Below, in pieces: positions 1 to 53,024 of a stretch of 53,024 bases of DNA. The stretch is from Microscilla marina ATCC 23134 (GTDB lineage: Bacteria > Bacteroidota > Bacteroidia > Cytophagales > Microscillaceae), in assembly GCF_000169175.1 (NCBI RefSeq), contig NZ_AAWS01000061.1, positions 1-53,024 on the forward strand, in the 5' to 3' direction. The translations under genes and the position numbers were made by a program. Below the pieces are notes generated by a model, which saw only the letters and a program-made list of their open reading frames with translations, ran no database searches and was not told the DNA's origin. Within the stretch, counting starts at the first letter, position 1; every line of letters starts with the position of its first letter.

Positions 1-326
1 GTTGCAATAGCTCCTCCAAATGTTCCGCAACCCATTTTTTTATTGGCAGTCACTACATTTTTACCTCTTTTTAGTGCAGTAGTCACAATTTGGTAAGCCT
101 CATCAGCATTATCAATCAACTCCACTACAAGATTGATGTTGTCATCATCTAAAATAGATGAGGCATCATAAGTGAAAAAATGAGCTGGTAGTGATCGCTC
201 CTTACTTTTATTTTTCACACAAATTTTTACTACTTCTGCCCTAAAGTTAGTTTTTTCCAAGATGTCATAAAGCCCTTGCCCCACACATCCAAACCCAAAC
301 ATTCCAATTTTGTGCTGTTTATCCAT
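1..326 (-). CDS. hom: Homoserine dehydrogenase, N-terminal part (runs off the window; apparent frameshift near the edge)
   Basis: Reading leftward from the ATG at 326, the protein begins with a Rossmann dinucleotide-binding motif GFGCVGQG at residues 11-18. This is followed by NLVVELID and GKNVVTANKK, the hallmarks of the NAD(P)-binding domain of homoserine dehydrogenase, which reduces aspartate semialdehyde to homoserine. About 109 codons are inside the window; the catalytic domain lies outside. After NKKM the frame gives an unfamiliar GCGTFGGAIA. Dropping one base in the G3/A7 stretch (31-41) restores NKKMVAEHLEELLQ, which is what the family normally shows, so there is an apparent one-base insertion (sequencing error near an edge, or a broken gene). 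It starts 12 bases after the metX stop and completes metY-metX-hom, which makes homoserine for acetylation. Family assignment is firm; integrity is uncertain. Confidence 0.85.
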   Translation of the reverse strand, partial: MDKQHKIGMFGFGCVGQGLYDILEKTNFRAEVVKICVKNKSKERSLPAHFFTYDASSILDDDNINLVVELIDNADEAYQIVTTALKRGKNVVTANKKMGCGTFGGAIA

Positions 327-338
327 GTCAATGTTCAA

Positions 339-1370
339 CTAATTATATATTAAAGTATTGTTTAAATAGTTGGTCTGTTGAATGATGTCAGTAATCTTAC
401 TGGTCTCAATCAAAAAACCATCGTGTCCATACAATGATTGTATCTCATAATATTGCGCCTGGGGTATGTGAGCTGCCAAAAATTTTTGTTCTGATACTGG
501 AAACAACACGTCAGTATCTACCCCAATTACCACAGTACGTGCCTTTATACGTGTCAACGCCGCTTTTTCTCCGCCTCGTCCTCTCCCTACGTTGTGACTA
601 TCCATCGCTTTCGACAGTGTCCAGTAAGCGTAAGCATTGAATCTCTTCTGAAGTTTTTTGCCTTGGTATTCCTGGTAAGAAGTAGCCCTGAAGTTTTCTA
701 GTTTTGAAGTATCCTGATCGGTTTGTGTAGCCTTATACACCCCATAATGCCTATAAGACAGTAAAGCAATAGATCGTGCCACCTTGAGCCCCGCCATACC
801 TGCGGTGGGTGTAGGTTGTTGCCACGAATGGTCATTTTCTATGGCCATTCTTTGCGACTCGTTAAAAGCAATGCCCCAGGCAGAATGCCGGGCATTAGTT
901 GCCAACAAAACTAAGTTTTCTATCACATCTGGTTGTATGATTGCCCACTCTATAGCTTGCTGCCCACCCATAGAACCTCCAATGCAAACCTGTATTTTTT
1001 CTATACTTAAGTGTTGTCTGAGTAAGTCCATTGCTCCCACAATGTCTCGGTTAGTAAGTATTGGAAAGTTGTGGTAATAGGGATGTTGGGTGTCAGGGTT
1101 TATTGACAAAGCGTGGGTAGATCCATAGCAAGACCCCAGCATATTGGCACAAACAATAAAGTGCTTTGCTGGATCAATGGCCTGTCCATTACCTATGAGC
1201 CCCTCCCACCAATCATCAGCTTCAGCGTTGGCGGTCAATGCGTGGCACACCCATACCACATTATTACGTTTACTATTGAGTTTACCCAGTGTTTTGTACT
1301 CTATGTTAAACCCGTGCAGACTTTCTCCTGATTCCAGTGAGTATACCCCCTGGTGTGCAAATGTTGACAT
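339..1370 (-). CDS. metX: Homoserine O-acetyltransferase
   Basis: A 343-residue alpha/beta-hydrolase-fold acetyltransferase that transfers acetyl from acetyl-CoA to homoserine, giving the substrate of MetY. The nucleophile elbow GGSMGG places the catalytic serine at residue 133. The late motifs GVDTDVLFP (Asp287) and GHDGFLIE (His316) complete the triad. The early segment VCHALTANAE and the GSCYGST loop are typical of MetX. Length is slightly short for the family (about 350-380) but no domain is missing. It lies between metY, 68 bases upstream across an intrinsic-terminator-like hairpin, and hom, 12 bases downstream. It is therefore probably transcribed from the SAM-riboswitch-controlled leader by readthrough. 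Cytoplasmic. In some lineages MetX-fold proteins use succinyl-CoA; I cannot exclude that from sequence alone. Confidence 0.95.
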   Translation of the reverse strand: MSTFAHQGVYSLESGESLHGFNIEYKTLGKLNSKRNNVVWVCHALTANAEADDWWEGLIGNGQAIDPAKHFIVCANMLGSCYGSTHALSINPDTQHPYYHNFPILTNRDIVGAMDLLRQHLSIEKIQVCIGGSMGGQQAIEWAIIQPDVIENLVLLATNARHSAWGIAFNESQRMAIENDHSWQQPTPTAGMAGLKVARSIALLSYRHYGVYKATQTDQDTSKLENFRATSYQEYQGKKLQKRFNAYAYWTLSKAMDSHNVGRGRGGEKAALTRIKARTVVIGVDTDVLFPVSEQKFLAAHIPQAQYYEIQSLYGHDGFLIETSKITDIIQQTNYLNNTLIYN

Positions 1371-1391
1371 TGTTTTTTATTCAATCGTTTC

Positions 1392-1422
1392 AAAAAAAAG
1401 TGGCACATTGTTGTACCACTTT
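1392..1422 (-). terminator. Intrinsic terminator-like hairpin between metY and metX
   Basis: On the minus strand a 10-bp stem (one G-U pair) with a 6-base loop is followed directly by a run of T residues (plus-strand A run at 1392-1399). It sits 17 bases after the metY stop and only 21 bases before the metX ATG, so no separate promoter for metX is likely to fit behind it. It probably works as a partial terminator or mRNA-stabilising hairpin that sets metY above metX-hom. Confidence 0.75.
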
Positions 1423-1438
1423 CGCTATTGCTCTTATA

Positions 1439-3000
<1,562 letters not shown>

Positions 3001-3106
3001 GATTTATCTTTCCTAATGAATAAATTAGGTAGGACTTAGCACCTTACTGTGTAGCAGGTTGCCAGCGCTTCATCGAGCCTACTCTCTCAGCGCTTCTTTA
3101 TAAATC
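3001..3106 (-). promoter_or_regulatory. SAM-I (S-box) riboswitch upstream of metY
   Basis: The minus strand shows the S-box layout. A 7-bp perfect P1 stem is made of GATTTAT (3100-3106) and ATAAATC (3001-3007). P2 is built from self-complementary AGCGCT blocks around GATGAAGCGCTGGCAACC, followed by the signature AAGGTGCTAAGTCC, a P4 stem on TCCTA/TTAGGA, and the joining strand GGAAAGATAAA. These are the conserved SAM-contact and kink-turn regions of SAM-I. It faces metY-metX-hom, a biologically matching target: SAM binding should reduce expression of homocysteine synthesis. Confidence 0.93.
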
Positions 3107-3213
3107 GATAAAGAAATTAAGTTATTGAATTGATAATGATGACCATTTTCTTTATCACGAGCAAAATAAAGTGATAAGATGGGAGATTACAAATATTTGT
3201 TGAAAAATTTTTA

Positions 3214-3250
3214 TAAAAAAAGCGTTGATGATTAATAAAATACCAACGCT
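3214..3250 (-). terminator. Rho-independent terminator of glmS
   Basis: On the minus strand a 7-bp stem AGCGTTG/CAACGCT with a loop of about 16 bases is followed by seven T residues. It lies about 30 bases beyond the glmS stop and upstream of the metY riboswitch, separating the two transcription units. Confidence 0.85.
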
Positions 3251-3281
3251 AATTAAAATAATACTAATGATGTTTTGGTTT

Positions 3282-5117
3282 TTACTCTACTGTCACCGAC
3301 TTGGCAAGGTTTCGTGGTTGGTCTACATTACATCCACGCATTACTGCCACATGGTACGACAATAACTGTAAAGGTATGACCGAAATTAACGGAGTGAGTG
3401 CTTCTGGTGTTTTAGGAATTTCAATTACATGATCTGCTATATTTTTAATTTGAGTATCCCCCTCAGTTACTATGGCAATTACTTTTCCACGGCGTGCTTT
3501 CACCTCTTGAATATTAGATACTACCTTTTCATAACTACTATCTGCTGTAGCAATAAACACCACTGGCATTTCTTCGTCAATCAAAGCAATAGGTCCGTGC
3601 TTCATTTCGGCAGCTGGGTATCCTTCAGCATGTATATAAGAAATTTCCTTAAGCTTTAAAGCTCCTTCGAGAGCCACAGGAAAGTTATAGCCTCGTCCGA
3701 GGTATAAAAAGTTGCGGGCATCTTTGAATACATCTGAAATATATTTTATCTGATCGTTTAACTTAAGAGCTTGTTCTACTTTGGCTGGAATCTTTTCAAG
3801 TTCAGCTAAAAATTCTCTGAATTTACTTTCAGAAATAGTTCCTTTTCTATGAGCAAGCATCAATGCCATCATAGTAAGTACAGTGATTTGTCCAGTAAAA
3901 GCTTTGGTACTTGCTACACCTATTTCGGGACCTGCATGAATATAAGCACCAGCCTGTGTAGCCCTCGGAATAGAGGCGCCAACCACATTGCATACGCCAA
4001 AAATAATGGCTCCTTTTGATTTGGCAAGCTCTATGGCGGCCAGTGTATCGGCGGTTTCACCCGATTGAGAAATGGCAATCACTACATCATTTTCTCTGAT
4101 AACAGGGTTTCTATATCGAAACTCAGAAGCATATTCAACCTCGACAGGCACCCTGGCAAACTCTTCAAACAAATACTCTGCTACTAGCCCTGCGTGCCAT
4201 GATGTACCACAAGCCACAATCATAATTCGATCTGCACTCATCAAACGGTTAAAGTACTCAGTAAGACCACCCAAATGCAAACGATGTTTGTCAGCTACTA
4301 CTCTTCCCCGCATGCTGGCCGTAATAGACTTTGATTGCTCAAATATCTCTTTTAGCATAAAATGCTCATAGCCTCCTTTTTCTATAGCTTCCAGTTCCAT
4401 ATCAATGGTATGGATATAGGGAGTTTTAGGCACAGAGTCTATATTTTTAATGCTTAATTGGTCTCCATCTATTACTGCAATTTCCCTATCATCCAGGTAA
4501 ATTACTTCATTGGTATACTCTACAATAGGGGTTGCATCTGATGCAATAAAATACTCACCTTTGCCTACACCTATTACTAGTGGGCTACCCTTTCGAGCGG
4601 CAATCAGTTGTTTAGGTTCCTTGTGTGACATTACAACAATTGCATAAGCACCCACAACTTTTTGCAAGGCCAATCTTACTGCTTCTTCTAAAGATGTATT
4701 GGAGTTTTTTTGAATATCTTCTATGAAATGAATCAACACTTCTGTGTCAGTATCACTGGTAAACTGGTGCCCCTTATTTACCAACTCCTGACGGATAGAT
4801 TCATAGTTTTCAATAATTCCATTATGTATGATAGCTAAATCGCCACTGAAAGACTGATGAGGGTGAGCGTTAGTGTCATTGGGCTCTCCGTGGGTTGCCC
4901 AACGTGTATGCCCTATTCCTATAGTTCCATCAAGGCTCTGTCCTGCAACAAACTCTTCAAGTTCTGCTACCTTACCTTTCTTTTTGTACACACTCAAGTC
5001 GCCATTGAGTAAGGCAACCCCAGCACTGTCATACCCTCTATATTCAAGTCTTTTTAGTCCTTTTAGGATTATAGGAAAAGCTTCTCTGTGTCCTGTATAA
5101 GCTACTATTCCACACAT
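3282..5117 (-). CDS. glmS: Glutamine--fructose-6-phosphate aminotransferase (isomerizing)
   Basis: A 611-residue GlmS that makes glucosamine-6-phosphate for peptidoglycan and lipid A. I set the start at the ATG at 5117 because the protein must begin MCGIVAYTG, with Cys1 (after Met removal) as the glutaminase nucleophile; an in-frame upstream ATG at 5207 would add 30 residues and bury it. The N-terminal glutamine amidotransferase class II domain covers about residues 1-220 (GHTRWATHGEP, HNGIIENY, SDTDTEV). Two SIS domains follow (CGTSWHAG, SQSGETADTL, TKAFTGQI) and the C-terminal tail NLAKSVTVE is the canonical end. It is the last gene after the starch-synthase-like and DUF4270 genes, 126 bases after the latter, with a hairpin in the gap. 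No glmS ribozyme was recognised. Confidence 0.97.
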   Translation of the reverse strand: MCGIVAYTGHREAFPIILKGLKRLEYRGYDSAGVALLNGDLSVYKKKGKVAELEEFVAGQSLDGTIGIGHTRWATHGEPNDTNAHPHQSFSGDLAIIHNGIIENYESIRQELVNKGHQFTSDTDTEVLIHFIEDIQKNSNTSLEEAVRLALQKVVGAYAIVVMSHKEPKQLIAARKGSPLVIGVGKGEYFIASDATPIVEYTNEVIYLDDREIAVIDGDQLSIKNIDSVPKTPYIHTIDMELEAIEKGGYEHFMLKEIFEQSKSITASMRGRVVADKHRLHLGGLTEYFNRLMSADRIMIVACGTSWHAGLVAEYLFEEFARVPVEVEYASEFRYRNPVIRENDVVIAISQSGETADTLAAIELAKSKGAIIFGVCNVVGASIPRATQAGAYIHAGPEIGVASTKAFTGQITVLTMMALMLAHRKGTISESKFREFLAELEKIPAKVEQALKLNDQIKYISDVFKDARNFLYLGRGYNFPVALEGALKLKEISYIHAEGYPAAEMKHGPIALIDEEMPVVFIATADSSYEKVVSNIQEVKARRGKVIAIVTEGDTQIKNIADHVIEIPKTPEALTPLISVIPLQLLSYHVAVMRGCNVDQPRNLAKSVTVE

Positions 5118-5160
5118 AAATATTAATTTTAGGTAGTTATTTATATTTGTATACCCTATG

Positions 5161-5210
5161 GGCTTGTATATAGACTTACTGTTGTTGTTCAGAAAGCCTA
5201 TGTACAAGCC
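5161..5210 (-). promoter_or_regulatory. Long hairpin in the glmS 5' leader
   Basis: On the minus strand GGCTTGTA (plus 5203-5210) pairs with TACAAGCC (5161-5168) and the stem continues inside with ATAG/CTAT after one mismatch, leaving a loop of about 24 bases. It starts 44 bases upstream of the glmS ATG and has no T run, so it is not a simple terminator. It may be a leader structure for translation control or processing. Confidence 0.5.
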
Positions 5211-5243
5211 AACAGCTTTAGAATAAACTTCTAAAAATTGGGG

Positions 5244-6650
5244 TTATTGTTTTACAATTGTATAAAACACTTTCAATTGTATTTTACGATTAGATGAGGC
5301 TTGATTGTCAATCATTAGCCTGGTAACACTTTCTCCTCCTATAGCTCCTGTATGGTTATTGTCGCTAGTGAGGGCACTGGGTACTACAAATAGTTGGGTA
5401 CCTTGTGAACCGTTCAATACCTGCTGTAATTGCTGGGTAATGTTATAGGTGTAGTGTTTAAATACACTGTTATACACTGATAAGTGGCGTCCAAAGTTGT
5501 CAAGGTTGGGCACTTCTTCATTCACCCATAAGGCAGAACGTCCGTTAGGCAACCTGTCGTAGTTATTGCCATTGGCTTGTATAAGTATGAGGTGTGAAGG
5601 TATAGGGTGTGCTTTATTGTTTACTGTCTCTAGCAATGGCGAGAAAACTAATTCAGCTTTGTTGATAGATACCTCCCCCTTTTGTTTAAGCTTCAACACA
5701 TCTACCAAGTCTATACGTGCCACTACTCCTGTACCCGCTTGAGTGTGCAGGATGGGAGTGCCTTCTACCTCAGTGGTGGTGTTACTCAGTGCTCTAAGTA
5801 CACTTGATCTATTGGTTGATCGAATTTGATTGAAAACAGGGACGGTATTGGTACGGTTAATTTCATTGCTAAAAAATACACTATAGATTAGGTCATTATT
5901 GATTTGTCCATCTACCTCTGCCGAATATGCCATATTTAGACTAGCAACAGTACGGTCGAACCCAAGAATGGCATTACTGCTTCCTGATTTGTACACAATA
6001 GCTATCCCTTTTACCTGATTGATAAACTCATCTAAGGTAGCTCTGCCCACAGTAGCATTAAAAATTCTTTGCTGATAGTCTGTATCAGTAATTTCAACTC
6101 CTAATGCACCAGCTTTAGTGTCTATTAGCTCTTTGGGTTTAAATGTAACCGTGCCAAGCAAACGGGTGGCATCATATTCTACTACATCAGTGTTAATATA
6201 AGTTTTACCTAGCTCTAGTGTGTCTTTTAACTCATAAATTTCAATTGTTTGTGGGTCATCAGTTTGCGAAAAATCTACCCCATAAGTATACCTAAGTGGT
6301 AAATTTAAAGTAAGACTTTTGAAAACCTGATTGGTACCTGTAAGGGTGATTTTTGAAGAGTCCACAAGAAAAGAAGGAGATAAATCCATAAAAGCGTTGG
6401 CTTTTATGTCTCCAAATACAGGATCTGAGTGTTCGCCTACTAAAACTATATGGCTACCTGAGGTAGGCATACTGTCGAGCAACACTGTTTTGGGTTGCAG
6501 GTCAAAACTATCCTCAAAAAAAACCCCAATTGAACCATTGGGGTTTGGATGATCTAATCCTATGTTTTTTGGACTTTCACAAGAAATAAAAAAAATGGTG
6601 ATAAGTAATAATAAATTCGCGCGTCTCTTAATTAACTCCGACCAGTTCAT
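5244..6650 (-). CDS. DUF4270 family lipoprotein
   Basis: A 468-residue exported lipoprotein of the DUF4270 family, found across Bacteroidota; function unknown. I chose the ATG at 6650 because it is followed by a basic stretch, a hydrophobic run LLLLITIFFI and the lipobox ISC, giving a lipid-anchored cysteine about 21 residues in; the longer in-frame upstream region lacks any signal. The mature part opens with a glycine/asparagine-rich segment, then beta-rich sequence with repeated TLNLPLRY, AELVFSPLLE and KIQLKVFYTIVK, consistent with an all-beta surface or periplasmic protein. Its start overlaps the end of the starch-synthase-like gene by 23 bases, so the two are translationally coupled, and glmS follows. 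Context hints at cell-envelope or glycan work, but that is inference. Confidence 0.85.
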   Translation of the reverse strand: MNWSELIKRRANLLLLITIFFISCESPKNIGLDHPNPNGSIGVFFEDSFDLQPKTVLLDSMPTSGSHIVLVGEHSDPVFGDIKANAFMDLSPSFLVDSSKITLTGTNQVFKSLTLNLPLRYTYGVDFSQTDDPQTIEIYELKDTLELGKTYINTDVVEYDATRLLGTVTFKPKELIDTKAGALGVEITDTDYQQRIFNATVGRATLDEFINQVKGIAIVYKSGSSNAILGFDRTVASLNMAYSAEVDGQINNDLIYSVFFSNEINRTNTVPVFNQIRSTNRSSVLRALSNTTTEVEGTPILHTQAGTGVVARIDLVDVLKLKQKGEVSINKAELVFSPLLETVNNKAHPIPSHLILIQANGNNYDRLPNGRSALWVNEEVPNLDNFGRHLSVYNSVFKHYTYNITQQLQQVLNGSQGTQLFVVPSALTSDNNHTGAIGGESVTRLMIDNQASSNRKIQLKVFYTIVKQ

Positions 6651-7446
6651 TGTAAAGGTTATAATATGAATCCGATAAATTTTCATCTGCTTCGATAGAA
6701 TCGATTTTTTTGTCTTGTTCAAACTCGGTGAAAAGTTTGTTGAGGCTCTCACTGTAAGATTCCTCGGCTTTGATGACAGCATCTGCATACTCAATACCTA
6801 CTTTAACAAAACCATCAAAGTCGGTAGATTGCATGGAAGTTAGCATGTCGTCCTCAATATCTACCATTTTTACTTTGTTTAACAAATTTTTGTCAAATTT
6901 ATACTCAAAGTAATTATTGTAAATGGTAAAAATAGATTTGGAGTTTTTGAATACCGGATCATTCTTATAGGTAGTTTTTAAGTACATAGGAATCAATCCT
7001 GTGATCCAATCATTACAGTGAACAATGTCTGGTGCCCAGCCTAACTTTTTCACTGTCTCCAATACGCCTTTACAGAAGAAAATGGCTCGCTCATCGTTGT
7101 CTTCGTAAAAATTATCTTCTTTATCTAAGAAAACAGACTTGCGGTGGAAGTAATCTTCGTTGTCAATAAAATATACCTGAAGCTTGGCATTGGGTATAGA
7201 CGCTACCTTAATCACTAGTGGTTTTTCCTCTTCACCTACTGTAATATTGATTCCTGATAGCCTTACCACCTCATGCAAACGATTTTTTCTTTCATTAATC
7301 AAACCAAAACGAGGAACCAATATCCTAATTTCCATCCCTCGCTCTTGCATGGCTTGCGGTAACCGCCTAACAAAATCAGCTACTTGAGATGTTTCAAGGA
7401 AAGGGTTAATCTCACTGGCAACATATAATACTCGAGTCTTTTGCAT
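6628..7446 (-). CDS. Starch/glycogen synthase catalytic-domain (GT5 N-domain only) protein
   Basis: A 272-residue protein matching only the N-terminal half of starch synthase (GT5). RVLYVASEINPF at residues 5-16, RILVPRFG, DNEDYF, the HCNDW motif at about residues 142-146 and SIFTIYNN follow the family order. The C-terminal GT1 domain that holds the donor site and most catalytic residues is absent. The KxGGL motif near the N-terminus, needed for ADP-glucose binding, reads ETSQVADF. It is therefore unlikely to be a working glycogen synthase. It is the first gene of a probable operon with the DUF4270 lipoprotein (23-base overlap) and glmS, and is divergent from panC; a good TAnnTTTG promoter lies upstream. 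Stand-alone versions near panC occur in other Bacteroidota (from memory). A non-catalytic or different glycosyltransferase role is possible. Confidence 0.8.
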   Translation of the reverse strand: MQKTRVLYVASEINPFLETSQVADFVRRLPQAMQERGMEIRILVPRFGLINERKNRLHEVVRLSGINITVGEEEKPLVIKVASIPNAKLQVYFIDNEDYFHRKSVFLDKEDNFYEDNDERAIFFCKGVLETVKKLGWAPDIVHCNDWITGLIPMYLKTTYKNDPVFKNSKSIFTIYNNYFEYKFDKNLLNKVKMVDIEDDMLTSMQSTDFDGFVKVGIEYADAVIKAEESYSESLNKLFTEFEQDKKIDSIEADENLSDSYYNLYNELVGVN

Positions 7447-7492
7447 ATCAAAAATCTTAATTGAAATGAGGTAAAATAAAAAAATGGGCGTG

Positions 7493-7522
7493 CAAATTTA
7501 CAAAAAATATAGCAGATTTCAA
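7493..7522 (-). promoter_or_regulatory. Bacteroidota-type promoter of the starch-synthase-like operon
   Basis: On the minus strand TTG (plus 7520-7522) lies 19 bases upstream of TAAATTTG (7493-7500), matching the Bacteroidota -33 / -7 (TAnnTTTG) arrangement. Transcription would start about 40 bases before the ATG at 7446. Confidence 0.55.
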
Positions 7523-7580
7523 TTTTTAAAGACAAAATGCTTTAATATTGTGATCATTTGACTTAGAATTGCATTAAAAC

Positions 7581-8441
7581 ATGTTTATTTTTGAAGATAT
7601 TATTGATCTAAAAAACCATCTGAAGGTCGAGAAGCAGCAGTACAGTATTGGTTTTGTACCTACTATGGGGGCTTTGCATCAGGGGCATTTGTCGCTCATC
7701 GACCGGGCTAAGGCAGATAATGATGTAGTAGTTTGCAGTATTTTTGTAAATCCTACCCAGTTTAATAACGTAGAAGACCTCAAAAATTATCCTAAAACTA
7801 TCAAAGAAGATAAAAAACTCCTGGAGGCCCACCATTGTGATGTACTTTTTTTGCCCGATGCCCACACTATGTATCCTGTTCCTGCGAAAACTTCTTTTAG
7901 TTTTGGGCACCTTGAGCAAACAATGGAAGGTGAGCACCGCGCTGGACATTTCAATGGGGTGGCTTTGGTCGTTTCTAAACTATTTCACTTAATAAAGCCT
8001 CACCGGGCATACTTTGGGCAAAAAGACTTGCAGCAATTTATAATTATTCATCAGTTGGTACAAGACCTGTTATTTGACCTTGAGGTGGTGTGTTGTCCTA
8101 TTGTACGCGAAGATGATGGTTTAGCTATGTCATCACGTAATTTGAGGTTAACAGCTTCACAACGCCCGATAGCCAGCAAATTATACGAAGCCTTAATGTT
8201 GGCGAGACACTCTTTGCTTGAGGGGTATGGTGTGAGTAAAACTAAGCAAACAATACAAAATTTTTTCAATGATTTAAGTGATTTACAGTTAGAATATTTT
8301 GAAGTAGTGAAAAGTGCAACACTGGAAACTGTAGATTCAGTAAGTGATACTTTTCAAGTGTCTTTATGTATTGCAGCATTTTTGGGCGATGTACGTTTGA
8401 TTGATAATGTATTTTTATTTGATAAAAAGGGTATCTTTTAA
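7581..8441 (+). CDS. panC: Pantoate--beta-alanine ligase
   Basis: A 286-residue pantothenate synthetase joining pantoate and beta-alanine with ATP. The nucleotide-binding signature PTMGALHQGHLSLI lies at residues 27-40 with the HxGH histidines at 33 and 36. CSIFVNPTQFN, GHFNGVALVVSKLF, the YFGQKDLQQ loop and the SSRNLRL signature (KMSKS equivalent) all appear in order, and length matches the family. It is divergent from the starch-synthase-like gene and is followed, after a repeat element, by panD, which supplies its beta-alanine. The pairing of panC and panD is functionally sensible although the insertion of a 209-bp repeat between them suggests separate transcripts. Cytoplasmic, first committed steps to coenzyme A. 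No anomalies. Confidence 0.96.
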   Translation: MFIFEDIIDLKNHLKVEKQQYSIGFVPTMGALHQGHLSLIDRAKADNDVVVCSIFVNPTQFNNVEDLKNYPKTIKEDKKLLEAHHCDVLFLPDAHTMYPVPAKTSFSFGHLEQTMEGEHRAGHFNGVALVVSKLFHLIKPHRAYFGQKDLQQFIIIHQLVQDLLFDLEVVCCPIVREDDGLAMSSRNLRLTASQRPIASKLYEALMLARHSLLEGYGVSKTKQTIQNFFNDLSDLQLEYFEVVKSATLETVDSVSDTFQVSLCIAAFLGDVRLIDNVFLFDKKGIF

Positions 8442-8444
8442 GTC

Positions 8445-8653
8445 TTAGGAATGGTGAGAAATTAAATTGCTATTCTTGAGGTAGAGGTTTTGTTTTGAAA
8501 TGAGGCTATTTTTTGCGCCCATAGCAGCGCTACGGGCAAAAACCGATGGCTACAGCTACGCTGTGCCGAGCTCTGCCAAAGGCTAAAAATACCGAAGTAT
8601 CAAGGCGAAAAATCACCTCTCAGAGTGTAAATTTATTTTTGAACAATTCCTTA
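8445..8653 (+). repeat. 209-bp MITE-like inverted-repeat element, copy 1
   Basis: This stretch between panC and panD recurs at 51443-51651 with the same 209-bp length and about ten mismatches. Its ends form imperfect terminal inverted repeats (TTAGGAATGGTGAGAAATTA against TAAGGAATTGTTCAAAAATA). Inside are two further hairpins, GCCCATAGC/GCTACGGGC and one around GGCTACAGC/GCTGTGCC, so the whole element could fold back on itself. No reading frame and no clear target-site duplication. I interpret it as a non-autonomous mobile or REP-like element. Confidence 0.85.
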
Positions 8654-8757
8654 GAATAGTTCTATCAGAGCATTACAAAAAACAAAATGTTTGAATGTGT
8701 CGCTACTTCATTTGGTTTCTTGGTTTTAGAAGGTAGTATTTAGTAACATTTTTTTAA

Positions 8758-8765
8758 TATTTTTG
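8758..8765 (+). promoter_or_regulatory. Candidate -7 element upstream of panD
   Basis: TATTTTTG matches TAnnTTTG and lies 32 bases before the panD ATG. No convincing -33 TTG at the usual distance, so this is a tentative promoter. It would give panD its own transcript despite panC upstream. Confidence 0.35.
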
Positions 8766-8797
8766 CCTCCAATATTTCGAAACTAAGAATATTTATA

Positions 8798-9166
8798 ATG
8801 TTGGTAGAAGTTTTACATTCAAAAATACATAGAGCAAAAGTAACTCAAGCTGAATTGCATTATGTAGGAAGCATCACTATTGATGAAGATTTAATGGATG
8901 CTGCTGGGTTATTTGAAAATCAAAAAGTACAAGTCGTTGATATTAACAATGGTGAACGACTTGAGACTTATGTAATTAAGGGAGAGCGTGGCTCAGGGCA
9001 GATTTGCCTGAATGGAGCAGCTGCCCGAAAAGTACAAGTGGGCGATTTGATTATTATTATTGCCTATGCAATGATGGAAATAGAAGAAGCTAAAAAGTAT
9101 GAGCCACGGGTGATATTTCCTGACGAAAACAATCAGGTGATTAACACCTCGATAGCTTCTCTATAA
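8798..9166 (+). CDS. panD: Aspartate 1-decarboxylase (pyruvoyl-dependent) precursor
   Basis: A 122-residue proenzyme that makes beta-alanine from aspartate. The sequence HYVGSITID contains the self-cleavage site between Gly24 and Ser25, where the serine becomes the pyruvoyl cofactor. Lys9 and the later [20 protein letters not shown] block (Asn and Ala-Ala of the active site) are in place, and length is typical for PanD. The start at 8798 gives the canonical N-terminus ending in [14 protein letters not shown]. It lies downstream of panC across a repeat element and 27 bases before a membrane-protein gene, with which it may be co-transcribed. It feeds PanC directly. No separate PanM-like maturation factor was seen in the window, consistent with autocatalytic processing. 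Confidence 0.96.
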
Positions 9167-9193
9167 TAACATATATTACTTGACTATTTTCCA

Positions 9194-10252
9194 ATGAGCG
9201 CAACTGTTCGTAAAGTTTTGCAATATGTAATATCTCTGGCAATAGCTACAGCTTTATTACTTTACTTATTTCAGGATTTTAACTTTCAACTAATTGCTGA
9301 GGCTTTCAAAAAAGCTGATTACAAGTGGGTTGTTTTATCTGCTGTTTTGACTTTTACAAGTCACCTCATGCGTGCTCACCGTTGGAATATTATACTCAAA
9401 CCATTGGGGTATACTCCTTCTCTTTATACTTCTTTTCTTGCCGTGATGTCAGGCTACTTTATCAACCTAGTTGTACCCCGTGGAGGAGAAGTAGCAAGAA
9501 GTGGTTTATTACAGAAAATGGAACGTATACCTGCTACTAAAGCATTTGGTACCATTGTATTAGAGCGTATCATTGATGTACTGATCTTGGGTACTTTAAT
9601 TGTCATGCTACTTGCCGTAGAAGTTGATCAGATAACACAAATTATTACCAGTACTTTTAGCTCTAAGCTATCAGGTTTACAAAGTAAGTTCTATTTAATT
9701 GTTATTGCCGGGGTGGGCTTATTGTTACTCACAGTCTTGATATTTTTCCGATTTAAACAAAAAATACAGCAATCACTTTTGTATGCCAAAGGAATGGACA
9801 TTGTCAAGAAAGTTTTGGAAGGAGTTGTAAGTATTTTAAAAGTAAAAAACCAAGGAGCTTTCTGGTTCCATACCATTGGTATTTGGGCCATGTATTATCT
9901 GATGGCATTTGTGTTATTTCAATGTTTTCCAATTACGTCAGACCTTAGCCCTTGGGTAGGTTTTACGGTGTTGGTAGTAGGGGGAATAGGGATGGCGGCT
10001 CCAGTTCAAGGAGGTATAGGTGCCTACCATATTCTGATTACCCCCGTCTTAATGTATTACCTGGCAAGTAAGAACCCACAAAAAGACGAAGTTTTGAGTA
10101 TTGTTACTTTTATGCATGCTGCACAAACACTAGTGACCATTATGATTGGTGGGGTAGCCCTGTGGTTGAGCACCGCCATGACTAAAAGGCAAAACGCACA
10201 ATCTTTACCTGAAGAAGATATGACAGAGGAGGAAATAAAAGCGGTACAATAA
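9194..10252 (+). CDS. Lysylphosphatidylglycerol synthase-type transmembrane (flippase-like) protein
   Basis: A 352-residue integral membrane protein of the LPG synthase transmembrane family (UPF0104/YbhN-like), with about eight hydrophobic spans. The family blocks are visible: HLMRAHRWNIILKPLG near residue 55, VPRGGEVARSGLLQ near 95, FGTIVLERIIDVL near 117, and a C-terminal GGIGMAAPVQGGIGAYH with HAAQT. It lacks the cytosolic aminoacyl-transferase domain of MprF, so it probably resembles only the flippase half; the substrate is unknown (lipid or isoprenoid). The C-terminus is acidic (EEDMTEEE). It starts 27 bases after panD and probably shares its transcript; its stop codon lies inside the terminator hairpin that ends the unit. 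Confidence 0.85.
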   Translation: MSATVRKVLQYVISLAIATALLLYLFQDFNFQLIAEAFKKADYKWVVLSAVLTFTSHLMRAHRWNIILKPLGYTPSLYTSFLAVMSGYFINLVVPRGGEVARSGLLQKMERIPATKAFGTIVLERIIDVLILGTLIVMLLAVEVDQITQIITSTFSSKLSGLQSKFYLIVIAGVGLLLLTVLIFFRFKQKIQQSLLYAKGMDIVKKVLEGVVSILKVKNQGAFWFHTIGIWAMYYLMAFVLFQCFPITSDLSPWVGFTVLVVGGIGMAAPVQGGIGAYHILITPVLMYYLASKNPQKDEVLSIVTFMHAAQTLVTIMIGGVALWLSTAMTKRQNAQSLPEEDMTEEEIKAVQ

Positions 10253-10267
10253 CCGCTTTCTTTTTTT
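10238..10267 (+). terminator. Intrinsic terminator overlapping a stop codon
   Basis: An 8-bp perfect stem AAAGCGGT/ACCGCTTT with a 6-base loop is followed by C and seven T residues. The TAA stop of the upstream gene (10250-10252) lies in the loop and start of the right arm, so the last codons form the left arm. Confidence 0.9.
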
Positions 10268-10696
10268 CTAGTCATTGAGCGCCTGTTCTATTGAATGAAC
10301 ATAGGCAATGTTCATTTGATGAAATTTAGCGTTGGGGTGCTCATTTGCTATTTTAGACCAACCTATTTTTACACTTTGTTTGAATATCTTATCATCAGGT
10401 AATACCTTTCTGATGATGTTTAGCCCCATATTAAAAGCTTTTTCTTTCCATTCAACAAAATACCACTCCATAGAAGGTTGGTGAAAAACCATTAATTTTC
10501 TTTTATCAAATATGAGCTTTTTTATCGAGTACAAAGGAATAAACTCATAAGCCTTATTGAATATTTCCTTGAATTCATTCATAGGGATATAAGAGCGGGT
10601 GATAGTTACGATGAGGGCATTTTTTTCTTCTTCCAGATATATTTTAGCGGTTTTAAAGTTTTCCAAGAGAACTATTTCAGTTGTTGGTGCATGCAT
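10268..10696 (-). CDS. Small cytoplasmic protein, possibly STAS/SpoIIAA-like
   Basis: A 142-residue soluble protein without signal peptide or membrane span. I do not recognise a characterised family with certainty. The layout (a short beta-rich start KIYLEEEKNALIVTIT, then a helix MNEFKEIFNKAYEFI, a strand with KKLIFDKRKL, W/E-rich WYFVEWKEKAFNMG, and VLPDDKIFKQS) resembles small Cytophagales proteins related to the STAS/SpoIIAA fold that I know from sequence patterns; that link is inference. It converges on the flippase-like gene, leaving only the terminator between them, and is divergent from the heptose adenylyltransferase gene. Codon use looks like that of its neighbours, so it is probably a real gene. 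Function unknown. Confidence 0.75.
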   Translation of the reverse strand: MHAPTTEIVLLENFKTAKIYLEEEKNALIVTITRSYIPMNEFKEIFNKAYEFIPLYSIKKLIFDKRKLMVFHQPSMEWYFVEWKEKAFNMGLNIIRKVLPDDKIFKQSVKIGWSKIANEHPNAKFHQMNIAYVHSIEQALND

Positions 10697-10755
10697 AATT
10701 CAATATTTTTAATAATTCGTAAGTAGATATTCATATTTGTTTGAACGATTCAGTG

Positions 10756-10763
10756 TAAATTTG
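10756..10763 (+). promoter_or_regulatory. Candidate -7 element of rfaE2
   Basis: TAAATTTG matches TAnnTTTG and lies 41 bases before the ATG at 10805; a TTTG 16 bases further upstream could serve as -33, slightly close. Tentative. Confidence 0.35.
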
Positions 10764-10804
10764 TTTTTAAAATACTGAAAAGATTTACTAAAGCTTGACA
10801 ATAA

Positions 10805-11293
10805 ATGCCTACATCTGATAAAATATACGCTTCTGAACAAGTGTTGTTGCCCGTAATAAGTACTTGGAAAACAGCTGGTAATAAAGTTGTATTTACCAAT
10901 GGTTGTTTTGATATTGTTCACTTGGGGCACCTCGATTACCTTGAAAAAGCCCGACAATTAGGGCATAAACTAGTGGTAGGGTTAAACACCGATGACTCTA
11001 TCAAGCGACTCAAAGGTAGCTCCCGTCCAATTATTCCTCAAATAGCGAGAGCAAGACTGCTTGCTGCACTTGAGTTTGTAGATGCAGTGGTGCTTTTTGG
11101 TGATGATACCCCTTTGCAATTGATCAAAACATTGTTGCCTGATGTTCTTACCAAAGGTAATGACTATGCAATAGAAAATATTATAGGGGCTGATGTGGTG
11201 CTGGCTAAGGGTGGAAGCGTGGAAACCATTGAGTTGGTAGAAGGTTACTCTACGTCAAGTATCATTGAGAAAATCCTTACTGTACATCAATAA
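10805..11293 (+). CDS. rfaE2: D-glycero-beta-D-manno-heptose 1-phosphate adenylyltransferase
   Basis: A 162-residue cytidylyltransferase-fold nucleotidyltransferase corresponding to the C-terminal half of E. coli HldE. It activates heptose-1-phosphate with ATP for lipopolysaccharide inner-core synthesis. The signature TNGCFDIVHLGHLDYL at residues 31-46 contains the HxGH motif (39-42). VVGLNTDDSIKRLKG follows at about 57, and the C-terminal block ends in YSTSSIIEKI, the ISTTxxxxKI-type motif. The kinase half is absent, as in other Bacteroidota where the two activities are separate proteins; the partner kinase is not in the window. A single gene flanked by a divergent small protein and, downstream, a zinc peptidase. 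The specificity call rests on the motif set; glycerol-phosphate cytidylyltransferases are close relatives. Confidence 0.9.
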   Translation: MPTSDKIYASEQVLLPVISTWKTAGNKVVFTNGCFDIVHLGHLDYLEKARQLGHKLVVGLNTDDSIKRLKGSSRPIIPQIARARLLAALEFVDAVVLFGDDTPLQLIKTLLPDVLTKGNDYAIENIIGADVVLAKGGSVETIELVEGYSTSSIIEKILTVHQ

Positions 11294-11359
11294 CTCAAAA
11301 TGAGATTTTTCGTATAACTAAAGCGTCAAACTTAATTTATCATTTAAATAAAATTGTAT

Positions 11360-12049
11360 ATGGCATTTGTAATCATTTTTGTTGTTTTCCTACTTATTAG
11401 TTTTTTAGTGCAAAATCGCCTGAAATCAAAGTTTAGGGAGTATTCACAAGAAACACTTGTATCAGGCCTTACGGGAGCTCAGGTAGCTCAAAAAATGTTA
11501 GAGGATCACCGGATATACGACGTTGAGGTAGTATGTGTAGAAGGTAGGCTAAGTGATCATTATAACCCTGGCACTAAAACCATTGCATTAAGCGAAGAAG
11601 TGTTTCACGGAGCTTCGGCCGCCGCTGCTGCAGTGGCAGCCCACGAAACTGGACACGCAGTACAACATGCGCAAGCGTATAGTATGCTCGAAATTCGCTC
11701 TATGTTGGTGCCTGTTCAAAATGCAAGCTCTACTATTTTGAACACGATTTTTATCTTAAGCTTCTTAGGAGGCATTATTTTTAACTTATTTAGTTACCAA
11801 ACAGTGCTTACTATCATAGTAGCTTCTTATTCTGTGATTACCTTATTTAGTTTTATTACTTTACCTGTAGAGTTTGATGCAAGCAAGCGTGCACTCGCCT
11901 GGATAGAAGATAATAAAATTGTGACTACCAGTGAGCAGGCAATGGCAAAAGATGCCCTACACTGGGCAGCTATGACCTATGTAGTAGGAGCGTTGGCTTC
12001 GCTTACTTTCTTGTTATATTATGTATTCCAGATGCTTGCCAGCGACTAG
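11360..12049 (+). CDS. YugP-type membrane zinc metallopeptidase
   Basis: A 229-residue protein of the Zn_peptidase_2 (YugP) family. I start it at the ATG at 11360; an in-frame TTG two codons upstream is less likely. It opens with a transmembrane helix (VIIFVVFLLISFLV), followed by the metal-binding motif HETGH at residues 95-99 within VAAHETGHAVQHA. Two more hydrophobic spans lie at about 125-165 and a last one near the C-terminus (LASLTFLLYYVF). The EFDASKRALAWIE block is family-typical and probably supplies the third zinc ligand or substrate contacts. Predicted inner-membrane protease of unknown substrate. It has its own downstream terminator and stands alone. Confidence 0.88.
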   Translation: MAFVIIFVVFLLISFLVQNRLKSKFREYSQETLVSGLTGAQVAQKMLEDHRIYDVEVVCVEGRLSDHYNPGTKTIALSEEVFHGASAAAAAVAAHETGHAVQHAQAYSMLEIRSMLVPVQNASSTILNTIFILSFLGGIIFNLFSYQTVLTIIVASYSVITLFSFITLPVEFDASKRALAWIEDNKIVTTSEQAMAKDALHWAAMTYVVGALASLTFLLYYVFQMLASD

Positions 12050-12210
12050 TTTTACCTTATTGTATTTTATTGATATGTTTTTTGCTATAAAATTATTCTT
12101 TAAAAAATACAAAATGGAATATTTTCTAAGCTTTAAAAGGTAAGAGCTAAAAGAATAACCTATTCATTGCCAATATTTTAAGCGAAGCTACTTGTAGTAG
12201 CTTATGTATA

Positions 12211-12244
12211 AAGTCTGATACATTCGTGTTCAGGCTTTTTTTTA
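12211..12244 (+). terminator. Intrinsic terminator downstream of the zinc peptidase
   Basis: An 8-bp stem AAGTCTGA/TCAGGCTT (one G-U) with an 11-base loop is followed by eight T residues. It lies 160 bases after the peptidase stop and before the acyl-CoA dehydrogenase promoter. Confidence 0.75.
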
Positions 12245-12258
12245 TTGGTCATTAATCG

Positions 12259-12266
12259 TATGTTTG
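12259..12266 (+). promoter_or_regulatory. Candidate -7 element of the acyl-CoA dehydrogenase gene
   Basis: TATGTTTG fits TAnnTTTG and lies 35 bases before the ATG at 12302, just after the preceding terminator. No clear -33 at standard spacing. Confidence 0.45.
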
Positions 12267-12301
12267 CATAACATTAAAATATAACAATACTAATATTTTC
12301 T

Positions 12302-13471
12302 ATGCCTGATACGATTTCAATTCCGACCCAGTCACCTGATTATTTGACTGAAGAACATATAGAAGTAAGAGATGCTGCCCGTGATTTTGCCCAAACCAAG
12401 CTTTTGCCTGGTGTGATAGAACGCGATACCAACCAAACCCCTGCACTTGCCGAACTCAAAGAAATGGGAGAGTTAGGTTTTATGGGGATGATGGTAAATG
12501 AAACATACGGAGGTGCAGGTATGGACACTGTATCTTATGTGTTAGCTATTGAAGAAATATCAAAAATTGATGCTTCAGCCTCAGTAGCAATGTCTGTGAA
12601 CAATTCACTGGTATGTTGGGGATTAGAAGCTTATGGAACTGAGGAACAAAAAGAAAAATACCTGAAGCCCTTGGCAGCAGGTGAAAAAATTGGGGCTTTT
12701 TGTTTGTCAGAGCCTGAAGCTGGTTCTGATGCTACCTCGCAACGTACAACTGCCGAAGACAAAGGTGATTATTATTTGTTGAATGGTACCAAAAACTGGA
12801 TTACCAACGGAAGTATTGCCGATACCTACCTAGTGATTGCTCAAACTTACCCCGAAAAGGGACAAAAAGGAATCAATGTGCTGATTGTAGAAAAGGGCAT
12901 GGAAGGATTTGTAGTGGGTAAAAAAGAAGATAAACTGGGCATTCGTGGTTCTGATACACATTCGTTGATGTTTACGGATGTAAAAGTGCCCAAGGAGAAC
13001 CGAATTGGAGATGATGGTTTTGGGTTTAGATTTGCTATGAAAACCCTCAATGGTGGGCGCATTGGTATTGCTGCACAAGCTTTGGGAATTGCCTCAGGAG
13101 CTTATGAGCTTTCTCTTAAATATGCCCAGGAAAGAAAGGCTTTTGGTAAACCTATTCATCAACACCAGGCAATTGCTTTTAAACTGGCTGATATGGCTAC
13201 CAACATAGAAGCTGCCCGCTTGCTTGTACTGAAAGCTGCCCGTGCCAAAGATATGGGACAAGATTATGCACAATTGAGCGCAATGGCTAAGTTGTTTGCT
13301 TCAAAAGTAGCGATGGAAACCACCGTGGAGGCTGTTCAGGTACACGGAGGCTATGGCTATGTAAAAGAATACCATGTAGAAAGATTGATGCGTGATGCGA
13401 AAATTACGCAAATTTACGAAGGAACTTCTGAAGTTCAGAAGATTGTGATCTCGCGTGGAATCTTGAAATAA
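12302..13471 (+). CDS. Acyl-CoA dehydrogenase (short/medium-chain type)
   Basis: A 389-residue FAD enzyme oxidising acyl-CoA to enoyl-CoA, passing electrons to ETF. All three domains are present: N-terminal helices (TEEHIEVRDAARDFAQTKL), middle beta domain with the FAD-binding CLSEPEAGSDA and NGTKNWITNGSIAD at about residues 135-170, and C-terminal helical domain with LKYAQERKAFGKPI and the catalytic glutamate at about position 373 in IYEGTSEVQ. The glutamate position near the end matches short-chain/butyryl-CoA dehydrogenases rather than isovaleryl-CoA dehydrogenase. Exact chain-length preference cannot be read from sequence. It is a single gene, with a TAnnTTTG element 35 bases upstream and a strong terminator downstream; an AraC-type regulator follows and could respond to a related metabolite, but that is speculative. 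Confidence 0.93.
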   Translation: MPDTISIPTQSPDYLTEEHIEVRDAARDFAQTKLLPGVIERDTNQTPALAELKEMGELGFMGMMVNETYGGAGMDTVSYVLAIEEISKIDASASVAMSVNNSLVCWGLEAYGTEEQKEKYLKPLAAGEKIGAFCLSEPEAGSDATSQRTTAEDKGDYYLLNGTKNWITNGSIADTYLVIAQTYPEKGQKGINVLIVEKGMEGFVVGKKEDKLGIRGSDTHSLMFTDVKVPKENRIGDDGFGFRFAMKTLNGGRIGIAAQALGIASGAYELSLKYAQERKAFGKPIHQHQAIAFKLADMATNIEAARLLVLKAARAKDMGQDYAQLSAMAKLFASKVAMETTVEAVQVHGGYGYVKEYHVERLMRDAKITQIYEGTSEVQKIVISRGILK

Positions 13472-13504
13472 TCTCATTTTAAGCTTAAAACATACTTGAT
13501 GTAA

Positions 13505-13546
13505 AATAAAGTGTATGTGCATTTGCTTGCATACACTTTATTTTTT
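13505..13546 (+). terminator. Strong intrinsic terminator after the acyl-CoA dehydrogenase
   Basis: A perfect 13-bp stem AATAAAGTGTATG/CATACACTTTATT with a 12-base loop is followed by T residues to 13546. The upstream side is A-rich, so it could also stop transcription from the other side. Confidence 0.92.
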
Positions 13547-13625
13547 ACCTTTACGAGAAGTTGGATTAGTGCAATTCTCAAGTATATAACTCGTTCTGAA
13601 TTCGGGAGTTAAACTATTAAAGATA

Positions 13626-14552
13626 ATGGAAGATTACAATAAAATAATTGAGTCACTGGGTGTTAAGTACAGAAGAGGTAAAAATATAAAAATCCTACAA
13701 TCTACAAAGGTGGAGAATCATTATGATGTAGAAAATTATATTTTGTTACTTCATGATGGCGAAATATCTTTTGGTGACGGAACCGAAGTTGTTGAAAAAG
13801 GAGACATGCTGTTTATTCCTGGTGGTAAGCAATCTACTATCTGGTATGGTAACAATGCAGAAGAGAACATTATCAACAACGAAGAATTTATAAGCAATAA
13901 AGATAAGTATTTTGAAGCCAACGAAGATGCTACACTGGTAGGCAAGCTACCTACATCTTTTAGTTATGTGGCTTTCGAATCAAAGGTCTTTGACTCTATC
14001 AGTTTCTTTGCTTCATTAGACATACCTCCTTTTATTATAAGCAATAACGCTGGATTGGCGCGTATAGTAAAAGAAGTTGTAGTAGAAAGCTTAGGCGATA
14101 TGCCAGGTAAAAGCCGTATGGTTCACCTCAAAACAGAACAAATTGCGGTTGAGATTATCCGTTATATCCTTAAAAACAACATGTTTGTAGAGCGACTCGC
14201 CACAAACAGTACTTATTTTAAAGACCCACGTTTAATAGATATATTCAACTATATCAAAGAATACTTAGGTGGAGATCTTTCAAACAAAGTATTGGCAAGT
14301 GTAGCGAATGTCTCTGAAGATTATGTTGGGCAGTACTTTAAGATGTTGACCGGTATTAATCCCCAAGATTATATCGAGTACCAACGAATGGAAAAAGCAG
14401 TACACATGTTGCGTACTTCTAACAAGAGCATTCGTGAGATTGGTTCAGAGGTAGGTTACAAAGATACCGCTTATTTCTGCCGTCGTTTTAAAATGATGTT
14501 TGGAATACCTGCTGGAAAAATGCGTCGTCGTGACTCATTAATGAACGTATAA
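13626..14552 (+). CDS. AraC-family transcriptional regulator
   Basis: A 308-residue regulator. Residues 1-100 are beta-rich and cupin-like (NYILLLHDGEISFGDG, KGDMLFIPGGKQSTIWYG), the usual ligand-sensing half. The C-terminal 100 residues form the double helix-turn-helix of the AraC family: first HTH in LSNKVLASVANVSEDYVGQY, second in SIREIGSEVGYKDTAYFCRR followed by FKMMFGIPAGKMRRR, the family signature. An unusual feature is the middle region IARIVKEVVVESLGDMPGKS, which may be a dimerisation helix set. It is monocistronic, between two strong terminators. Target genes and ligand are unknown; the neighbouring acyl-CoA dehydrogenase is only a candidate by proximity. Confidence 0.9.
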   Translation: MEDYNKIIESLGVKYRRGKNIKILQSTKVENHYDVENYILLLHDGEISFGDGTEVVEKGDMLFIPGGKQSTIWYGNNAEENIINNEEFISNKDKYFEANEDATLVGKLPTSFSYVAFESKVFDSISFFASLDIPPFIISNNAGLARIVKEVVVESLGDMPGKSRMVHLKTEQIAVEIIRYILKNNMFVERLATNSTYFKDPRLIDIFNYIKEYLGGDLSNKVLASVANVSEDYVGQYFKMLTGINPQDYIEYQRMEKAVHMLRTSNKSIREIGSEVGYKDTAYFCRRFKMMFGIPAGKMRRRDSLMNV

Positions 14553-14610
14553 TTTAACGAAATGGGTGATTGAATCATTTTCCAACACCGACTTTCACAA
14601 AAAAGATATT

Positions 14611-14639
14611 AAGCTCCTAATTTTTTAGGAGCTTTTTTT
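14611..14639 (+). terminator. Intrinsic terminator after the AraC regulator
   Basis: A 10-bp perfect stem AAGCTCCTAA/TTAGGAGCTT with a TTTT loop and trailing T run, 58 bases after the stop. Confidence 0.93.
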
Positions 14640-14675
14640 ATGCCTTTTAACCAATATTGCAGATATTCAGCTTTT

Positions 14676-14872
14676 TAGTAATGGACAAAAAATAATCTTT
14701 CGATTCAGGAAATGACCTTTACTACTGATGCTTCGTTATTTTTATTGCTCGTAGCGCTGCTACAAACGCAACCGTCGCGCAGGCTGGCTCAACATCCATA
14801 GGATGTTGCCATCTCGCCTCAGTGGTAAATCTCTATCTCCAAATGGATACCTTATTTTTCAACCATTACTTA
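14676..14872 (-). repeat. Divergent MITE-like inverted-repeat element, about 197 bp
   Basis: The ends are inverted repeats (left AGTAATGGACAAAAAATAA, right reverse complement AGTAATGGTTGAAAAATAA). Internal blocks GATGCTTCGTTATTTTTA and CGTAGCGCTGCTA are identical to the reverse complement of the 209-bp element seen at 8445 and 51443. It therefore looks like a diverged relative in opposite orientation. It ends just upstream of the MBOAT start codon. Confidence 0.7.
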
Positions 14873-14888
14873 GTTAAAAAAAGACAAC

Positions 14889-16295
14889 TTGCTTTTTAAC
14901 TCATTCACATTTCTGCTCTTTTTTGGAGCTTTTCTTCTGATATACAAGCTCTTACCTTCTAATTACCGCAAGCAGGGTTTATTAGTGGCAAGCTATACTT
15001 TTTATGCTTTTTGGCGTTTTGAGTATATTTTTTTGTTGCTTTTCTCTACATTGTTAGACTACGTTTGTGCTCGTCAAATTGAGCGAGCTACCCAAAGCAA
15101 GGTACGTAAAGCCTACCTTTTTCTTAGCCTTTTTATCAACTTGGGCATACTTGTATTTTTTAAGTACGCCAATTTTTTTGGCGACAATGTCGTGTCTTTG
15201 GCAAATCTTTTAGGTGTGGAGACTTCCTGGGTTACTTGGCATCTTGTGTTACCACTTGGTATCTCTTTTTATACTTTTCAAACAATTAGTTATACTTTAG
15301 ATGTGTACCATTGTCGACTAAATGCAGAAAAAAGTATAATAAATCTTGCGTTATACGTGAGCTTTTTTCCGCAATTGATTGCTGGTCCGATTGAACGTGC
15401 CCGCGATTTATTGCCTCAATTCAACCAACTTAAATTAAGGTTTAGCCAAGAAGCCATTTATTGGATTACGCTGGGTTTTTTCAAAAAAATGGTCGTGGCT
15501 GATAACCTTGCGCCTTTTGTTGAGAAGATTTTTAATCCTGATATTCAGGTAGGGGCAGTAGACTATTTGTGGGGCATGTATGCCTTTGCGATACAGGTTT
15601 ACGCCGATTTTTCGGGATATTCTGACATTGCCTTGGGTGTTGCGCTGTTGTTGGGTGTACGGTTGCATCAAAACTTTCGACAACCTTATTTTGCTTCTTC
15701 TTTTCAAGAGTTTTGGCGTAGGTGGCATATTTCATTGTCGTTTTGGCTCCGCGACTATGTATATTTTGCTTTAGGTGGCAGCCAATCCAAGCGAACTCTG
15801 TTTACTTATCGCAATTTATTGCTTACAATGCTTGTGGGCGGTTTGTGGCACGGGGCTAGCTGGACTTTTGTGTTATGGGGGGCTTTGCACGGAGCATTGT
15901 TGATAACTGAGCGTCCGTGGTTGGGAGCGACCATTCATTATCCCGCTTTGAGGTTTTTGAAACAATGTTGGGTATTTCATTGGGTAGCACTGGCATTTGT
16001 CATATTTAGGGCGAAAAGTGTGTCACAAGCAATAGAAATACTCAGACAAATAGGAGAGGGGATAGGGCAGATAGTAGGTGCGTTTGACTTAGAGACCTTC
16101 CCTAAGGTGGGGTGTTTTTTTGCGGTAGTGTTGGGGTTACTTGATTGGGGGCAAAAAAAACAATGGTTTATTCCTACTGCCTCAAACAACGGTTGGCGGT
16201 ATTGGCTACGTTTTGGCATATTAACGGGTTTGTTCTGGGCAATTATGTTTTTTGGTGTATTTCGGGGCGCGCAGTTTATTTATTTCCAATTTTAG
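14889..16295 (+). CDS. MBOAT family O-acyltransferase (AlgI-like)
   Basis: A 468-residue multi-pass membrane O-acyltransferase of the AlgI/DltB-like MBOAT family. I use a TTG start at 14889: it gives MLFNSFTFLLFF, the canonical N-terminus of the family, and no ATG lies nearby. About ten hydrophobic spans; family motifs include LPLGISFYTFQTISYTLDVY, the YFASSFQEFWRRWHISLSFWLRDYVY block (here with residues around 275-300), and the catalytic histidine in GGLWHGASWTFVLWG. AlgI-type enzymes move acetyl groups across the membrane to decorate exopolysaccharide or cell-wall polymers. The next gene, 13 bases on, is an SGNH-like protein, the usual partner that completes acetyl transfer on the outside. 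Polymer identity is not given by the window. Confidence 0.92.
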   Translation: MLFNSFTFLLFFGAFLLIYKLLPSNYRKQGLLVASYTFYAFWRFEYIFLLLFSTLLDYVCARQIERATQSKVRKAYLFLSLFINLGILVFFKYANFFGDNVVSLANLLGVETSWVTWHLVLPLGISFYTFQTISYTLDVYHCRLNAEKSIINLALYVSFFPQLIAGPIERARDLLPQFNQLKLRFSQEAIYWITLGFFKKMVVADNLAPFVEKIFNPDIQVGAVDYLWGMYAFAIQVYADFSGYSDIALGVALLLGVRLHQNFRQPYFASSFQEFWRRWHISLSFWLRDYVYFALGGSQSKRTLFTYRNLLLTMLVGGLWHGASWTFVLWGALHGALLITERPWLGATIHYPALRFLKQCWVFHWVALAFVIFRAKSVSQAIEILRQIGEGIGQIVGAFDLETFPKVGCFFAVVLGLLDWGQKKQWFIPTASNNGWRYWLRFGILTGLFWAIMFFGVFRGAQFIYFQF

Positions 16296-16308
16296 CGCTT
16301 ATATTGGT

Positions 16309-17202
16309 ATGAGACAAAATAAGGTAGTTTCTATAAGCCTGTTCCTATTGGTCTTACTGGCGGTAGAAGGGTGGTATTTGTGGCAACAAAAAAGGGTAAA
16401 TCAAATAATTAAGCAAAAACTAACCACTGCCAAAAGGCATCCGGTGCTGTTGCTGGGTAATTCGCACATGCATTTCGGTGGTTATATTAATGATCAAACC
16501 CAAGCGATCAACCTGGCATTTCCGAGTGAACTATTCATTTTTACCTATCTTAAAATCAAGCTTTTAATGCCTAAAACTGTACTGGTAGCGCTGAACCCGC
16601 AGCATCTGCAAAAAAATAATGATGATGCCCTAAAAAATGGTTTACTGAGCGAACCCCAGTATAATTACTTGTATGGGTTGCTCACCCCCGAAACACAACA
16701 ATTGTTGTATCAAGCTTGCCCTTTTGAACAATGGATGGTGTTTAGAGCCAAACAGTGGTTTCCCTTCTTAGGAACAAGGTTAAAGTCGCCTGTTACTTCT
16801 GATTTATTAGGTGGTTATAAAGGGTATAAGAGTAGGGGAGAGGTAACAGTTCAAGATATTCATCGTCGATTACAAACAGTGTTTGGCGCTTATCGTTATC
16901 AACTGTCTTTGTTGCAGTTGACTTATCTCAAAAAAATAGTGGATTATTGTAGCCAACAACAGATAAGGTTGATATTTGTAGGTTTTCCATTGCACCCTAA
17001 TTTTTTTGCCAAAATACCTGCTAAAGTATTCCATCAATTTCAGAAAACTCTTGAGGAACTGAAATATTCAGGCAGTTTTGAGTACTGGGATTATAGCCAA
17101 CAGTTTGATGAGTCTAAGATGTTTTACGATCCAGATCATTTGAATAAACAAGGAGCGAAGGCATTGAGTAAGTTGATTTTTACTCGTTTGAATCATCAAT
17201 AA
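16309..17202 (+). CDS. Membrane-anchored SGNH-hydrolase-like protein, partner of the MBOAT acyltransferase
   Basis: A 297-residue protein beginning MRQNKVVSISLFLLVLLAVEG, a single N-terminal signal anchor; the ATG at 16309 lies 13 bases after the MBOAT stop, and the longer in-frame extension into that gene is unlikely. LLLGNSHMHFGG at about residues 45-56 resembles the block I motif of SGNH hydrolases (GDSH, here GNSH). DPDHLNKQGAKALS near the C-terminus supplies the DxxH pair of block V. That order is typical of DltD/AlgX/AlgJ-like proteins working with MBOAT proteins in polysaccharide O-acetylation. The first-block Asp to Asn change is noteworthy, as the serine that follows is kept. Likely periplasmic domain. 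A strong terminator follows directly. Confidence 0.8.
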   Translation: MRQNKVVSISLFLLVLLAVEGWYLWQQKRVNQIIKQKLTTAKRHPVLLLGNSHMHFGGYINDQTQAINLAFPSELFIFTYLKIKLLMPKTVLVALNPQHLQKNNDDALKNGLLSEPQYNYLYGLLTPETQQLLYQACPFEQWMVFRAKQWFPFLGTRLKSPVTSDLLGGYKGYKSRGEVTVQDIHRRLQTVFGAYRYQLSLLQLTYLKKIVDYCSQQQIRLIFVGFPLHPNFFAKIPAKVFHQFQKTLEELKYSGSFEYWDYSQQFDESKMFYDPDHLNKQGAKALSKLIFTRLNHQ

Positions 17203-17240
17203 AAAAACAGGTACCTACCGTGCTTGGGCACCTGTTTTTA
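17203..17240 (+). terminator. Bidirectional intrinsic terminator
   Basis: AAAAACAGGT pairs with ACCTGTTTTT around a GC-containing loop; the A run before and T run after make it usable from both strands. It starts one base after the SGNH-like gene stop, and the convergent GNAT gene ends 147 bases beyond. Confidence 0.9.
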
Positions 17241-17386
17241 GTAAAAGGAAGTCAAGACGACTTCAAAGTCTTAGTCTTGAGCCCTGACAAGGTTCTGGCG
17301 ACTAGGTGCAAGGTGCTAGGTACACCTTGTTCCATAGGTAATCAACAAATTCATATTACACTCATTTTCAATGGTTTATGAATTTA

Positions 17387-17845
17387 TTAGTTAGAAGCCT
17401 GCCAACGCATTTCCAAATATTTGTTGGTAAATCCAAGGCGTTCATACAATCTTTTGGCAGGGTTGTCATGTTCTACGTGCAGTGCCACCGAACCATTGAC
17501 CATTTTGAGGGCAGTTTCCACCAGTTTTTTACCTATGCCAGCTCCCCGATAGCCCTCATGTACCGCAATGTATACCAAAATATTTTCAGGCATATAGTCT
17601 TCCATTTCGGTTTCGTTGAGCACTACTGCGCCTATCAACTGATTATCTTTAGCCTCATCACGCATTGCCAATACCCTGCCTCCTTTGCCTTGTTCGGTGC
17701 TTAGGGCATAATTTATAGCCTTTCGTATATCATTGGCAGGGTCACCATACTTGCCCAAGTGAGTAAATAAAAATTGAGTAATATCGCTTAAAATAGTTTC
17801 AGAATGATTGTTTGATGGTTCTAGTGTTTCAGTTTTAAAACTCAT
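17387..17845 (-). CDS. GNAT family N-acetyltransferase
   Basis: A 152-residue GNAT acetyltransferase. Motif A, the acetyl-CoA pyrophosphate loop, is HEGYRGAGIGKKLVE at about residues 95-109 (R/Q-x-x-G-x-G/A pattern). LHVEHDNPAKRLYERLGF at the C-terminus is the motif B segment. The first 40 residues are a helical extension (NHSETILSDITQFLFTH). The substrate cannot be predicted; small-molecule amines or a protein N-terminus are both possible. The ATG at 17845 overlaps the last bases of the upstream symporter gene by 11 bases, so the pair is translationally coupled, which raises the chance of a link between the transported substrate and acetylation, though this is inference. Confidence 0.9.
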   Translation of the reverse strand: MSFKTETLEPSNNHSETILSDITQFLFTHLGKYGDPANDIRKAINYALSTEQGKGGRVLAMRDEAKDNQLIGAVVLNETEMEDYMPENILVYIAVHEGYRGAGIGKKLVETALKMVNGSVALHVEHDNPAKRLYERLGFTNKYLEMRWQASN

Positions 17846-19286
17846 ACGATTCTTTTTTGTGAAAAATATTTGATAAAGTTATAAATGTAATCAATGACAT
17901 GCTAATGCCAAAGATATTGGCGTCTAAACCCAAGGGCAATGAGAAGCTTTTGCTCGAAGCCAATATTGATAAAACCACTGTAGTAATACCGCCCAGTAGC
18001 ATAGCCCAAATAGCAGCAGTGGGGTGGCTTTTGCGCCAATACAAAGCGCCCAGCAAAGGTACAAACAACCCTGATACCATAAAGGAATAAGAGTATAACA
18101 TAAGACTGAGCACGTTTTGGATAAACGTGGCCAGGAATAAAGCCAAAGCTCCTATAGCTAGAGTAGCCAGTTGTGATACCCGCAACATTTTTTGATCGGA
18201 AAAATTGAAAAAACGTCCCAGAATATCGGTAACTACATTGCCTGAAGCTGCCATGAGACAACTATCGGCGGTAGACATAATGGCCGAAAAGTAGGCAGAA
18301 AGCATGATGCCTAAAAAGCCTACAGGCAATACAGTGCGCAAAAGTAAGGGCAATCCCATCTCTTTGTCAAGGTTGGCTATCGATTCGTAGCCTAAATAGG
18401 CAAACATACCTGCATCAGCGGCTACTCGTGACAATAAGCCAAGCATAACCCCCATGAATGCCATAATAGGATACTCGAATACGCCAGCAATAAACCAGGC
18501 TTTTTTGGCTTGCTTTTCTCCAGCACAAGCATAAATTCGTTGGTAAAGGGTCATACCTACAAACCATATAGGAATGATACTTACACCCCAATTGATGACT
18601 TGAATGAATGATACATTGCTAATATCAAAGAAACTGGGAGGCAATGCTGCTCTGATGCTAGCCCAACCACCTAGCTTGTAAATGGCAATAGGAATACCAA
18701 TAAAGATCAGCCCGCTCATTAATATGATCCACTGGATAGTATCACTGTAAATGACGGCTTTGATGCCACCCATTACGGTATATACCACTACTACCACGCC
18801 CATGATAATCAAGGCAGTGGTCATATCCAGGGACTTGACCGTCGCAGAGGCTAGTTTGGCTCCTGCCAGAATTTGTGAACTGGTAAAGCCTATGTAGCCA
18901 ATACCTGAAATAATACCCGCAATGAGTGCTACCTTAGGGTTATAGAAGTGTTGAAAGATTTGAGGGAAGGTGTAAAATGTGTGATTTTCTTCCAGTTTTT
19001 TGATTTTAGGAATAAGAAAAACCGCCGCAAGCCAGGCACCCAGTAGCCCTGTAAATAGTAACCAACTACCAGCTAACCCCATAGCAAATCCTAATCCTCC
19101 TAAACCAATAGAAAAGCCTCCGCCTACATCAGTTGCTACCACTGACAAGCCTATGTGCCAGCTACCAATATTTCTACCTCCCACGTAGTAGTCCTCCTTG
19201 TTTTGATTTTGGCGCATAAAGTACCAGCCAATCCCCAACATTCCGAGTAAATACACTATAAAAATAAGGATGTCTACAATGTGCAT
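17835..19286 (-). CDS. Sodium:solute symporter family protein
   Basis: A 483-residue sodium/solute symporter (SSS) with about thirteen membrane spans. The first span IVDILIFIVYLLGMLGIGWYF is followed by the family block YYVGGRNIGSWHIGLSVVATDVGGG, where the glycine-rich segment and the conserved aspartate line the sodium site. GGIKAVIYSDTIQWIILM and SAYFSAIMSTADSCLMAASGN (spans 5 and 8, the latter holding the second sodium ligand serines) are also visible. Substrate is undetermined: sugar, proline, pantothenate and solute carriers share these blocks. The coupled GNAT downstream (11-base overlap) may modify the imported compound. No regulator adjoins, and I saw no convincing promoter within its 520-base upstream gap. 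Confidence 0.92.
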   Translation of the reverse strand: MHIVDILIFIVYLLGMLGIGWYFMRQNQNKEDYYVGGRNIGSWHIGLSVVATDVGGGFSIGLGGLGFAMGLAGSWLLFTGLLGAWLAAVFLIPKIKKLEENHTFYTFPQIFQHFYNPKVALIAGIISGIGYIGFTSSQILAGAKLASATVKSLDMTTALIIMGVVVVVYTVMGGIKAVIYSDTIQWIILMSGLIFIGIPIAIYKLGGWASIRAALPPSFFDISNVSFIQVINWGVSIIPIWFVGMTLYQRIYACAGEKQAKKAWFIAGVFEYPIMAFMGVMLGLLSRVAADAGMFAYLGYESIANLDKEMGLPLLLRTVLPVGFLGIMLSAYFSAIMSTADSCLMAASGNVVTDILGRFFNFSDQKMLRVSQLATLAIGALALFLATFIQNVLSLMLYSYSFMVSGLFVPLLGALYWRKSHPTAAIWAMLLGGITTVVLSILASSKSFSLPLGLDANIFGISMSLITFITLSNIFHKKESYEF

Positions 19287-19808
19287 AATAAGTGTGTTTT
19301 AAAATTTGGTGTAAGGCCATCAGTGTAGATTTTTGATCGAAAAAAGCAAGCTTTATATGAAAAACCTTGTAAAATGACCGATTTAAAGAGGTTTACTTGC
19401 TTTTGTCATATTTATTTTTATATATTGGTTGCTTTTTTTTTAACTAAACCCACTTATTGTAGTTGCTCAATCATCTAAAGTATAGGATGACTGTGAATGT
19501 TTGTCTATTCTGTCAATCTATTTTTGCACCTTTTCCCTATCCATAGTACCCAACAATTGATGACTTATTATGTTTATTAGTAGAGCTTTTATGTAAGCGT
19601 GTTATCTGGACGGGAATAAAACTTTTTATTAGTAAGTGAAAGAGATGCTTTAATAAATCGCCAGGCTGTTACCTAAGTCGACCTAGTCGAGTGAACCTAC
19701 AGCATATAATATATGTTTAATTGATGGTGTTCAGGGCGTATTTTAGAGTATAATGACAAATAGGTTTGATGAATAATACATAACTTATTGTAAATCAATA
19801 ATTAACAA
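19287..19808 (+). other. Intergenic gap between the symporter and alr genes (no gene seen)
   Basis: Divergent flanks (symporter on minus, alr on plus). I see no open reading frame with coding character, no tRNA, and no strong hairpin. A TAnnTTTG element (19761-19768) is a possible alr promoter. Confidence 0.5.
19761..19768 (+). promoter_or_regulatory. Candidate -7 element of alr
   Basis: TAGGTTTG matches TAnnTTTG and lies 40 bases before the ATG at 19809. No convincing -33. Confidence 0.4.
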
Positions 19809-20960
19809 ATGTTTGAGACATCCATTATAGAGTTAAGCCAATCGGCATTACAAAAAAATATCAATTTTATTAAGACATTGGCGGGCGATGGAGTACGTAT
19901 GTCCTCGGTAATTAAGGGCAATGCTTATGGGCATGGTATAGACTTGTTTGTGCCAATGGCTGAAAAAGCAGGAGTACGACATTTTAGTGTGTTTTCGGCA
20001 GATGAGGCATTACAAGTGGTGCAAAGCCAGCAACATGGCTCTAAAGTCATGATTATGGGACACATTCACAATGAAGAGTTGTTGTGGGCGATTGAAAATA
20101 ATGTAGAGCTTTTTATTTTTGATTTGGGCAGGCTCGAAACCTCTTTGCAACTTGCGGCTAAAAACAAGGCGCAGGTACGCATTCATTTACACCTCGAAAC
20201 AGGCATGAATCGTTTGGGGCTAGAAGAAGATGAGCTACTCAAGGCGATTGACTTATTGAAGAAATACCCTGATTGTTTTCACTTAGAGGGAGTATGTACT
20301 CACTACGCGGGTGCTGAGAGTATTGCCAACTATGCCAGAGTCAAGTCCCAGATTCACGAGTACAAACGCCGAACCAGGTTGTTATCCAGACATGAAATAT
20401 CGCCTAAATATCAACATACTGCCTGTTCTGCAGCGTTGGTATCTTATCCACAAACCCGTATGGATATGGTAAGAGTGGGGATTCTGCAATATGGTTTTTT
20501 TCCTACCCAAGAAACCCTCATTCAGTACCTTAAGAATAAAGAAGACAAAACCGATCCCCTGGCCAGGGTACTAAATTGGAAAAGTAGAATTATGTCAACC
20601 AAAGAGGTAAGCACGGGAGAGTTTGTAGGGTATGGCACCACTTACATGGCTGCTGCCGATTCGCGTATTGCGGTGGTACCAGTGGGTTATGCGCAGGGCT
20701 ATAGCCGTTTGCTAAGCAACCAGGGAAGGGTACTTATCTGTGGCAAACAACTAAGTGTGATAGGAACAGTCAATATGAATTTGATTTTGGTAGACCTTAC
20801 AGAAGCGCCTGAGGCTCAACCGGGTGACGAAGTAGTATTGATAGGGTCACAGGGTGATTTGAGTATTTCGGTGGCTTCCTTCGGAGAGTTTACTAATCAA
20901 CTAAACTACGAGCTTTTGACAAGATTGCCTATGAGCATACCACGTAAAGTGGTGAGCTAG
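19809..20960 (+). CDS. alr: Alanine racemase
   Basis: A 383-residue PLP racemase making D-alanine for peptidoglycan. The PLP lysine K36 sits in SSVIKGNAYGHG, the classic Alr motif. The barrel continues with RIHLHLETGMNRLGL and HYAGAESI. The C-terminal beta domain begins near residue 245 and carries the catalytic tyrosine in VGYGTTYMA and the loop VGYAQGYSRLLSNQGRVLICG. The usual C/N-M-D segment near residue 318 reads VNMNLILVDLT, with Asn instead of the common Asp, a variation I have seen in other alanine racemases. The next gene, 35 bases downstream on the same strand, is a second member of the alanine-racemase fold, so the two are co-transcribed. Cytoplasmic. Confidence 0.93.
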   Translation: MFETSIIELSQSALQKNINFIKTLAGDGVRMSSVIKGNAYGHGIDLFVPMAEKAGVRHFSVFSADEALQVVQSQQHGSKVMIMGHIHNEELLWAIENNVELFIFDLGRLETSLQLAAKNKAQVRIHLHLETGMNRLGLEEDELLKAIDLLKKYPDCFHLEGVCTHYAGAESIANYARVKSQIHEYKRRTRLLSRHEISPKYQHTACSAALVSYPQTRMDMVRVGILQYGFFPTQETLIQYLKNKEDKTDPLARVLNWKSRIMSTKEVSTGEFVGYGTTYMAAADSRIAVVPVGYAQGYSRLLSNQGRVLICGKQLSVIGTVNMNLILVDLTEAPEAQPGDEVVLIGSQGDLSISVASFGEFTNQLNYELLTRLPMSIPRKVVS

Positions 20961-20995
20961 GGCATTGAATATATTTTTAACCAATTACCAGATAC

Positions 20996-22066
20996 ATGGC
21001 ATTTATAAAACTTTACAGAAACAAGTTAAAACATAATTATCAATTTTTACAAGGCTTATTCGGTCAGCAGAATATTCAATGGGGCATTGTTACAAAGCTT
21101 CTTTGCGGTAATCAGAAATACATCGAGGAGGTAATAAACCTCGGAATAACAGAGTTGTGTGACTCACGTATCAGTAACCTCAAATTAATCAAGAAGATTA
21201 ACAAAGATATTACTACTGTATATATTAAGCCGCCAGCAAAGCGTAGCATTAAAAGTATTGTTACCTATGCTGATGTCAGTCTTAATACTGAATACTTTAC
21301 AATTAAATTGTTATCAGAAGAAGCCCAACGCCAGAATAAAACCCACCGGGTAGTGATTATGCTTGAGTTGGGTGACTTGCGGGAAGGAGTGATGAGGGAA
21401 GAGATCATTGATTTTTATGAAAAAATATTTCAACTACCCAATATTAAAGTGGTAGGGTTGGGCACCAACTTGAATTGTTTGCATGGAGTAATGCCTTCAG
21501 AAGATAAATTGATTCAGCTGAGCCTTTACAAGCAAATTATTGAATTGAAATTTAAACGAAAAATTCCTTTTATATCTGCCGGAACTACCGTTACATTGCC
21601 TTTACTATTACATAAACAATTGCCCGATGGTGTCAATCACTTCCGTTTGGGAGAGGCGTTGTTTTGGGGAAATAACTTGTTTGACAGCTCCATTATAGAG
21701 GGCATGGAAACTGATGTATTGGAGTTGTTTGCTGAGATCATAGAAGTAAACGAAAAGCCGGTAGTACCTGCTGGAGTACTTGCTGAAAATCCCAGTGGGG
21801 AAGTATTTGATGTAAGTGAGGAAGATTTTGGACGCACTACTTTTAGGGGGATTTTGGATGTAGGTTTGCTTGACATTAATCCCGATTTTTTGATTCCTCA
21901 AGACAAAGACCTGGAGGTAGTAGGTGCCAGTTCTGATATGTTGATACTTGACTTAAAAGACAACGGCAAAAACTATAAAGTAGGCGACTTGGTAGCCTTT
22001 AAACTAAAATATATGGGAGCATTGGGTTTGCTCAACTCTAACTATATAGAAAAAGTAGTAGAGTAA
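20996..22066 (+). CDS. Alanine/ornithine/lysine-racemase-like PLP enzyme
   Basis: A 356-residue PLP protein with the alanine-racemase barrel, closest in pattern to ornithine racemase (Orr) and broad-specificity amino-acid racemases. The PLP lysine K34 is in GIVTKLLCGNQ instead of the Alr KGNAYGHG. LELGDLREGVMREEI and GLGTNLNCLHGVMPS are typical of this branch, as is SAGTTVTLPLL. The C-terminal part contains ENPSGEVFDVSEEDFGRTTFRGILDVGLLDI and ends GALGLLNSNYIEKV. It does not look like a duplicate of alr but a distinct family. Substrate unknown: ornithine, lysine or another basic or polar amino acid; D-ornithine or a non-canonical D-amino acid in peptidoglycan is conceivable. Shares a transcript with alr; a terminator follows the gene. 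Confidence 0.82.
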   Translation: MAFIKLYRNKLKHNYQFLQGLFGQQNIQWGIVTKLLCGNQKYIEEVINLGITELCDSRISNLKLIKKINKDITTVYIKPPAKRSIKSIVTYADVSLNTEYFTIKLLSEEAQRQNKTHRVVIMLELGDLREGVMREEIIDFYEKIFQLPNIKVVGLGTNLNCLHGVMPSEDKLIQLSLYKQIIELKFKRKIPFISAGTTVTLPLLLHKQLPDGVNHFRLGEALFWGNNLFDSSIIEGMETDVLELFAEIIEVNEKPVVPAGVLAENPSGEVFDVSEEDFGRTTFRGILDVGLLDINPDFLIPQDKDLEVVGASSDMLILDLKDNGKNYKVGDLVAFKLKYMGALGLLNSNYIEKVVE

Positions 22067-22095
22067 ATATTTTGGACAAATTATACTATACAAAG

Positions 22096-22132
22096 CCCCG
22101 TCTATTGATAATAGCACGGGGTTATTTTTTTT
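22096..22132 (+). terminator. Intrinsic terminator after the racemase pair
   Basis: CCCCGT-CTATT pairs with AATAG-C-ACGGGG (11 bp, one bulge, short loop), followed by a T-rich tract. Located 30 bases after the stop. Confidence 0.92.
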
Positions 22133-22254
22133 AAACGGCTCTGTAATAATGCCCTTTCTTTTAATTTATACTAAGCACTGAGTCCCTACTGTAGCTCACC
22201 ACTACTATTCTATGGGGTACACAGTTTGGTGAACATCCTTGCCAGCAAAACGTC

Positions 22255-22551
22255 TTATGAATGCCTTTTCTCTAATACTTTTACTATATCCTTGAGCTCT
22301 AACCCTTTGTAATTGAGCAGCAACAGCAGGTGATAAATCAAATCAGCGGCTTCTTCTTTGAGCAACTCTTCGGTACCATTTACGGCTTCTATTACTGTTT
22401 CTACAGCTTCTTCTCCTACTTTTTGCGCCACCTTATTTACTCCTTTTTGGGCTATTTTAGAGGTATAAGATTCTTCTGATGGGTTTTGCAGACGGTCTTG
22501 GATGACTTTTTCCAGTTTGCTCAAAAACGCCAAACTCTGCTCGTTATTCAT
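22255..22551 (-). CDS. hisE: Phosphoribosyl-ATP pyrophosphohydrolase (stand-alone HisE)
   Basis: A 98-residue MazG-fold enzyme hydrolysing phosphoribosyl-ATP to phosphoribosyl-AMP, step two of histidine biosynthesis. The family pattern is clear: LEKVIQDRLQNPSEESYTSKI, KVAQKVGEEAVETVIEAVNG with the acidic metal-binding EExxE core at about 58-61, and LKEEAADLIYHLLLLL. HisI activity is not fused, unlike the bifunctional HisIE of many Bacteroidota, so a separate hisI would be needed elsewhere. It stands alone between the racemase terminator and a binding-lipoprotein gene, away from other his genes. No anomaly in length. A nonspecific nucleotide pyrophosphatase role is a less likely alternative. 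Confidence 0.92.
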   Translation of the reverse strand: MNNEQSLAFLSKLEKVIQDRLQNPSEESYTSKIAQKGVNKVAQKVGEEAVETVIEAVNGTEELLKEEAADLIYHLLLLLNYKGLELKDIVKVLEKRHS

Positions 22552-22631
22552 TTTTATGTATAGTTTAATTAATTCAAAAACGCTTTACAAATGTATAAAA
22601 AAGCAGGATTTAAGTAAGTTTTCGGCACTAA

Positions 22632-23534
22632 TTATTGATATAGCTTTTTGCACAGTTCTATGGCCGTTTGTGGAGCGTCGAGCCCAAAGCCCAGCAGTGC
22701 CTCTTCGTCGAGGTGAATAATGCGCCCCATTCGCCTCGCTCTGGAATCGAACAATACGGGCATTTCAAACATCTTATCGCCAATACTATCCCAGCTTTTA
22801 TTGCTCATGAGTATATAGTCAGGGTTGGCTTGCTGCATCATTACTGGGGTAAGCCTACGCATTCCTTCAATAGCCAATACATCGGCTGCATTTTTGGCTA
22901 TGGCCAATTGAATGATAGCTTCGCCGGCTGTTTTGTATCCTGCTACCAGTATATTGGTGCCTCGTGCCAGTACATACATTACTTTTACAGTATCTTTACG
23001 TTTTTTTTTCATCGTCGGAATCAGTCGTAAAGTGCTGTCCAGTCGTTGTACGATTTTTTCTCCGGCAGCTTTCTTATTTAGTCTTATCGCAATTTTTCTG
23101 ATCAATGCCTTGGTCGAATCAATGTGGGGTGGGTTGTTGTATCGCACATAATCTACACCTTCTGCCAAAATGTTATTCATTTTTTCTTCCGGACTACCTT
23201 TTATGTCTGACAACACCAAGTCAGGTTCGTGTTTCATTACCAGTTTGCTTCTGAGCACCCGTCCATAGCCTACCTGCGGCAACGAATCGTGCGAGGTGCG
23301 CCTATCTACTGCCACTACTTTGTTGCCCATTCCCAGTTCAAACACAATTTGGGTAATGGTCTTGCCTATAGTGACAATTCTTTTATAATTTTTTTGGGGT
23401 GGTAATTTGATTTTTTTTGCTGTGTCTTTCTTATTGGTTACTTTGGTAGAGTCACCGGCTTGTTTTGACTGGTCTTTTGTACAAGCAAAAGCCAGTGCTA
23501 ACAAAGGGATAAGTATAAGTTTTCTGGATAGCAT
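22632..23534 (-). CDS. ABC transporter substrate-binding lipoprotein (heme/cobalamin-type helical backbone receptor)
   Basis: A 300-residue exported binding protein. I start at the ATG at 23534, which gives MLSRKLILIPLLALAFACTKD: a short basic n-region, hydrophobic core and lipobox FAC at residues 17-19. An in-frame upstream ATG at 23600 adds residues without signal character. After a lysine/threonine-rich linker the family begins at KRIVTIGKTITQIVFELGMGNKVVAVDRRTSHD, then PQVGYGRVLRSKLVMKHEPDLVLSD, the order of HmuT/BtuF type helical-backbone metal receptors. A long central helix and the second lobe NPDYILMSNKSWDSIGD follow. Ligand is probably heme, vitamin B12 or a metallophore. No permease or ATPase is adjacent. 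It lies just downstream of secG on the same strand, but a terminator separates them. Confidence 0.88.
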   Translation of the reverse strand: MLSRKLILIPLLALAFACTKDQSKQAGDSTKVTNKKDTAKKIKLPPQKNYKRIVTIGKTITQIVFELGMGNKVVAVDRRTSHDSLPQVGYGRVLRSKLVMKHEPDLVLSDIKGSPEEKMNNILAEGVDYVRYNNPPHIDSTKALIRKIAIRLNKKAAGEKIVQRLDSTLRLIPTMKKKRKDTVKVMYVLARGTNILVAGYKTAGEAIIQLAIAKNAADVLAIEGMRRLTPVMMQQANPDYILMSNKSWDSIGDKMFEMPVLFDSRARRMGRIIHLDEEALLGFGLDAPQTAIELCKKLYQ

Positions 23535-23623
23535 ATAACAAAGTAAGTTTTGGGTTGTTCGTTTGTTCAATATTAACAAATATTCTGAAACTGACCGCAC
23601 ATGTACATTACTTTGTTAGGCAT

Positions 23624-23655
23624 AAAAAAAGGAAATGTAACGAATTACACTTCCT
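23624..23655 (-). terminator. Terminator of secG
   Basis: On the minus strand AGGAAGTGTAA pairs with TTACATTTCCT (11 bp, one G-U) around a 4-base loop, followed by a T run. Positioned 45 bases after the secG stop and before the binding-lipoprotein gene. Confidence 0.88.
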
Positions 23656-23699
23656 GTCTAATTTTTTGTGATGGGCGATACTGCCGATCAATCTTAGGG

Positions 23700-24080
23700 T
23701 TATTTCTTGTCAGCAGGTTTGTTGTTACCTTCAGCAGGTTTTGTAGCTTGGTTAGAAGGGGTCGTTTTTTTAGGGGCTGTGTTGCCAGAGGTGTTCCCCG
23801 GAACAGTAGCTTCGATTCCTTCTGGGTTGTCGTCTCCTGAGTTTCCGCCTTTTCCGCTAATTGCAGGTACCTTAGTGATTAATACTAGTACAAACAATGC
23901 CACAGCAAATCCCCAAGTAACTTTTTCTAGCAAGTCTCCTGTTTTTTTTACTCCAATCATTGGGCTTGAACTACCACCAAATGAGCTGTTCAATCCGCCA
24001 CCCTTAGAGTTTTGTGCCAATACTACTAATACCAACAATACGGCAACAATGATGATTAAGACGATTATTATGTTATACAT
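23700..24080 (-). CDS. secG: Preprotein translocase subunit SecG
   Basis: A 126-residue SecG, the small accessory subunit of the SecYEG translocon in the inner membrane. It has the standard two-helix hairpin: span 1 IIIVLIIIVAVLLVLVVLAQ (residues 4-23), the conserved loop NSKGGGLNSSFGG, and span 2 VTWGFAVALFVLVLITKV at about 52-69. The C-terminal 50 residues are unusually long and rich in Pro, Asn, Thr and Lys (GNNKPADKK at the end), a tail common in Bacteroidota SecG and of unknown role. A promoter of the Bacteroidota type lies upstream and a terminator directly downstream, so the gene is transcribed alone. Confidence 0.95.
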   Translation of the reverse strand: MYNIIIVLIIIVAVLLVLVVLAQNSKGGGLNSSFGGSSSPMIGVKKTGDLLEKVTWGFAVALFVLVLITKVPAISGKGGNSGDDNPEGIEATVPGNTSGNTAPKKTTPSNQATKPAEGNNKPADKK

Positions 24081-24110
24081 ACTTTCCGCAATTTTCTTAG
24101 TTTAGGGCTG

Positions 24111-24143
24111 CAAAGTTAAGGTTTTCTAATTATTAAAAACAAA
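24111..24143 (-). promoter_or_regulatory. Promoter of secG
   Basis: On the minus strand TTTG (plus 24140-24143) lies 21 bases before TAACTTTG (24111-24118), fitting the Bacteroidota -33/-7 pattern with a slightly long spacer. Transcription would start about 25 bases before the ATG. Confidence 0.5.
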
Positions 24144-24463
24144 TAAATAAAAAAACTTTTCTAACAATTTATTTGGTTTAAACTCTTATTTGCTTGTTCT
24201 ATCTTTTGAAAGAAGGGTGGATCATTTACCTAATTGCAATACAAGTACCCCAAAGCTGCCGGGCAAAGCACTACTGTGTAGAAGCTTGTGTATGTGGCAA
24301 GTCGTGGTGCTTGTAATGTAGGACAATGGTTTGATTGCAAACATTTTTTTAGTTTTGTATAAAAATAATGATCATTGTATTTCACCGTTGATCTTTGGCA
24401 CAGTCAGCCTGTTTTATACCAGATTGTACACTCAACAGCCATATTATTTTGAAAATATTTCGT

Positions 24464-24471
24464 TATATTTG
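24464..24471 (+). promoter_or_regulatory. Candidate -7 element of the histidine-kinase cluster
   Basis: TATATTTG matches TAnnTTTG exactly and lies 23 bases before the ATG of the first kinase. No clear -33 at standard distance (TTTTG lies 12 bases upstream). Confidence 0.45.
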
Positions 24472-24494
24472 ATAAAAGCGACTCTTACAGGTTT

Positions 24495-26414
24495 ATGAAA
24501 TACCCTTTTTATATATTTTTTATTAGTTTTTGTTCACTTTTGTACACTACTGCTTATACTCAAACAGTCCTTTCGGGCAAAGTGGTAGACGACAAGAGCC
24601 TTCCGGTAGACCATGCCAAGGTGTACCTCAAAAACTTTCCCAATTATTATACACTTACCAATCGTTTGGGCAACTTTAAGCTTGAAATTACAGTTTCGCC
24701 AGATCAATTTGATATTGGTAAAATGGCGGCACGCAAAAAGGGTTTCGAAATGAAAACTCCGGCACAAATTAGAGGTAATCAAGTATTGATGAAACTATAC
24801 AAGCAGGTGCCCAAGCAACAAGTAACTACCACTAAGCTGCCGTTGATTGCTGAGAATACCATAGAGAAAATTGACGACCCAAAGACAAGAACACGCTCTA
24901 TTATCAATAAACTCAAGAAAGGCAAGCCATTGCACCCTGCCGAAGTAGAACACTTGGCTGGATTGGTGTTTAAAATAGATCGCTTGACCAATCAGATATT
25001 GCTGGACAAAGAAACCAATAAACAAACCATTGATAGTTTGAAGCAAGAAATAGGCACGCTTAAGGAGTCTATGGTAAGTACCCAGGGCAGCCACAATGAA
25101 TTGGTTCAAGGCAAACTTGCCCAACTAAACAAAAGCCTGAAAGAAAAGGATGAGTTGCTGGCACATAACATCCAAAAACGACAAGAAGCCGAACAAAGAA
25201 AACAAGATTTGGTCAAGGTACGCAAGAAAAAAACGCAATGGCAAATTTTTGGGTTGGTAGCATTGGTGCTGGTACTTATGATACTGTTGGTGGTGTTTTA
25301 CCTGAGAAGCCGTGGACGCAAACGATTGCAACAAACATTGCTAGAGGCACAACGCAGCAAAGATGATTTGGCCAAAGGGCAGCAAGAGATTAAAGTAAAA
25401 AATGATGAGTTAGAGCAGATTCAAACTTCTAAGGAGATTCTCACTACCACCATTGCGCATGACTTGCGTAACCCGCTCAACGTAATCATGGGGTATAGTA
25501 CCGAAGAAACTGCTGACTGCCCCAAAGAAACTCTCAAGACACGCCTGGGCGAAATTCACTTTGCCAGCCAACGTATAGAGTCATACATAGATGACATTGT
25601 GGCGATTCAAAAATACGCCTACTCTGGCCTGAAGGTAGCCACCGAAAGCAACTCATTGTATGAGGTAGCAGAAATGGCAGTGGCACAAATGCGCCCTTTT
25701 ATCAAACAAAAAAGCCTACAGGTACACAACAACTTCCCCGAAAACCTGTACAGCTTATTTAACTTTAAATTTATAGAACGGGTGTTTATCAATCTGCTCA
25801 ACAATGCCATCAAATTTACCCCTACCGGAGGCAGCATTCGCTTTGATGCTGAGGTAAAAGGACAAGTTATTCACGTAAGTTTCTCAGATACAGGCGAAGG
25901 CATCTCCAAAGAAAAGTTTAAAGAAATTTTTGAACCCTTTGTAAACAAAGATGCCCGACATTTTGCCAGCGAAACCTCTAGCAGTCTTGGGTTAGTTTTT
26001 TGTAAAATAGCCCTAGAGTCGCACGGAAGTAAAATAGGGGTTACCTCAGAACTGGGGCAAGGTACTACTTTTACCTTTGACCTTGCCTATACCCACAAGA
26101 AACCCCAAAAATCGTATTTGCCGGGCAAAACCTCGGTAAGCACGCTCAACGGCAAAAGTAAAAAGAATGGCACTGCTCCGATAGGTGCTCAAGGCACTAT
26201 TCAGTTGAGCGAGGAAGATAAGTCGGTATTGCGCCCTTTTGTCAAAGAATTGAATCATTATGAGTTATACGAGGTAAGCGATTTGGAAGAGGTGCTGGCA
26301 AGGCTCAATACCAGCGAAAATGCTAACCTGGCTCAGTGGAAAAAGGCGTTGCAAAATGCCATTGACAACTACAATGAACTGGAATATAAAGAATTGGTAA
26401 AATCTATTGCCTGA
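24495..26414 (+). CDS. Sensor histidine kinase with carboxypeptidase-regulatory-like N-terminal domain (HK1)
   Basis: A 639-residue membrane kinase. Residues 1-22 are a signal peptide (SFCSLLYTTAYTQT). Residues 24-105 look like a carboxypeptidase-regulatory-like beta-sandwich (VLSGKVVDDKSLPVDHAKVYLKNF). A coiled coil follows at about 165-245, a membrane span (IFGLVALVLVLMILLVVFYL) near 250-270, and a cytoplasmic coiled coil. The HisKA box has His322 in IAHDLRNPLNV; the ATPase domain has FINLLNNAIKFTP, FSDTGEGI and SSLGLVFCK. The G2 box reads SSSLGL instead of the STGxGL of its two neighbours. Downstream is a conserved tail of about 65 residues (from about 572) shared by all three kinases. No receiver domain, so phosphate must go to a separate regulator, most simply the receiver-cyclase at 32314. 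Confidence 0.92.
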   Translation: MKYPFYIFFISFCSLLYTTAYTQTVLSGKVVDDKSLPVDHAKVYLKNFPNYYTLTNRLGNFKLEITVSPDQFDIGKMAARKKGFEMKTPAQIRGNQVLMKLYKQVPKQQVTTTKLPLIAENTIEKIDDPKTRTRSIINKLKKGKPLHPAEVEHLAGLVFKIDRLTNQILLDKETNKQTIDSLKQEIGTLKESMVSTQGSHNELVQGKLAQLNKSLKEKDELLAHNIQKRQEAEQRKQDLVKVRKKKTQWQIFGLVALVLVLMILLVVFYLRSRGRKRLQQTLLEAQRSKDDLAKGQQEIKVKNDELEQIQTSKEILTTTIAHDLRNPLNVIMGYSTEETADCPKETLKTRLGEIHFASQRIESYIDDIVAIQKYAYSGLKVATESNSLYEVAEMAVAQMRPFIKQKSLQVHNNFPENLYSLFNFKFIERVFINLLNNAIKFTPTGGSIRFDAEVKGQVIHVSFSDTGEGISKEKFKEIFEPFVNKDARHFASETSSSLGLVFCKIALESHGSKIGVTSELGQGTTFTFDLAYTHKKPQKSYLPGKTSVSTLNGKSKKNGTAPIGAQGTIQLSEEDKSVLRPFVKELNHYELYEVSDLEEVLARLNTSENANLAQWKKALQNAIDNYNELEYKELVKSIA

Positions 26415-26479
26415 GAACTTGTTTCCAATGGTTAATTTATTGATTTTCATTTATTATACAATCTGGTTGTAAGTTTTAG

Positions 26480-28933
26480 ATGGCGCGAATATTTCTACAT
26501 ATTACCAAGGTTTTTATCTTTACAATGCTCCTATCGCTTGCCGGAGGCTTTGTGCTAAAAACCTATGCCCAAACCAAAAACTACACCTACCAGGCACTTT
26601 TTTTACACAAGTTTACCGAGCATGTTAACTGGCCGGTGAGTGCTGCTTATGGCAAAAAATTTAGGATAGGCATTCTGGGCGATAAATATGTATATCGTTT
26701 AATGAATAATTACTTGTCGCAAAAAAAAATAGCGGGTGTAAACACTGAAGTCATTCACTTTACCAATGTGCTTCAAATAAGACCCTGCCATGTGCTATTT
26801 ATTAGTGAAAGCAGCAACCTAAACCTGAAGATAGTATTTGCCCGCCTCAGGGATATACATTGTTTGATAGTGAGCGAAAAGCAAGACCTGTTTACCAAAC
26901 CCAAACTGTTTCCGGTATTGGCAGCCCAAAGCTGTATAAACCTAAAGGTAGTAAACAACCGCCTGCGTTTTGACCTGAACAAGCCTAATATACGGGCACG
27001 GGGTTTAAGTCTGGACTCTGACCAAGCAAAGCCTGCCTTACAAACCCTGGCAAAATACGACAGTCTAAAGAAAGCCATTCCTAAGAAAATAGCCCGTACA
27101 CAAAGCAACATTCTGCGTATTATTAACCGAAGTAAAGCGCTGGATGATAGCCTGAATCTGCTGCAGCAAAACCTGAGAAGGATGCTTGCCCAAGAAAACA
27201 ATTACCTCAAGGATATAAAAAAAGCAAAGACTGAAATAAAAAGTCTGGAAAAGGAGGAAGAAGAAAAGTTGGACTCTATTGCTACGCTTCAAACCAAAAT
27301 ACAGGCGTTGATGATGGAGATTAATCGTAAAAATAATGAGTTGAACTCTGAAAAAGACTCTATCAATGCCCTCAAGTACCAAATCAACCGATTATCGGAA
27401 GAGGTAAGAGAAGACGCTGACGTAAAAAAGTTGTTATTGGTAGTAAAAAGTCTCGAAGATGAGCTTAAACAACGCGGGGGCAATGTAGAAGAACTGAGAG
27501 ACAAACTGCAAAACATAAGGTCTGCTAATAAAGAGCTTAAAAATGCAGATTTACGCTACACCACTATTCAGGAGCGCTTAAAAAGAGTAAAGGCGGATAA
27601 ACTGGCGGCCGAAGAAGAAAAAAAACGACTCAGGGCAGACAAGGAACGCCTTTCGGCAGAACAAAAAGCCCAAGTAGCCCGTCATCGTTTTAATATCATC
27701 ATAGCCTCCCTTGTCAGTCTGTTGTTGTTAATTTTATTGTTGGTATTTATCCTGTCAAACCGCCGCCGCAAAAATATGATCCGAAAGCTTAATGCAGTAA
27801 ACATCCAACTTACTCAAAGCAAAGGACAAATAGAGCAACAAAATGAAGCACTTCAGCGCAATATTGTAGAGTTGCAAAAGAAGAAAGAGTTGGAAGCTGC
27901 GAATCGTAAACTGGAGGAGGCAAATAAAAAACTGGATCAGTTGCAAAAGTATAAGGATAAGCTGACCAATATGATTGTACATGACCTGAAAAATCCTTTG
28001 GGGGCAGTGCTGGTAAACAGTAAAATGGAGGCAACCAACTACAACATCAACCCTAAAATAAAAAAGCGTTTGCAGGACATTCACCAGGCAAGTACACGGA
28101 TTAAAGTATATATAGAAGATATGCTGGCAATTCAGACTTATGCCAACTCTGAACTGCCTTTGCAACTTGCTGCCCACCAAATGTTTGCAGGGATACAAAA
28201 TGCAGTCAATATTTTGCGCTCAGCAATTAGAGAAAAAAGCATTGTTATAGAAAATAATATACCTACTGAGTATTACGCCAAGTACGACAGCAAGTACATA
28301 GGCAGGGTATACGAAAACTTGTTGAGCAACGCAATTAAGTATACCGATCCAGGGGGTAAAATTATGTTTTCGGCTGAGATGCTACCCGCAGATGATCAAA
28401 GCCCTTTAGGGTACATTCATTTTGCCATTGCTGACAGTGGTCAGGGAATACCAGAAGATAAGTTTAAGCAGATTTTTGAGCCTTTTATGCAGCTTGAAGC
28501 CCGTGAGTTTGCCAATACCAGTTCTACGGGAATAGGGCTTACTTTTTGTAAAATGGCAGTAGAGTCACATCGAAGCAAAATTAAGGTAGTATCGCAGGTA
28601 GGGGTGGGTACCACGTTTATGTTTGACTTGCCCCGCACTGAGTTACAGGAAAAAAGCACTGCTTCTGGTGCTGCTAAGCAAGCCCACTCTATAGAAGCTG
28701 ACAAAGAAGCCACTGCAATGGTTTTGAGCCAGGAAGAAAGGCAAACGCTTAAGCCATTTGTGCAAGCCCTTGACAAGGTTGAGTTTTACGAAGTAACCAC
28801 GCTATTGAGCATACTCAAGCCACTTGACCAAGAGAAAAACTCTAACCTTGTGCAGTGGAAAACTGCCGTTGAAGAGTCTATCGATAATTTTAATGAAGTG
28901 GAGTATCAGAAGTTGAAGGGATTGGTAGTTTGA
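26480..28933 (+). CDS. Sensor histidine kinase with YfiR-like periplasmic domain (HK2)
   Basis: An 817-residue membrane kinase, the largest of three in a row. The N-terminal signal peptide is followed by a YfiR-like (DUF4154) region at about 35-180: YQALFLHKFTEHVNWP, the RIGILGDKYVY strand, then PCHVLFIS and RDIHCLIVSE in the family order. YfiR elsewhere is a separate periplasmic protein repressing a diguanylate cyclase; here it appears fused to a kinase. A long coiled coil fills about 205-400, the membrane span is near 404-427, and after more coiled coil the phosphoacceptor His501 occurs in IVHDLKNPLGAV. ATPase boxes are LLSNAIKYTDP, DSGQGIPED and STGIGLTFCK, intact. The C-terminal tail matches HK1 and HK3. 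It is 65 bases after HK1; the first repeat array starts at its stop codon. Confidence 0.92.
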   Translation: MARIFLHITKVFIFTMLLSLAGGFVLKTYAQTKNYTYQALFLHKFTEHVNWPVSAAYGKKFRIGILGDKYVYRLMNNYLSQKKIAGVNTEVIHFTNVLQIRPCHVLFISESSNLNLKIVFARLRDIHCLIVSEKQDLFTKPKLFPVLAAQSCINLKVVNNRLRFDLNKPNIRARGLSLDSDQAKPALQTLAKYDSLKKAIPKKIARTQSNILRIINRSKALDDSLNLLQQNLRRMLAQENNYLKDIKKAKTEIKSLEKEEEEKLDSIATLQTKIQALMMEINRKNNELNSEKDSINALKYQINRLSEEVREDADVKKLLLVVKSLEDELKQRGGNVEELRDKLQNIRSANKELKNADLRYTTIQERLKRVKADKLAAEEEKKRLRADKERLSAEQKAQVARHRFNIIIASLVSLLLLILLLVFILSNRRRKNMIRKLNAVNIQLTQSKGQIEQQNEALQRNIVELQKKKELEAANRKLEEANKKLDQLQKYKDKLTNMIVHDLKNPLGAVLVNSKMEATNYNINPKIKKRLQDIHQASTRIKVYIEDMLAIQTYANSELPLQLAAHQMFAGIQNAVNILRSAIREKSIVIENNIPTEYYAKYDSKYIGRVYENLLSNAIKYTDPGGKIMFSAEMLPADDQSPLGYIHFAIADSGQGIPEDKFKQIFEPFMQLEAREFANTSSTGIGLTFCKMAVESHRSKIKVVSQVGVGTTFMFDLPRTELQEKSTASGAAKQAHSIEADKEATAMVLSQEERQTLKPFVQALDKVEFYEVTTLLSILKPLDQEKNSNLVQWKTAVEESIDNFNEVEYQKLKGLVV

Positions 28934-29263
28934 GCTACGATTAGCCTTTAGCTTTTAGCCTTTGTTTGGCTGTTTGTAGGTTAGCTTTTTTTTGAGCTAT
29001 GCAGAGTCTTTAGCCCTTAGCTTGAGCTACGTGGAGTTTTTTGTTGAGCTATGCTTAGCGACGATTAGTAACTATCATATTTGCGAAAGCAAGAAAAGGC
29101 TAACAGCTAACCTCCGCGAAGAACAGAAAAGCTAAAGGCTCAACTCAGCGAAGAACAAAAAGGCTAAAGGCTCCCCCTGACGAAGAACAGAAAAGCTAAA
29201 GGCTCCCCCTGACGAAGAACAAAAAAGCTAAAGACTCCCTCGAAAGCAAAAAAAATAGCTAAT
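28934..29263 (+). repeat. Palindromic repeat array (R2), copy 1
   Basis: Fills most of the gap between HK2 and HK3. The first half is T-rich with repeated TAGCCTTTAGC and GAGCTATG words. The centre is a 68-bp core (29058-29125) beginning GCGACGATTAGTAACTATCA. The second half is A-rich with units of 32 bases containing GCGAAGAACA and GCTAAAGGCT, the sense-opposite of the first half, so an RNA would fold into a long hairpin. The core is found in three other gaps (33464, 37841 and 39890 regions). No reading frame; not CRISPR-like. Confidence 0.88.
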
Positions 29264-29322
29264 TACTCTAAACCCACTGATTTGTTGTATAAACTTATTA
29301 ACTTCACCTTTGCATACTTCGT

Positions 29323-29330
29323 TAGCTTTG
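29323..29330 (+). promoter_or_regulatory. Candidate -7 element of the third kinase gene
   Basis: TAGCTTTG fits TAnnTTTG and lies 57 bases before the ATG at 29388, just beyond the repeat array. No standard -33. Tentative. Confidence 0.3.
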
Positions 29331-29387
29331 GCATAAGGTTTTCGGGATAAGTTATCATACAATATCACCTGTAGAAAAAGAGTAAAA

Positions 29388-31574
29388 ATGGGTAAAAAAA
29401 TCATATTTCTTTTATGGATTTTCATTTTATGTGCCGGGCATCTGCTGGCGCAGAAAAATTGTGACAAAATCAATGAACTTAACACAAAACTATTGGTATT
29501 GCCCGAAGACTCTAGCAAAGTAAATGTATTGAATACCCTTGCCCATGAACATTTAGCCATTGATCAGGACATTGCTCTGGAGTATGCCAACACTGCTTAC
29601 CAACTAGCCCAAAAAATTAATTATGCCATTGGGCAAGGCAAGGCATTGATTAATATAGGCAAACAACATTACCGCAAGGAAAATGATTTTAAGTCTACCC
29701 TTGAGTATTACCAAAAAGGCCTTAAGCTTTTTCAGGATGCTAACTCGCTTAAGCACATTGCCGAGGCTTATGAAGCTATAGGTAAACATTACCACGACTT
29801 GTACTACCTCAACAAAGAGAAATACTATGAGGAAGCATTAAAAAACTATGAGCAGGCAATGTTAGCTTATCAGAAGTGGAAGCCCCGCCGCCAAATGGAT
29901 GACAATGAAAAAGAGTACCTGGCAAAATTGTATCAAAGGCTTGCCGAGCTGTATACAGTGACCGAAAATGATGCTGAAGCATTGCGGTACTCGAAAAAAT
30001 CTATTCGGATAAAAAAACAACTGGAGAAATACCAAAACAATTTTGAGTTTCAATTTATCAATCAGCGCATTGCCCGACTCAACAATACCCTCAAAAAAGA
30101 ACAGATGTTTAAAATAGGGTTGTTTGTGGCCATTGGGCTATTGTTGGTGTTTGCTTTGTTGTTGCTTATTAATAGTGGGCAGAAACAAAAGGTAAATAAA
30201 AGGCTGAAGCAACAAACCCGTGATTTGGCCAATCAGAACCGACAGATTGAAGAACAGAATAAAAAAATCATTCGCCAAAATAAAGAGATAGAGTTGAGTA
30301 ATTTTGAGCTGACCGAAAGCAGTAAAAAAGAAAAAGAACAAAAGGAGGCCATAGCCAAAGTAAATGAAGAACTGACTCGTAAGAATGAGGAGGTGTTGGC
30401 ACAACGAAAATTGGTGCTGGAGTCGAACAAAGAGCTGAATAAAAAAAATCAGGAAATTCAGTTTCAGTATGAACAGTTAGAAAGAGCCAATAAAAAGTTT
30501 TTGCACGCCAACGAAATGCTCAACACAATACTGGATGAGATAGAAAAGAAAAACACTGACCTGGAAGCGCAGCGAGATGATTTGAGCAACGCCAAAAATG
30601 AATTGGAAAAACTACAGAAATCCAAGGCGAGGCTTACGGCTATGGTAGCACACGACTTGCGCAACCCTTTGAATGTAGTAGTAGGCTACAGCAACCCCGA
30701 TAGCAATATTGTGATTGACGGAGATACCAAAAAACACATTTATAAGGCAAGCCAACGTATCAACTCGCTGATAGACGATATGCTGGATGTACAGAAATAC
30801 GCCAACTCGCAAATACAAATCGAAAAATCGCAGCTTATCCTATGTGATACTGCTCAGGAGGCAATCAATGAGTTGAGTATTTTTGCCCAGCAAAAAGGGG
30901 TGCGAATACAAAATAAGATAGGGGCACAGTGGCAAAGTACTTATGATGGCAAGTATATAAGGCGGGTGTTTGAAAACCTTCTCACCAATGCCATCAAATT
31001 TACCCCTAATGGGGGAACCATCACTTTTGAAGCTAAAGAAACCCCCGAAAATGAACAACTCATTGTAAGTGTAACCGACACGGGAGAAGGGATACCAGCA
31101 CATAAATTTAAAGAAATCTTTGAGCCTTTTAATCAACTCGATGCCCGCAACTTTGCCAATACCAGCTCTACTGGGTTGGGGCTTACTTTTTGTAAAATGG
31201 CAATAGAAGCTCACCAAAGCCACATCAAAGTACGCTCTAAAGTGGGCGAAGGCACGAGTTTTTTCTTTGAGTTGCCCAAAATAGAAGTAGAAGCCACAGC
31301 AGAGTCGTTGACTAACCAAAATGCTACTGACGCTGACAAAACGTTGAGCTTTTCGGAAGACGATAAAGCATTTTTAGCTCCTTATATTCAACAGTTGAAA
31401 AAGTACGAGTTGTATGAAATAAGTGACCTAGAGAAGGTATTGGAGCAAATACTGGTGGTTGATCGCCCCGATTTGAAACAATGGAAAACGCGCATTAGGG
31501 CTGCTATAGACAACTACAACGAAGCCGAGTTTGGCCGTTTAATAGCCGCTGCAGAAGGCAATAATCTGGCTTAA
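29388..31574 (+). CDS. Sensor histidine kinase with TPR-rich N-terminal region (HK3)
   Basis: A 728-residue kinase. A signal peptide (IIFLLWIFILCAGHLLAQ) precedes a helical, TPR-like region at about 30-235, where ALINIGKQHYRKENDFKSTL, HIAEAYEAIGKHYHDLYYLN and LAKLYQRLAELYTVTENDAE show the TPR alternation. The membrane span is at about 240-264 (IGLFVAIGLLLVFALLLLI), then a very long coiled coil. His422 is in VAHDLRNPLNVV; ATPase boxes FENLLTNAIKFTP, VTDTGEGIPAH and STGLGLTFCK are intact. The tail of about 70 residues matches HK1 and HK2 (ELYEISDLEKVLEQ, QWKTRIRAAIDNYNE). No receiver domain. Just downstream (31 bases) is the basic mini-protein gene, then the receiver-cyclase, a probable output. 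Confidence 0.92.
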   Translation: MGKKIIFLLWIFILCAGHLLAQKNCDKINELNTKLLVLPEDSSKVNVLNTLAHEHLAIDQDIALEYANTAYQLAQKINYAIGQGKALINIGKQHYRKENDFKSTLEYYQKGLKLFQDANSLKHIAEAYEAIGKHYHDLYYLNKEKYYEEALKNYEQAMLAYQKWKPRRQMDDNEKEYLAKLYQRLAELYTVTENDAEALRYSKKSIRIKKQLEKYQNNFEFQFINQRIARLNNTLKKEQMFKIGLFVAIGLLLVFALLLLINSGQKQKVNKRLKQQTRDLANQNRQIEEQNKKIIRQNKEIELSNFELTESSKKEKEQKEAIAKVNEELTRKNEEVLAQRKLVLESNKELNKKNQEIQFQYEQLERANKKFLHANEMLNTILDEIEKKNTDLEAQRDDLSNAKNELEKLQKSKARLTAMVAHDLRNPLNVVVGYSNPDSNIVIDGDTKKHIYKASQRINSLIDDMLDVQKYANSQIQIEKSQLILCDTAQEAINELSIFAQQKGVRIQNKIGAQWQSTYDGKYIRRVFENLLTNAIKFTPNGGTITFEAKETPENEQLIVSVTDTGEGIPAHKFKEIFEPFNQLDARNFANTSSTGLGLTFCKMAIEAHQSHIKVRSKVGEGTSFFFELPKIEVEATAESLTNQNATDADKTLSFSEDDKAFLAPYIQQLKKYELYEISDLEKVLEQILVVDRPDLKQWKTRIRAAIDNYNEAEFGRLIAAAEGNNLA

Positions 31575-31605
31575 TTTTAGTTGTAAAAACACAATATTCA
31601 AAAGA

Positions 31606-32016
31606 ATGTACTCCATGAAAAAATACTTCATACTTCCTGCATTTATTTTAGCTTTGGTGGGTTTTACCCAATCATCGTCGTATGCCCAGCTAGAGCCTCC
31701 TCCTCACAAAGTAAAAAAGAAAACCGAGAAGTCACGCTTAGACAAAATGGGCACAGTGAGTCGTCATACCCGCAAAAATAAAAAAGGGATGACCAAAGCC
31801 GAAGTACGTCGACGTAGTATAATAGAGGGGCAAGCACGCCGCCGTTATAAAATATCTCAAGGCAGAACCGGAGGGTTGACCAAGGCTTCGCGCCGAATGA
31901 AGCGCCGCAAGCAGGTAAAGCGTAAAAAAGGCATGACCAAAGCAGCCATGCGTATGAGCAACTCGGAAAGAAAAAGAAAAAGAACTTTACGACGAAAGCT
32001 GAAGCGAATTAATTAA
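31606..32016 (+). CDS. Secreted Arg/Lys-rich mini-protein
   Basis: A small protein of 136 residues, or 133 if it begins at the second ATG (31615), which gives the better signal peptide KKYFILPAFILALVGFTQSSSYAQ. The mature part is extremely basic: lysine and arginine dominate throughout. It contains three variants of a motif around GxTKAxxR (GMTKAEVRRR, GLTKASRRMKRR, GMTKAAMRMS). No hydrophobic segment after the signal and no cysteines. I do not recognise a family. It follows HK3 by 31 bases and has its own terminator, so it may be co-transcribed with HK3; codon use looks like its neighbours. Possible jobs are binding anionic polymers or nucleic acid at the surface, or serving as a ligand for one of the sensors; these are guesses. 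Confidence 0.75.
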   Translation: MYSMKKYFILPAFILALVGFTQSSSYAQLEPPPHKVKKKTEKSRLDKMGTVSRHTRKNKKGMTKAEVRRRSIIEGQARRRYKISQGRTGGLTKASRRMKRRKQVKRKKGMTKAAMRMSNSERKRKRTLRRKLKRIN

Positions 32017-32045
32017 AGTTTTTATAAAAAGTTACAGAGTGAGCA

Positions 32046-32073
32046 CCAGCGTATCATCTACGCTGGCTTTTTT
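32046..32073 (+). terminator. Intrinsic terminator after the basic mini-protein
   Basis: CCAGCGTA/TACGCTGG (8 bp) with a 5-base loop and following T run, 30 bases after the stop. It separates the kinase/mini-protein unit from the receiver-cyclase gene. Confidence 0.9.
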
Positions 32074-32137
32074 GTGCCCTGCCATTACTTGCCGCTCTTT
32101 TGCCCCCCAAAGCCTCTCTTACTCAAATCTAAAAACC

Positions 32138-32145
32138 TACATTTG
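32138..32145 (+). promoter_or_regulatory. Candidate -7 element upstream of the receiver-cyclase
   Basis: TACATTTG matches TAnnTTTG, 168 bases before the ATG at 32314. No standard -33. Tentative; it would give a long leader. Confidence 0.25.
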
Positions 32146-32313
32146 GTAACTTCAAAAATAATGGACAAATTGCTAACATGGGCATTTGTGCAAACAAGTG
32201 CCATTTGCTGAACTATTCAGACACCATTGGTTTGATCTGGTAATTTTAAATAAAGCAATGATTGTCAGAAACTTACTACTACTAGTTTGGCATAATCACT
32301 AACTATAAATAGC

Positions 32314-33402
32314 ATGAAAGCAACCATATTAATTGTGGATGATGAGGTGACCAACCTTAAAATACTCAGAGAGTATCTGACCACTGCCGACCAGGAGTTT
32401 AGAATTTTGCAGGCAACCAATGGTAAGCAGGCATTTGATATAGCCCAAAAAGCTGATCCTGACTTAGTAATTATGGACTGGATGATGCCGGTAATGTCGG
32501 GCATAGATGCGCTCAAAAATATTAAAACTACTGAAAGCACCCAAAACATTCCGGTGATTATGGCAACCGCCAAAACCAGTGCACAAGACTTAAAAGAAGC
32601 ACTGGAAGCGGGAGCTATGGACTATGTAAGAAAACCGATAGATAAAACTGAGTTGTTGGCAAGGGTACGTTCGGCGATTCAGCTAAGCCATGCTTACAAA
32701 CAAAGCGAAGAGCTATTGCTCAATATATTACCTAAAGAAATAGCTGAAGAGCTCAAAGCTAAAGGCACGGTTGCCCCTAAACCTTATGAACTTGCCACGG
32801 TGTTGTTTACTGATTTTAAAGGGTTTACGAGTGTAGCCGCCCGCATGAAACCCATAGATTTGCTCAAAGAACTAAATGCTTGCTTTGACGCCTTTGACGA
32901 GATTATAGAGAAGCACGAAATGGAGCGCATCAAAACCATTGGCGATGCTTATATGTGTGTAGGTGGGGTGCCTAATGCCAATACTACCAACCCGGTAAAT
33001 GCAGTGCTTGCTGCGCTGGAAATGCAACGTTTTATGAAACAAAAACGGGAAGAAAAAGCCTCCCAAGGTGAAAATTACTGGCAATGCCGCCTGGGGATCA
33101 ACAGTGGAGAAGTGATAGCTGGAGTAATTGGCAGAAAAAAGTTTGCTTATGATATATGGGGTGACACGGTAAACTCGGCAAGTCGTATGGAGAGCAATGG
33201 CGAAGCAGGCAAAGTAAATATATCGGGGAGCACCCATGCGCTGGTAAAAGACTTGTTTGAGTGTGAGCATCGGGGTAAGATAAATGCCAAAGGTAAGGGG
33301 GAAGTAGATATGTATTTTGTGTTGGGTATCAAGCCTGAGTACTCGATCAATAACGAGGGGGTAGAACCTAATGAGTTGTTTTATTCGAGTGTTGGTAGTT
33401 AG
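32314..33402 (+). CDS. Response regulator with class III adenylate cyclase output domain
   Basis: A 362-residue receiver-cyclase. The receiver covers residues 1-120: acidic pair D9-D10, phosphoacceptor D55 in LVIMDWMMP, T85 and K107 in MATAKTS and YVRKPID. A signalling helix LLLNILPKEIAEELKAKG leads into a class III nucleotidyl cyclase. Metal aspartates are D167 (LFTDFKGFT) and D211 (KTIGDAYM). The substrate-selecting residues are K207 and D280 (AYDIWGDTVN), the adenylate-type pair rather than the Glu/Cys of guanylate cyclases; transition-state N287 and R291 are present. Predicted to make cAMP in the cytoplasm when phosphorylated. The three histidine kinases just upstream lack receivers and are the natural partners (inference). 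A repeat array begins immediately at its stop codon. Confidence 0.93.
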   Translation: MKATILIVDDEVTNLKILREYLTTADQEFRILQATNGKQAFDIAQKADPDLVIMDWMMPVMSGIDALKNIKTTESTQNIPVIMATAKTSAQDLKEALEAGAMDYVRKPIDKTELLARVRSAIQLSHAYKQSEELLLNILPKEIAEELKAKGTVAPKPYELATVLFTDFKGFTSVAARMKPIDLLKELNACFDAFDEIIEKHEMERIKTIGDAYMCVGGVPNANTTNPVNAVLAALEMQRFMKQKREEKASQGENYWQCRLGINSGEVIAGVIGRKKFAYDIWGDTVNSASRMESNGEAGKVNISGSTHALVKDLFECEHRGKINAKGKGEVDMYFVLGIKPEYSINNEGVEPNELFYSSVGS

Positions 33403-33733
33403 CCTTTGTTTGAGCTATGTGGAGCTTTTAGCCTTTTTTTGAGCTATGCTTAGCCTTTGTTTGGCGACGATTAGTAACTATCATATTTGCGAAAGCAAGA
33501 AAAGGCTAACAGCTAACCTCCGCGAAGAACAAAAAAGCTAAAGGCTACTCCTCTGCGAAGAATAGAAAGGCTAACGGCTAACCTCCGCGAAGAATAGAAA
33601 GGCTAAAGGCTACTCCTCTGCGAAGAATAGAAAGGCTAAAGGCTAACTCCACGAAATCAAGAAAAAGCTAAAGGCTAACGGCTACCCCAGCGAAGAACAA
33701 AAAGGCTAAAAGCTCACGAACAACGAAAAAGAA
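33403..33733 (+). repeat. Palindromic repeat array (R2), copy 2
   Basis: Fills the whole gap between the receiver-cyclase stop and the M61 peptidase start (10 bases away). Same layout as the array at 28934: T-rich TAGCCTTTG words, then the 68-bp core at 33464-33531, then five to six A-rich units of 31-39 bases with GCGAAGAA and GGCTAAAGGCTA. Same orientation as copy 1. The core matches copy 1 at nearly every base. Confidence 0.88.
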
Positions 33734-33742
33734 TCAAAAAAA

Positions 33743-35467
33743 ATGAATATACACTACAACATTTCTATGCCAGCGCCTCATACCCATTACTTTGAGGTAA
33801 GCATTACTATTTCTAAAACCAAACGTCCTTTCGTGGATTTTAAGATGGCTGCCTGGACTCCAGGTTCTTACCTGCTGCGCGAATATGCCCAACACGTAGA
33901 GAGCTACCATGCCAAGGCAAACAAACGTGATCTTAAAGTAGTAAAAACTGCTAAAAACACTTGGCGGGTAATGTCAGACAATGCCCCAAAGTTTAGCTTT
34001 CATTATAGGGTGTATGCTTTTGAAATGACTGTGCGCAACAACTTTTTGGATGCCAATCATGGGTATATCAATCCTGCGGCTTTGTGTATGTTTGTAGGTG
34101 GGCAGCAGGCAAACCCAGTAACTTTGACTATAGAGCCTTATCATACCTGGAAAAAAGTAACTGTGCCCTTACCTGGCAGCAAAGAACCTTACACTTACGA
34201 AGCGCCTAATTTTGATGTTTTGGTAGACTCGCCCATAGAGATTGGCAACCACCAAGAGTTTGGCTTTAAAGCAGCGGGTATTTCTCACAAAGTGGCTTGG
34301 TATGGTTTGGCAGATTATGACCAGGAACAAATTAAGAAAGACTTTAAGGCAATTGCCGAGGCTTGTACCGACATATTTGGCGATCACCCCTGCAAAAACT
34401 ACCTTACCAAAGACTATACTTTTATTGTACACATACTGGATAAGAAGTTTGGCGGGCTCGAACACCTCAACTCTACCAGTTTGCACTTTCCGAGGGAGTT
34501 ATATCACACTAAAAAAGGATATGCCCGTTTTTTGAACCTGACGGCACACGAATACTTTCATTTATGGAATGTGAAGCGGATTCGCCCTATAGAGCTAGGT
34601 CCGTTTGACTATGAGCAAGAAAACTACACGCGCTCGTTATGGGTGGCAGAAGGTTTTACCGTATATTATGAAAGCATTATTTTGTGTAAAGCAGGACTGG
34701 TAAAAAACAACAAGTTGCGCAAATCTACCGCTGATAGAATCACCTTGGTAGAAAACCTGCCAGGCAATAAGGTTCAATCGGTGACTGACTCTAGTTGGGA
34801 CGCCTGGATCAAGGCTTACCGCCCCAATGAAAACTCGCCCAATACTACGATTTCTTATTATTCTAAAGGGGCGTTGGTAACGCTTATGCTTGACTTATTC
34901 ATTATTCATCACACCAAGGCAACGCAAAGCCTGGACGATGTTATGCGTCATTTGTACGAAGAAATTTATAAAAAGGAGCAGCGAGGTTTTAGCGAAAGCG
35001 AAATAAAGAAAGTACTTGAATTGGTAGCAGGCAAGGATCTTACCACCTTGTTTGAAAAATATATATATGGCACAGAGTCAATAAATTATGCCCAGTACCT
35101 CAACTATGCGGGAATGGAGCTACACTCTGAGGTAAAAGAAACTCCTTATTTGGGGGTGAGCACTGTTAAAAACGGCAAAACACTGAAGATTACGGCTATC
35201 AGAAAAGACTCACCTGCTTATCACCAGGGGTTGAATGTACACGACGAGATTTTGAGTATAGACGATGCCAAGGTAAAAGATGTGGCAAAGCTGATAGAAA
35301 ATTATGAGGTGGGTAATGAGCTAAAGGTGAAAATAAGGCGAGATGGCAACATCAAGAAGTTTTTGATTAAACTGGGCAGCAACCCACACGTGACTTACAA
35401 AATAAAAATGCAAAAAAGCAGAACAGCTGCCCAGAAAAAAGCCTATAAAAAATGGTTGAGAAAGTAG
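33743..35467 (+). CDS. M61 family metallopeptidase with C-terminal PDZ domain
   Basis: A 574-residue M61 (glycyl aminopeptidase-like) zinc peptidase. The N-terminal beta region starts MNIHYNISMPAPHTHYFEV with no signal peptide, so a cytoplasmic location is likely unless exported another way. The zinc motif is HEYFH at about 269-273 within TAHEYFHLWNVKRIRP, the M61 signature; EGFTVYYE about 35 residues on supplies the third ligand. The PDZ domain spans about 470-545 (PYLGVSTVKNGKTLKITAI, SPAYHQGLNVHDEILSI). The C-terminus is basic (QKKAYKKWLRK). Start codon lies 10 bases after the repeat array. It is the first of a set with the two asparagine-synthetase-like genes, but a 372-base gap with its own promoter separates them. 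Substrate unknown. Confidence 0.93.
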   Translation: MNIHYNISMPAPHTHYFEVSITISKTKRPFVDFKMAAWTPGSYLLREYAQHVESYHAKANKRDLKVVKTAKNTWRVMSDNAPKFSFHYRVYAFEMTVRNNFLDANHGYINPAALCMFVGGQQANPVTLTIEPYHTWKKVTVPLPGSKEPYTYEAPNFDVLVDSPIEIGNHQEFGFKAAGISHKVAWYGLADYDQEQIKKDFKAIAEACTDIFGDHPCKNYLTKDYTFIVHILDKKFGGLEHLNSTSLHFPRELYHTKKGYARFLNLTAHEYFHLWNVKRIRPIELGPFDYEQENYTRSLWVAEGFTVYYESIILCKAGLVKNNKLRKSTADRITLVENLPGNKVQSVTDSSWDAWIKAYRPNENSPNTTISYYSKGALVTLMLDLFIIHHTKATQSLDDVMRHLYEEIYKKEQRGFSESEIKKVLELVAGKDLTTLFEKYIYGTESINYAQYLNYAGMELHSEVKETPYLGVSTVKNGKTLKITAIRKDSPAYHQGLNVHDEILSIDDAKVKDVAKLIENYEVGNELKVKIRRDGNIKKFLIKLGSNPHVTYKIKMQKSRTAAQKKAYKKWLRK

Positions 35468-35839
35468 CCGCAACGAATGAGGTAAGGGTATGTTTAAGTT
35501 CTAATAGAAGGTTTGTTTGTGGGTAGGTTATGGTAAGCTTTTGGGTATTGATGCTATGAGTAGGGTTAACTCATTCATCATAGGTTAGTTATGCTCACTG
35601 TTTAGTTGCATTTAATGTTATCTTAGTACTAAATTAGCAATGCTTGAGCATTACTCACAAACAATCATCATTAAAAAAATATTTTTTATATGTTATTCTA
35701 ACAAAAAAAAATCATAGCTTCATTATTCATTTGATATTCCCCTATCTTTGACAAATGGCACATTTTGCCACACAGTCAATAACTGCCGTCTAAGACGAGC
35801 ACAATTAAAAATTAAACAAAGAAGTATCTCTATAAACTT
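35468..35839 (+). other. Intergenic gap upstream of the first asnB-like gene (no gene seen)
   Basis: AT-rich; contains a TAnnTTTG element at 35743-35750 and runs of A. No good hairpin for a terminator of the peptidase gene was seen. A reading frame starting at 35748 overlaps asnB1 in another frame and lacks coding features. Confidence 0.45.
35743..35750 (+). promoter_or_regulatory. Candidate -7 element of the asnB-like pair
   Basis: TATCTTTG matches TAnnTTTG, 89 bases before the ATG of asnB1. No standard -33, although TTTG occurs 12 bases upstream. Tentative. Confidence 0.4.
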
Positions 35840-37702
35840 ATGTCTGGTATTGCTGGCTTTTTTTCACCCAACACATTTTTTTCAGAAACCGACCTTCAGC
35901 AAATGGCTGCCCCCCTTCAAAAAAGAGGCGCTCAAAGCAGTCATCATTATTATGAGGAAGGATTGGGGCTGATTCATCAAAGACTTAGTTTTGTAGACAA
36001 GTCGCCCGAAGCCCAACAACCCATGCAATCGCACAATGGGCGTTTTGTAATGGTGATGGATGGGCAGGCATACAACCACCACGAAATAGCCAGAGGGTTT
36101 TCAAACGAACAGTTCAACACTACCTCGGATGCTGAAATTATTCTGGAAAATTTTGTAGAGAAAAACATCCGTTCTATCTACCAAATCAACGGCATGTTTG
36201 CCGCAGCCACTTATGATCGAGAAGAAAAAGTGTTGTCGTTGTTTAGAGACCGGGTAGGTATCAAACCTTTGTTCTATTACTGGGACGAAGAAAACTTTGC
36301 GTTTGCGTCTGAACTGCATGCCTTGCTAAAGCTGCCCCAAATAAAGCGTAGGTTGAACAAAAAAGCGGTGGCGGAGTTTCTGCATTTGGGCTATATACCT
36401 GCGCCCCATACACTTTACAAACATATTTTTAAGCTGGAACCAGGAAGTTGGCTCAGGATACAAGACAAAAACCTGATTGTAAAAAAATATTGGACTGTAG
36501 CCGACAAAATCTACGAGCCTAAGTTGCGTAGCCGGTTGCCCTACCTTAATACAGAAGCCAACGCGCTCAAGCATTTTGAAAAAATACTGTTGGAATCGTT
36601 AGAACAACGTACCCCCACCACTGCTACGTATGGAACCTGGCTAGACCACCATCCCGAATCGTGCCTGCTCACAGCATTGCTGGCAAAGCAAAAAGGCAAT
36701 GACTTTCCTACACTTTCGGTGGCTTACCCAAAAACCAAAAATAATGAACCTAGGAACGCCGTAAAAGTAGCCGAACATCTGAAAACCAACCACGAAGAGA
36801 TTTCGGTGTCCTTTGACGACATTCGTAGTTTTGTAAACTCACTGCCCGAAAAGTTTCAAGAACCCGTAGCTGATTTCAATCAATTTACCTATACATTGCT
36901 GGGGCAAAAGAGCAAAGAAGTAGCCGAGGTAATAATGACAGCACAAGGAGCCGATGCTTTGTTTTTTGGCAATGGTACCCACCATTGGGCGCAAAGGCTG
37001 GATAGTAGCTGGATAAAAACTATCAGAAAGCCTTATGCTTATTTGCTCAAAATAAATAAGTCGACCAAAGCCCGCAAAGCCAGTGCCTTGCTCAACTACT
37101 CACACAAAGACGACCTGCTAAGCCACGTATATTCGCAAGAGCACCTGCTCTTCTCAAAAAGAGAGTTGCCCTCGTTGTTGTCGTCTTATACCCCCATATC
37201 GCCTTACCCTGTGATAGACGATGCATCGCTTACACCGCTCGAACAACAAGCCCTGTTTGATATTAACTATGACCTGCCAGGCAACTCATTGTTTTTGCTC
37301 GACCAGGCACTCATGTCAAATACGGTAGAAGCCCGCACCCCTCTGCTCGACTTTCGCATCATAGAGTTTGCCATCAACCTAAACCCCCAACTCAAATACC
37401 GGGGAGCCCAACCCAAATATTTGGTAAAACAATTGCTGCAAAAGTTTGTGCCCGAAAAACTGTGGGCAAAGCAAAAGCTAGAACAAACCCCTATGTTGGC
37501 ACAATGGATGGAGAAGGAATTAGATGATTACCTCAACGAAAAGATAGTAAAAGAGTGTGGTGTGGTAGAGTTTGAAGTAGTACAACAGCTCAAAGAACAG
37601 TTTAAAAAAGGGCACACATACTTGTATAATCGCTTATGGGCACTTACAATATTGCACGTATTTTTGAGTAACGCTATTGCACAAGGAATGGAGGTGGAGT
37701 AG
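35840..37702 (+). CDS. Asparagine-synthetase-like pseudoenzyme (both active sites lost)
   Basis: A 620-residue protein with the full AsnB layout but altered catalytic sites. The N-terminal glutaminase should start MCGI; here it starts MSGIAGFF, so the nucleophile Cys is Ser. The conserved Asn of NGEIYN is Asp74 in DGQAYN. The Arg of RLSFVD and Asp of SDAEII remain. In the synthetase half, the PP-loop SGGxDSS is replaced by LDHHPES at residues 268-274, and the GDGADE loop by AQGADA. Fold landmarks such as RTPLLDFRIIEFA remain, so the protein is probably folded. The open frame and normal codon use argue against a decaying pseudogene. It lies 240 bases before the intact paralogue at 37943, with repeat array copy 3 between. 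A regulatory or scaffolding partner of the intact enzyme is my best guess. Confidence 0.88.
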   Translation: MSGIAGFFSPNTFFSETDLQQMAAPLQKRGAQSSHHYYEEGLGLIHQRLSFVDKSPEAQQPMQSHNGRFVMVMDGQAYNHHEIARGFSNEQFNTTSDAEIILENFVEKNIRSIYQINGMFAAATYDREEKVLSLFRDRVGIKPLFYYWDEENFAFASELHALLKLPQIKRRLNKKAVAEFLHLGYIPAPHTLYKHIFKLEPGSWLRIQDKNLIVKKYWTVADKIYEPKLRSRLPYLNTEANALKHFEKILLESLEQRTPTTATYGTWLDHHPESCLLTALLAKQKGNDFPTLSVAYPKTKNNEPRNAVKVAEHLKTNHEEISVSFDDIRSFVNSLPEKFQEPVADFNQFTYTLLGQKSKEVAEVIMTAQGADALFFGNGTHHWAQRLDSSWIKTIRKPYAYLLKINKSTKARKASALLNYSHKDDLLSHVYSQEHLLFSKRELPSLLSSYTPISPYPVIDDASLTPLEQQALFDINYDLPGNSLFLLDQALMSNTVEARTPLLDFRIIEFAINLNPQLKYRGAQPKYLVKQLLQKFVPEKLWAKQKLEQTPMLAQWMEKELDDYLNEKIVKECGVVEFEVVQQLKEQFKKGHTYLYNRLWALTILHVFLSNAIAQGMEVE

Positions 37703-37917
37703 CTTTTCTGTTCTTCGCTGGGAGTTAGCCTTTAGCTTTTCTGTTCTTCGCTGGGGGTAGCTTTTAGCCTTTCTGTCCTTCGCGGAGTTGAGTCTTTAGT
37801 CTTTCTGTTCTTCGCAGGAGGTAGCCGTTAGCTTTTTCTTGCTTTCGCAAATATGATAGTTACTAATCGTCGCCAAACAAAGGCTAACAGCTAAAGGCTA
37901 ATCGTAACCCAAAAAAA
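37703..37917 (-). repeat. Palindromic repeat array (R2), copy 3 (inverted)
   Basis: Starts right at the stop codon of asnB1 and ends 25 bases before asnB2. On this strand the units read as the reverse complement of those at 28934/33403 (TTCTTCGC and TAGCCTTT words first, then the core at about 37841-37873, then AAAGGCTA). It is inverted relative to copies 1 and 2. The core stretch GCTTTCGCAAATATGATAGT is retained. Confidence 0.85.
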
Positions 37918-37942
37918 ACTACTAACAAAACAACTTAACTGT

Positions 37943-39790
37943 ATGTGCGGCATCACAGGTTTTTACACGCTTTCGCGGAAATGGTCGCAAGACCAACTAA
38001 AGAGCATGACGCAGGCTCTGAAACATCGGGGACCTGACGCAGACGGTTTTTTCTTTGGTCAACGCTGTGGTTTAGGGCATCGTAGGCTCAAAATCATCGA
38101 CTTGTCTGATGCAGCCAACCAACCCATGCACAGCCACGATCAGCGTTACACGATGGTGTTTAATGGAGAGGTATACAACTTTCAGGAAATTGCCAGAAAA
38201 TACCAGCTTTCGCTGAAAACCAAGACCGATTCGGAGGTGATTTTAGAGCTGTTTGCTCAAAAAGGCGAAAAGTTTGTGCACGAGCTCAACGGCATGTTTG
38301 CTTTGGCCATTTACGACCACAAAACACATTCGCTGTGGATATACCGCGACCGAATGGGAATCAAACCTTTGTTTTATTATTGGGATGGTGAAAATTTTGC
38401 TTTTGCCTCTGAAACCAAAGCCTTGCTCGCGTTGGGCATCGACCGAACTATTAACAAAGAAGCCTTGCAAGATTACCTGTTTATGGAGTATGTGCCTGAC
38501 CATCAGTCTATTTTTAAGCACATTCATAAACTCGAAAAAGGGCATTATATGAAAATAAGCCCTAAAAAACTGGAGAAAACACGCTACTACAACTTGCTTG
38601 ACAAATGGAACCCTTCTCCCGCCCACGACTTAAACTATTATACCGAGGCATTCGACGAGCAACTCACCCGCTCTATAGCCTACCGCTCTATAAGCGATGT
38701 ACCCATGGGAGCTTTCCTGAGTGGAGGCACTGACTCGTCGCTCATCAGTGCCAAGTTTCAACAACTCTCACCACAAAGCATCAAAACCTTCACCATAGGC
38801 TTCGACGTGGCAAGCTTCGACGAATCGGCTTACGCCCAAAAGGTAGCCAAACACTTGCAAACCCAGCACACCCTAGAGCGGGCATCTGCCAAAGAGTCTA
38901 TAGGCATTGTAGAAGAACTGGTGAGCCACTACGATGAGCCTTTTGCGGCAAATTCGTGCATCCCCAGCCTGTTGGTTTGCCAAAAAGCCCGCAACGAGGT
39001 AACCGTAGCCCTCAGCGGCGATGGTGCCGATGAGTTGTTCATGGGCTATGGTTATTACTATTGGCATGAGCGTATCCAGAAAATATCGAAGTATGGAGGC
39101 TACCCGGCCCGCAAGCTTACCAGCAAGGTGTTGAGCTGGATGGATCAACGCAAACAGCGGGCAGCACGGGTTTTTAATTACAGCGATTTTGAGCGAATAT
39201 GGCTACACGTATGGTCGCAAGAACAATACATGTTTTCGGAACAAGAGGTTTCGTGGCTGCTCAATACCCCCTACCAACACCAAAGCACTTGGAAAGACTG
39301 GCAAGAGATCAATCAGTTGGACATTCACCCTTTCGAAAAAATATCCTTGTTTGACCTCATGCACTATTTGCCCTATAATTTACTTTACAAAATGGACATT
39401 GCTTCCATGGCATCGGCACTGGAGGTAAGGGTTCCTTATTTAGACCATCATTTGGTAGAGTTTGCCATGAATTTGCCCTTGAATATGAAGGTACAGGCAG
39501 GTGAACAAAAGTTTTTGATGAAAAAAACGCTGGAAAAGTATTTGCCCAAAGAGCTGATTTATCGTCAAAAATGGGGGTTTCCGGCTCCAGTGGGCGATTG
39601 GCTCAAAACAGACCTGGCTTATTTGATTGACAAGTATTTAAATCCCACTTTGCTTAAGCAACAAGGCTTGTTTGATCCTCATGTAGTGCAGCGCTTTGTA
39701 AAACTCTTTAAAAAAGGCAAAAATTATCATTATAAAAGAATCTGGGCATTGATCGTGTTTCAGATGTGGTATGCGTATTATATAGACTAG
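37943..39790 (+). CDS. asnB: Asparagine synthetase (glutamine-hydrolysing)
   Basis: A 615-residue glutamine-dependent asparagine-synthetase-family enzyme with all catalytic elements. Cys1 is in MCGITGFYT, with RLKIIDLSD, FNGEVYNF and KTDSEVILE for glutaminase. The ATP PP-loop is LSGGTDSSL (Ser-Gly-Gly at 260-262), and LSGDGADELFMGY, RVPYLDHHLVEFA and KWGFPAPVGDW complete the synthetase half. Length is close to bacterial AsnB proteins of the exopolysaccharide-associated branch. The neighbours are a degenerate paralogue upstream and a glycosyltransferase and methyltransferase downstream, as in surface-polysaccharide loci where such enzymes amidate sugar acids. So asparagine synthesis or glycan amidation are both possible; the sequence does not decide. 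Repeat arrays lie on both sides. Confidence 0.92.
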   Translation: MCGITGFYTLSRKWSQDQLKSMTQALKHRGPDADGFFFGQRCGLGHRRLKIIDLSDAANQPMHSHDQRYTMVFNGEVYNFQEIARKYQLSLKTKTDSEVILELFAQKGEKFVHELNGMFALAIYDHKTHSLWIYRDRMGIKPLFYYWDGENFAFASETKALLALGIDRTINKEALQDYLFMEYVPDHQSIFKHIHKLEKGHYMKISPKKLEKTRYYNLLDKWNPSPAHDLNYYTEAFDEQLTRSIAYRSISDVPMGAFLSGGTDSSLISAKFQQLSPQSIKTFTIGFDVASFDESAYAQKVAKHLQTQHTLERASAKESIGIVEELVSHYDEPFAANSCIPSLLVCQKARNEVTVALSGDGADELFMGYGYYYWHERIQKISKYGGYPARKLTSKVLSWMDQRKQRAARVFNYSDFERIWLHVWSQEQYMFSEQEVSWLLNTPYQHQSTWKDWQEINQLDIHPFEKISLFDLMHYLPYNLLYKMDIASMASALEVRVPYLDHHLVEFAMNLPLNMKVQAGEQKFLMKKTLEKYLPKELIYRQKWGFPAPVGDWLKTDLAYLIDKYLNPTLLKQQGLFDPHVVQRFVKLFKKGKNYHYKRIWALIVFQMWYAYYID

Positions 39791-40200
39791 TTTTTGTTCT
39801 TTGCGGGGGGTGGCTTTTAGCTTTTTTGTTCTTCGCTGGAGTAGCCGTTAGCCTTTCTGTTCTTCGCTGAGTTGAGCCTTTAGCTTTTTTGTTCTTCGCG
39901 GAGGTTAGCTGTTAGCCTTTTCGTGCTTTCGCAAATATGATAGTTACTAATCGTCGCTCAACAAAAAGCTAACTTACAAACATCCAAACAAAGGCTAAAA
40001 GCTAACAGCTAAAGGCTAATCGTCGCTCAACAAAAAACTAACTTACAAACAGCCAAACAAAGGCTAAAAGCTAATCATAGCTCAACAAAAAACTAACTTA
40101 CAAACAGCCAAACAAAGGCTAAAAGCTAATCATAGCTCAAAAAAAGGCTAAAAGCTAAGGGCTCTACATAGTTCAAAAAAAGCTAAAGGCTCCACGTAAC
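39791..40200 (-). repeat. Palindromic repeat array (R2), copy 4 (inverted), with 55-bp tandem duplication
   Basis: Longest of the four arrays, filling the gap between asnB and the glycosyltransferase. Same orientation as copy 3. The 68-bp core lies at 39890-39957. Its second half contains two exactly identical 55-bp tandem units at 40025-40079 and 40080-40134, plus a related one before them, which indicates recent expansion. The words AAAGGCTA and AACTTACAAACA recur through it. Confidence 0.88.
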
Positions 40201-40230
40201 AAAAGCCAACTAAAAACAACCGACTCATAT

Positions 40231-41448
40231 ATGAAAATACTCTACCTCTCTTATGATGGAATGACCGACCCGCTTGGGCAATCGCAAGTGTTGCCTTACT
40301 TGCTGGAACTGAGCAAAATGGGGCATCAGATTACCTTACTAAGCACCGAAAAAGAAGCCAACTTTGCTTTGAGGCACCAAACCATCCAAAACTTGCTTAC
40401 TGAGCACCAAGCAAATCACCCTGAAGCTGCTATAGACTGGCAGTATATCACTTATACTAAAAAACCACCCGTGCTTTCCACCTTAAAAGACATCATGCAA
40501 CTGCGTAAAAAAGCCAGACAATTGCATCAACAAAAACAGTTTGATATTATCCATTGTCGAAGCTACGTAACTTCATTGATAGGGCTGGGCATGAAGAAGA
40601 AATATGGGACAAAGTTTGTATTCGACATGCGCGGTTTTTGGGCAGACGAACGGGTAGACGGGGGCTTGTGGAACTTGGGCAATCCTTTGTTTCGTGGGGT
40701 GTACAATTATTTTAAGAAAAAAGAAAAGCAGTTTTTAACAGCAGCCGATTATACCATTAGCCTGACCGAAAACGCCAAGCAAGAGATTCAGAACTGGCCT
40801 GGGTTTAGGCAAACCAAAATTGAGGTAATTCCGTGCTGTGTCGACACCCAATTGTTTGACTACAATGCCTTGCCTTCTCCTACCATGGCTGACCCATTGA
40901 AGCCCATTACTATTTCTTACCTGGGATCTATTGGCACTTGGTATATGCTAGAAGAAATGCTGGCTTTTTACCAGCGTTTGTTAAAGGCAGCCCCTGCTGC
41001 CCGGTTTATGTTTATCACCACCGAACCCGCCGAAGCAATTTACCAACAAGCCGAAAAAATGGAGTTACCCGCCCATCAAATAAGTGTACAAAAAGCCGAA
41101 CGAAAGCAAGTACCAGGGCTGCTTGCCCAAAGTGACGTCTCTATATTTTTTATCAAACCCTATTATTCTAAAAAAGCTTCATCGGCAACCAAAATGGGCG
41201 AAATTTTGGCAATGGGTATTCCTATTATTGCCAATGCCAATGTAGGCGATCATGATTTCTTATTTGAAAAATACTCTTGTGGTGTTTTGGTCGATGGATT
41301 TGACGAGGCTTTGCTCGATAAGGCAGTTGCGCAAATAAAAGAGATGCAGCGCATTGCCCCACAAGATTTAAGAAATGTGGCCATAGAATATTATAGTTTG
41401 AAAAAGGGAGTAAATTTGTATGCTAAAGTATATGAGCAAGTGAAATAA
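40231..41448 (+). CDS. Glycosyltransferase, family 4-like
   Basis: A 405-residue GT-B fold glycosyltransferase resembling GT4. The N-terminal MKILYLSYDGMTDPLGQSQV is a common start for polysaccharide GT4 proteins, then an acceptor-binding Rossmann half with IIHCRSYVTS. The C-terminal half shows the donor-side blocks: TISYLGSIGTWYMLEEML, then KAERKQVPGLLAQSDVSIFFIKP, SSATKMGEILAMGIPIIANANVGD and the final helix. The E-x7-E acid pair of GT4 is reduced (KMGEILAMGIP, one Glu). The donor sugar cannot be called. It follows the asnB gene across the repeat array and is 11 bases before a methyltransferase gene, probably one transcript. Likely a cytoplasmic-side enzyme in surface-glycan assembly. Confidence 0.88.
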   Translation: MKILYLSYDGMTDPLGQSQVLPYLLELSKMGHQITLLSTEKEANFALRHQTIQNLLTEHQANHPEAAIDWQYITYTKKPPVLSTLKDIMQLRKKARQLHQQKQFDIIHCRSYVTSLIGLGMKKKYGTKFVFDMRGFWADERVDGGLWNLGNPLFRGVYNYFKKKEKQFLTAADYTISLTENAKQEIQNWPGFRQTKIEVIPCCVDTQLFDYNALPSPTMADPLKPITISYLGSIGTWYMLEEMLAFYQRLLKAAPAARFMFITTEPAEAIYQQAEKMELPAHQISVQKAERKQVPGLLAQSDVSIFFIKPYYSKKASSATKMGEILAMGIPIIANANVGDHDFLFEKYSCGVLVDGFDEALLDKAVAQIKEMQRIAPQDLRNVAIEYYSLKKGVNLYAKVYEQVK

Positions 41449-41459
41449 ACCATTGGACA

Positions 41460-42452
41460 ATGAGCGAGCATATGGCAAAAGAAATTACACTTTTGAACCC
41501 TTACAATCAGCAGCCTCTAGAGGTGGCAAATGATAAATTGATAGATGCCAAAGGCAAAGAGTTTGAAAAGGTGGCAGGTGCTTACCGCTTGGTGCAAGAC
41601 GATAACTATACCGAAAACTTTGGGTTTCAGTGGAATAAATTTACCAAAACTCAGATTGACCGCTTTTCGGAGCAATCTTCGCAAAGCAAGACCCGTTTTT
41701 TTGCGGTAACCGAATGGGATAAAAAAGACCTGAGCGGAGAAAATGTGTTGGAGGTGGGCTCTGGTGCAGGACGTTTTTCGCAAGTGGTGCTCGACGAAAC
41801 CAAAGCGAATTTGTACAGTGTAGACTACTCAAATGCGGTAGAGGCTAACTTTAAAAACAACGGACATCACCAAGACCGTTTGCAGCTTTTTCAGGCAAGT
41901 ATCTATGAGTTGCCCTTTGCTCCCGCCAGCTTCGACCGGGTGTTTTGTTTTGGGGTGCTACAGCATACGCCCGACGTTAAAAAATCGGTGCAAAGCCTTG
42001 CCCAAATGGTAAAACCAGGCGGCGAATTATTGGTTGACTTTTACCCGATCAGGGGTTGGTGGACGAAGGTTCACGCCAAGTATATTTTTCGTCCCTGGAC
42101 CAAGCGCATGTCGCACGAAAAGCTACTATGTCGCATTGAAAAAAACGCAAACTGGATGATTCGCCTGTCTCAGTTTTTTAACAAAATAGGCATAGGCAAA
42201 CTTACCAATCGATTTATCCCTATTTGTGACATTAAAAATACCTTGCCCCCTGACCTTACCAAAGAACAGCTCAAAGAATGGGTAATATTGGATACATTTG
42301 ATATGTTTTCGCCCGAATACGACCAGCCCCAAAGGGTAGAAACGGTTCGACAGTGGTTTGAAGAGTTTGGCATCAAGGTAGACTTTGCGGGTACGATCAA
42401 CTTTGAAGGGAATAATTTGGTGACTGCAGTCAAGGGAATCAAGAAGGGGTAA
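41460..42452 (+). CDS. SAM-dependent methyltransferase (class I, methyltransferase-11 type)
   Basis: A 330-residue protein with a class I methyltransferase core. Motif I VLEVGSGAGRFS is at about residues 97-108, the acidic loop NLYSVDYSNAV at about 118, motif FDRVFCFGVLQHTPDV, and MVKPGGELLVDFYP, the order of the methyltransferase-11 family. Residues 8-45 (LLNPYNQQPLEVANDKLI, GAYRLV) resemble the Trm112-like zinc ribbon often found at the front of such enzymes but with the cysteines replaced. The C-terminal 100 residues (SHEKLLCRIEKNANWMIR, CDIKNTLPPDLTKEQ) are common in sugar or glycolipid methyltransferases of exopolysaccharide loci. Second gene after the glycosyltransferase, 11 bases away. 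Substrate unknown. Confidence 0.88.
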   Translation: MSEHMAKEITLLNPYNQQPLEVANDKLIDAKGKEFEKVAGAYRLVQDDNYTENFGFQWNKFTKTQIDRFSEQSSQSKTRFFAVTEWDKKDLSGENVLEVGSGAGRFSQVVLDETKANLYSVDYSNAVEANFKNNGHHQDRLQLFQASIYELPFAPASFDRVFCFGVLQHTPDVKKSVQSLAQMVKPGGELLVDFYPIRGWWTKVHAKYIFRPWTKRMSHEKLLCRIEKNANWMIRLSQFFNKIGIGKLTNRFIPICDIKNTLPPDLTKEQLKEWVILDTFDMFSPEYDQPQRVETVRQWFEEFGIKVDFAGTINFEGNNLVTAVKGIKKG

Positions 42453-42802
42453 TCACTTATAGTTCATAGCACCCGTAGGGGCAAGCTTCAAGCAAGTCCT
42501 TAGATACCGATGAATATCGGCGCTATTCCCTGTTTAATTGCGTTGAGCTTATCACAGCAAACTGCTGTAGATTCGGTTCATAGACAACTAACAAATTTAT
42601 AGTACATTCATGTTCAATAGATTATAAGTTTGTTAGCTGGAAGCAGACTCGAATAAATGTCCGCCTTACTTATGCTTGATAATCAAAGAGTGAAAGTGAT
42701 TTTGTTTATTAAATTCTTTTTCTAATGTAATAGAGTTTAAATGTTTAACCGGCTGATTATCAGTAAATATTTTCACTTAAAATCACGGCGGAGTATTGAT
42801 CA
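42453..42802. other. Gap between convergent genes containing hairpins (no gene seen)
   Basis: Holds ACAGCA/TGCTGT (42554-42568) and a longer hairpin of 14 bp with one mismatch at 42588-42636 (CTAACAAATTTATA against TATAAGTTTGTTAG). No T run follows, so I do not call a terminator. No reading frame of note. Confidence 0.5.
42588..42636. repeat. Isolated inverted repeat
   Basis: Two 14-base arms (one mismatch) around a 21-base loop, between convergent genes. It may be a bidirectional stop or a small transposon-derived remnant; no partner copy was seen in the window. Confidence 0.55.
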
Positions 42803-43714
42803 TCAAAACCCTATCCCTATCTTTAGAGCTCCCCAACGGTGGCTTTGGGCTTGAACAAACTCAGGGCTGACATAGTGCCAGGCATAGCCTATGTTTGCCC
42901 TACCATAGCTTAAGGTTACCCCTAGTTTAAGCGAAGTAAGCCAACGTTCGATCTGATCGTTTGACAGTTTGTGTGGGCTACTAGTATTGAACAACCCACC
43001 TTGCAAGGTGGCGTTGTACCCTACCCAACTTTGGTAAGCCACGCCATACAATTGTACCCCTAACTGTGCCCGGTGGGAACTGCTCCAGTGCGCACGTGCC
43101 CCCACACTGGCTGAGGTAATCAATGTGCTTAATTGCACCTTTGCCAGCCCACTTATGTTGGTGCGATGGATATTGCCTAACAAGGCTTTTTCATACCTTA
43201 GGCTGTAGCCCACAATCAAGTCAGCCGCCACCTGATTGTCCCAACCCTGGGGTTGTTCGCTATTCACTACTTCATGAATGGTTTTTTGCATGCCTTCGGC
43301 AAAGGCAGCCGGACCTATAGTGCCCAAATACATGGCACTGGTCAGGCTTTGCTGTTTAAGTGTATCTTGTTGGGTATACCACCAGGCAATGTGCAATGCT
43401 CCAGCATAGGGGCGGTCGTTGGGTAGCACTTGCCCCGTGCCCAAATCGGTAGGGGTAAACACCTCGTGCTTTAGTTGTATACCGCTTTGCACAAAGGATG
43501 ATGGCCTGGGCAACTTGATCATCAAACGGTTTAGCCAAGCCTTGGTCAAGGCAACTGAAGCGTAGTTTAACCGAATGCCTTGGGTGTAGTATTGGTCGGT
43601 TTGGGTAAACAAATCGTTGGCGTATTCCACGCTCAGTTGTTGGGTTTGGGCAACACCGCCAATACTTGATAAACAAAAAAAGACAGCTATGGTGATGGAT
43701 AAAATATAATGCAT
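42803..43714 (-). CDS. LpxR-like (DUF2219) outer-membrane lipid A deacylase family protein
   Basis: A 303-residue exported outer-membrane protein. A signal peptide covers residues 1-22 (IAVFFCLSSIGGVAQTQQ). The start of the mature part LSVEYANDLFTQTDQYYTQG is the N-terminal LpxR/DUF2219 block: Asn and Asp of the N-D pair and the TD motif match the family calcium-dependent active site region. PNDRPYAGALHIAWWY is the second hallmark. The remainder is beta-barrel-like (alternating residues, ending VQAQSHRWGALKIGIGF, a C-terminal aromatic). LpxR enzymes remove the 3' acyl chains of lipid A; several DUF2219 proteins have not been tested. A lone gene, convergent with the methyltransferase and divergent from the CAT-like gene. 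Confidence 0.85.
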   Translation of the reverse strand: MHYILSITIAVFFCLSSIGGVAQTQQLSVEYANDLFTQTDQYYTQGIRLNYASVALTKAWLNRLMIKLPRPSSFVQSGIQLKHEVFTPTDLGTGQVLPNDRPYAGALHIAWWYTQQDTLKQQSLTSAMYLGTIGPAAFAEGMQKTIHEVVNSEQPQGWDNQVAADLIVGYSLRYEKALLGNIHRTNISGLAKVQLSTLITSASVGARAHWSSSHRAQLGVQLYGVAYQSWVGYNATLQGGLFNTSSPHKLSNDQIERWLTSLKLGVTLSYGRANIGYAWHYVSPEFVQAQSHRWGALKIGIGF

Positions 43715-43765
43715 AGTTTTAGCGTATAAATCTGTTTAAAAACAATAACTTGAGTACACCTATTA

Positions 43766-44395
43766 ATGAAAATCCTTGATAAAACCACCTGGAACAGGCA
43801 AGAACATTTTGAGTTTTTTAGCCAATGCGATGACCCTTTGTTTGGTATAAACACTACTATAAACGTAACGCAGGCTTATCAAAAGTGTAAAGCCAATAAT
43901 TGGTCGTTCTTTTTGTATTACCATTTTTTATCTACTCAAGCCATCAACAAGGTAGAGGAGTTCAAATACCGGATCAAAGGCGATGAGGTGGTTATTTTTG
44001 ACAAAATTCACACTACTACAGTGTTGCTGCGCGACGACAAAACTTTCATGTTTTCTTTTATGCCATTTACTCCTTCTTTTGATCAGTTTGTGGCGAATGC
44101 CCAAGCGGAATTTGCGAAAGCAAAGAATACTACAGGGATAGGCTTTAACGAAAATACCGCCAAGCTCAACACCATTCATTACTCTGCCATACCCTGGGTC
44201 AACTTTACCGGACTCACCCACGCCCGTAATTTTGCTGTGGTAGACAGTAGCCCCAAAATATCTTTTGGAAAAGTGACTCAGAAAGCCAATGATGAAATGA
44301 CCATGCCTTTGTCAGTATTTGTTCACCATGGTTTAATGGATGCCTACCACGTAAGCTTATACATTGATCGGTTTCAGGAACTGCTCAATTCATAG
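43766..44395 (+). CDS. Chloramphenicol O-acetyltransferase-like acyltransferase
   Basis: A 209-residue CAT-fold protein, close in length to CAT trimers. The N-terminal KILDKTTWNRQEHFEFFSQCDDP is the typical CAT start. The catalytic motif HHxxxDG near the C-terminus reads HHGLMDAYH at about 191-199: both histidines and the aspartate stay but the final glycine is Ala. Other blocks match (SFFLYYHFLSTQAINKVEEF, DGEFKY-like YRIKGDEVVIFDKIH). It could be a genuine CAT, an acetyltransferase with another substrate, or a CAT-like housekeeping protein; Bacteroidota chromosomes often carry such genes without a resistance role. Divergent from the LpxR-like gene; followed by a bidirectional terminator shared with nadE. 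Confidence 0.85.
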   Translation: MKILDKTTWNRQEHFEFFSQCDDPLFGINTTINVTQAYQKCKANNWSFFLYYHFLSTQAINKVEEFKYRIKGDEVVIFDKIHTTTVLLRDDKTFMFSFMPFTPSFDQFVANAQAEFAKAKNTTGIGFNENTAKLNTIHYSAIPWVNFTGLTHARNFAVVDSSPKISFGKVTQKANDEMTMPLSVFVHHGLMDAYHVSLYIDRFQELLNS

Positions 44396-44451
44396 TAGTC
44401 CCTGATTAAAATGCCTATAACCCTGCAAAAGTAAACGGCCTCATCACGCAC

Positions 44452-44502
44452 AAAAAACCGAAGTATTTCAAGAGAAGCTCCTACATTATATCTTCGGTTT
44501 TA
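44452..44502. terminator. Bidirectional terminator between the CAT-like gene and nadE
   Basis: AAAACCGAAG (44454-44463) pairs with CTTCGGTTTT (44492-44501) around a 28-base loop; A- and T-rich flanks allow use from both strands. It lies between the convergent stops of the CAT-like gene (44395) and nadE (44559). Confidence 0.8.
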
Positions 44503-44558
44503 GTATTTTTATAGCCGTAACTTTCTTTTAAAATCATAAAAACTGCTTTTGTGTACTT

Positions 44559-46580
44559 TTAACCGTGTGCCCACATTTCGGCCAGTTCTTTTTTAAATCC
44601 GCCCGAAAGGATCGGGAAACGGCACCAGGTTTTAGGGTCAAGGTTTTTATCGTCTAAATGAAAAGATGGGGCATAACGTTCTCTTTTCCATTGGTTGCGA
44701 CACCAAAGCTTAAAAAACTTGTCAGTCCAGGTCTTGAGTTGGGCTACCTCATATTGACTGTAACTTGCCTTAAGCATAGTCAAACACTCTAACGGAGTGC
44801 GTTTGTCTCTAATGGCGTGCTCTTCTATATCATCCAACAAGTCATAAGGCATCAGGTCACCCTCATCGGTTTGGTGAGAGTCTTGAGGGCGCAGCTCTGC
44901 AGTGGGTTGTTGGTTATTGACCAACTCTAGCGCAGGCAAGGTCAATTTTTGGTCAGGCGTAGCCAAGGTCAAACCATCGTTTTGCAACCACCGCAACCAC
45001 TGACGTAAAAAAGCTTTGTCAATGCCTGCAATCGGACTTACTCCGCCCGATGTATCGCCGTCCATGGTGGCATAGCCTACGGCAGCTTCAGAGCGATTGC
45101 TGGTAGACAGCAACAGTGCCCCCTTAAGGTTGGCAAACATCCAAATACCTGGCGAACGCAACCTTGCCTGAATATTTTGTAAAGTAATATCGTCTTGCTC
45201 CCAGGTAAGCGGGCGCCCTATAGCTTTGCTTACCATAGACACATAGTTTTCGCGCAGTGGCTCTACATCCAACTCGTGAAACTCTGAACCAATGCCTTTG
45301 GCAAGTTTGGCGGCAGCATTGAGGGTAACCTTGCCACTATTGCGGGTAGCCTGATAAGCACAAGTAATGAGTTGCTGCGCTATCTGGTGAGGCAAATTAG
45401 CCGAAGACTGGTCTAATTGTGCCAACGCTTTGACATGACCAAGCTTATTGAGAAAATACGTAGCGCCTACATTTTCAATGCCTAGTTCTATCAACAAATA
45501 ACACAAAGCAGCTACTGCGGCAGAGTCGGCACCACCACTTAGCGAAACCACAAAACCCCTGGAAAAACTTTTGCGCATATAATCAAACAAGGCAAGGCTT
45601 ACGGCACGACTAAACTCTTCCTCTTTGATAAAAGGGCTCTTTTCCCAGGCTTCTTGCTCCAGGTGGGGCAGCATAGGAGCACACTCAGGGTAAGTAAAAT
45701 CACACTGTACCCGGTGGCGGTAGTCATCGGCTGTGTCAAAAGGTATTTGGTTTTGTATTTGAGCCAACCGGGTCAACTCTATGTCAATGGTAGTAGTGGT
45801 TACCTCCCAGTTGGCATAAGAAAACCGCTTCCCGGTGGCAATCATTTCGCCATTGGTGGCAACCAAAGCACCTCCGTCATAAATGGCACGTCCTGCTTCA
45901 TTTCCCAATAGATTGGCATAAATATAACTTACACCAAAAGCTCTGGAACCTTCCAATACAAAACGTTTTCTGATTTCGAGTTTACCAAAAGCAAAGTGGC
46001 TGGCACTGGGGTTGAGCAAAATATCAATTCCATATTTATACAAATCGCGCCCCGGTCGATTTGCCACCCAAGCATCTTCGCAAATTTCGTAGCCTATTTT
46101 TACCCCTCCTATGTCAAAGTATACATCTCCTACCTTTACCTCGGCACCACCCAGCATTTCGGGCAGTTGAATAGTGGTAATTTCACCGCTTTTCCAGGCT
46201 TTGAACCAACGTTGTTCGTAATGAATGCCTTGCCCGGCAAGAAATTTTTTAGCCACAAAACCCGCCACTTTTCCATTCACAATTAAGCAGGCAGTATTAA
46301 ACAACTGGTTTTGTACAAATAAAGGCAAACCTACCGACACAACCATTCCTTGGGTATGGGGCAGTATTTTGACCAGTACTTCAAGCGCCTGAGCACAGGT
46401 GTTGGGGGCATAGAAGGCGTCTTCGCAACCATAGCCTGTAATACAAAGCTCAGGCAGGCACAACAAGCTCACCCCTTGGTTACGGGCGTTGTTGATGGCT
46501 TCTATAATATTTTGGGTGTTTTGTTCCCAGTCGAGCGGGGTTTGGTTGAGTATTGCTGCTGCTACCTTGATTAATTGCAT
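44559..46580 (-). CDS. nadE: Glutamine-dependent NAD(+) synthetase
   Basis: A 673-residue two-domain NAD synthetase. The N-terminal nitrilase-type glutaminase spans about 1-270, with the Glu44-Lys111/112-Cys167 triad (CLPELCITGYG, KKFLAGQGIHYE, IGYEICEDAW). The C-terminal PP-loop synthetase begins near 330 with SLSGGADSAAVA, then a conserved STSNRSEAAVGYATMDGDTSGG loop that ends the ATP/NaAD site, and EHAIRDKRTPLECL. It converts nicotinate adenine dinucleotide, glutamine and ATP to NAD. The glutamine-dependent form is long enough and complete. It lies alone, with convergent terminator downstream and a repeat-rich 680-base gap upstream. No regulator motif seen. Confidence 0.95.
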   Translation of the reverse strand: MQLIKVAAAILNQTPLDWEQNTQNIIEAINNARNQGVSLLCLPELCITGYGCEDAFYAPNTCAQALEVLVKILPHTQGMVVSVGLPLFVQNQLFNTACLIVNGKVAGFVAKKFLAGQGIHYEQRWFKAWKSGEITTIQLPEMLGGAEVKVGDVYFDIGGVKIGYEICEDAWVANRPGRDLYKYGIDILLNPSASHFAFGKLEIRKRFVLEGSRAFGVSYIYANLLGNEAGRAIYDGGALVATNGEMIATGKRFSYANWEVTTTTIDIELTRLAQIQNQIPFDTADDYRHRVQCDFTYPECAPMLPHLEQEAWEKSPFIKEEEFSRAVSLALFDYMRKSFSRGFVVSLSGGADSAAVAALCYLLIELGIENVGATYFLNKLGHVKALAQLDQSSANLPHQIAQQLITCAYQATRNSGKVTLNAAAKLAKGIGSEFHELDVEPLRENYVSMVSKAIGRPLTWEQDDITLQNIQARLRSPGIWMFANLKGALLLSTSNRSEAAVGYATMDGDTSGGVSPIAGIDKAFLRQWLRWLQNDGLTLATPDQKLTLPALELVNNQQPTAELRPQDSHQTDEGDLMPYDLLDDIEEHAIRDKRTPLECLTMLKASYSQYEVAQLKTWTDKFFKLWCRNQWKRERYAPSFHLDDKNLDPKTWCRFPILSGGFKKELAEMWAHG

Positions 46581-46608
46581 ATTTTAATATTTTGAGTTTT
46601 ATATTTTT

Positions 46609-46762
46609 AGAGCTTGTTTAAAATTAGCCAAAAGGCAGAGCTCGCCTGCGGCTCGGTTCATTAATCAGGTCTTTTACGAGATTTTCCTGATTATAAATTT
46701 GACGCATCTAATCTGAAAACTCATCATAAAATCTCCTATGACCGAAAACTTAAACAAGCTCT
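46609..46762. repeat. Inverted-repeat element with 13-bp perfect ends
   Basis: The ends AGAGCTTGTTTAA and TTAAACAAGCTCT are perfect 13-bp inverted repeats enclosing about 128 bases with an inner hairpin (AATCAGG/CCTGATT). Sits directly in the upstream region of nadE. Confidence 0.65.
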
Positions 46763-46812
46763 TAAGCATTACCATCTGGGGGTATGCTTTTGATTGGCAA
46801 TCTTTTGAGTAA

Positions 46813-46923
46813 TAAATAGTTCAATACTCTGCAGTGATTTTAGTCAAAGTTGTTTGCTGATTAACTTTGTTGAGCTCGCCAGAGGCTCGGTTATCAGTTA
46901 TTGATGAATTTAAAAACTATTTA
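46813..46923. repeat. Second inverted-repeat element upstream of nadE
   Basis: TAAATAGTT and AACTATTTA at 46813-46821 and 46915-46923 form a 9-bp inverted repeat around a body holding GAGCTCGCCAGAGGCTCGGTT-like sequence, similar to the block in the element 46609-46762. Confidence 0.5.
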
Positions 46924-47218
46924 ATTGGGTGTTTAGGTGTAAAACCGAAACACTTTTAAAAATAAAGTGAGTACGCAATCTTAATATAAAATACTGGTTT
47001 ACAGCATTTAACAAGGTGAACATTTACTCGAATCAGCTATCGACTATCGACTAAATACTATGGACTATTGTAGTTGATATTCAGGAACAAAATAAAGTTG
47101 TGCAAAATGCTTGTCTAAAGAAAACCAACCACGCCAATTTATAAAATATTATCACATACACCTGCATTTACTTTTGGAATATTCACCTAAAATTCACTAA
47201 CTTACTCACAACAATTTC

Positions 47219-47293
47219 AGAGCTTGGTTAAACTTTATAATTCAGGCAAAAAAGTGATTTTTGTTGCTGCTAACCAAATTTAAACGAGCTCAT
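47219..47293. repeat. Small inverted-repeat unit upstream of the 47330 gene
   Basis: AGAGCTTGGTTAAA is followed about 45 bases later by TTTAAACGAGCTC, near-complementary ends resembling those of the 46609 element. It ends about 36 bases before the ATG at 47330. Confidence 0.45.
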
Positions 47294-47329
47294 AAGGTAT
47301 CATTCAACATAAGTATTCAAGTTTATATT

Positions 47330-47878
47330 ATGGCACAATATATCCCTTTTGAAGAAGGTATTGATGTAAATGGGCAAACAGTTTTAGCTTTTATTAATGC
47401 ATTGCCTATGTTTCGTGATGACATGCTGGAAATACTGGCAAAACACGGAATTAGTAATCCTAAAGAAGGTGAGTGGTACCCACAACTTGCCTGGTTGAAC
47501 GCTTTTAGAGAGATAGGCGAAAAGTATGGGGCAAATACCTTGTTTGCCATTGGCAAAGCTATTCCCGAAAACGCTGATTTTCCTCCCGATATTGATAACC
47601 TGGAGAAAGCGCTGGGAGCCATTGACGTGGCTTACCATATGAACCACACCAAGGGCAATATTGGACACTACAAACTGGTAAAGTTTAACGGAGAAGATAA
47701 AATAGCCATTATGGAGTGCCGCAACCCTTATCCAAGCAATTTTGACCGAGGTATTATTACTACCATGGCTCGTAAGTTTAAGCCCCCCAGTGTGCTCCTG
47801 ATTGCAGTAGAGCTTGACACCTCTAAACCTAGCCGTTTGGACGGCGCCGAACAATGTACTTACCGAATTACCTGGTAG
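47330..47878 (+). CDS. Hypothetical protein with C-terminal CTYRITW motif
   Basis: A 182-residue soluble protein. I chose the ATG at 47330 (MAQYIPFEEGIDVNGQ); a longer upstream in-frame start would include the repeat region. There is no signal peptide or membrane span. The first 100 residues are helical; the C-terminal half shows NIGHYKLVKFNGEDKIAIME, CRNPYPSNFDRGIITTMARKF and the ending GAEQCTYRITW. The last two elements remind me of V4R/TIGR02265-type small-molecule-binding proteins, but I cannot name the family with confidence. It follows the inverted-repeat cluster. Its stop codon touches the stop codon of the convergent menE gene without a single spacer base. Function unknown. Confidence 0.7.
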   Translation: MAQYIPFEEGIDVNGQTVLAFINALPMFRDDMLEILAKHGISNPKEGEWYPQLAWLNAFREIGEKYGANTLFAIGKAIPENADFPPDIDNLEKALGAIDVAYHMNHTKGNIGHYKLVKFNGEDKIAIMECRNPYPSNFDRGIITTMARKFKPPSVLLIAVELDTSKPSRLDGAEQCTYRITW

Positions 47879-48988
47879 CTATGGCTTACGCAGGTGCTTA
47901 ATGGTGTGCAAACGGTCTATTTTGGCGGTAGGAGTTTCGGCAAACTCAGCGACAAAATGCATGCTTTTGGGCGCCTCATATTTTTTGAGTAAACCAGCCG
48001 TATTTTCCAGTATGGCTTGCTGCCTGTTTTGGGGCAAAGGTGTCCCTTCCAGTACCACTATTATTTGTTCGCCCAGGCGATGATCGGGCAAACTTGCCAC
48101 AAAAAAACGTCGCTGAATGCCTTGTTCAGTCATTACCTCATCTATTGCTTGCTCTACAGTTTCTACCTGCACTTTTACTCCTCCCGTATTGATTACCCTA
48201 TCGGCACGCCCCAGCCATTTGAAATGTGTAGCATCGGTGAGTTGTACCAGGTCGTTGGTGGTGATCCATTGATGACAGGTAGTAGGCGATTGTATTTCAA
48301 TACAACCCCGTTTATCCTGGCGCATGTGTACACCTGGCAATAGTTGATACTCTTCGGCGCGGGAGGAAGAGTTGATTTGCCGCAAGGCAATATGACTTAC
48401 GGTTTCGGTCATACCATAAGTAACGTATACCTGAGGACGCAATGGTTTGAGTGCTTTGGCAAGGGCGTAGTTTACGGGAGCTCCGCCAATAATGACCACC
48501 TGTAAGTCATTGAGCCAAGGGGTGCCTGTGGGGTACTTCAGTATGGCTTGTACTTGCATGGGTACCAATGCCACAAAATCGAAAGGAGTAGGGTGAGAAT
48601 AGGTTTCTTTCAGGTTTTTTAGTGGGTTTTCGGAGGGAGGAATAATGGTCATGTGGAGCCCCAGCTCAAAGCCTCTTACCAGCATCATTATACCTGCTAT
48701 ATACTGAGTGTTGAGACACACCAGTGCACGTTGCCCTTGAGTGAGCCCTAGCGCTTTACCCGTCATCAGCGCACTTTGCTGCATTTGGGTGCGCCCCAAC
48801 TGTATGGGTTTGGGCACGCCAGTAGAGCCCGATGTATGAACGGTAAACTGAGTCTGTCCATTGAGCCATGCATTGCAAAATTCAAGGGTATGTTGGGTGT
48901 AGGGGCTCATGGGTGTAGTGGCATAAGCACCTGAGCGTATCGCGTCATAGGTGAAAGTTTCACCTTCAATTGTCAGAGTATCTAACAT
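47879..48988 (-). CDS. menE: AMP-binding enzyme, O-succinylbenzoate--CoA ligase type (MenE-like)
   Basis: A 369-residue AMP-forming acyl-CoA ligase. I use the ATG at 48988 (MLDTLTIEG); an upstream in-frame ATG at 49042 adds an unlike extension. Length is short for the superfamily but normal for Bacteroidota MenE. Signature motifs: FTVHTSGSTGVPKPI (phosphate-binding loop), YGMTETVSHIALR, LVQLTDATHFKWLGRADRVINTGGVKV (the DxxxxxGRxD-type hinge) and a C-terminal small domain ending KIDRLHTIKHL. MenE ligates CoA to o-succinylbenzoate for menaquinone. No other men genes are in the window, so the name is by family resemblance. It is 66 bases downstream of the TerB-like gene, probably one transcript, and its stop abuts the convergent gene at 47878. 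Confidence 0.82.
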   Translation of the reverse strand: MLDTLTIEGETFTYDAIRSGAYATTPMSPYTQHTLEFCNAWLNGQTQFTVHTSGSTGVPKPIQLGRTQMQQSALMTGKALGLTQGQRALVCLNTQYIAGIMMLVRGFELGLHMTIIPPSENPLKNLKETYSHPTPFDFVALVPMQVQAILKYPTGTPWLNDLQVVIIGGAPVNYALAKALKPLRPQVYVTYGMTETVSHIALRQINSSSRAEEYQLLPGVHMRQDKRGCIEIQSPTTCHQWITTNDLVQLTDATHFKWLGRADRVINTGGVKVQVETVEQAIDEVMTEQGIQRRFFVASLPDHRLGEQIIVVLEGTPLPQNRQQAILENTAGLLKKYEAPKSMHFVAEFAETPTAKIDRLHTIKHLRKP

Positions 48989-49054
48989 TACAATCAGACA
49001 GTAGGATGGCAAGAGGTTTATTGCCTGGCACTTGCTACGCAATAAACCTGTACT

Positions 49055-49450
49055 TTAACTGTTGTTTTGTTTATAAATTCGTTTAACATCTACTTGAAAT
49101 TGGTTAATAATGGCCAGCTCTTCTTCAGACACGCCCGATACACCAGCCACCTTTTCGAGCACCGAAATAAACTTCTCGATGTGGTCTTCGGTCAATACGT
49201 CTTTATTTTTGCGTATGACAAAAAGTACCCGGTTGTAAGTAGCATCCAGGTTGTGGTCTATCTGTTCGTTTTCCAGCTGTTCAAACCTGTCTAGTGCCAA
49301 CCAGCTATTGCGTCCCAAATCTTCTTTGACAGCTTCGGTAAACACAACTTTTTCGCTCTTCGACAATACATTATCTACTGTGGCAATTACATAAGCCAAT
49401 TCGCCAATGGCTCGGTAAATATCACGTTCTTCTAAGGTTAACTCCTGCAT
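49055..49450 (-). CDS. Small TerB-like protein
   Basis: A 131-residue all-helical cytoplasmic protein. The pattern LAYVIATVDNVLSKSEKVVFTEAVKE resembles the first part of TerB-like (tellurite resistance, COG3793-type) domains: a helix, acidic D-x-x-x-S-x-x-E loop, helix. A second similar segment is FISVLEKVAGVSGVSEEELAIINQF. TerB-like domains in Bacteroidota are widespread and their link to tellurite is weak; they are often stress-associated metal-binding helical proteins. It is the first gene of a probable two-gene unit with menE. Confidence in the domain call is moderate; the role is unknown. Confidence 0.72.
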   Translation of the reverse strand: MQELTLEERDIYRAIGELAYVIATVDNVLSKSEKVVFTEAVKEDLGRNSWLALDRFEQLENEQIDHNLDATYNRVLFVIRKNKDVLTEDHIEKFISVLEKVAGVSGVSEEELAIINQFQVDVKRIYKQNNS

Positions 49451-49756
49451 TTATAGTGGTTTTTTGGTGTGTTTTCAAAAATACGATTAACTTTGATTTT
49501 ACGAAAAAATAAGGGGTGATAGTGTGCTATCGCTACATTCGACAGCGTGTCCACTAGAAAGTGTTTTCACTTTCGTTATACTTAAGCAAAAATGGTTTTG
49601 AGGATGGATTTTGACTAATTGTCTGAATACCAACATTAATCAATCCTGTAAATCCTAAAATCACTTTAATCCTAGTATACTTGGCTTTTAATAGTTTATT
49701 ATCACACTACTATTTATTTAATCTGCAATTCTTTGTAAACGTAACCAATCATTCAG
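49451..49756. other. Intergenic gap between divergent genes (no gene seen)
   Basis: Divergent TerB-like and AMP-ligase genes. No reading frame of note, no obvious TAnnTTTG with correct -33, and no strong hairpin. A CACTTTC-like imperfect repeat at 49551-49580 is too short to name. Confidence 0.4.
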
Positions 49757-51292
49757 ATGAATTCTTTGATTCCCCTAATCAATCAAGCATATCAATATAA
49801 AAATAAAGTTGCTATTATCGATGAAAATGGCACTTATACTTATGAACAATTGCTGGAGGTGTCGGCATCGATTGCCCAACACTTGCTAGAGCAAACGGGC
49901 AAAACCGACCTAAACGAAACAAGGGTCGCTTTTATGGCAATGCCTAACTTTTATTATGCGGCTATTCAGTGGGGTATATGGCAGGCAGGCGGCATAGCAG
50001 TGCCTTTGGGCATATCGCACCCTATACCAGAGATTGAATACATATTGGATGATACGCAGGCAGAGGTAATATTGACCACCCATCTTTATCAGGATTTTTT
50101 GGCACCTTTGGCGCAAAACAGCCAATCGCGTCACTTGCTGATAAGTAACGTAGAAACTTTGCCCAGACAATCCGTGGCTTCTGCCAAACTCCCCGAAGTA
50201 CCCGCCAGCCGTCGCGCCCTTATCATTTATACCAGTGGTACTACCAACCGACCCAAAGGAGTAGTGACCACCCACGAAATAATCAGGGCACAAATCACGA
50301 GCCTTACTACCGCCTGGGGCTGGACCGAACACGACGCTATTTTACATACCTTGCCTTTGCATCATGTACATGGCATTATCAATATTTTGTATTGTTCGTT
50401 ATGGTCGGGAGCGCGTTGCGAGATGATGTCTAAGTTTGACGCGCAGAAGGTGTGGGACAGGTTTACCCAAGGTGAACTTACTTTGTTTATGGCAGTGCCT
50501 ACGGTATATAATCGCTTGATTGAGTTTTGGAACAAGGCAGACCGTACCCAAAAAACTGCTATGTCGGAAGGGCTCAAAAGCATGCGCCTGATGGTGTCGG
50601 GGTCGGCAGCTTTGCCAGTGAGTGTGTTGCTTAAGTGGAAGGAGATCAGTGGGCAAACTTTGCTCGAACGTTATGGAATGACGGAAATAGGAATGGCGAT
50701 TTCTAACCCGTTGTTGGGGGAGCGTAAGCCAGGGTATATTGGCAGGCCTTTGCCAGGCGTAGAGGTACAACTGATAGGCGAAGATGGGGAGTTGATTACC
50801 GGGCCAGACGATATGGGAGAAATCAGGGTGAAAAGTCCGTCGTTGTTTTTAGAGTATTGGGGCAAAGAGGTAGCCACCAAGGGTTGTTATGATGATGGCT
50901 GGTTTTGTACTGGCGACATTGCGGTACGTGACAAAGATGGTTATTACCGTATTTTGGGGCGTAGTTCGGTAGATATTATCAAAAGCGGCGGGTACAAGAT
51001 TTCGGCTTTGGAAGTAGAAGAAGTTTTGCGCAAGCACCCCAAAATAGCTGAAGTAGCCGTAGTGGGTGTACCCAATGACCAATGGGGCGAGCAAGTATCG
51101 GCGGCCATTGTTGCCCAAGGTCGAAAAAAAGCCATTATGCTCGATGAATTGCGCGAATGGGCGCAAGAGTTTTTGTCTAAGTACAAAATTCCTACAGCTA
51201 TGATGGTGGTAAACGACCTCCCCCGCAATGCAATGGGTAAAGTAACCAAGCCTAGTATTGTGAGACAGTTTCAGCAAAAAAGTAAAAAGTAG
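49757..51292 (+). CDS. Acyl-CoA synthetase, malonyl-CoA/ACSF3-like AMP-forming
   Basis: A 511-residue AMP-dependent ligase. The phosphate-binding loop is IIYTSGTTNRPKGVV at about 154-168, followed by PLHHVHGIINILYCSLWSGA, a block typical of malonyl-CoA synthetase (MatB/ACSF3 type). LLERYGMTEIGMAISNP, the hinge KDGYYRILGRSSVDIIKSGGYKI and the C-terminal lysine in PRNAMGKVTKPSI (adenylation half-reaction) are present. The substrate may be malonate or methylmalonate by resemblance, but longer acids cannot be excluded. It is a single gene with its own terminator, followed by the second copy of the 209-bp element. Cytoplasmic; possible role in fatty-acid precursor supply or detoxifying dicarboxylic acids. 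Confidence 0.88.
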   Translation: MNSLIPLINQAYQYKNKVAIIDENGTYTYEQLLEVSASIAQHLLEQTGKTDLNETRVAFMAMPNFYYAAIQWGIWQAGGIAVPLGISHPIPEIEYILDDTQAEVILTTHLYQDFLAPLAQNSQSRHLLISNVETLPRQSVASAKLPEVPASRRALIIYTSGTTNRPKGVVTTHEIIRAQITSLTTAWGWTEHDAILHTLPLHHVHGIINILYCSLWSGARCEMMSKFDAQKVWDRFTQGELTLFMAVPTVYNRLIEFWNKADRTQKTAMSEGLKSMRLMVSGSAALPVSVLLKWKEISGQTLLERYGMTEIGMAISNPLLGERKPGYIGRPLPGVEVQLIGEDGELITGPDDMGEIRVKSPSLFLEYWGKEVATKGCYDDGWFCTGDIAVRDKDGYYRILGRSSVDIIKSGGYKISALEVEEVLRKHPKIAEVAVVGVPNDQWGEQVSAAIVAQGRKKAIMLDELREWAQEFLSKYKIPTAMMVVNDLPRNAMGKVTKPSIVRQFQQKSKK

Positions 51293-51357
51293 GCAATGAG
51301 TCCAACCTTCAGTTTGTTTAAAAATTGCCTGACCTAAGGATTGAATTTAAAAAATCG

Positions 51358-51400
51358 AGCCAATACATTTGATTATCCCTCAGTATTGGCTACTTTTATT
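51358..51400 (+). terminator. Terminator of the acyl-CoA synthetase gene
   Basis: AGCCAATAC/GTATTGGCT (9 bp perfect) with a 16-base loop is followed by ACTTTTATT. Located 66 bases after the stop. Confidence 0.8.
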
Positions 51401-51442
51401 GGGTTGAATATAAAATTAAACACATACACGAAAAATCCCTTC

Positions 51443-51651
51443 TTAGGAATGGTGAGAAATTAAATTACCCTTCTTGAGGTAGAGGTTTTGTTTTGAGACG
51501 AGGCTATTTTTTGCGCCCATAGCAGCGCTACGGGCAATAACCGATGGCTACAGCTACGCTGTGCCGAGCTCTGCCAAAGGCTAAAAATAACGAAGCATCA
51601 AGGCAATAAATCACCTCTCAGAGTGTAAATTTATTTTTGAACAATTCCTTA
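51443..51651 (+). repeat. 209-bp MITE-like inverted-repeat element, copy 2
   Basis: Same length and orientation as the element at 8445-8653, with about ten differences. It carries the same imperfect inverted ends and two internal hairpins. It sits between the ligase terminator and the SnoaL-like gene. Confidence 0.88.
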
Positions 51652-51747
51652 TAGCAAGTAGGACAAAGCATTACAAAGTTTTGCTACATGATAACTACGC
51701 CTACTTGCGAACCCCCCTGATTATTTCTTTTTCTAAAATTATTTACT

Positions 51748-51767
51748 CCTTGGTACACACACCAAGG
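51748..51767 (+). promoter_or_regulatory. Short hairpin just upstream of the SnoaL-like gene
   Basis: CCTTGGT and ACCAAGG form a perfect 7-bp stem with a 6-base loop, 20 bases before the ATG at 51788. It could be a leader hairpin or operator; no other copy seen. Confidence 0.4.
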
Positions 51768-51787
51768 GCAACAACTTTCTATTCGAT

Positions 51788-52546
51788 ATGGAACAACTTC
51801 ATATAAATAAATCTATAGTACAACAATTTTATACCGACATAATAGGGCAACAAAATGCCCATGCAGTTGACCGCCTACTGACTGATAGCTACATTCAACA
51901 CAACCCCATGGTAAAAACTGGCAAGGCAGGCTTATTAGAAACACTAGAGGTGCTCAAAAGTTTGCCTAAAGACGCCAACCAACCAACGCCTGAGCTGGGT
52001 ATGATCGCAGAGGGTGATTTGGTTTTTACTCATTTTAAGGTGGCTTTTGCCGGACAACAAAAGTTGGTGGCAGAAATGTTTCGTTTAGAAAACGGGCTCA
52101 TTGCCGAGCATTGGGATGCTATACAAGCTATAGATGATTATGCTTGGGAGCAAGTGGTAAGTATGCCTAACGGGCAACAAGGCGCTCAACCATTGACTGA
52201 TGTAAGTTACCGAAAAATACAGCAACTATACAATGAAGTGTTGCTACCACAGCAGTACAAAAACCTTGAAAGGTTTTTAGTGGCTCAGGTAACCCTGCAT
52301 GCGCCTGATGTTACCCAGGGGGTAGATCATTGGGTAGCGCGTCATCGCAAATATCAGGTTGATAAAGTACACAGAGTAATCACGGAGGGGAATATGGTGG
52401 CAGTGCAGAGTAGTGGGGTTGTTGATGATAAAGCCCATGTAATATATGCGATGTATTGCTTGAACAAAGAGGCAAACATCACTAAACAATGGCTGACTAT
52501 GCAGGCAATACCCATGCAAATGGCGCATAATAACGGGATGATTTAA
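51788..52546 (+). CDS. Tandem SnoaL-like (NTF2 superfamily) protein
   Basis: A 252-residue protein made of two related SnoaL/NTF2-like halves. The first (about 8-120) has YTDIIGQQNAHAVDRLLTDSYIQHNP, GLLETLEVLKSL and the closing LENGLIAEHWDAIQ, the classic SnoaL ending. The second (about 135-245) starts YNEVLLPQQYKNLERFLVAQVTLHAP with a poorer core and ends NITKQWLTMQAIP. SnoaL-like proteins are small cone-shaped catalytic or binding modules of variable function, from polyketide cyclases to steroid isomerases; the ligand cannot be inferred. No signal peptide. The gene stands alone between the 209-bp element and a strong bidirectional terminator. Confidence 0.82.
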   Translation: MEQLHINKSIVQQFYTDIIGQQNAHAVDRLLTDSYIQHNPMVKTGKAGLLETLEVLKSLPKDANQPTPELGMIAEGDLVFTHFKVAFAGQQKLVAEMFRLENGLIAEHWDAIQAIDDYAWEQVVSMPNGQQGAQPLTDVSYRKIQQLYNEVLLPQQYKNLERFLVAQVTLHAPDVTQGVDHWVARHRKYQVDKVHRVITEGNMVAVQSSGVVDDKAHVIYAMYCLNKEANITKQWLTMQAIPMQMAHNNGMI

Positions 52547-52570
52547 TTCAGCCCTTGGTATTGTCCTTAA

Positions 52571-52605
52571 AAAACCCCGGCAAATAATTTATTTGCCGGG
52601 GTTTT
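52571..52605. terminator. Strong bidirectional intrinsic terminator
   Basis: A perfect 15-bp stem (AAAACCCCGGCAAAT/ATTTGCCGGGGTTTT) with a 5-base loop; flanked by A- and T-rich ends, so it could end transcription from both sides, including from the minus-strand frame that ends at 52791. Confidence 0.95.
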
Positions 52606-52612
52606 GTGTGTT

Positions 52613-52775
52613 TAGTAAAATGGAAAAAATAAAGTAATCCAAAAGAAGGCAGTACCTGTTTGTTGCACGATGAAAAAAATATTTGCGTAGCCTTAGCTAC
52701 GGAACTGTTTTTTGAAGAAGTACAACGGTCAGAAACGAAGTTCAGTGGATGAGGTTACTTTTGTAGTTTTACTTA
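52613..52775. repeat. MITE-like inverted-repeat element, about 163 bp
   Basis: The ends resemble each other inverted (TAGTAAAATGG on the left; AAGTAAAACTAC on the right strand), with an inner GCGTAGCCTTAGCTACGG hairpin like those in the 209-bp elements. A more diverged family member. Confidence 0.5.
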
Positions 52776-52790
52776 ATCGTTTTTCAATTT

Positions 52791-53024
52791 TCAATCGATG
52801 GGCAACCTGTTGCTTACCATCATTGTGAGTTTGGGTGCCAGCCCAGCGAGTGTTCGCACTTCGTTTTCGGCAAGAATGAGTTTATTTTGTTTTTGAGAAA
52901 ATTCATAAATACAGGTACCAGTAGATAGCTGCTTTCTTACAATCACCATCCCACGAAAGTGGAGGCGCATCTTGGGTAATACTTCCCCCCTTATTTGAAA
53001 ATACCTGCTGATATGAAAATAACT
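52791..53024 (-). CDS. Partial open reading frame, C-terminal end only
   Basis: On the minus strand an uninterrupted frame of 77 codons runs from the window edge to a TGA at 52791-52793. Translation includes MRLHFRGMVIVRKQLSTG and LILAENEVRTLAGLAPKL and ends MVSNRLPID. I recognise no family. The absence of stops over 234 bases in AT-rich DNA and the terminator at 52571 support a real gene end, but not strongly; an alternative frame on the same strand has a stop after about 41 codons. Start and most of the protein lie beyond the window. Confidence 0.4.
   Translation of the reverse strand, partial: SYFHISRYFQIRGEVLPKMRLHFRGMVIVRKQLSTGTCIYEFSQKQNKLILAENEVRTLAGLAPKLTMMVSNRLPID

What the first reader, a model, noticed from the sequence alone, without database searches (positions are those of the whole stretch)
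35840..37702. Asparagine-synthetase-like pseudoenzyme next to an intact paralogue
The first copy has lost the catalytic Cys (Ser), the Asn of the glutamine pocket (Asp), the ATP PP-loop and the GDGADE loop, while landmarks of the fold and an intact reading frame remain. It is not a random decay product. A dedicated regulatory partner, sensor or new chemistry in a pair with the intact enzyme would be novel.
Basis: seen in the sequence. Interest (0 to 1): 0.7.

Follow-up and report, generated by a model that had tools for sequence, protein, structure and literature searches.

The report
Conserved dead asparagine-synthetase-like pseudoenzyme gene
A marine bacterium keeps, beside a seemingly working asparagine-synthetase-type enzyme, a full-length relative in which both active sites have been rewritten yet which evolution still protects, so it probably does a non-catalytic job such as steering a working enzyme.

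Summary
Window 35840-37702 (+) encodes an uninterrupted 620-aa AsnB-type protein with both active sites altered: Cys2>Ser, Asn74>Asp, Glu76>Gln in the glutaminase half; SGGxD>DHHPE and GDGxDE>AQGADA in the synthetase half. It is not a decaying pseudogene: the second Microscilla genome carries a 97% identical intact copy, and dN/dS between them is 0.053, in the range of neighbouring genes. The model (pLDDT 87, pTM 0.90) keeps the two-domain AsnB fold. One point changes: the genes are not a recent tandem duplicate. The dead protein nests among the family's intact AsnB on a branch of 1.62 changes per site; the intact neighbour groups with AsnB of another family; a common clade is rejected (p-AU 3e-8). 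So the resident AsnB lost its catalytic residues, Microscilla holds an intact homologue of other ancestry beside it, and the dead protein was then preserved. A prozyme-like partner of the neighbour is my best guess; no result shows contact. Two of 15 family genomes carry it; nine carry an intact AsnB of its clade, and in the eight of these read with flanks no second AsnB was seen.

The parts
35743..35750 (+). possible Bacteroidota-type -7 element TATCTTTG, starting 97 nt before the start codon
   Evidence: regex match; no -33 TTG found at the spacing searched, so weak; consensus recalled, not from a call
35840..37702 (+). AsnB-type pseudoenzyme, 620 aa, both active sites altered
35840..36490 (+). 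N-terminal Ntn glutaminase-like domain (about aa 1-217): C2S, N74D, E76Q; 39 of 49 conserved columns kept; aa 125-186 as similar to the intact family proteins as those are to each other
   Evidence: Pfam GATase_7 aa 46-163
36644..36664 (+). former PP-loop: DHHPESC (aa 269-275) in place of SGGxDSS
36938..36958 (+). former SGDGxDE loop: TAQGADA (aa 367-373)
37703..37942 (+). 240-bp spacer with a dispersed repeat of about 32-bp period; co-transcription uncertain
37943..39790 (+). intact AsnB-type amidotransferase, 615 aa, named motifs kept; groups with four AsnB rows of family f15
40231..41448 (+). GT4-type glycosyltransferase, same strand downstream
   Evidence: homologue near AsnB in L090
41460..42452 (+). 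class I methyltransferase, same strand downstream
   Evidence: homologues near AsnB in L090 and L047

Best explanation
Shown by sequence: 35840-37702 encodes a full-length AsnB-type pseudoenzyme. It descends from the family's ordinary AsnB, went through a burst of change that rewrote both active sites, and has since been held by purifying selection. Inferred: catalysis passed to an intact AsnB of other ancestry, now encoded next door (37943-39790). The resident protein was kept because it still binds something through its conserved scaffold, most likely as a non-catalytic, prozyme-like subunit that assembles with the neighbour's product and tunes or stabilises it. Bacterial AS-B is a dimer, which gives a plausible surface for a mixed dimer. 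The pathway would be amidation of a surface glycan or of aspartate, since glycosyltransferase and methyltransferase genes follow on the same strand. The partner step is a guess; the pseudoenzyme step is solid.
For: Change at 11 of 15 named positions, while 37 of 37 intact rows keep C, R, N, G, E, D and SGG..D. dN/dS 0.053 over 620 codons, dS 0.295; the 11 genes compared, this one included, give 0.020-0.145. Two-domain fold: pLDDT 86.9, pTM 0.90; Foldseek 7ylz_A E 6.4e-28 (TM 0.75 by query), 1ct9_D E 4.5e-25. Nested in the clade of nine family AsnB at 100/99 on a branch of 1.62, while the two Microscilla copies differ by only about 0.03, as do the two neighbours. Common clade with the neighbour rejected, p-AU 2.9e-8. 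Blocks aa 125-155, 156-186 and 497-527 keep family-level identity (ratios 1.01, 1.01, 0.92) while 249-279 and 342-372 fall to 0.33 and 0.31. Human ASNS E364A and E364Q are inactive (passages of PMC6748925); by motif this position is Gln here. Dead paralogues that activate a live partner are documented (abstracts of PMC5201418 and PMC3663545 in the listing).
Against: No contact, co-expression or co-evolution evidence. Adjacency is seen in only two genomes of one genus, where the whole region is collinear. The 240-bp repeat-filled spacer argues against a tight operon. Different ancestry means that the two proteins did not inherit a shared homodimer as recent duplicates would. The C-domain kept only 34 of 69 conserved columns, so change is broad, not confined to the active site; the active-site excess is modest (p = 0.017). 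The structure alignment contains intact AsnB rows, which pull the model toward that fold.
Confidence: 0.42

Rival explanations
1. The pseudoenzyme works on its own or with another partner: a ligand sensor, scaffold or binding protein that kept the AsnB fold and has nothing to do with the neighbour's product.
For: Different ancestry of the two genes; repeat-filled spacer; three further AsnB-like genes that keep Cys and SGGxD (L003, L004, L005) exist in the genome and could equally be partners.
Against: Nothing direct against it; adjacency in both genomes mildly favours the neighbour.
Confidence: 0.33
2. New chemistry: the rewritten pockets (DHHPESC, Ser2, Asp74, Gln76) form a different active site in the same fold.
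For: The substitutions are the same in both genomes and the gene is under selection; Ser can be the nucleophile of other Ntn hydrolases (recalled).
Against: Loss of the pocket Asn and Glu and of the PP-loop leaves no catalytic set that I can recognise; with only two 97% identical sequences no new conserved motif can be told from background.
Confidence: 0.17
3. A pseudogene in slow decay after displacement by another AsnB.
For: Very long branch (1.62 changes per site) and loss of catalytic residues.
Against: Intact frames in both genomes, dN/dS 0.053, dN about equal to that of the intact neighbour (0.0155 and 0.0151), good fold model.
Confidence: 0.04
4. An ordinary, active asparagine synthetase, as automatic annotation may call it.
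For: It passes the NCBIfam TIGR01536 cut-off narrowly (275.2 against 267.1 bits).
Against: The Cys, the PP-loop and the acidic residues of both pockets are changed.
Confidence: 0.02

Closest known systems
Class B asparagine synthetase (AsnB/ASNS; PDB 1ct9, 6gq3)
   Same: two-domain fold over the whole length, Pfam GATase_7 plus Asn_synthase, descent from a clade of intact AsnB
   Different: nucleophile, glutamine pocket and PP-loop replaced
Beta-lactam synthetase / carbapenam synthetase (1jgt, 1q15)
   Same: AsnB fold; no working glutaminase half (recalled)
   Different: these keep an ATP-using half (recalled; ATP and AMP/PPi complexes are among the titles); here it is lost too
TsnB9 hydroxyamidotransferase (7ylz)
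   Same: best structural match
   Different: keeps MCG start and SGG loop (its alignment to the neighbour); an enzyme of natural-product synthesis (recalled and listing)
Trypanosomatid prozymes (dead paralogues of AdoMetDC and DHS)
   Same: catalytically dead homologue kept beside a living one; possible heteromer
   Different: unrelated folds (recalled); there activation is measured (abstracts), here it is not; here the two genes are not sister paralogues

Membership tests
AsnB fold family | N-terminal Ntn glutaminase domain plus C-terminal synthetase domain over full length | tested here: met
Functional glutamine-dependent asparagine synthetase | N-terminal Cys nucleophile with Asn/Glu pocket | tested here: not met
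   C2S, N74D, E76Q
Functional glutamine-dependent asparagine synthetase | SGGxD PP-loop and the SGE/DGxDE loop | tested here: not met
   DHHPE; TAQGADA
Functional glutamine-dependent asparagine synthetase | enzyme activity | not testable with these tools
   needs an assay
XrtA/PEP-CTERM amidotransferase TIGR03108 | score above curated cut-off 816.9 | tested here: not met
   311.4 bits; neighbour 511.0
Beta-lactam-synthetase type | glutaminase dead but ATP half kept (definition recalled) | tested here: not met
   ATP half altered as well
Pseudoenzyme | lacks catalytic residues conserved in active relatives (definition: passages of PMC10211241) | tested here: met
   activity itself not assayed
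Pseudoenzyme kept in use | maintained by selection (my own added test) | tested here: met
   dN/dS 0.053, one genome pair
Prozyme-like activator | binds and changes the activity of a live homologue | not testable with these tools
   no interaction data

The most novel reading that the evidence does not exclude
A resident AsnB was relieved of catalysis by an AsnB of other ancestry and was converted into that newcomer's dedicated non-catalytic subunit: a mixed, prozyme-like class-II amidotransferase assembled from two homologues that did not arise by duplication from each other within the lineage.
Probability: 0.3. Interest if true: 0.72.

Novelty: new variant of a known kind. Interest (0 to 1): 0.5.

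Why it matters
Dead paralogues that regulate living enzymes are known, best from eukaryotes and from duplication (recalled, apart from the listings). A double-dead AsnB under strong constraint next to an intact homologue of other descent is a clean, testable case of how a displaced enzyme is re-used. It also warns that a profile-based pipeline may name it an active asparagine synthase (TIGR01536 cut-off passed). My searches for print on pseudoenzymes of this family gave nothing on point: three returned no paper and of 1,512 loose matches I saw the listing of 15; the library lacks most subscription papers.

Tried and rejected
First AlphaFold job with a four-row alignment gave pLDDT 32.9 and was discarded; the second, with 33 rows, worked. 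Shared synteny with the AsnB loci of 11 other family genomes: little found. A homologue of the 32314 cyclase lies about 5 kb from AsnB in G008 (L043) and a methyltransferase homologue near AsnB in G013 (L047); the remaining fetched stretches, G007 apart, share only AsnB with the window genes used as queries. A second dead AsnB: in G013 both AsnB-like genes keep SGG and GxGGDE; the N-terminus of the second was not examined. Tandem duplication: rejected; the pair was named by the finding before the tree was seen. A wider origin of the dead pair with the f15 group: also disfavoured, p-AU 0.006, but that group was named after seeing the tree. Long branches are in play, and the test shares the model's pull between them. 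Pseudogene: rejected. Close relatives of the dead protein in genome contigs: 8 stretches matched a pattern and 2 encode a relative, one the second Microscilla genome, the other a 65-residue match. The first is the same contig as G007 C6 by length (117,312), so it is not an independent record. VIA-align could not be run. Four paper searches returned nothing.

Rows dropped: the tree left out L006 and L030 of the 50 proteins held; L031 and L032 (fragments) were never added. The tree left out 14 of 58 (L003-L006, L020, L023, L025-L030, L033, L034). The 37 reference rows leave out those 14 and also L019, L022 and L024. For the structure alignment I used 29 of the 80 viral-contig loci kept by a capped scan. 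In the order search, 18 of 35 matches outside the family were read and three more of them (L077, L080, L082).

Full report
What is there. The window lies in a genome of 9.77 Mb in 135 contigs. A second genome of the same genus (G007) is titled 'Uncultured Microscilla sp.'; Microscilla is in Cytophagales. ORF 35840-37702 (+) is 620 aa without interruption. Pfam finds GATase_7, GATase_6 and Asn_synthase over its length. It is 34% identical to the 615-aa product of 37943-39790 over 628 columns.

Active sites. PMC6748925 (passages seen) names Cys1, Arg48, Asn74, Gly75, Glu76 and Asp96 for glutamine, the SGGxD loop for pyrophosphate, and Ser362, Gly363, Glu364, Asp367 and Glu368 in the synthetase pocket of human ASNS. 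I mapped these 15 positions by motif. In the first protein 11 of 15 differ from the neighbour: C>S, N>D, E>Q, SGG-D>DHH-E, S>T, G>A, D>Q, E>A; R, G, D and the Asp367 equivalent stay. The S>T change is uninformative, since intact rows vary there too. All 37 intact relatives in the alignment keep C, R, N, G, E, D and SGG..D. In human ASNS the E364A and E364Q variants are inactive; the equivalent residue here is Gln.

Not decay. G007 has the same gene, 97% identical and intact, next to the same intact neighbour. Nei-Gojobori dN/dS is 0.053 (dS 0.295, dN 0.0155); the neighbour gives 0.038 with dN 0.0151. Across 11 genes of the region, these two included, dN/dS runs from 0.020 to 0.145, and the dead gene sits in the constrained half. 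This is one genome pair, so the estimate is for a single interval.

Fold. With 33 rows (two window proteins, their two Microscilla counterparts and 29 viral-contig relatives) AlphaFold2 gave pLDDT 86.9 and pTM 0.90. Foldseek's best matches are TsnB9 (7ylz_A, E 6.4e-28, TM 0.75 by query, rmsd 6.4), E. coli AsnB (1ct9_D, E 4.5e-25), human ASNS and beta-lactam synthetase. The rows include intact AsnB, which pulls the model toward that fold. Identity to the nine intact family proteins, relative to their identity among themselves, drops to 0.33 and 0.31 in the blocks with the two synthetase loops (aa 249-279, 342-372) and to 0.49 and 0.55 in aa 32-93, but is 1.01 in aa 125-186 and 0.92 in aa 497-527. 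Against a tidy picture, other blocks also fall (aa 435-465: 0.50; 528-558: 0.49), and only 34 of 69 conserved C-domain columns are kept. The excess at named active-site columns is 9 of 13 against 36 of 105 (p = 0.017), real but modest.

Where the two genes come from. Of 15 family genomes, two (G000, G007) have the dead gene; nine have an intact AsnB of the same clade; G001 and G014 have an intact one that groups elsewhere; G013 has a distant one; G011 (79% complete) has none of this type (tree, motifs). In that tree (44 rows) the dead pair sits inside the clade of the nine at 100/99 on a branch of 1.62. The intact neighbour groups at 100/99 with four rows of family f15, though another f15 row (L080) groups elsewhere. 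Long-branch attraction would be expected to pull the dead pair outward, not into a short-branched clade. Holding dead and intact genes together costs 74.7 log units, p-AU 2.9e-8. The two Microscilla dead copies differ by about 0.03 per site, as do the two intact ones: a burst, then restraint. Whether the intact neighbour came by transfer or is an old paralogue lost elsewhere is not settled. In 390 genomes sampled from the order, 46 have a match at E <= 1e-100; after the two Microscilla (1412.5 and 1373.8 bits) the best is 548.7 bits. The 18 loci newly read there have intact motifs; the other 17 matches outside the family had no locus in that call, and one of those carries a stop (G062).

Surroundings. 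Downstream on the same strand lie a GT4 glycosyltransferase and a methyltransferase. A member of the order (G178, L090) has AsnB, an acyltransferase and homologues of this glycosyltransferase and methyltransferase in a row, which hints at surface-glycan work for this gene type. The other AsnB loci of the family share little with the window: one cyclase homologue in G008, one methyltransferase homologue in G013. The spacer 37703-37942 holds a dispersed repeat; 28 matches in the genome, itself included, with 40 of 95 candidates scored, so co-transcription is uncertain. A -7-like box starts 97 nt before the dead gene, weak evidence.

Mechanism. The solid part is a selection-maintained protein of AsnB descent whose catalytic residues are gone. 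For its present job I prefer a non-catalytic subunit acting on a living AsnB-type enzyme, most probably the neighbour. E. coli AS-B is a head-to-tail dimer and human ASNS a head-to-head dimer (passages of PMC11615228), so the fold has surfaces for pairing. Documented dead activators exist in other enzyme families (abstracts; review passages). No data here show contact. A stand-alone sensor or scaffold is nearly as likely, and new chemistry is possible but unsupported.

Verdict. Observation confirmed; interpretation partly supported; the evolutionary route (not tandem duplication) is the new point. Novelty: a new variant of a known kind, because pseudoenzymes are known, while one in this family with both sites lost and strong constraint was not found in print by my searches, which cover an open-access library only, and only the 15 listed papers.

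Noticed in passing
window 37703-37942, 39791-40230, 29049-29227, 33450-33703: Dispersed intergenic repeat with about 32-bp period; 28 matches in the genome at E <= 0.001, the query itself included (40 of 95 candidates scored), several in this contig.
   Followed up: partly
L006 (G000:C11:45737-47110): Another AsnB-like protein of the same genome, 563 aa, without the MCG start but with SGGLDSS; G007 has a match of similar score.
   Followed up: no
window 32314-33402: Response regulator fused to a guanylate/adenylate cyclase domain, near a histidine kinase at 29388-31574.
   Followed up: no
window 31606-32016: Small, basic protein of 136 aa with a signal-peptide-like start (by eye) and no Pfam match.
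   Followed up: no
L090 5592-6811 (G178): Homologue of the window's glycosyltransferase is split over two overlapping frames near an AsnB gene; frameshift or assembly error.
   Followed up: no
L032 (G004:C190:3715-4868) and G062:C10:40284-42122: Two AsnB-like matches with a stop inside, the first on a 5.7-kb contig.
   Followed up: no
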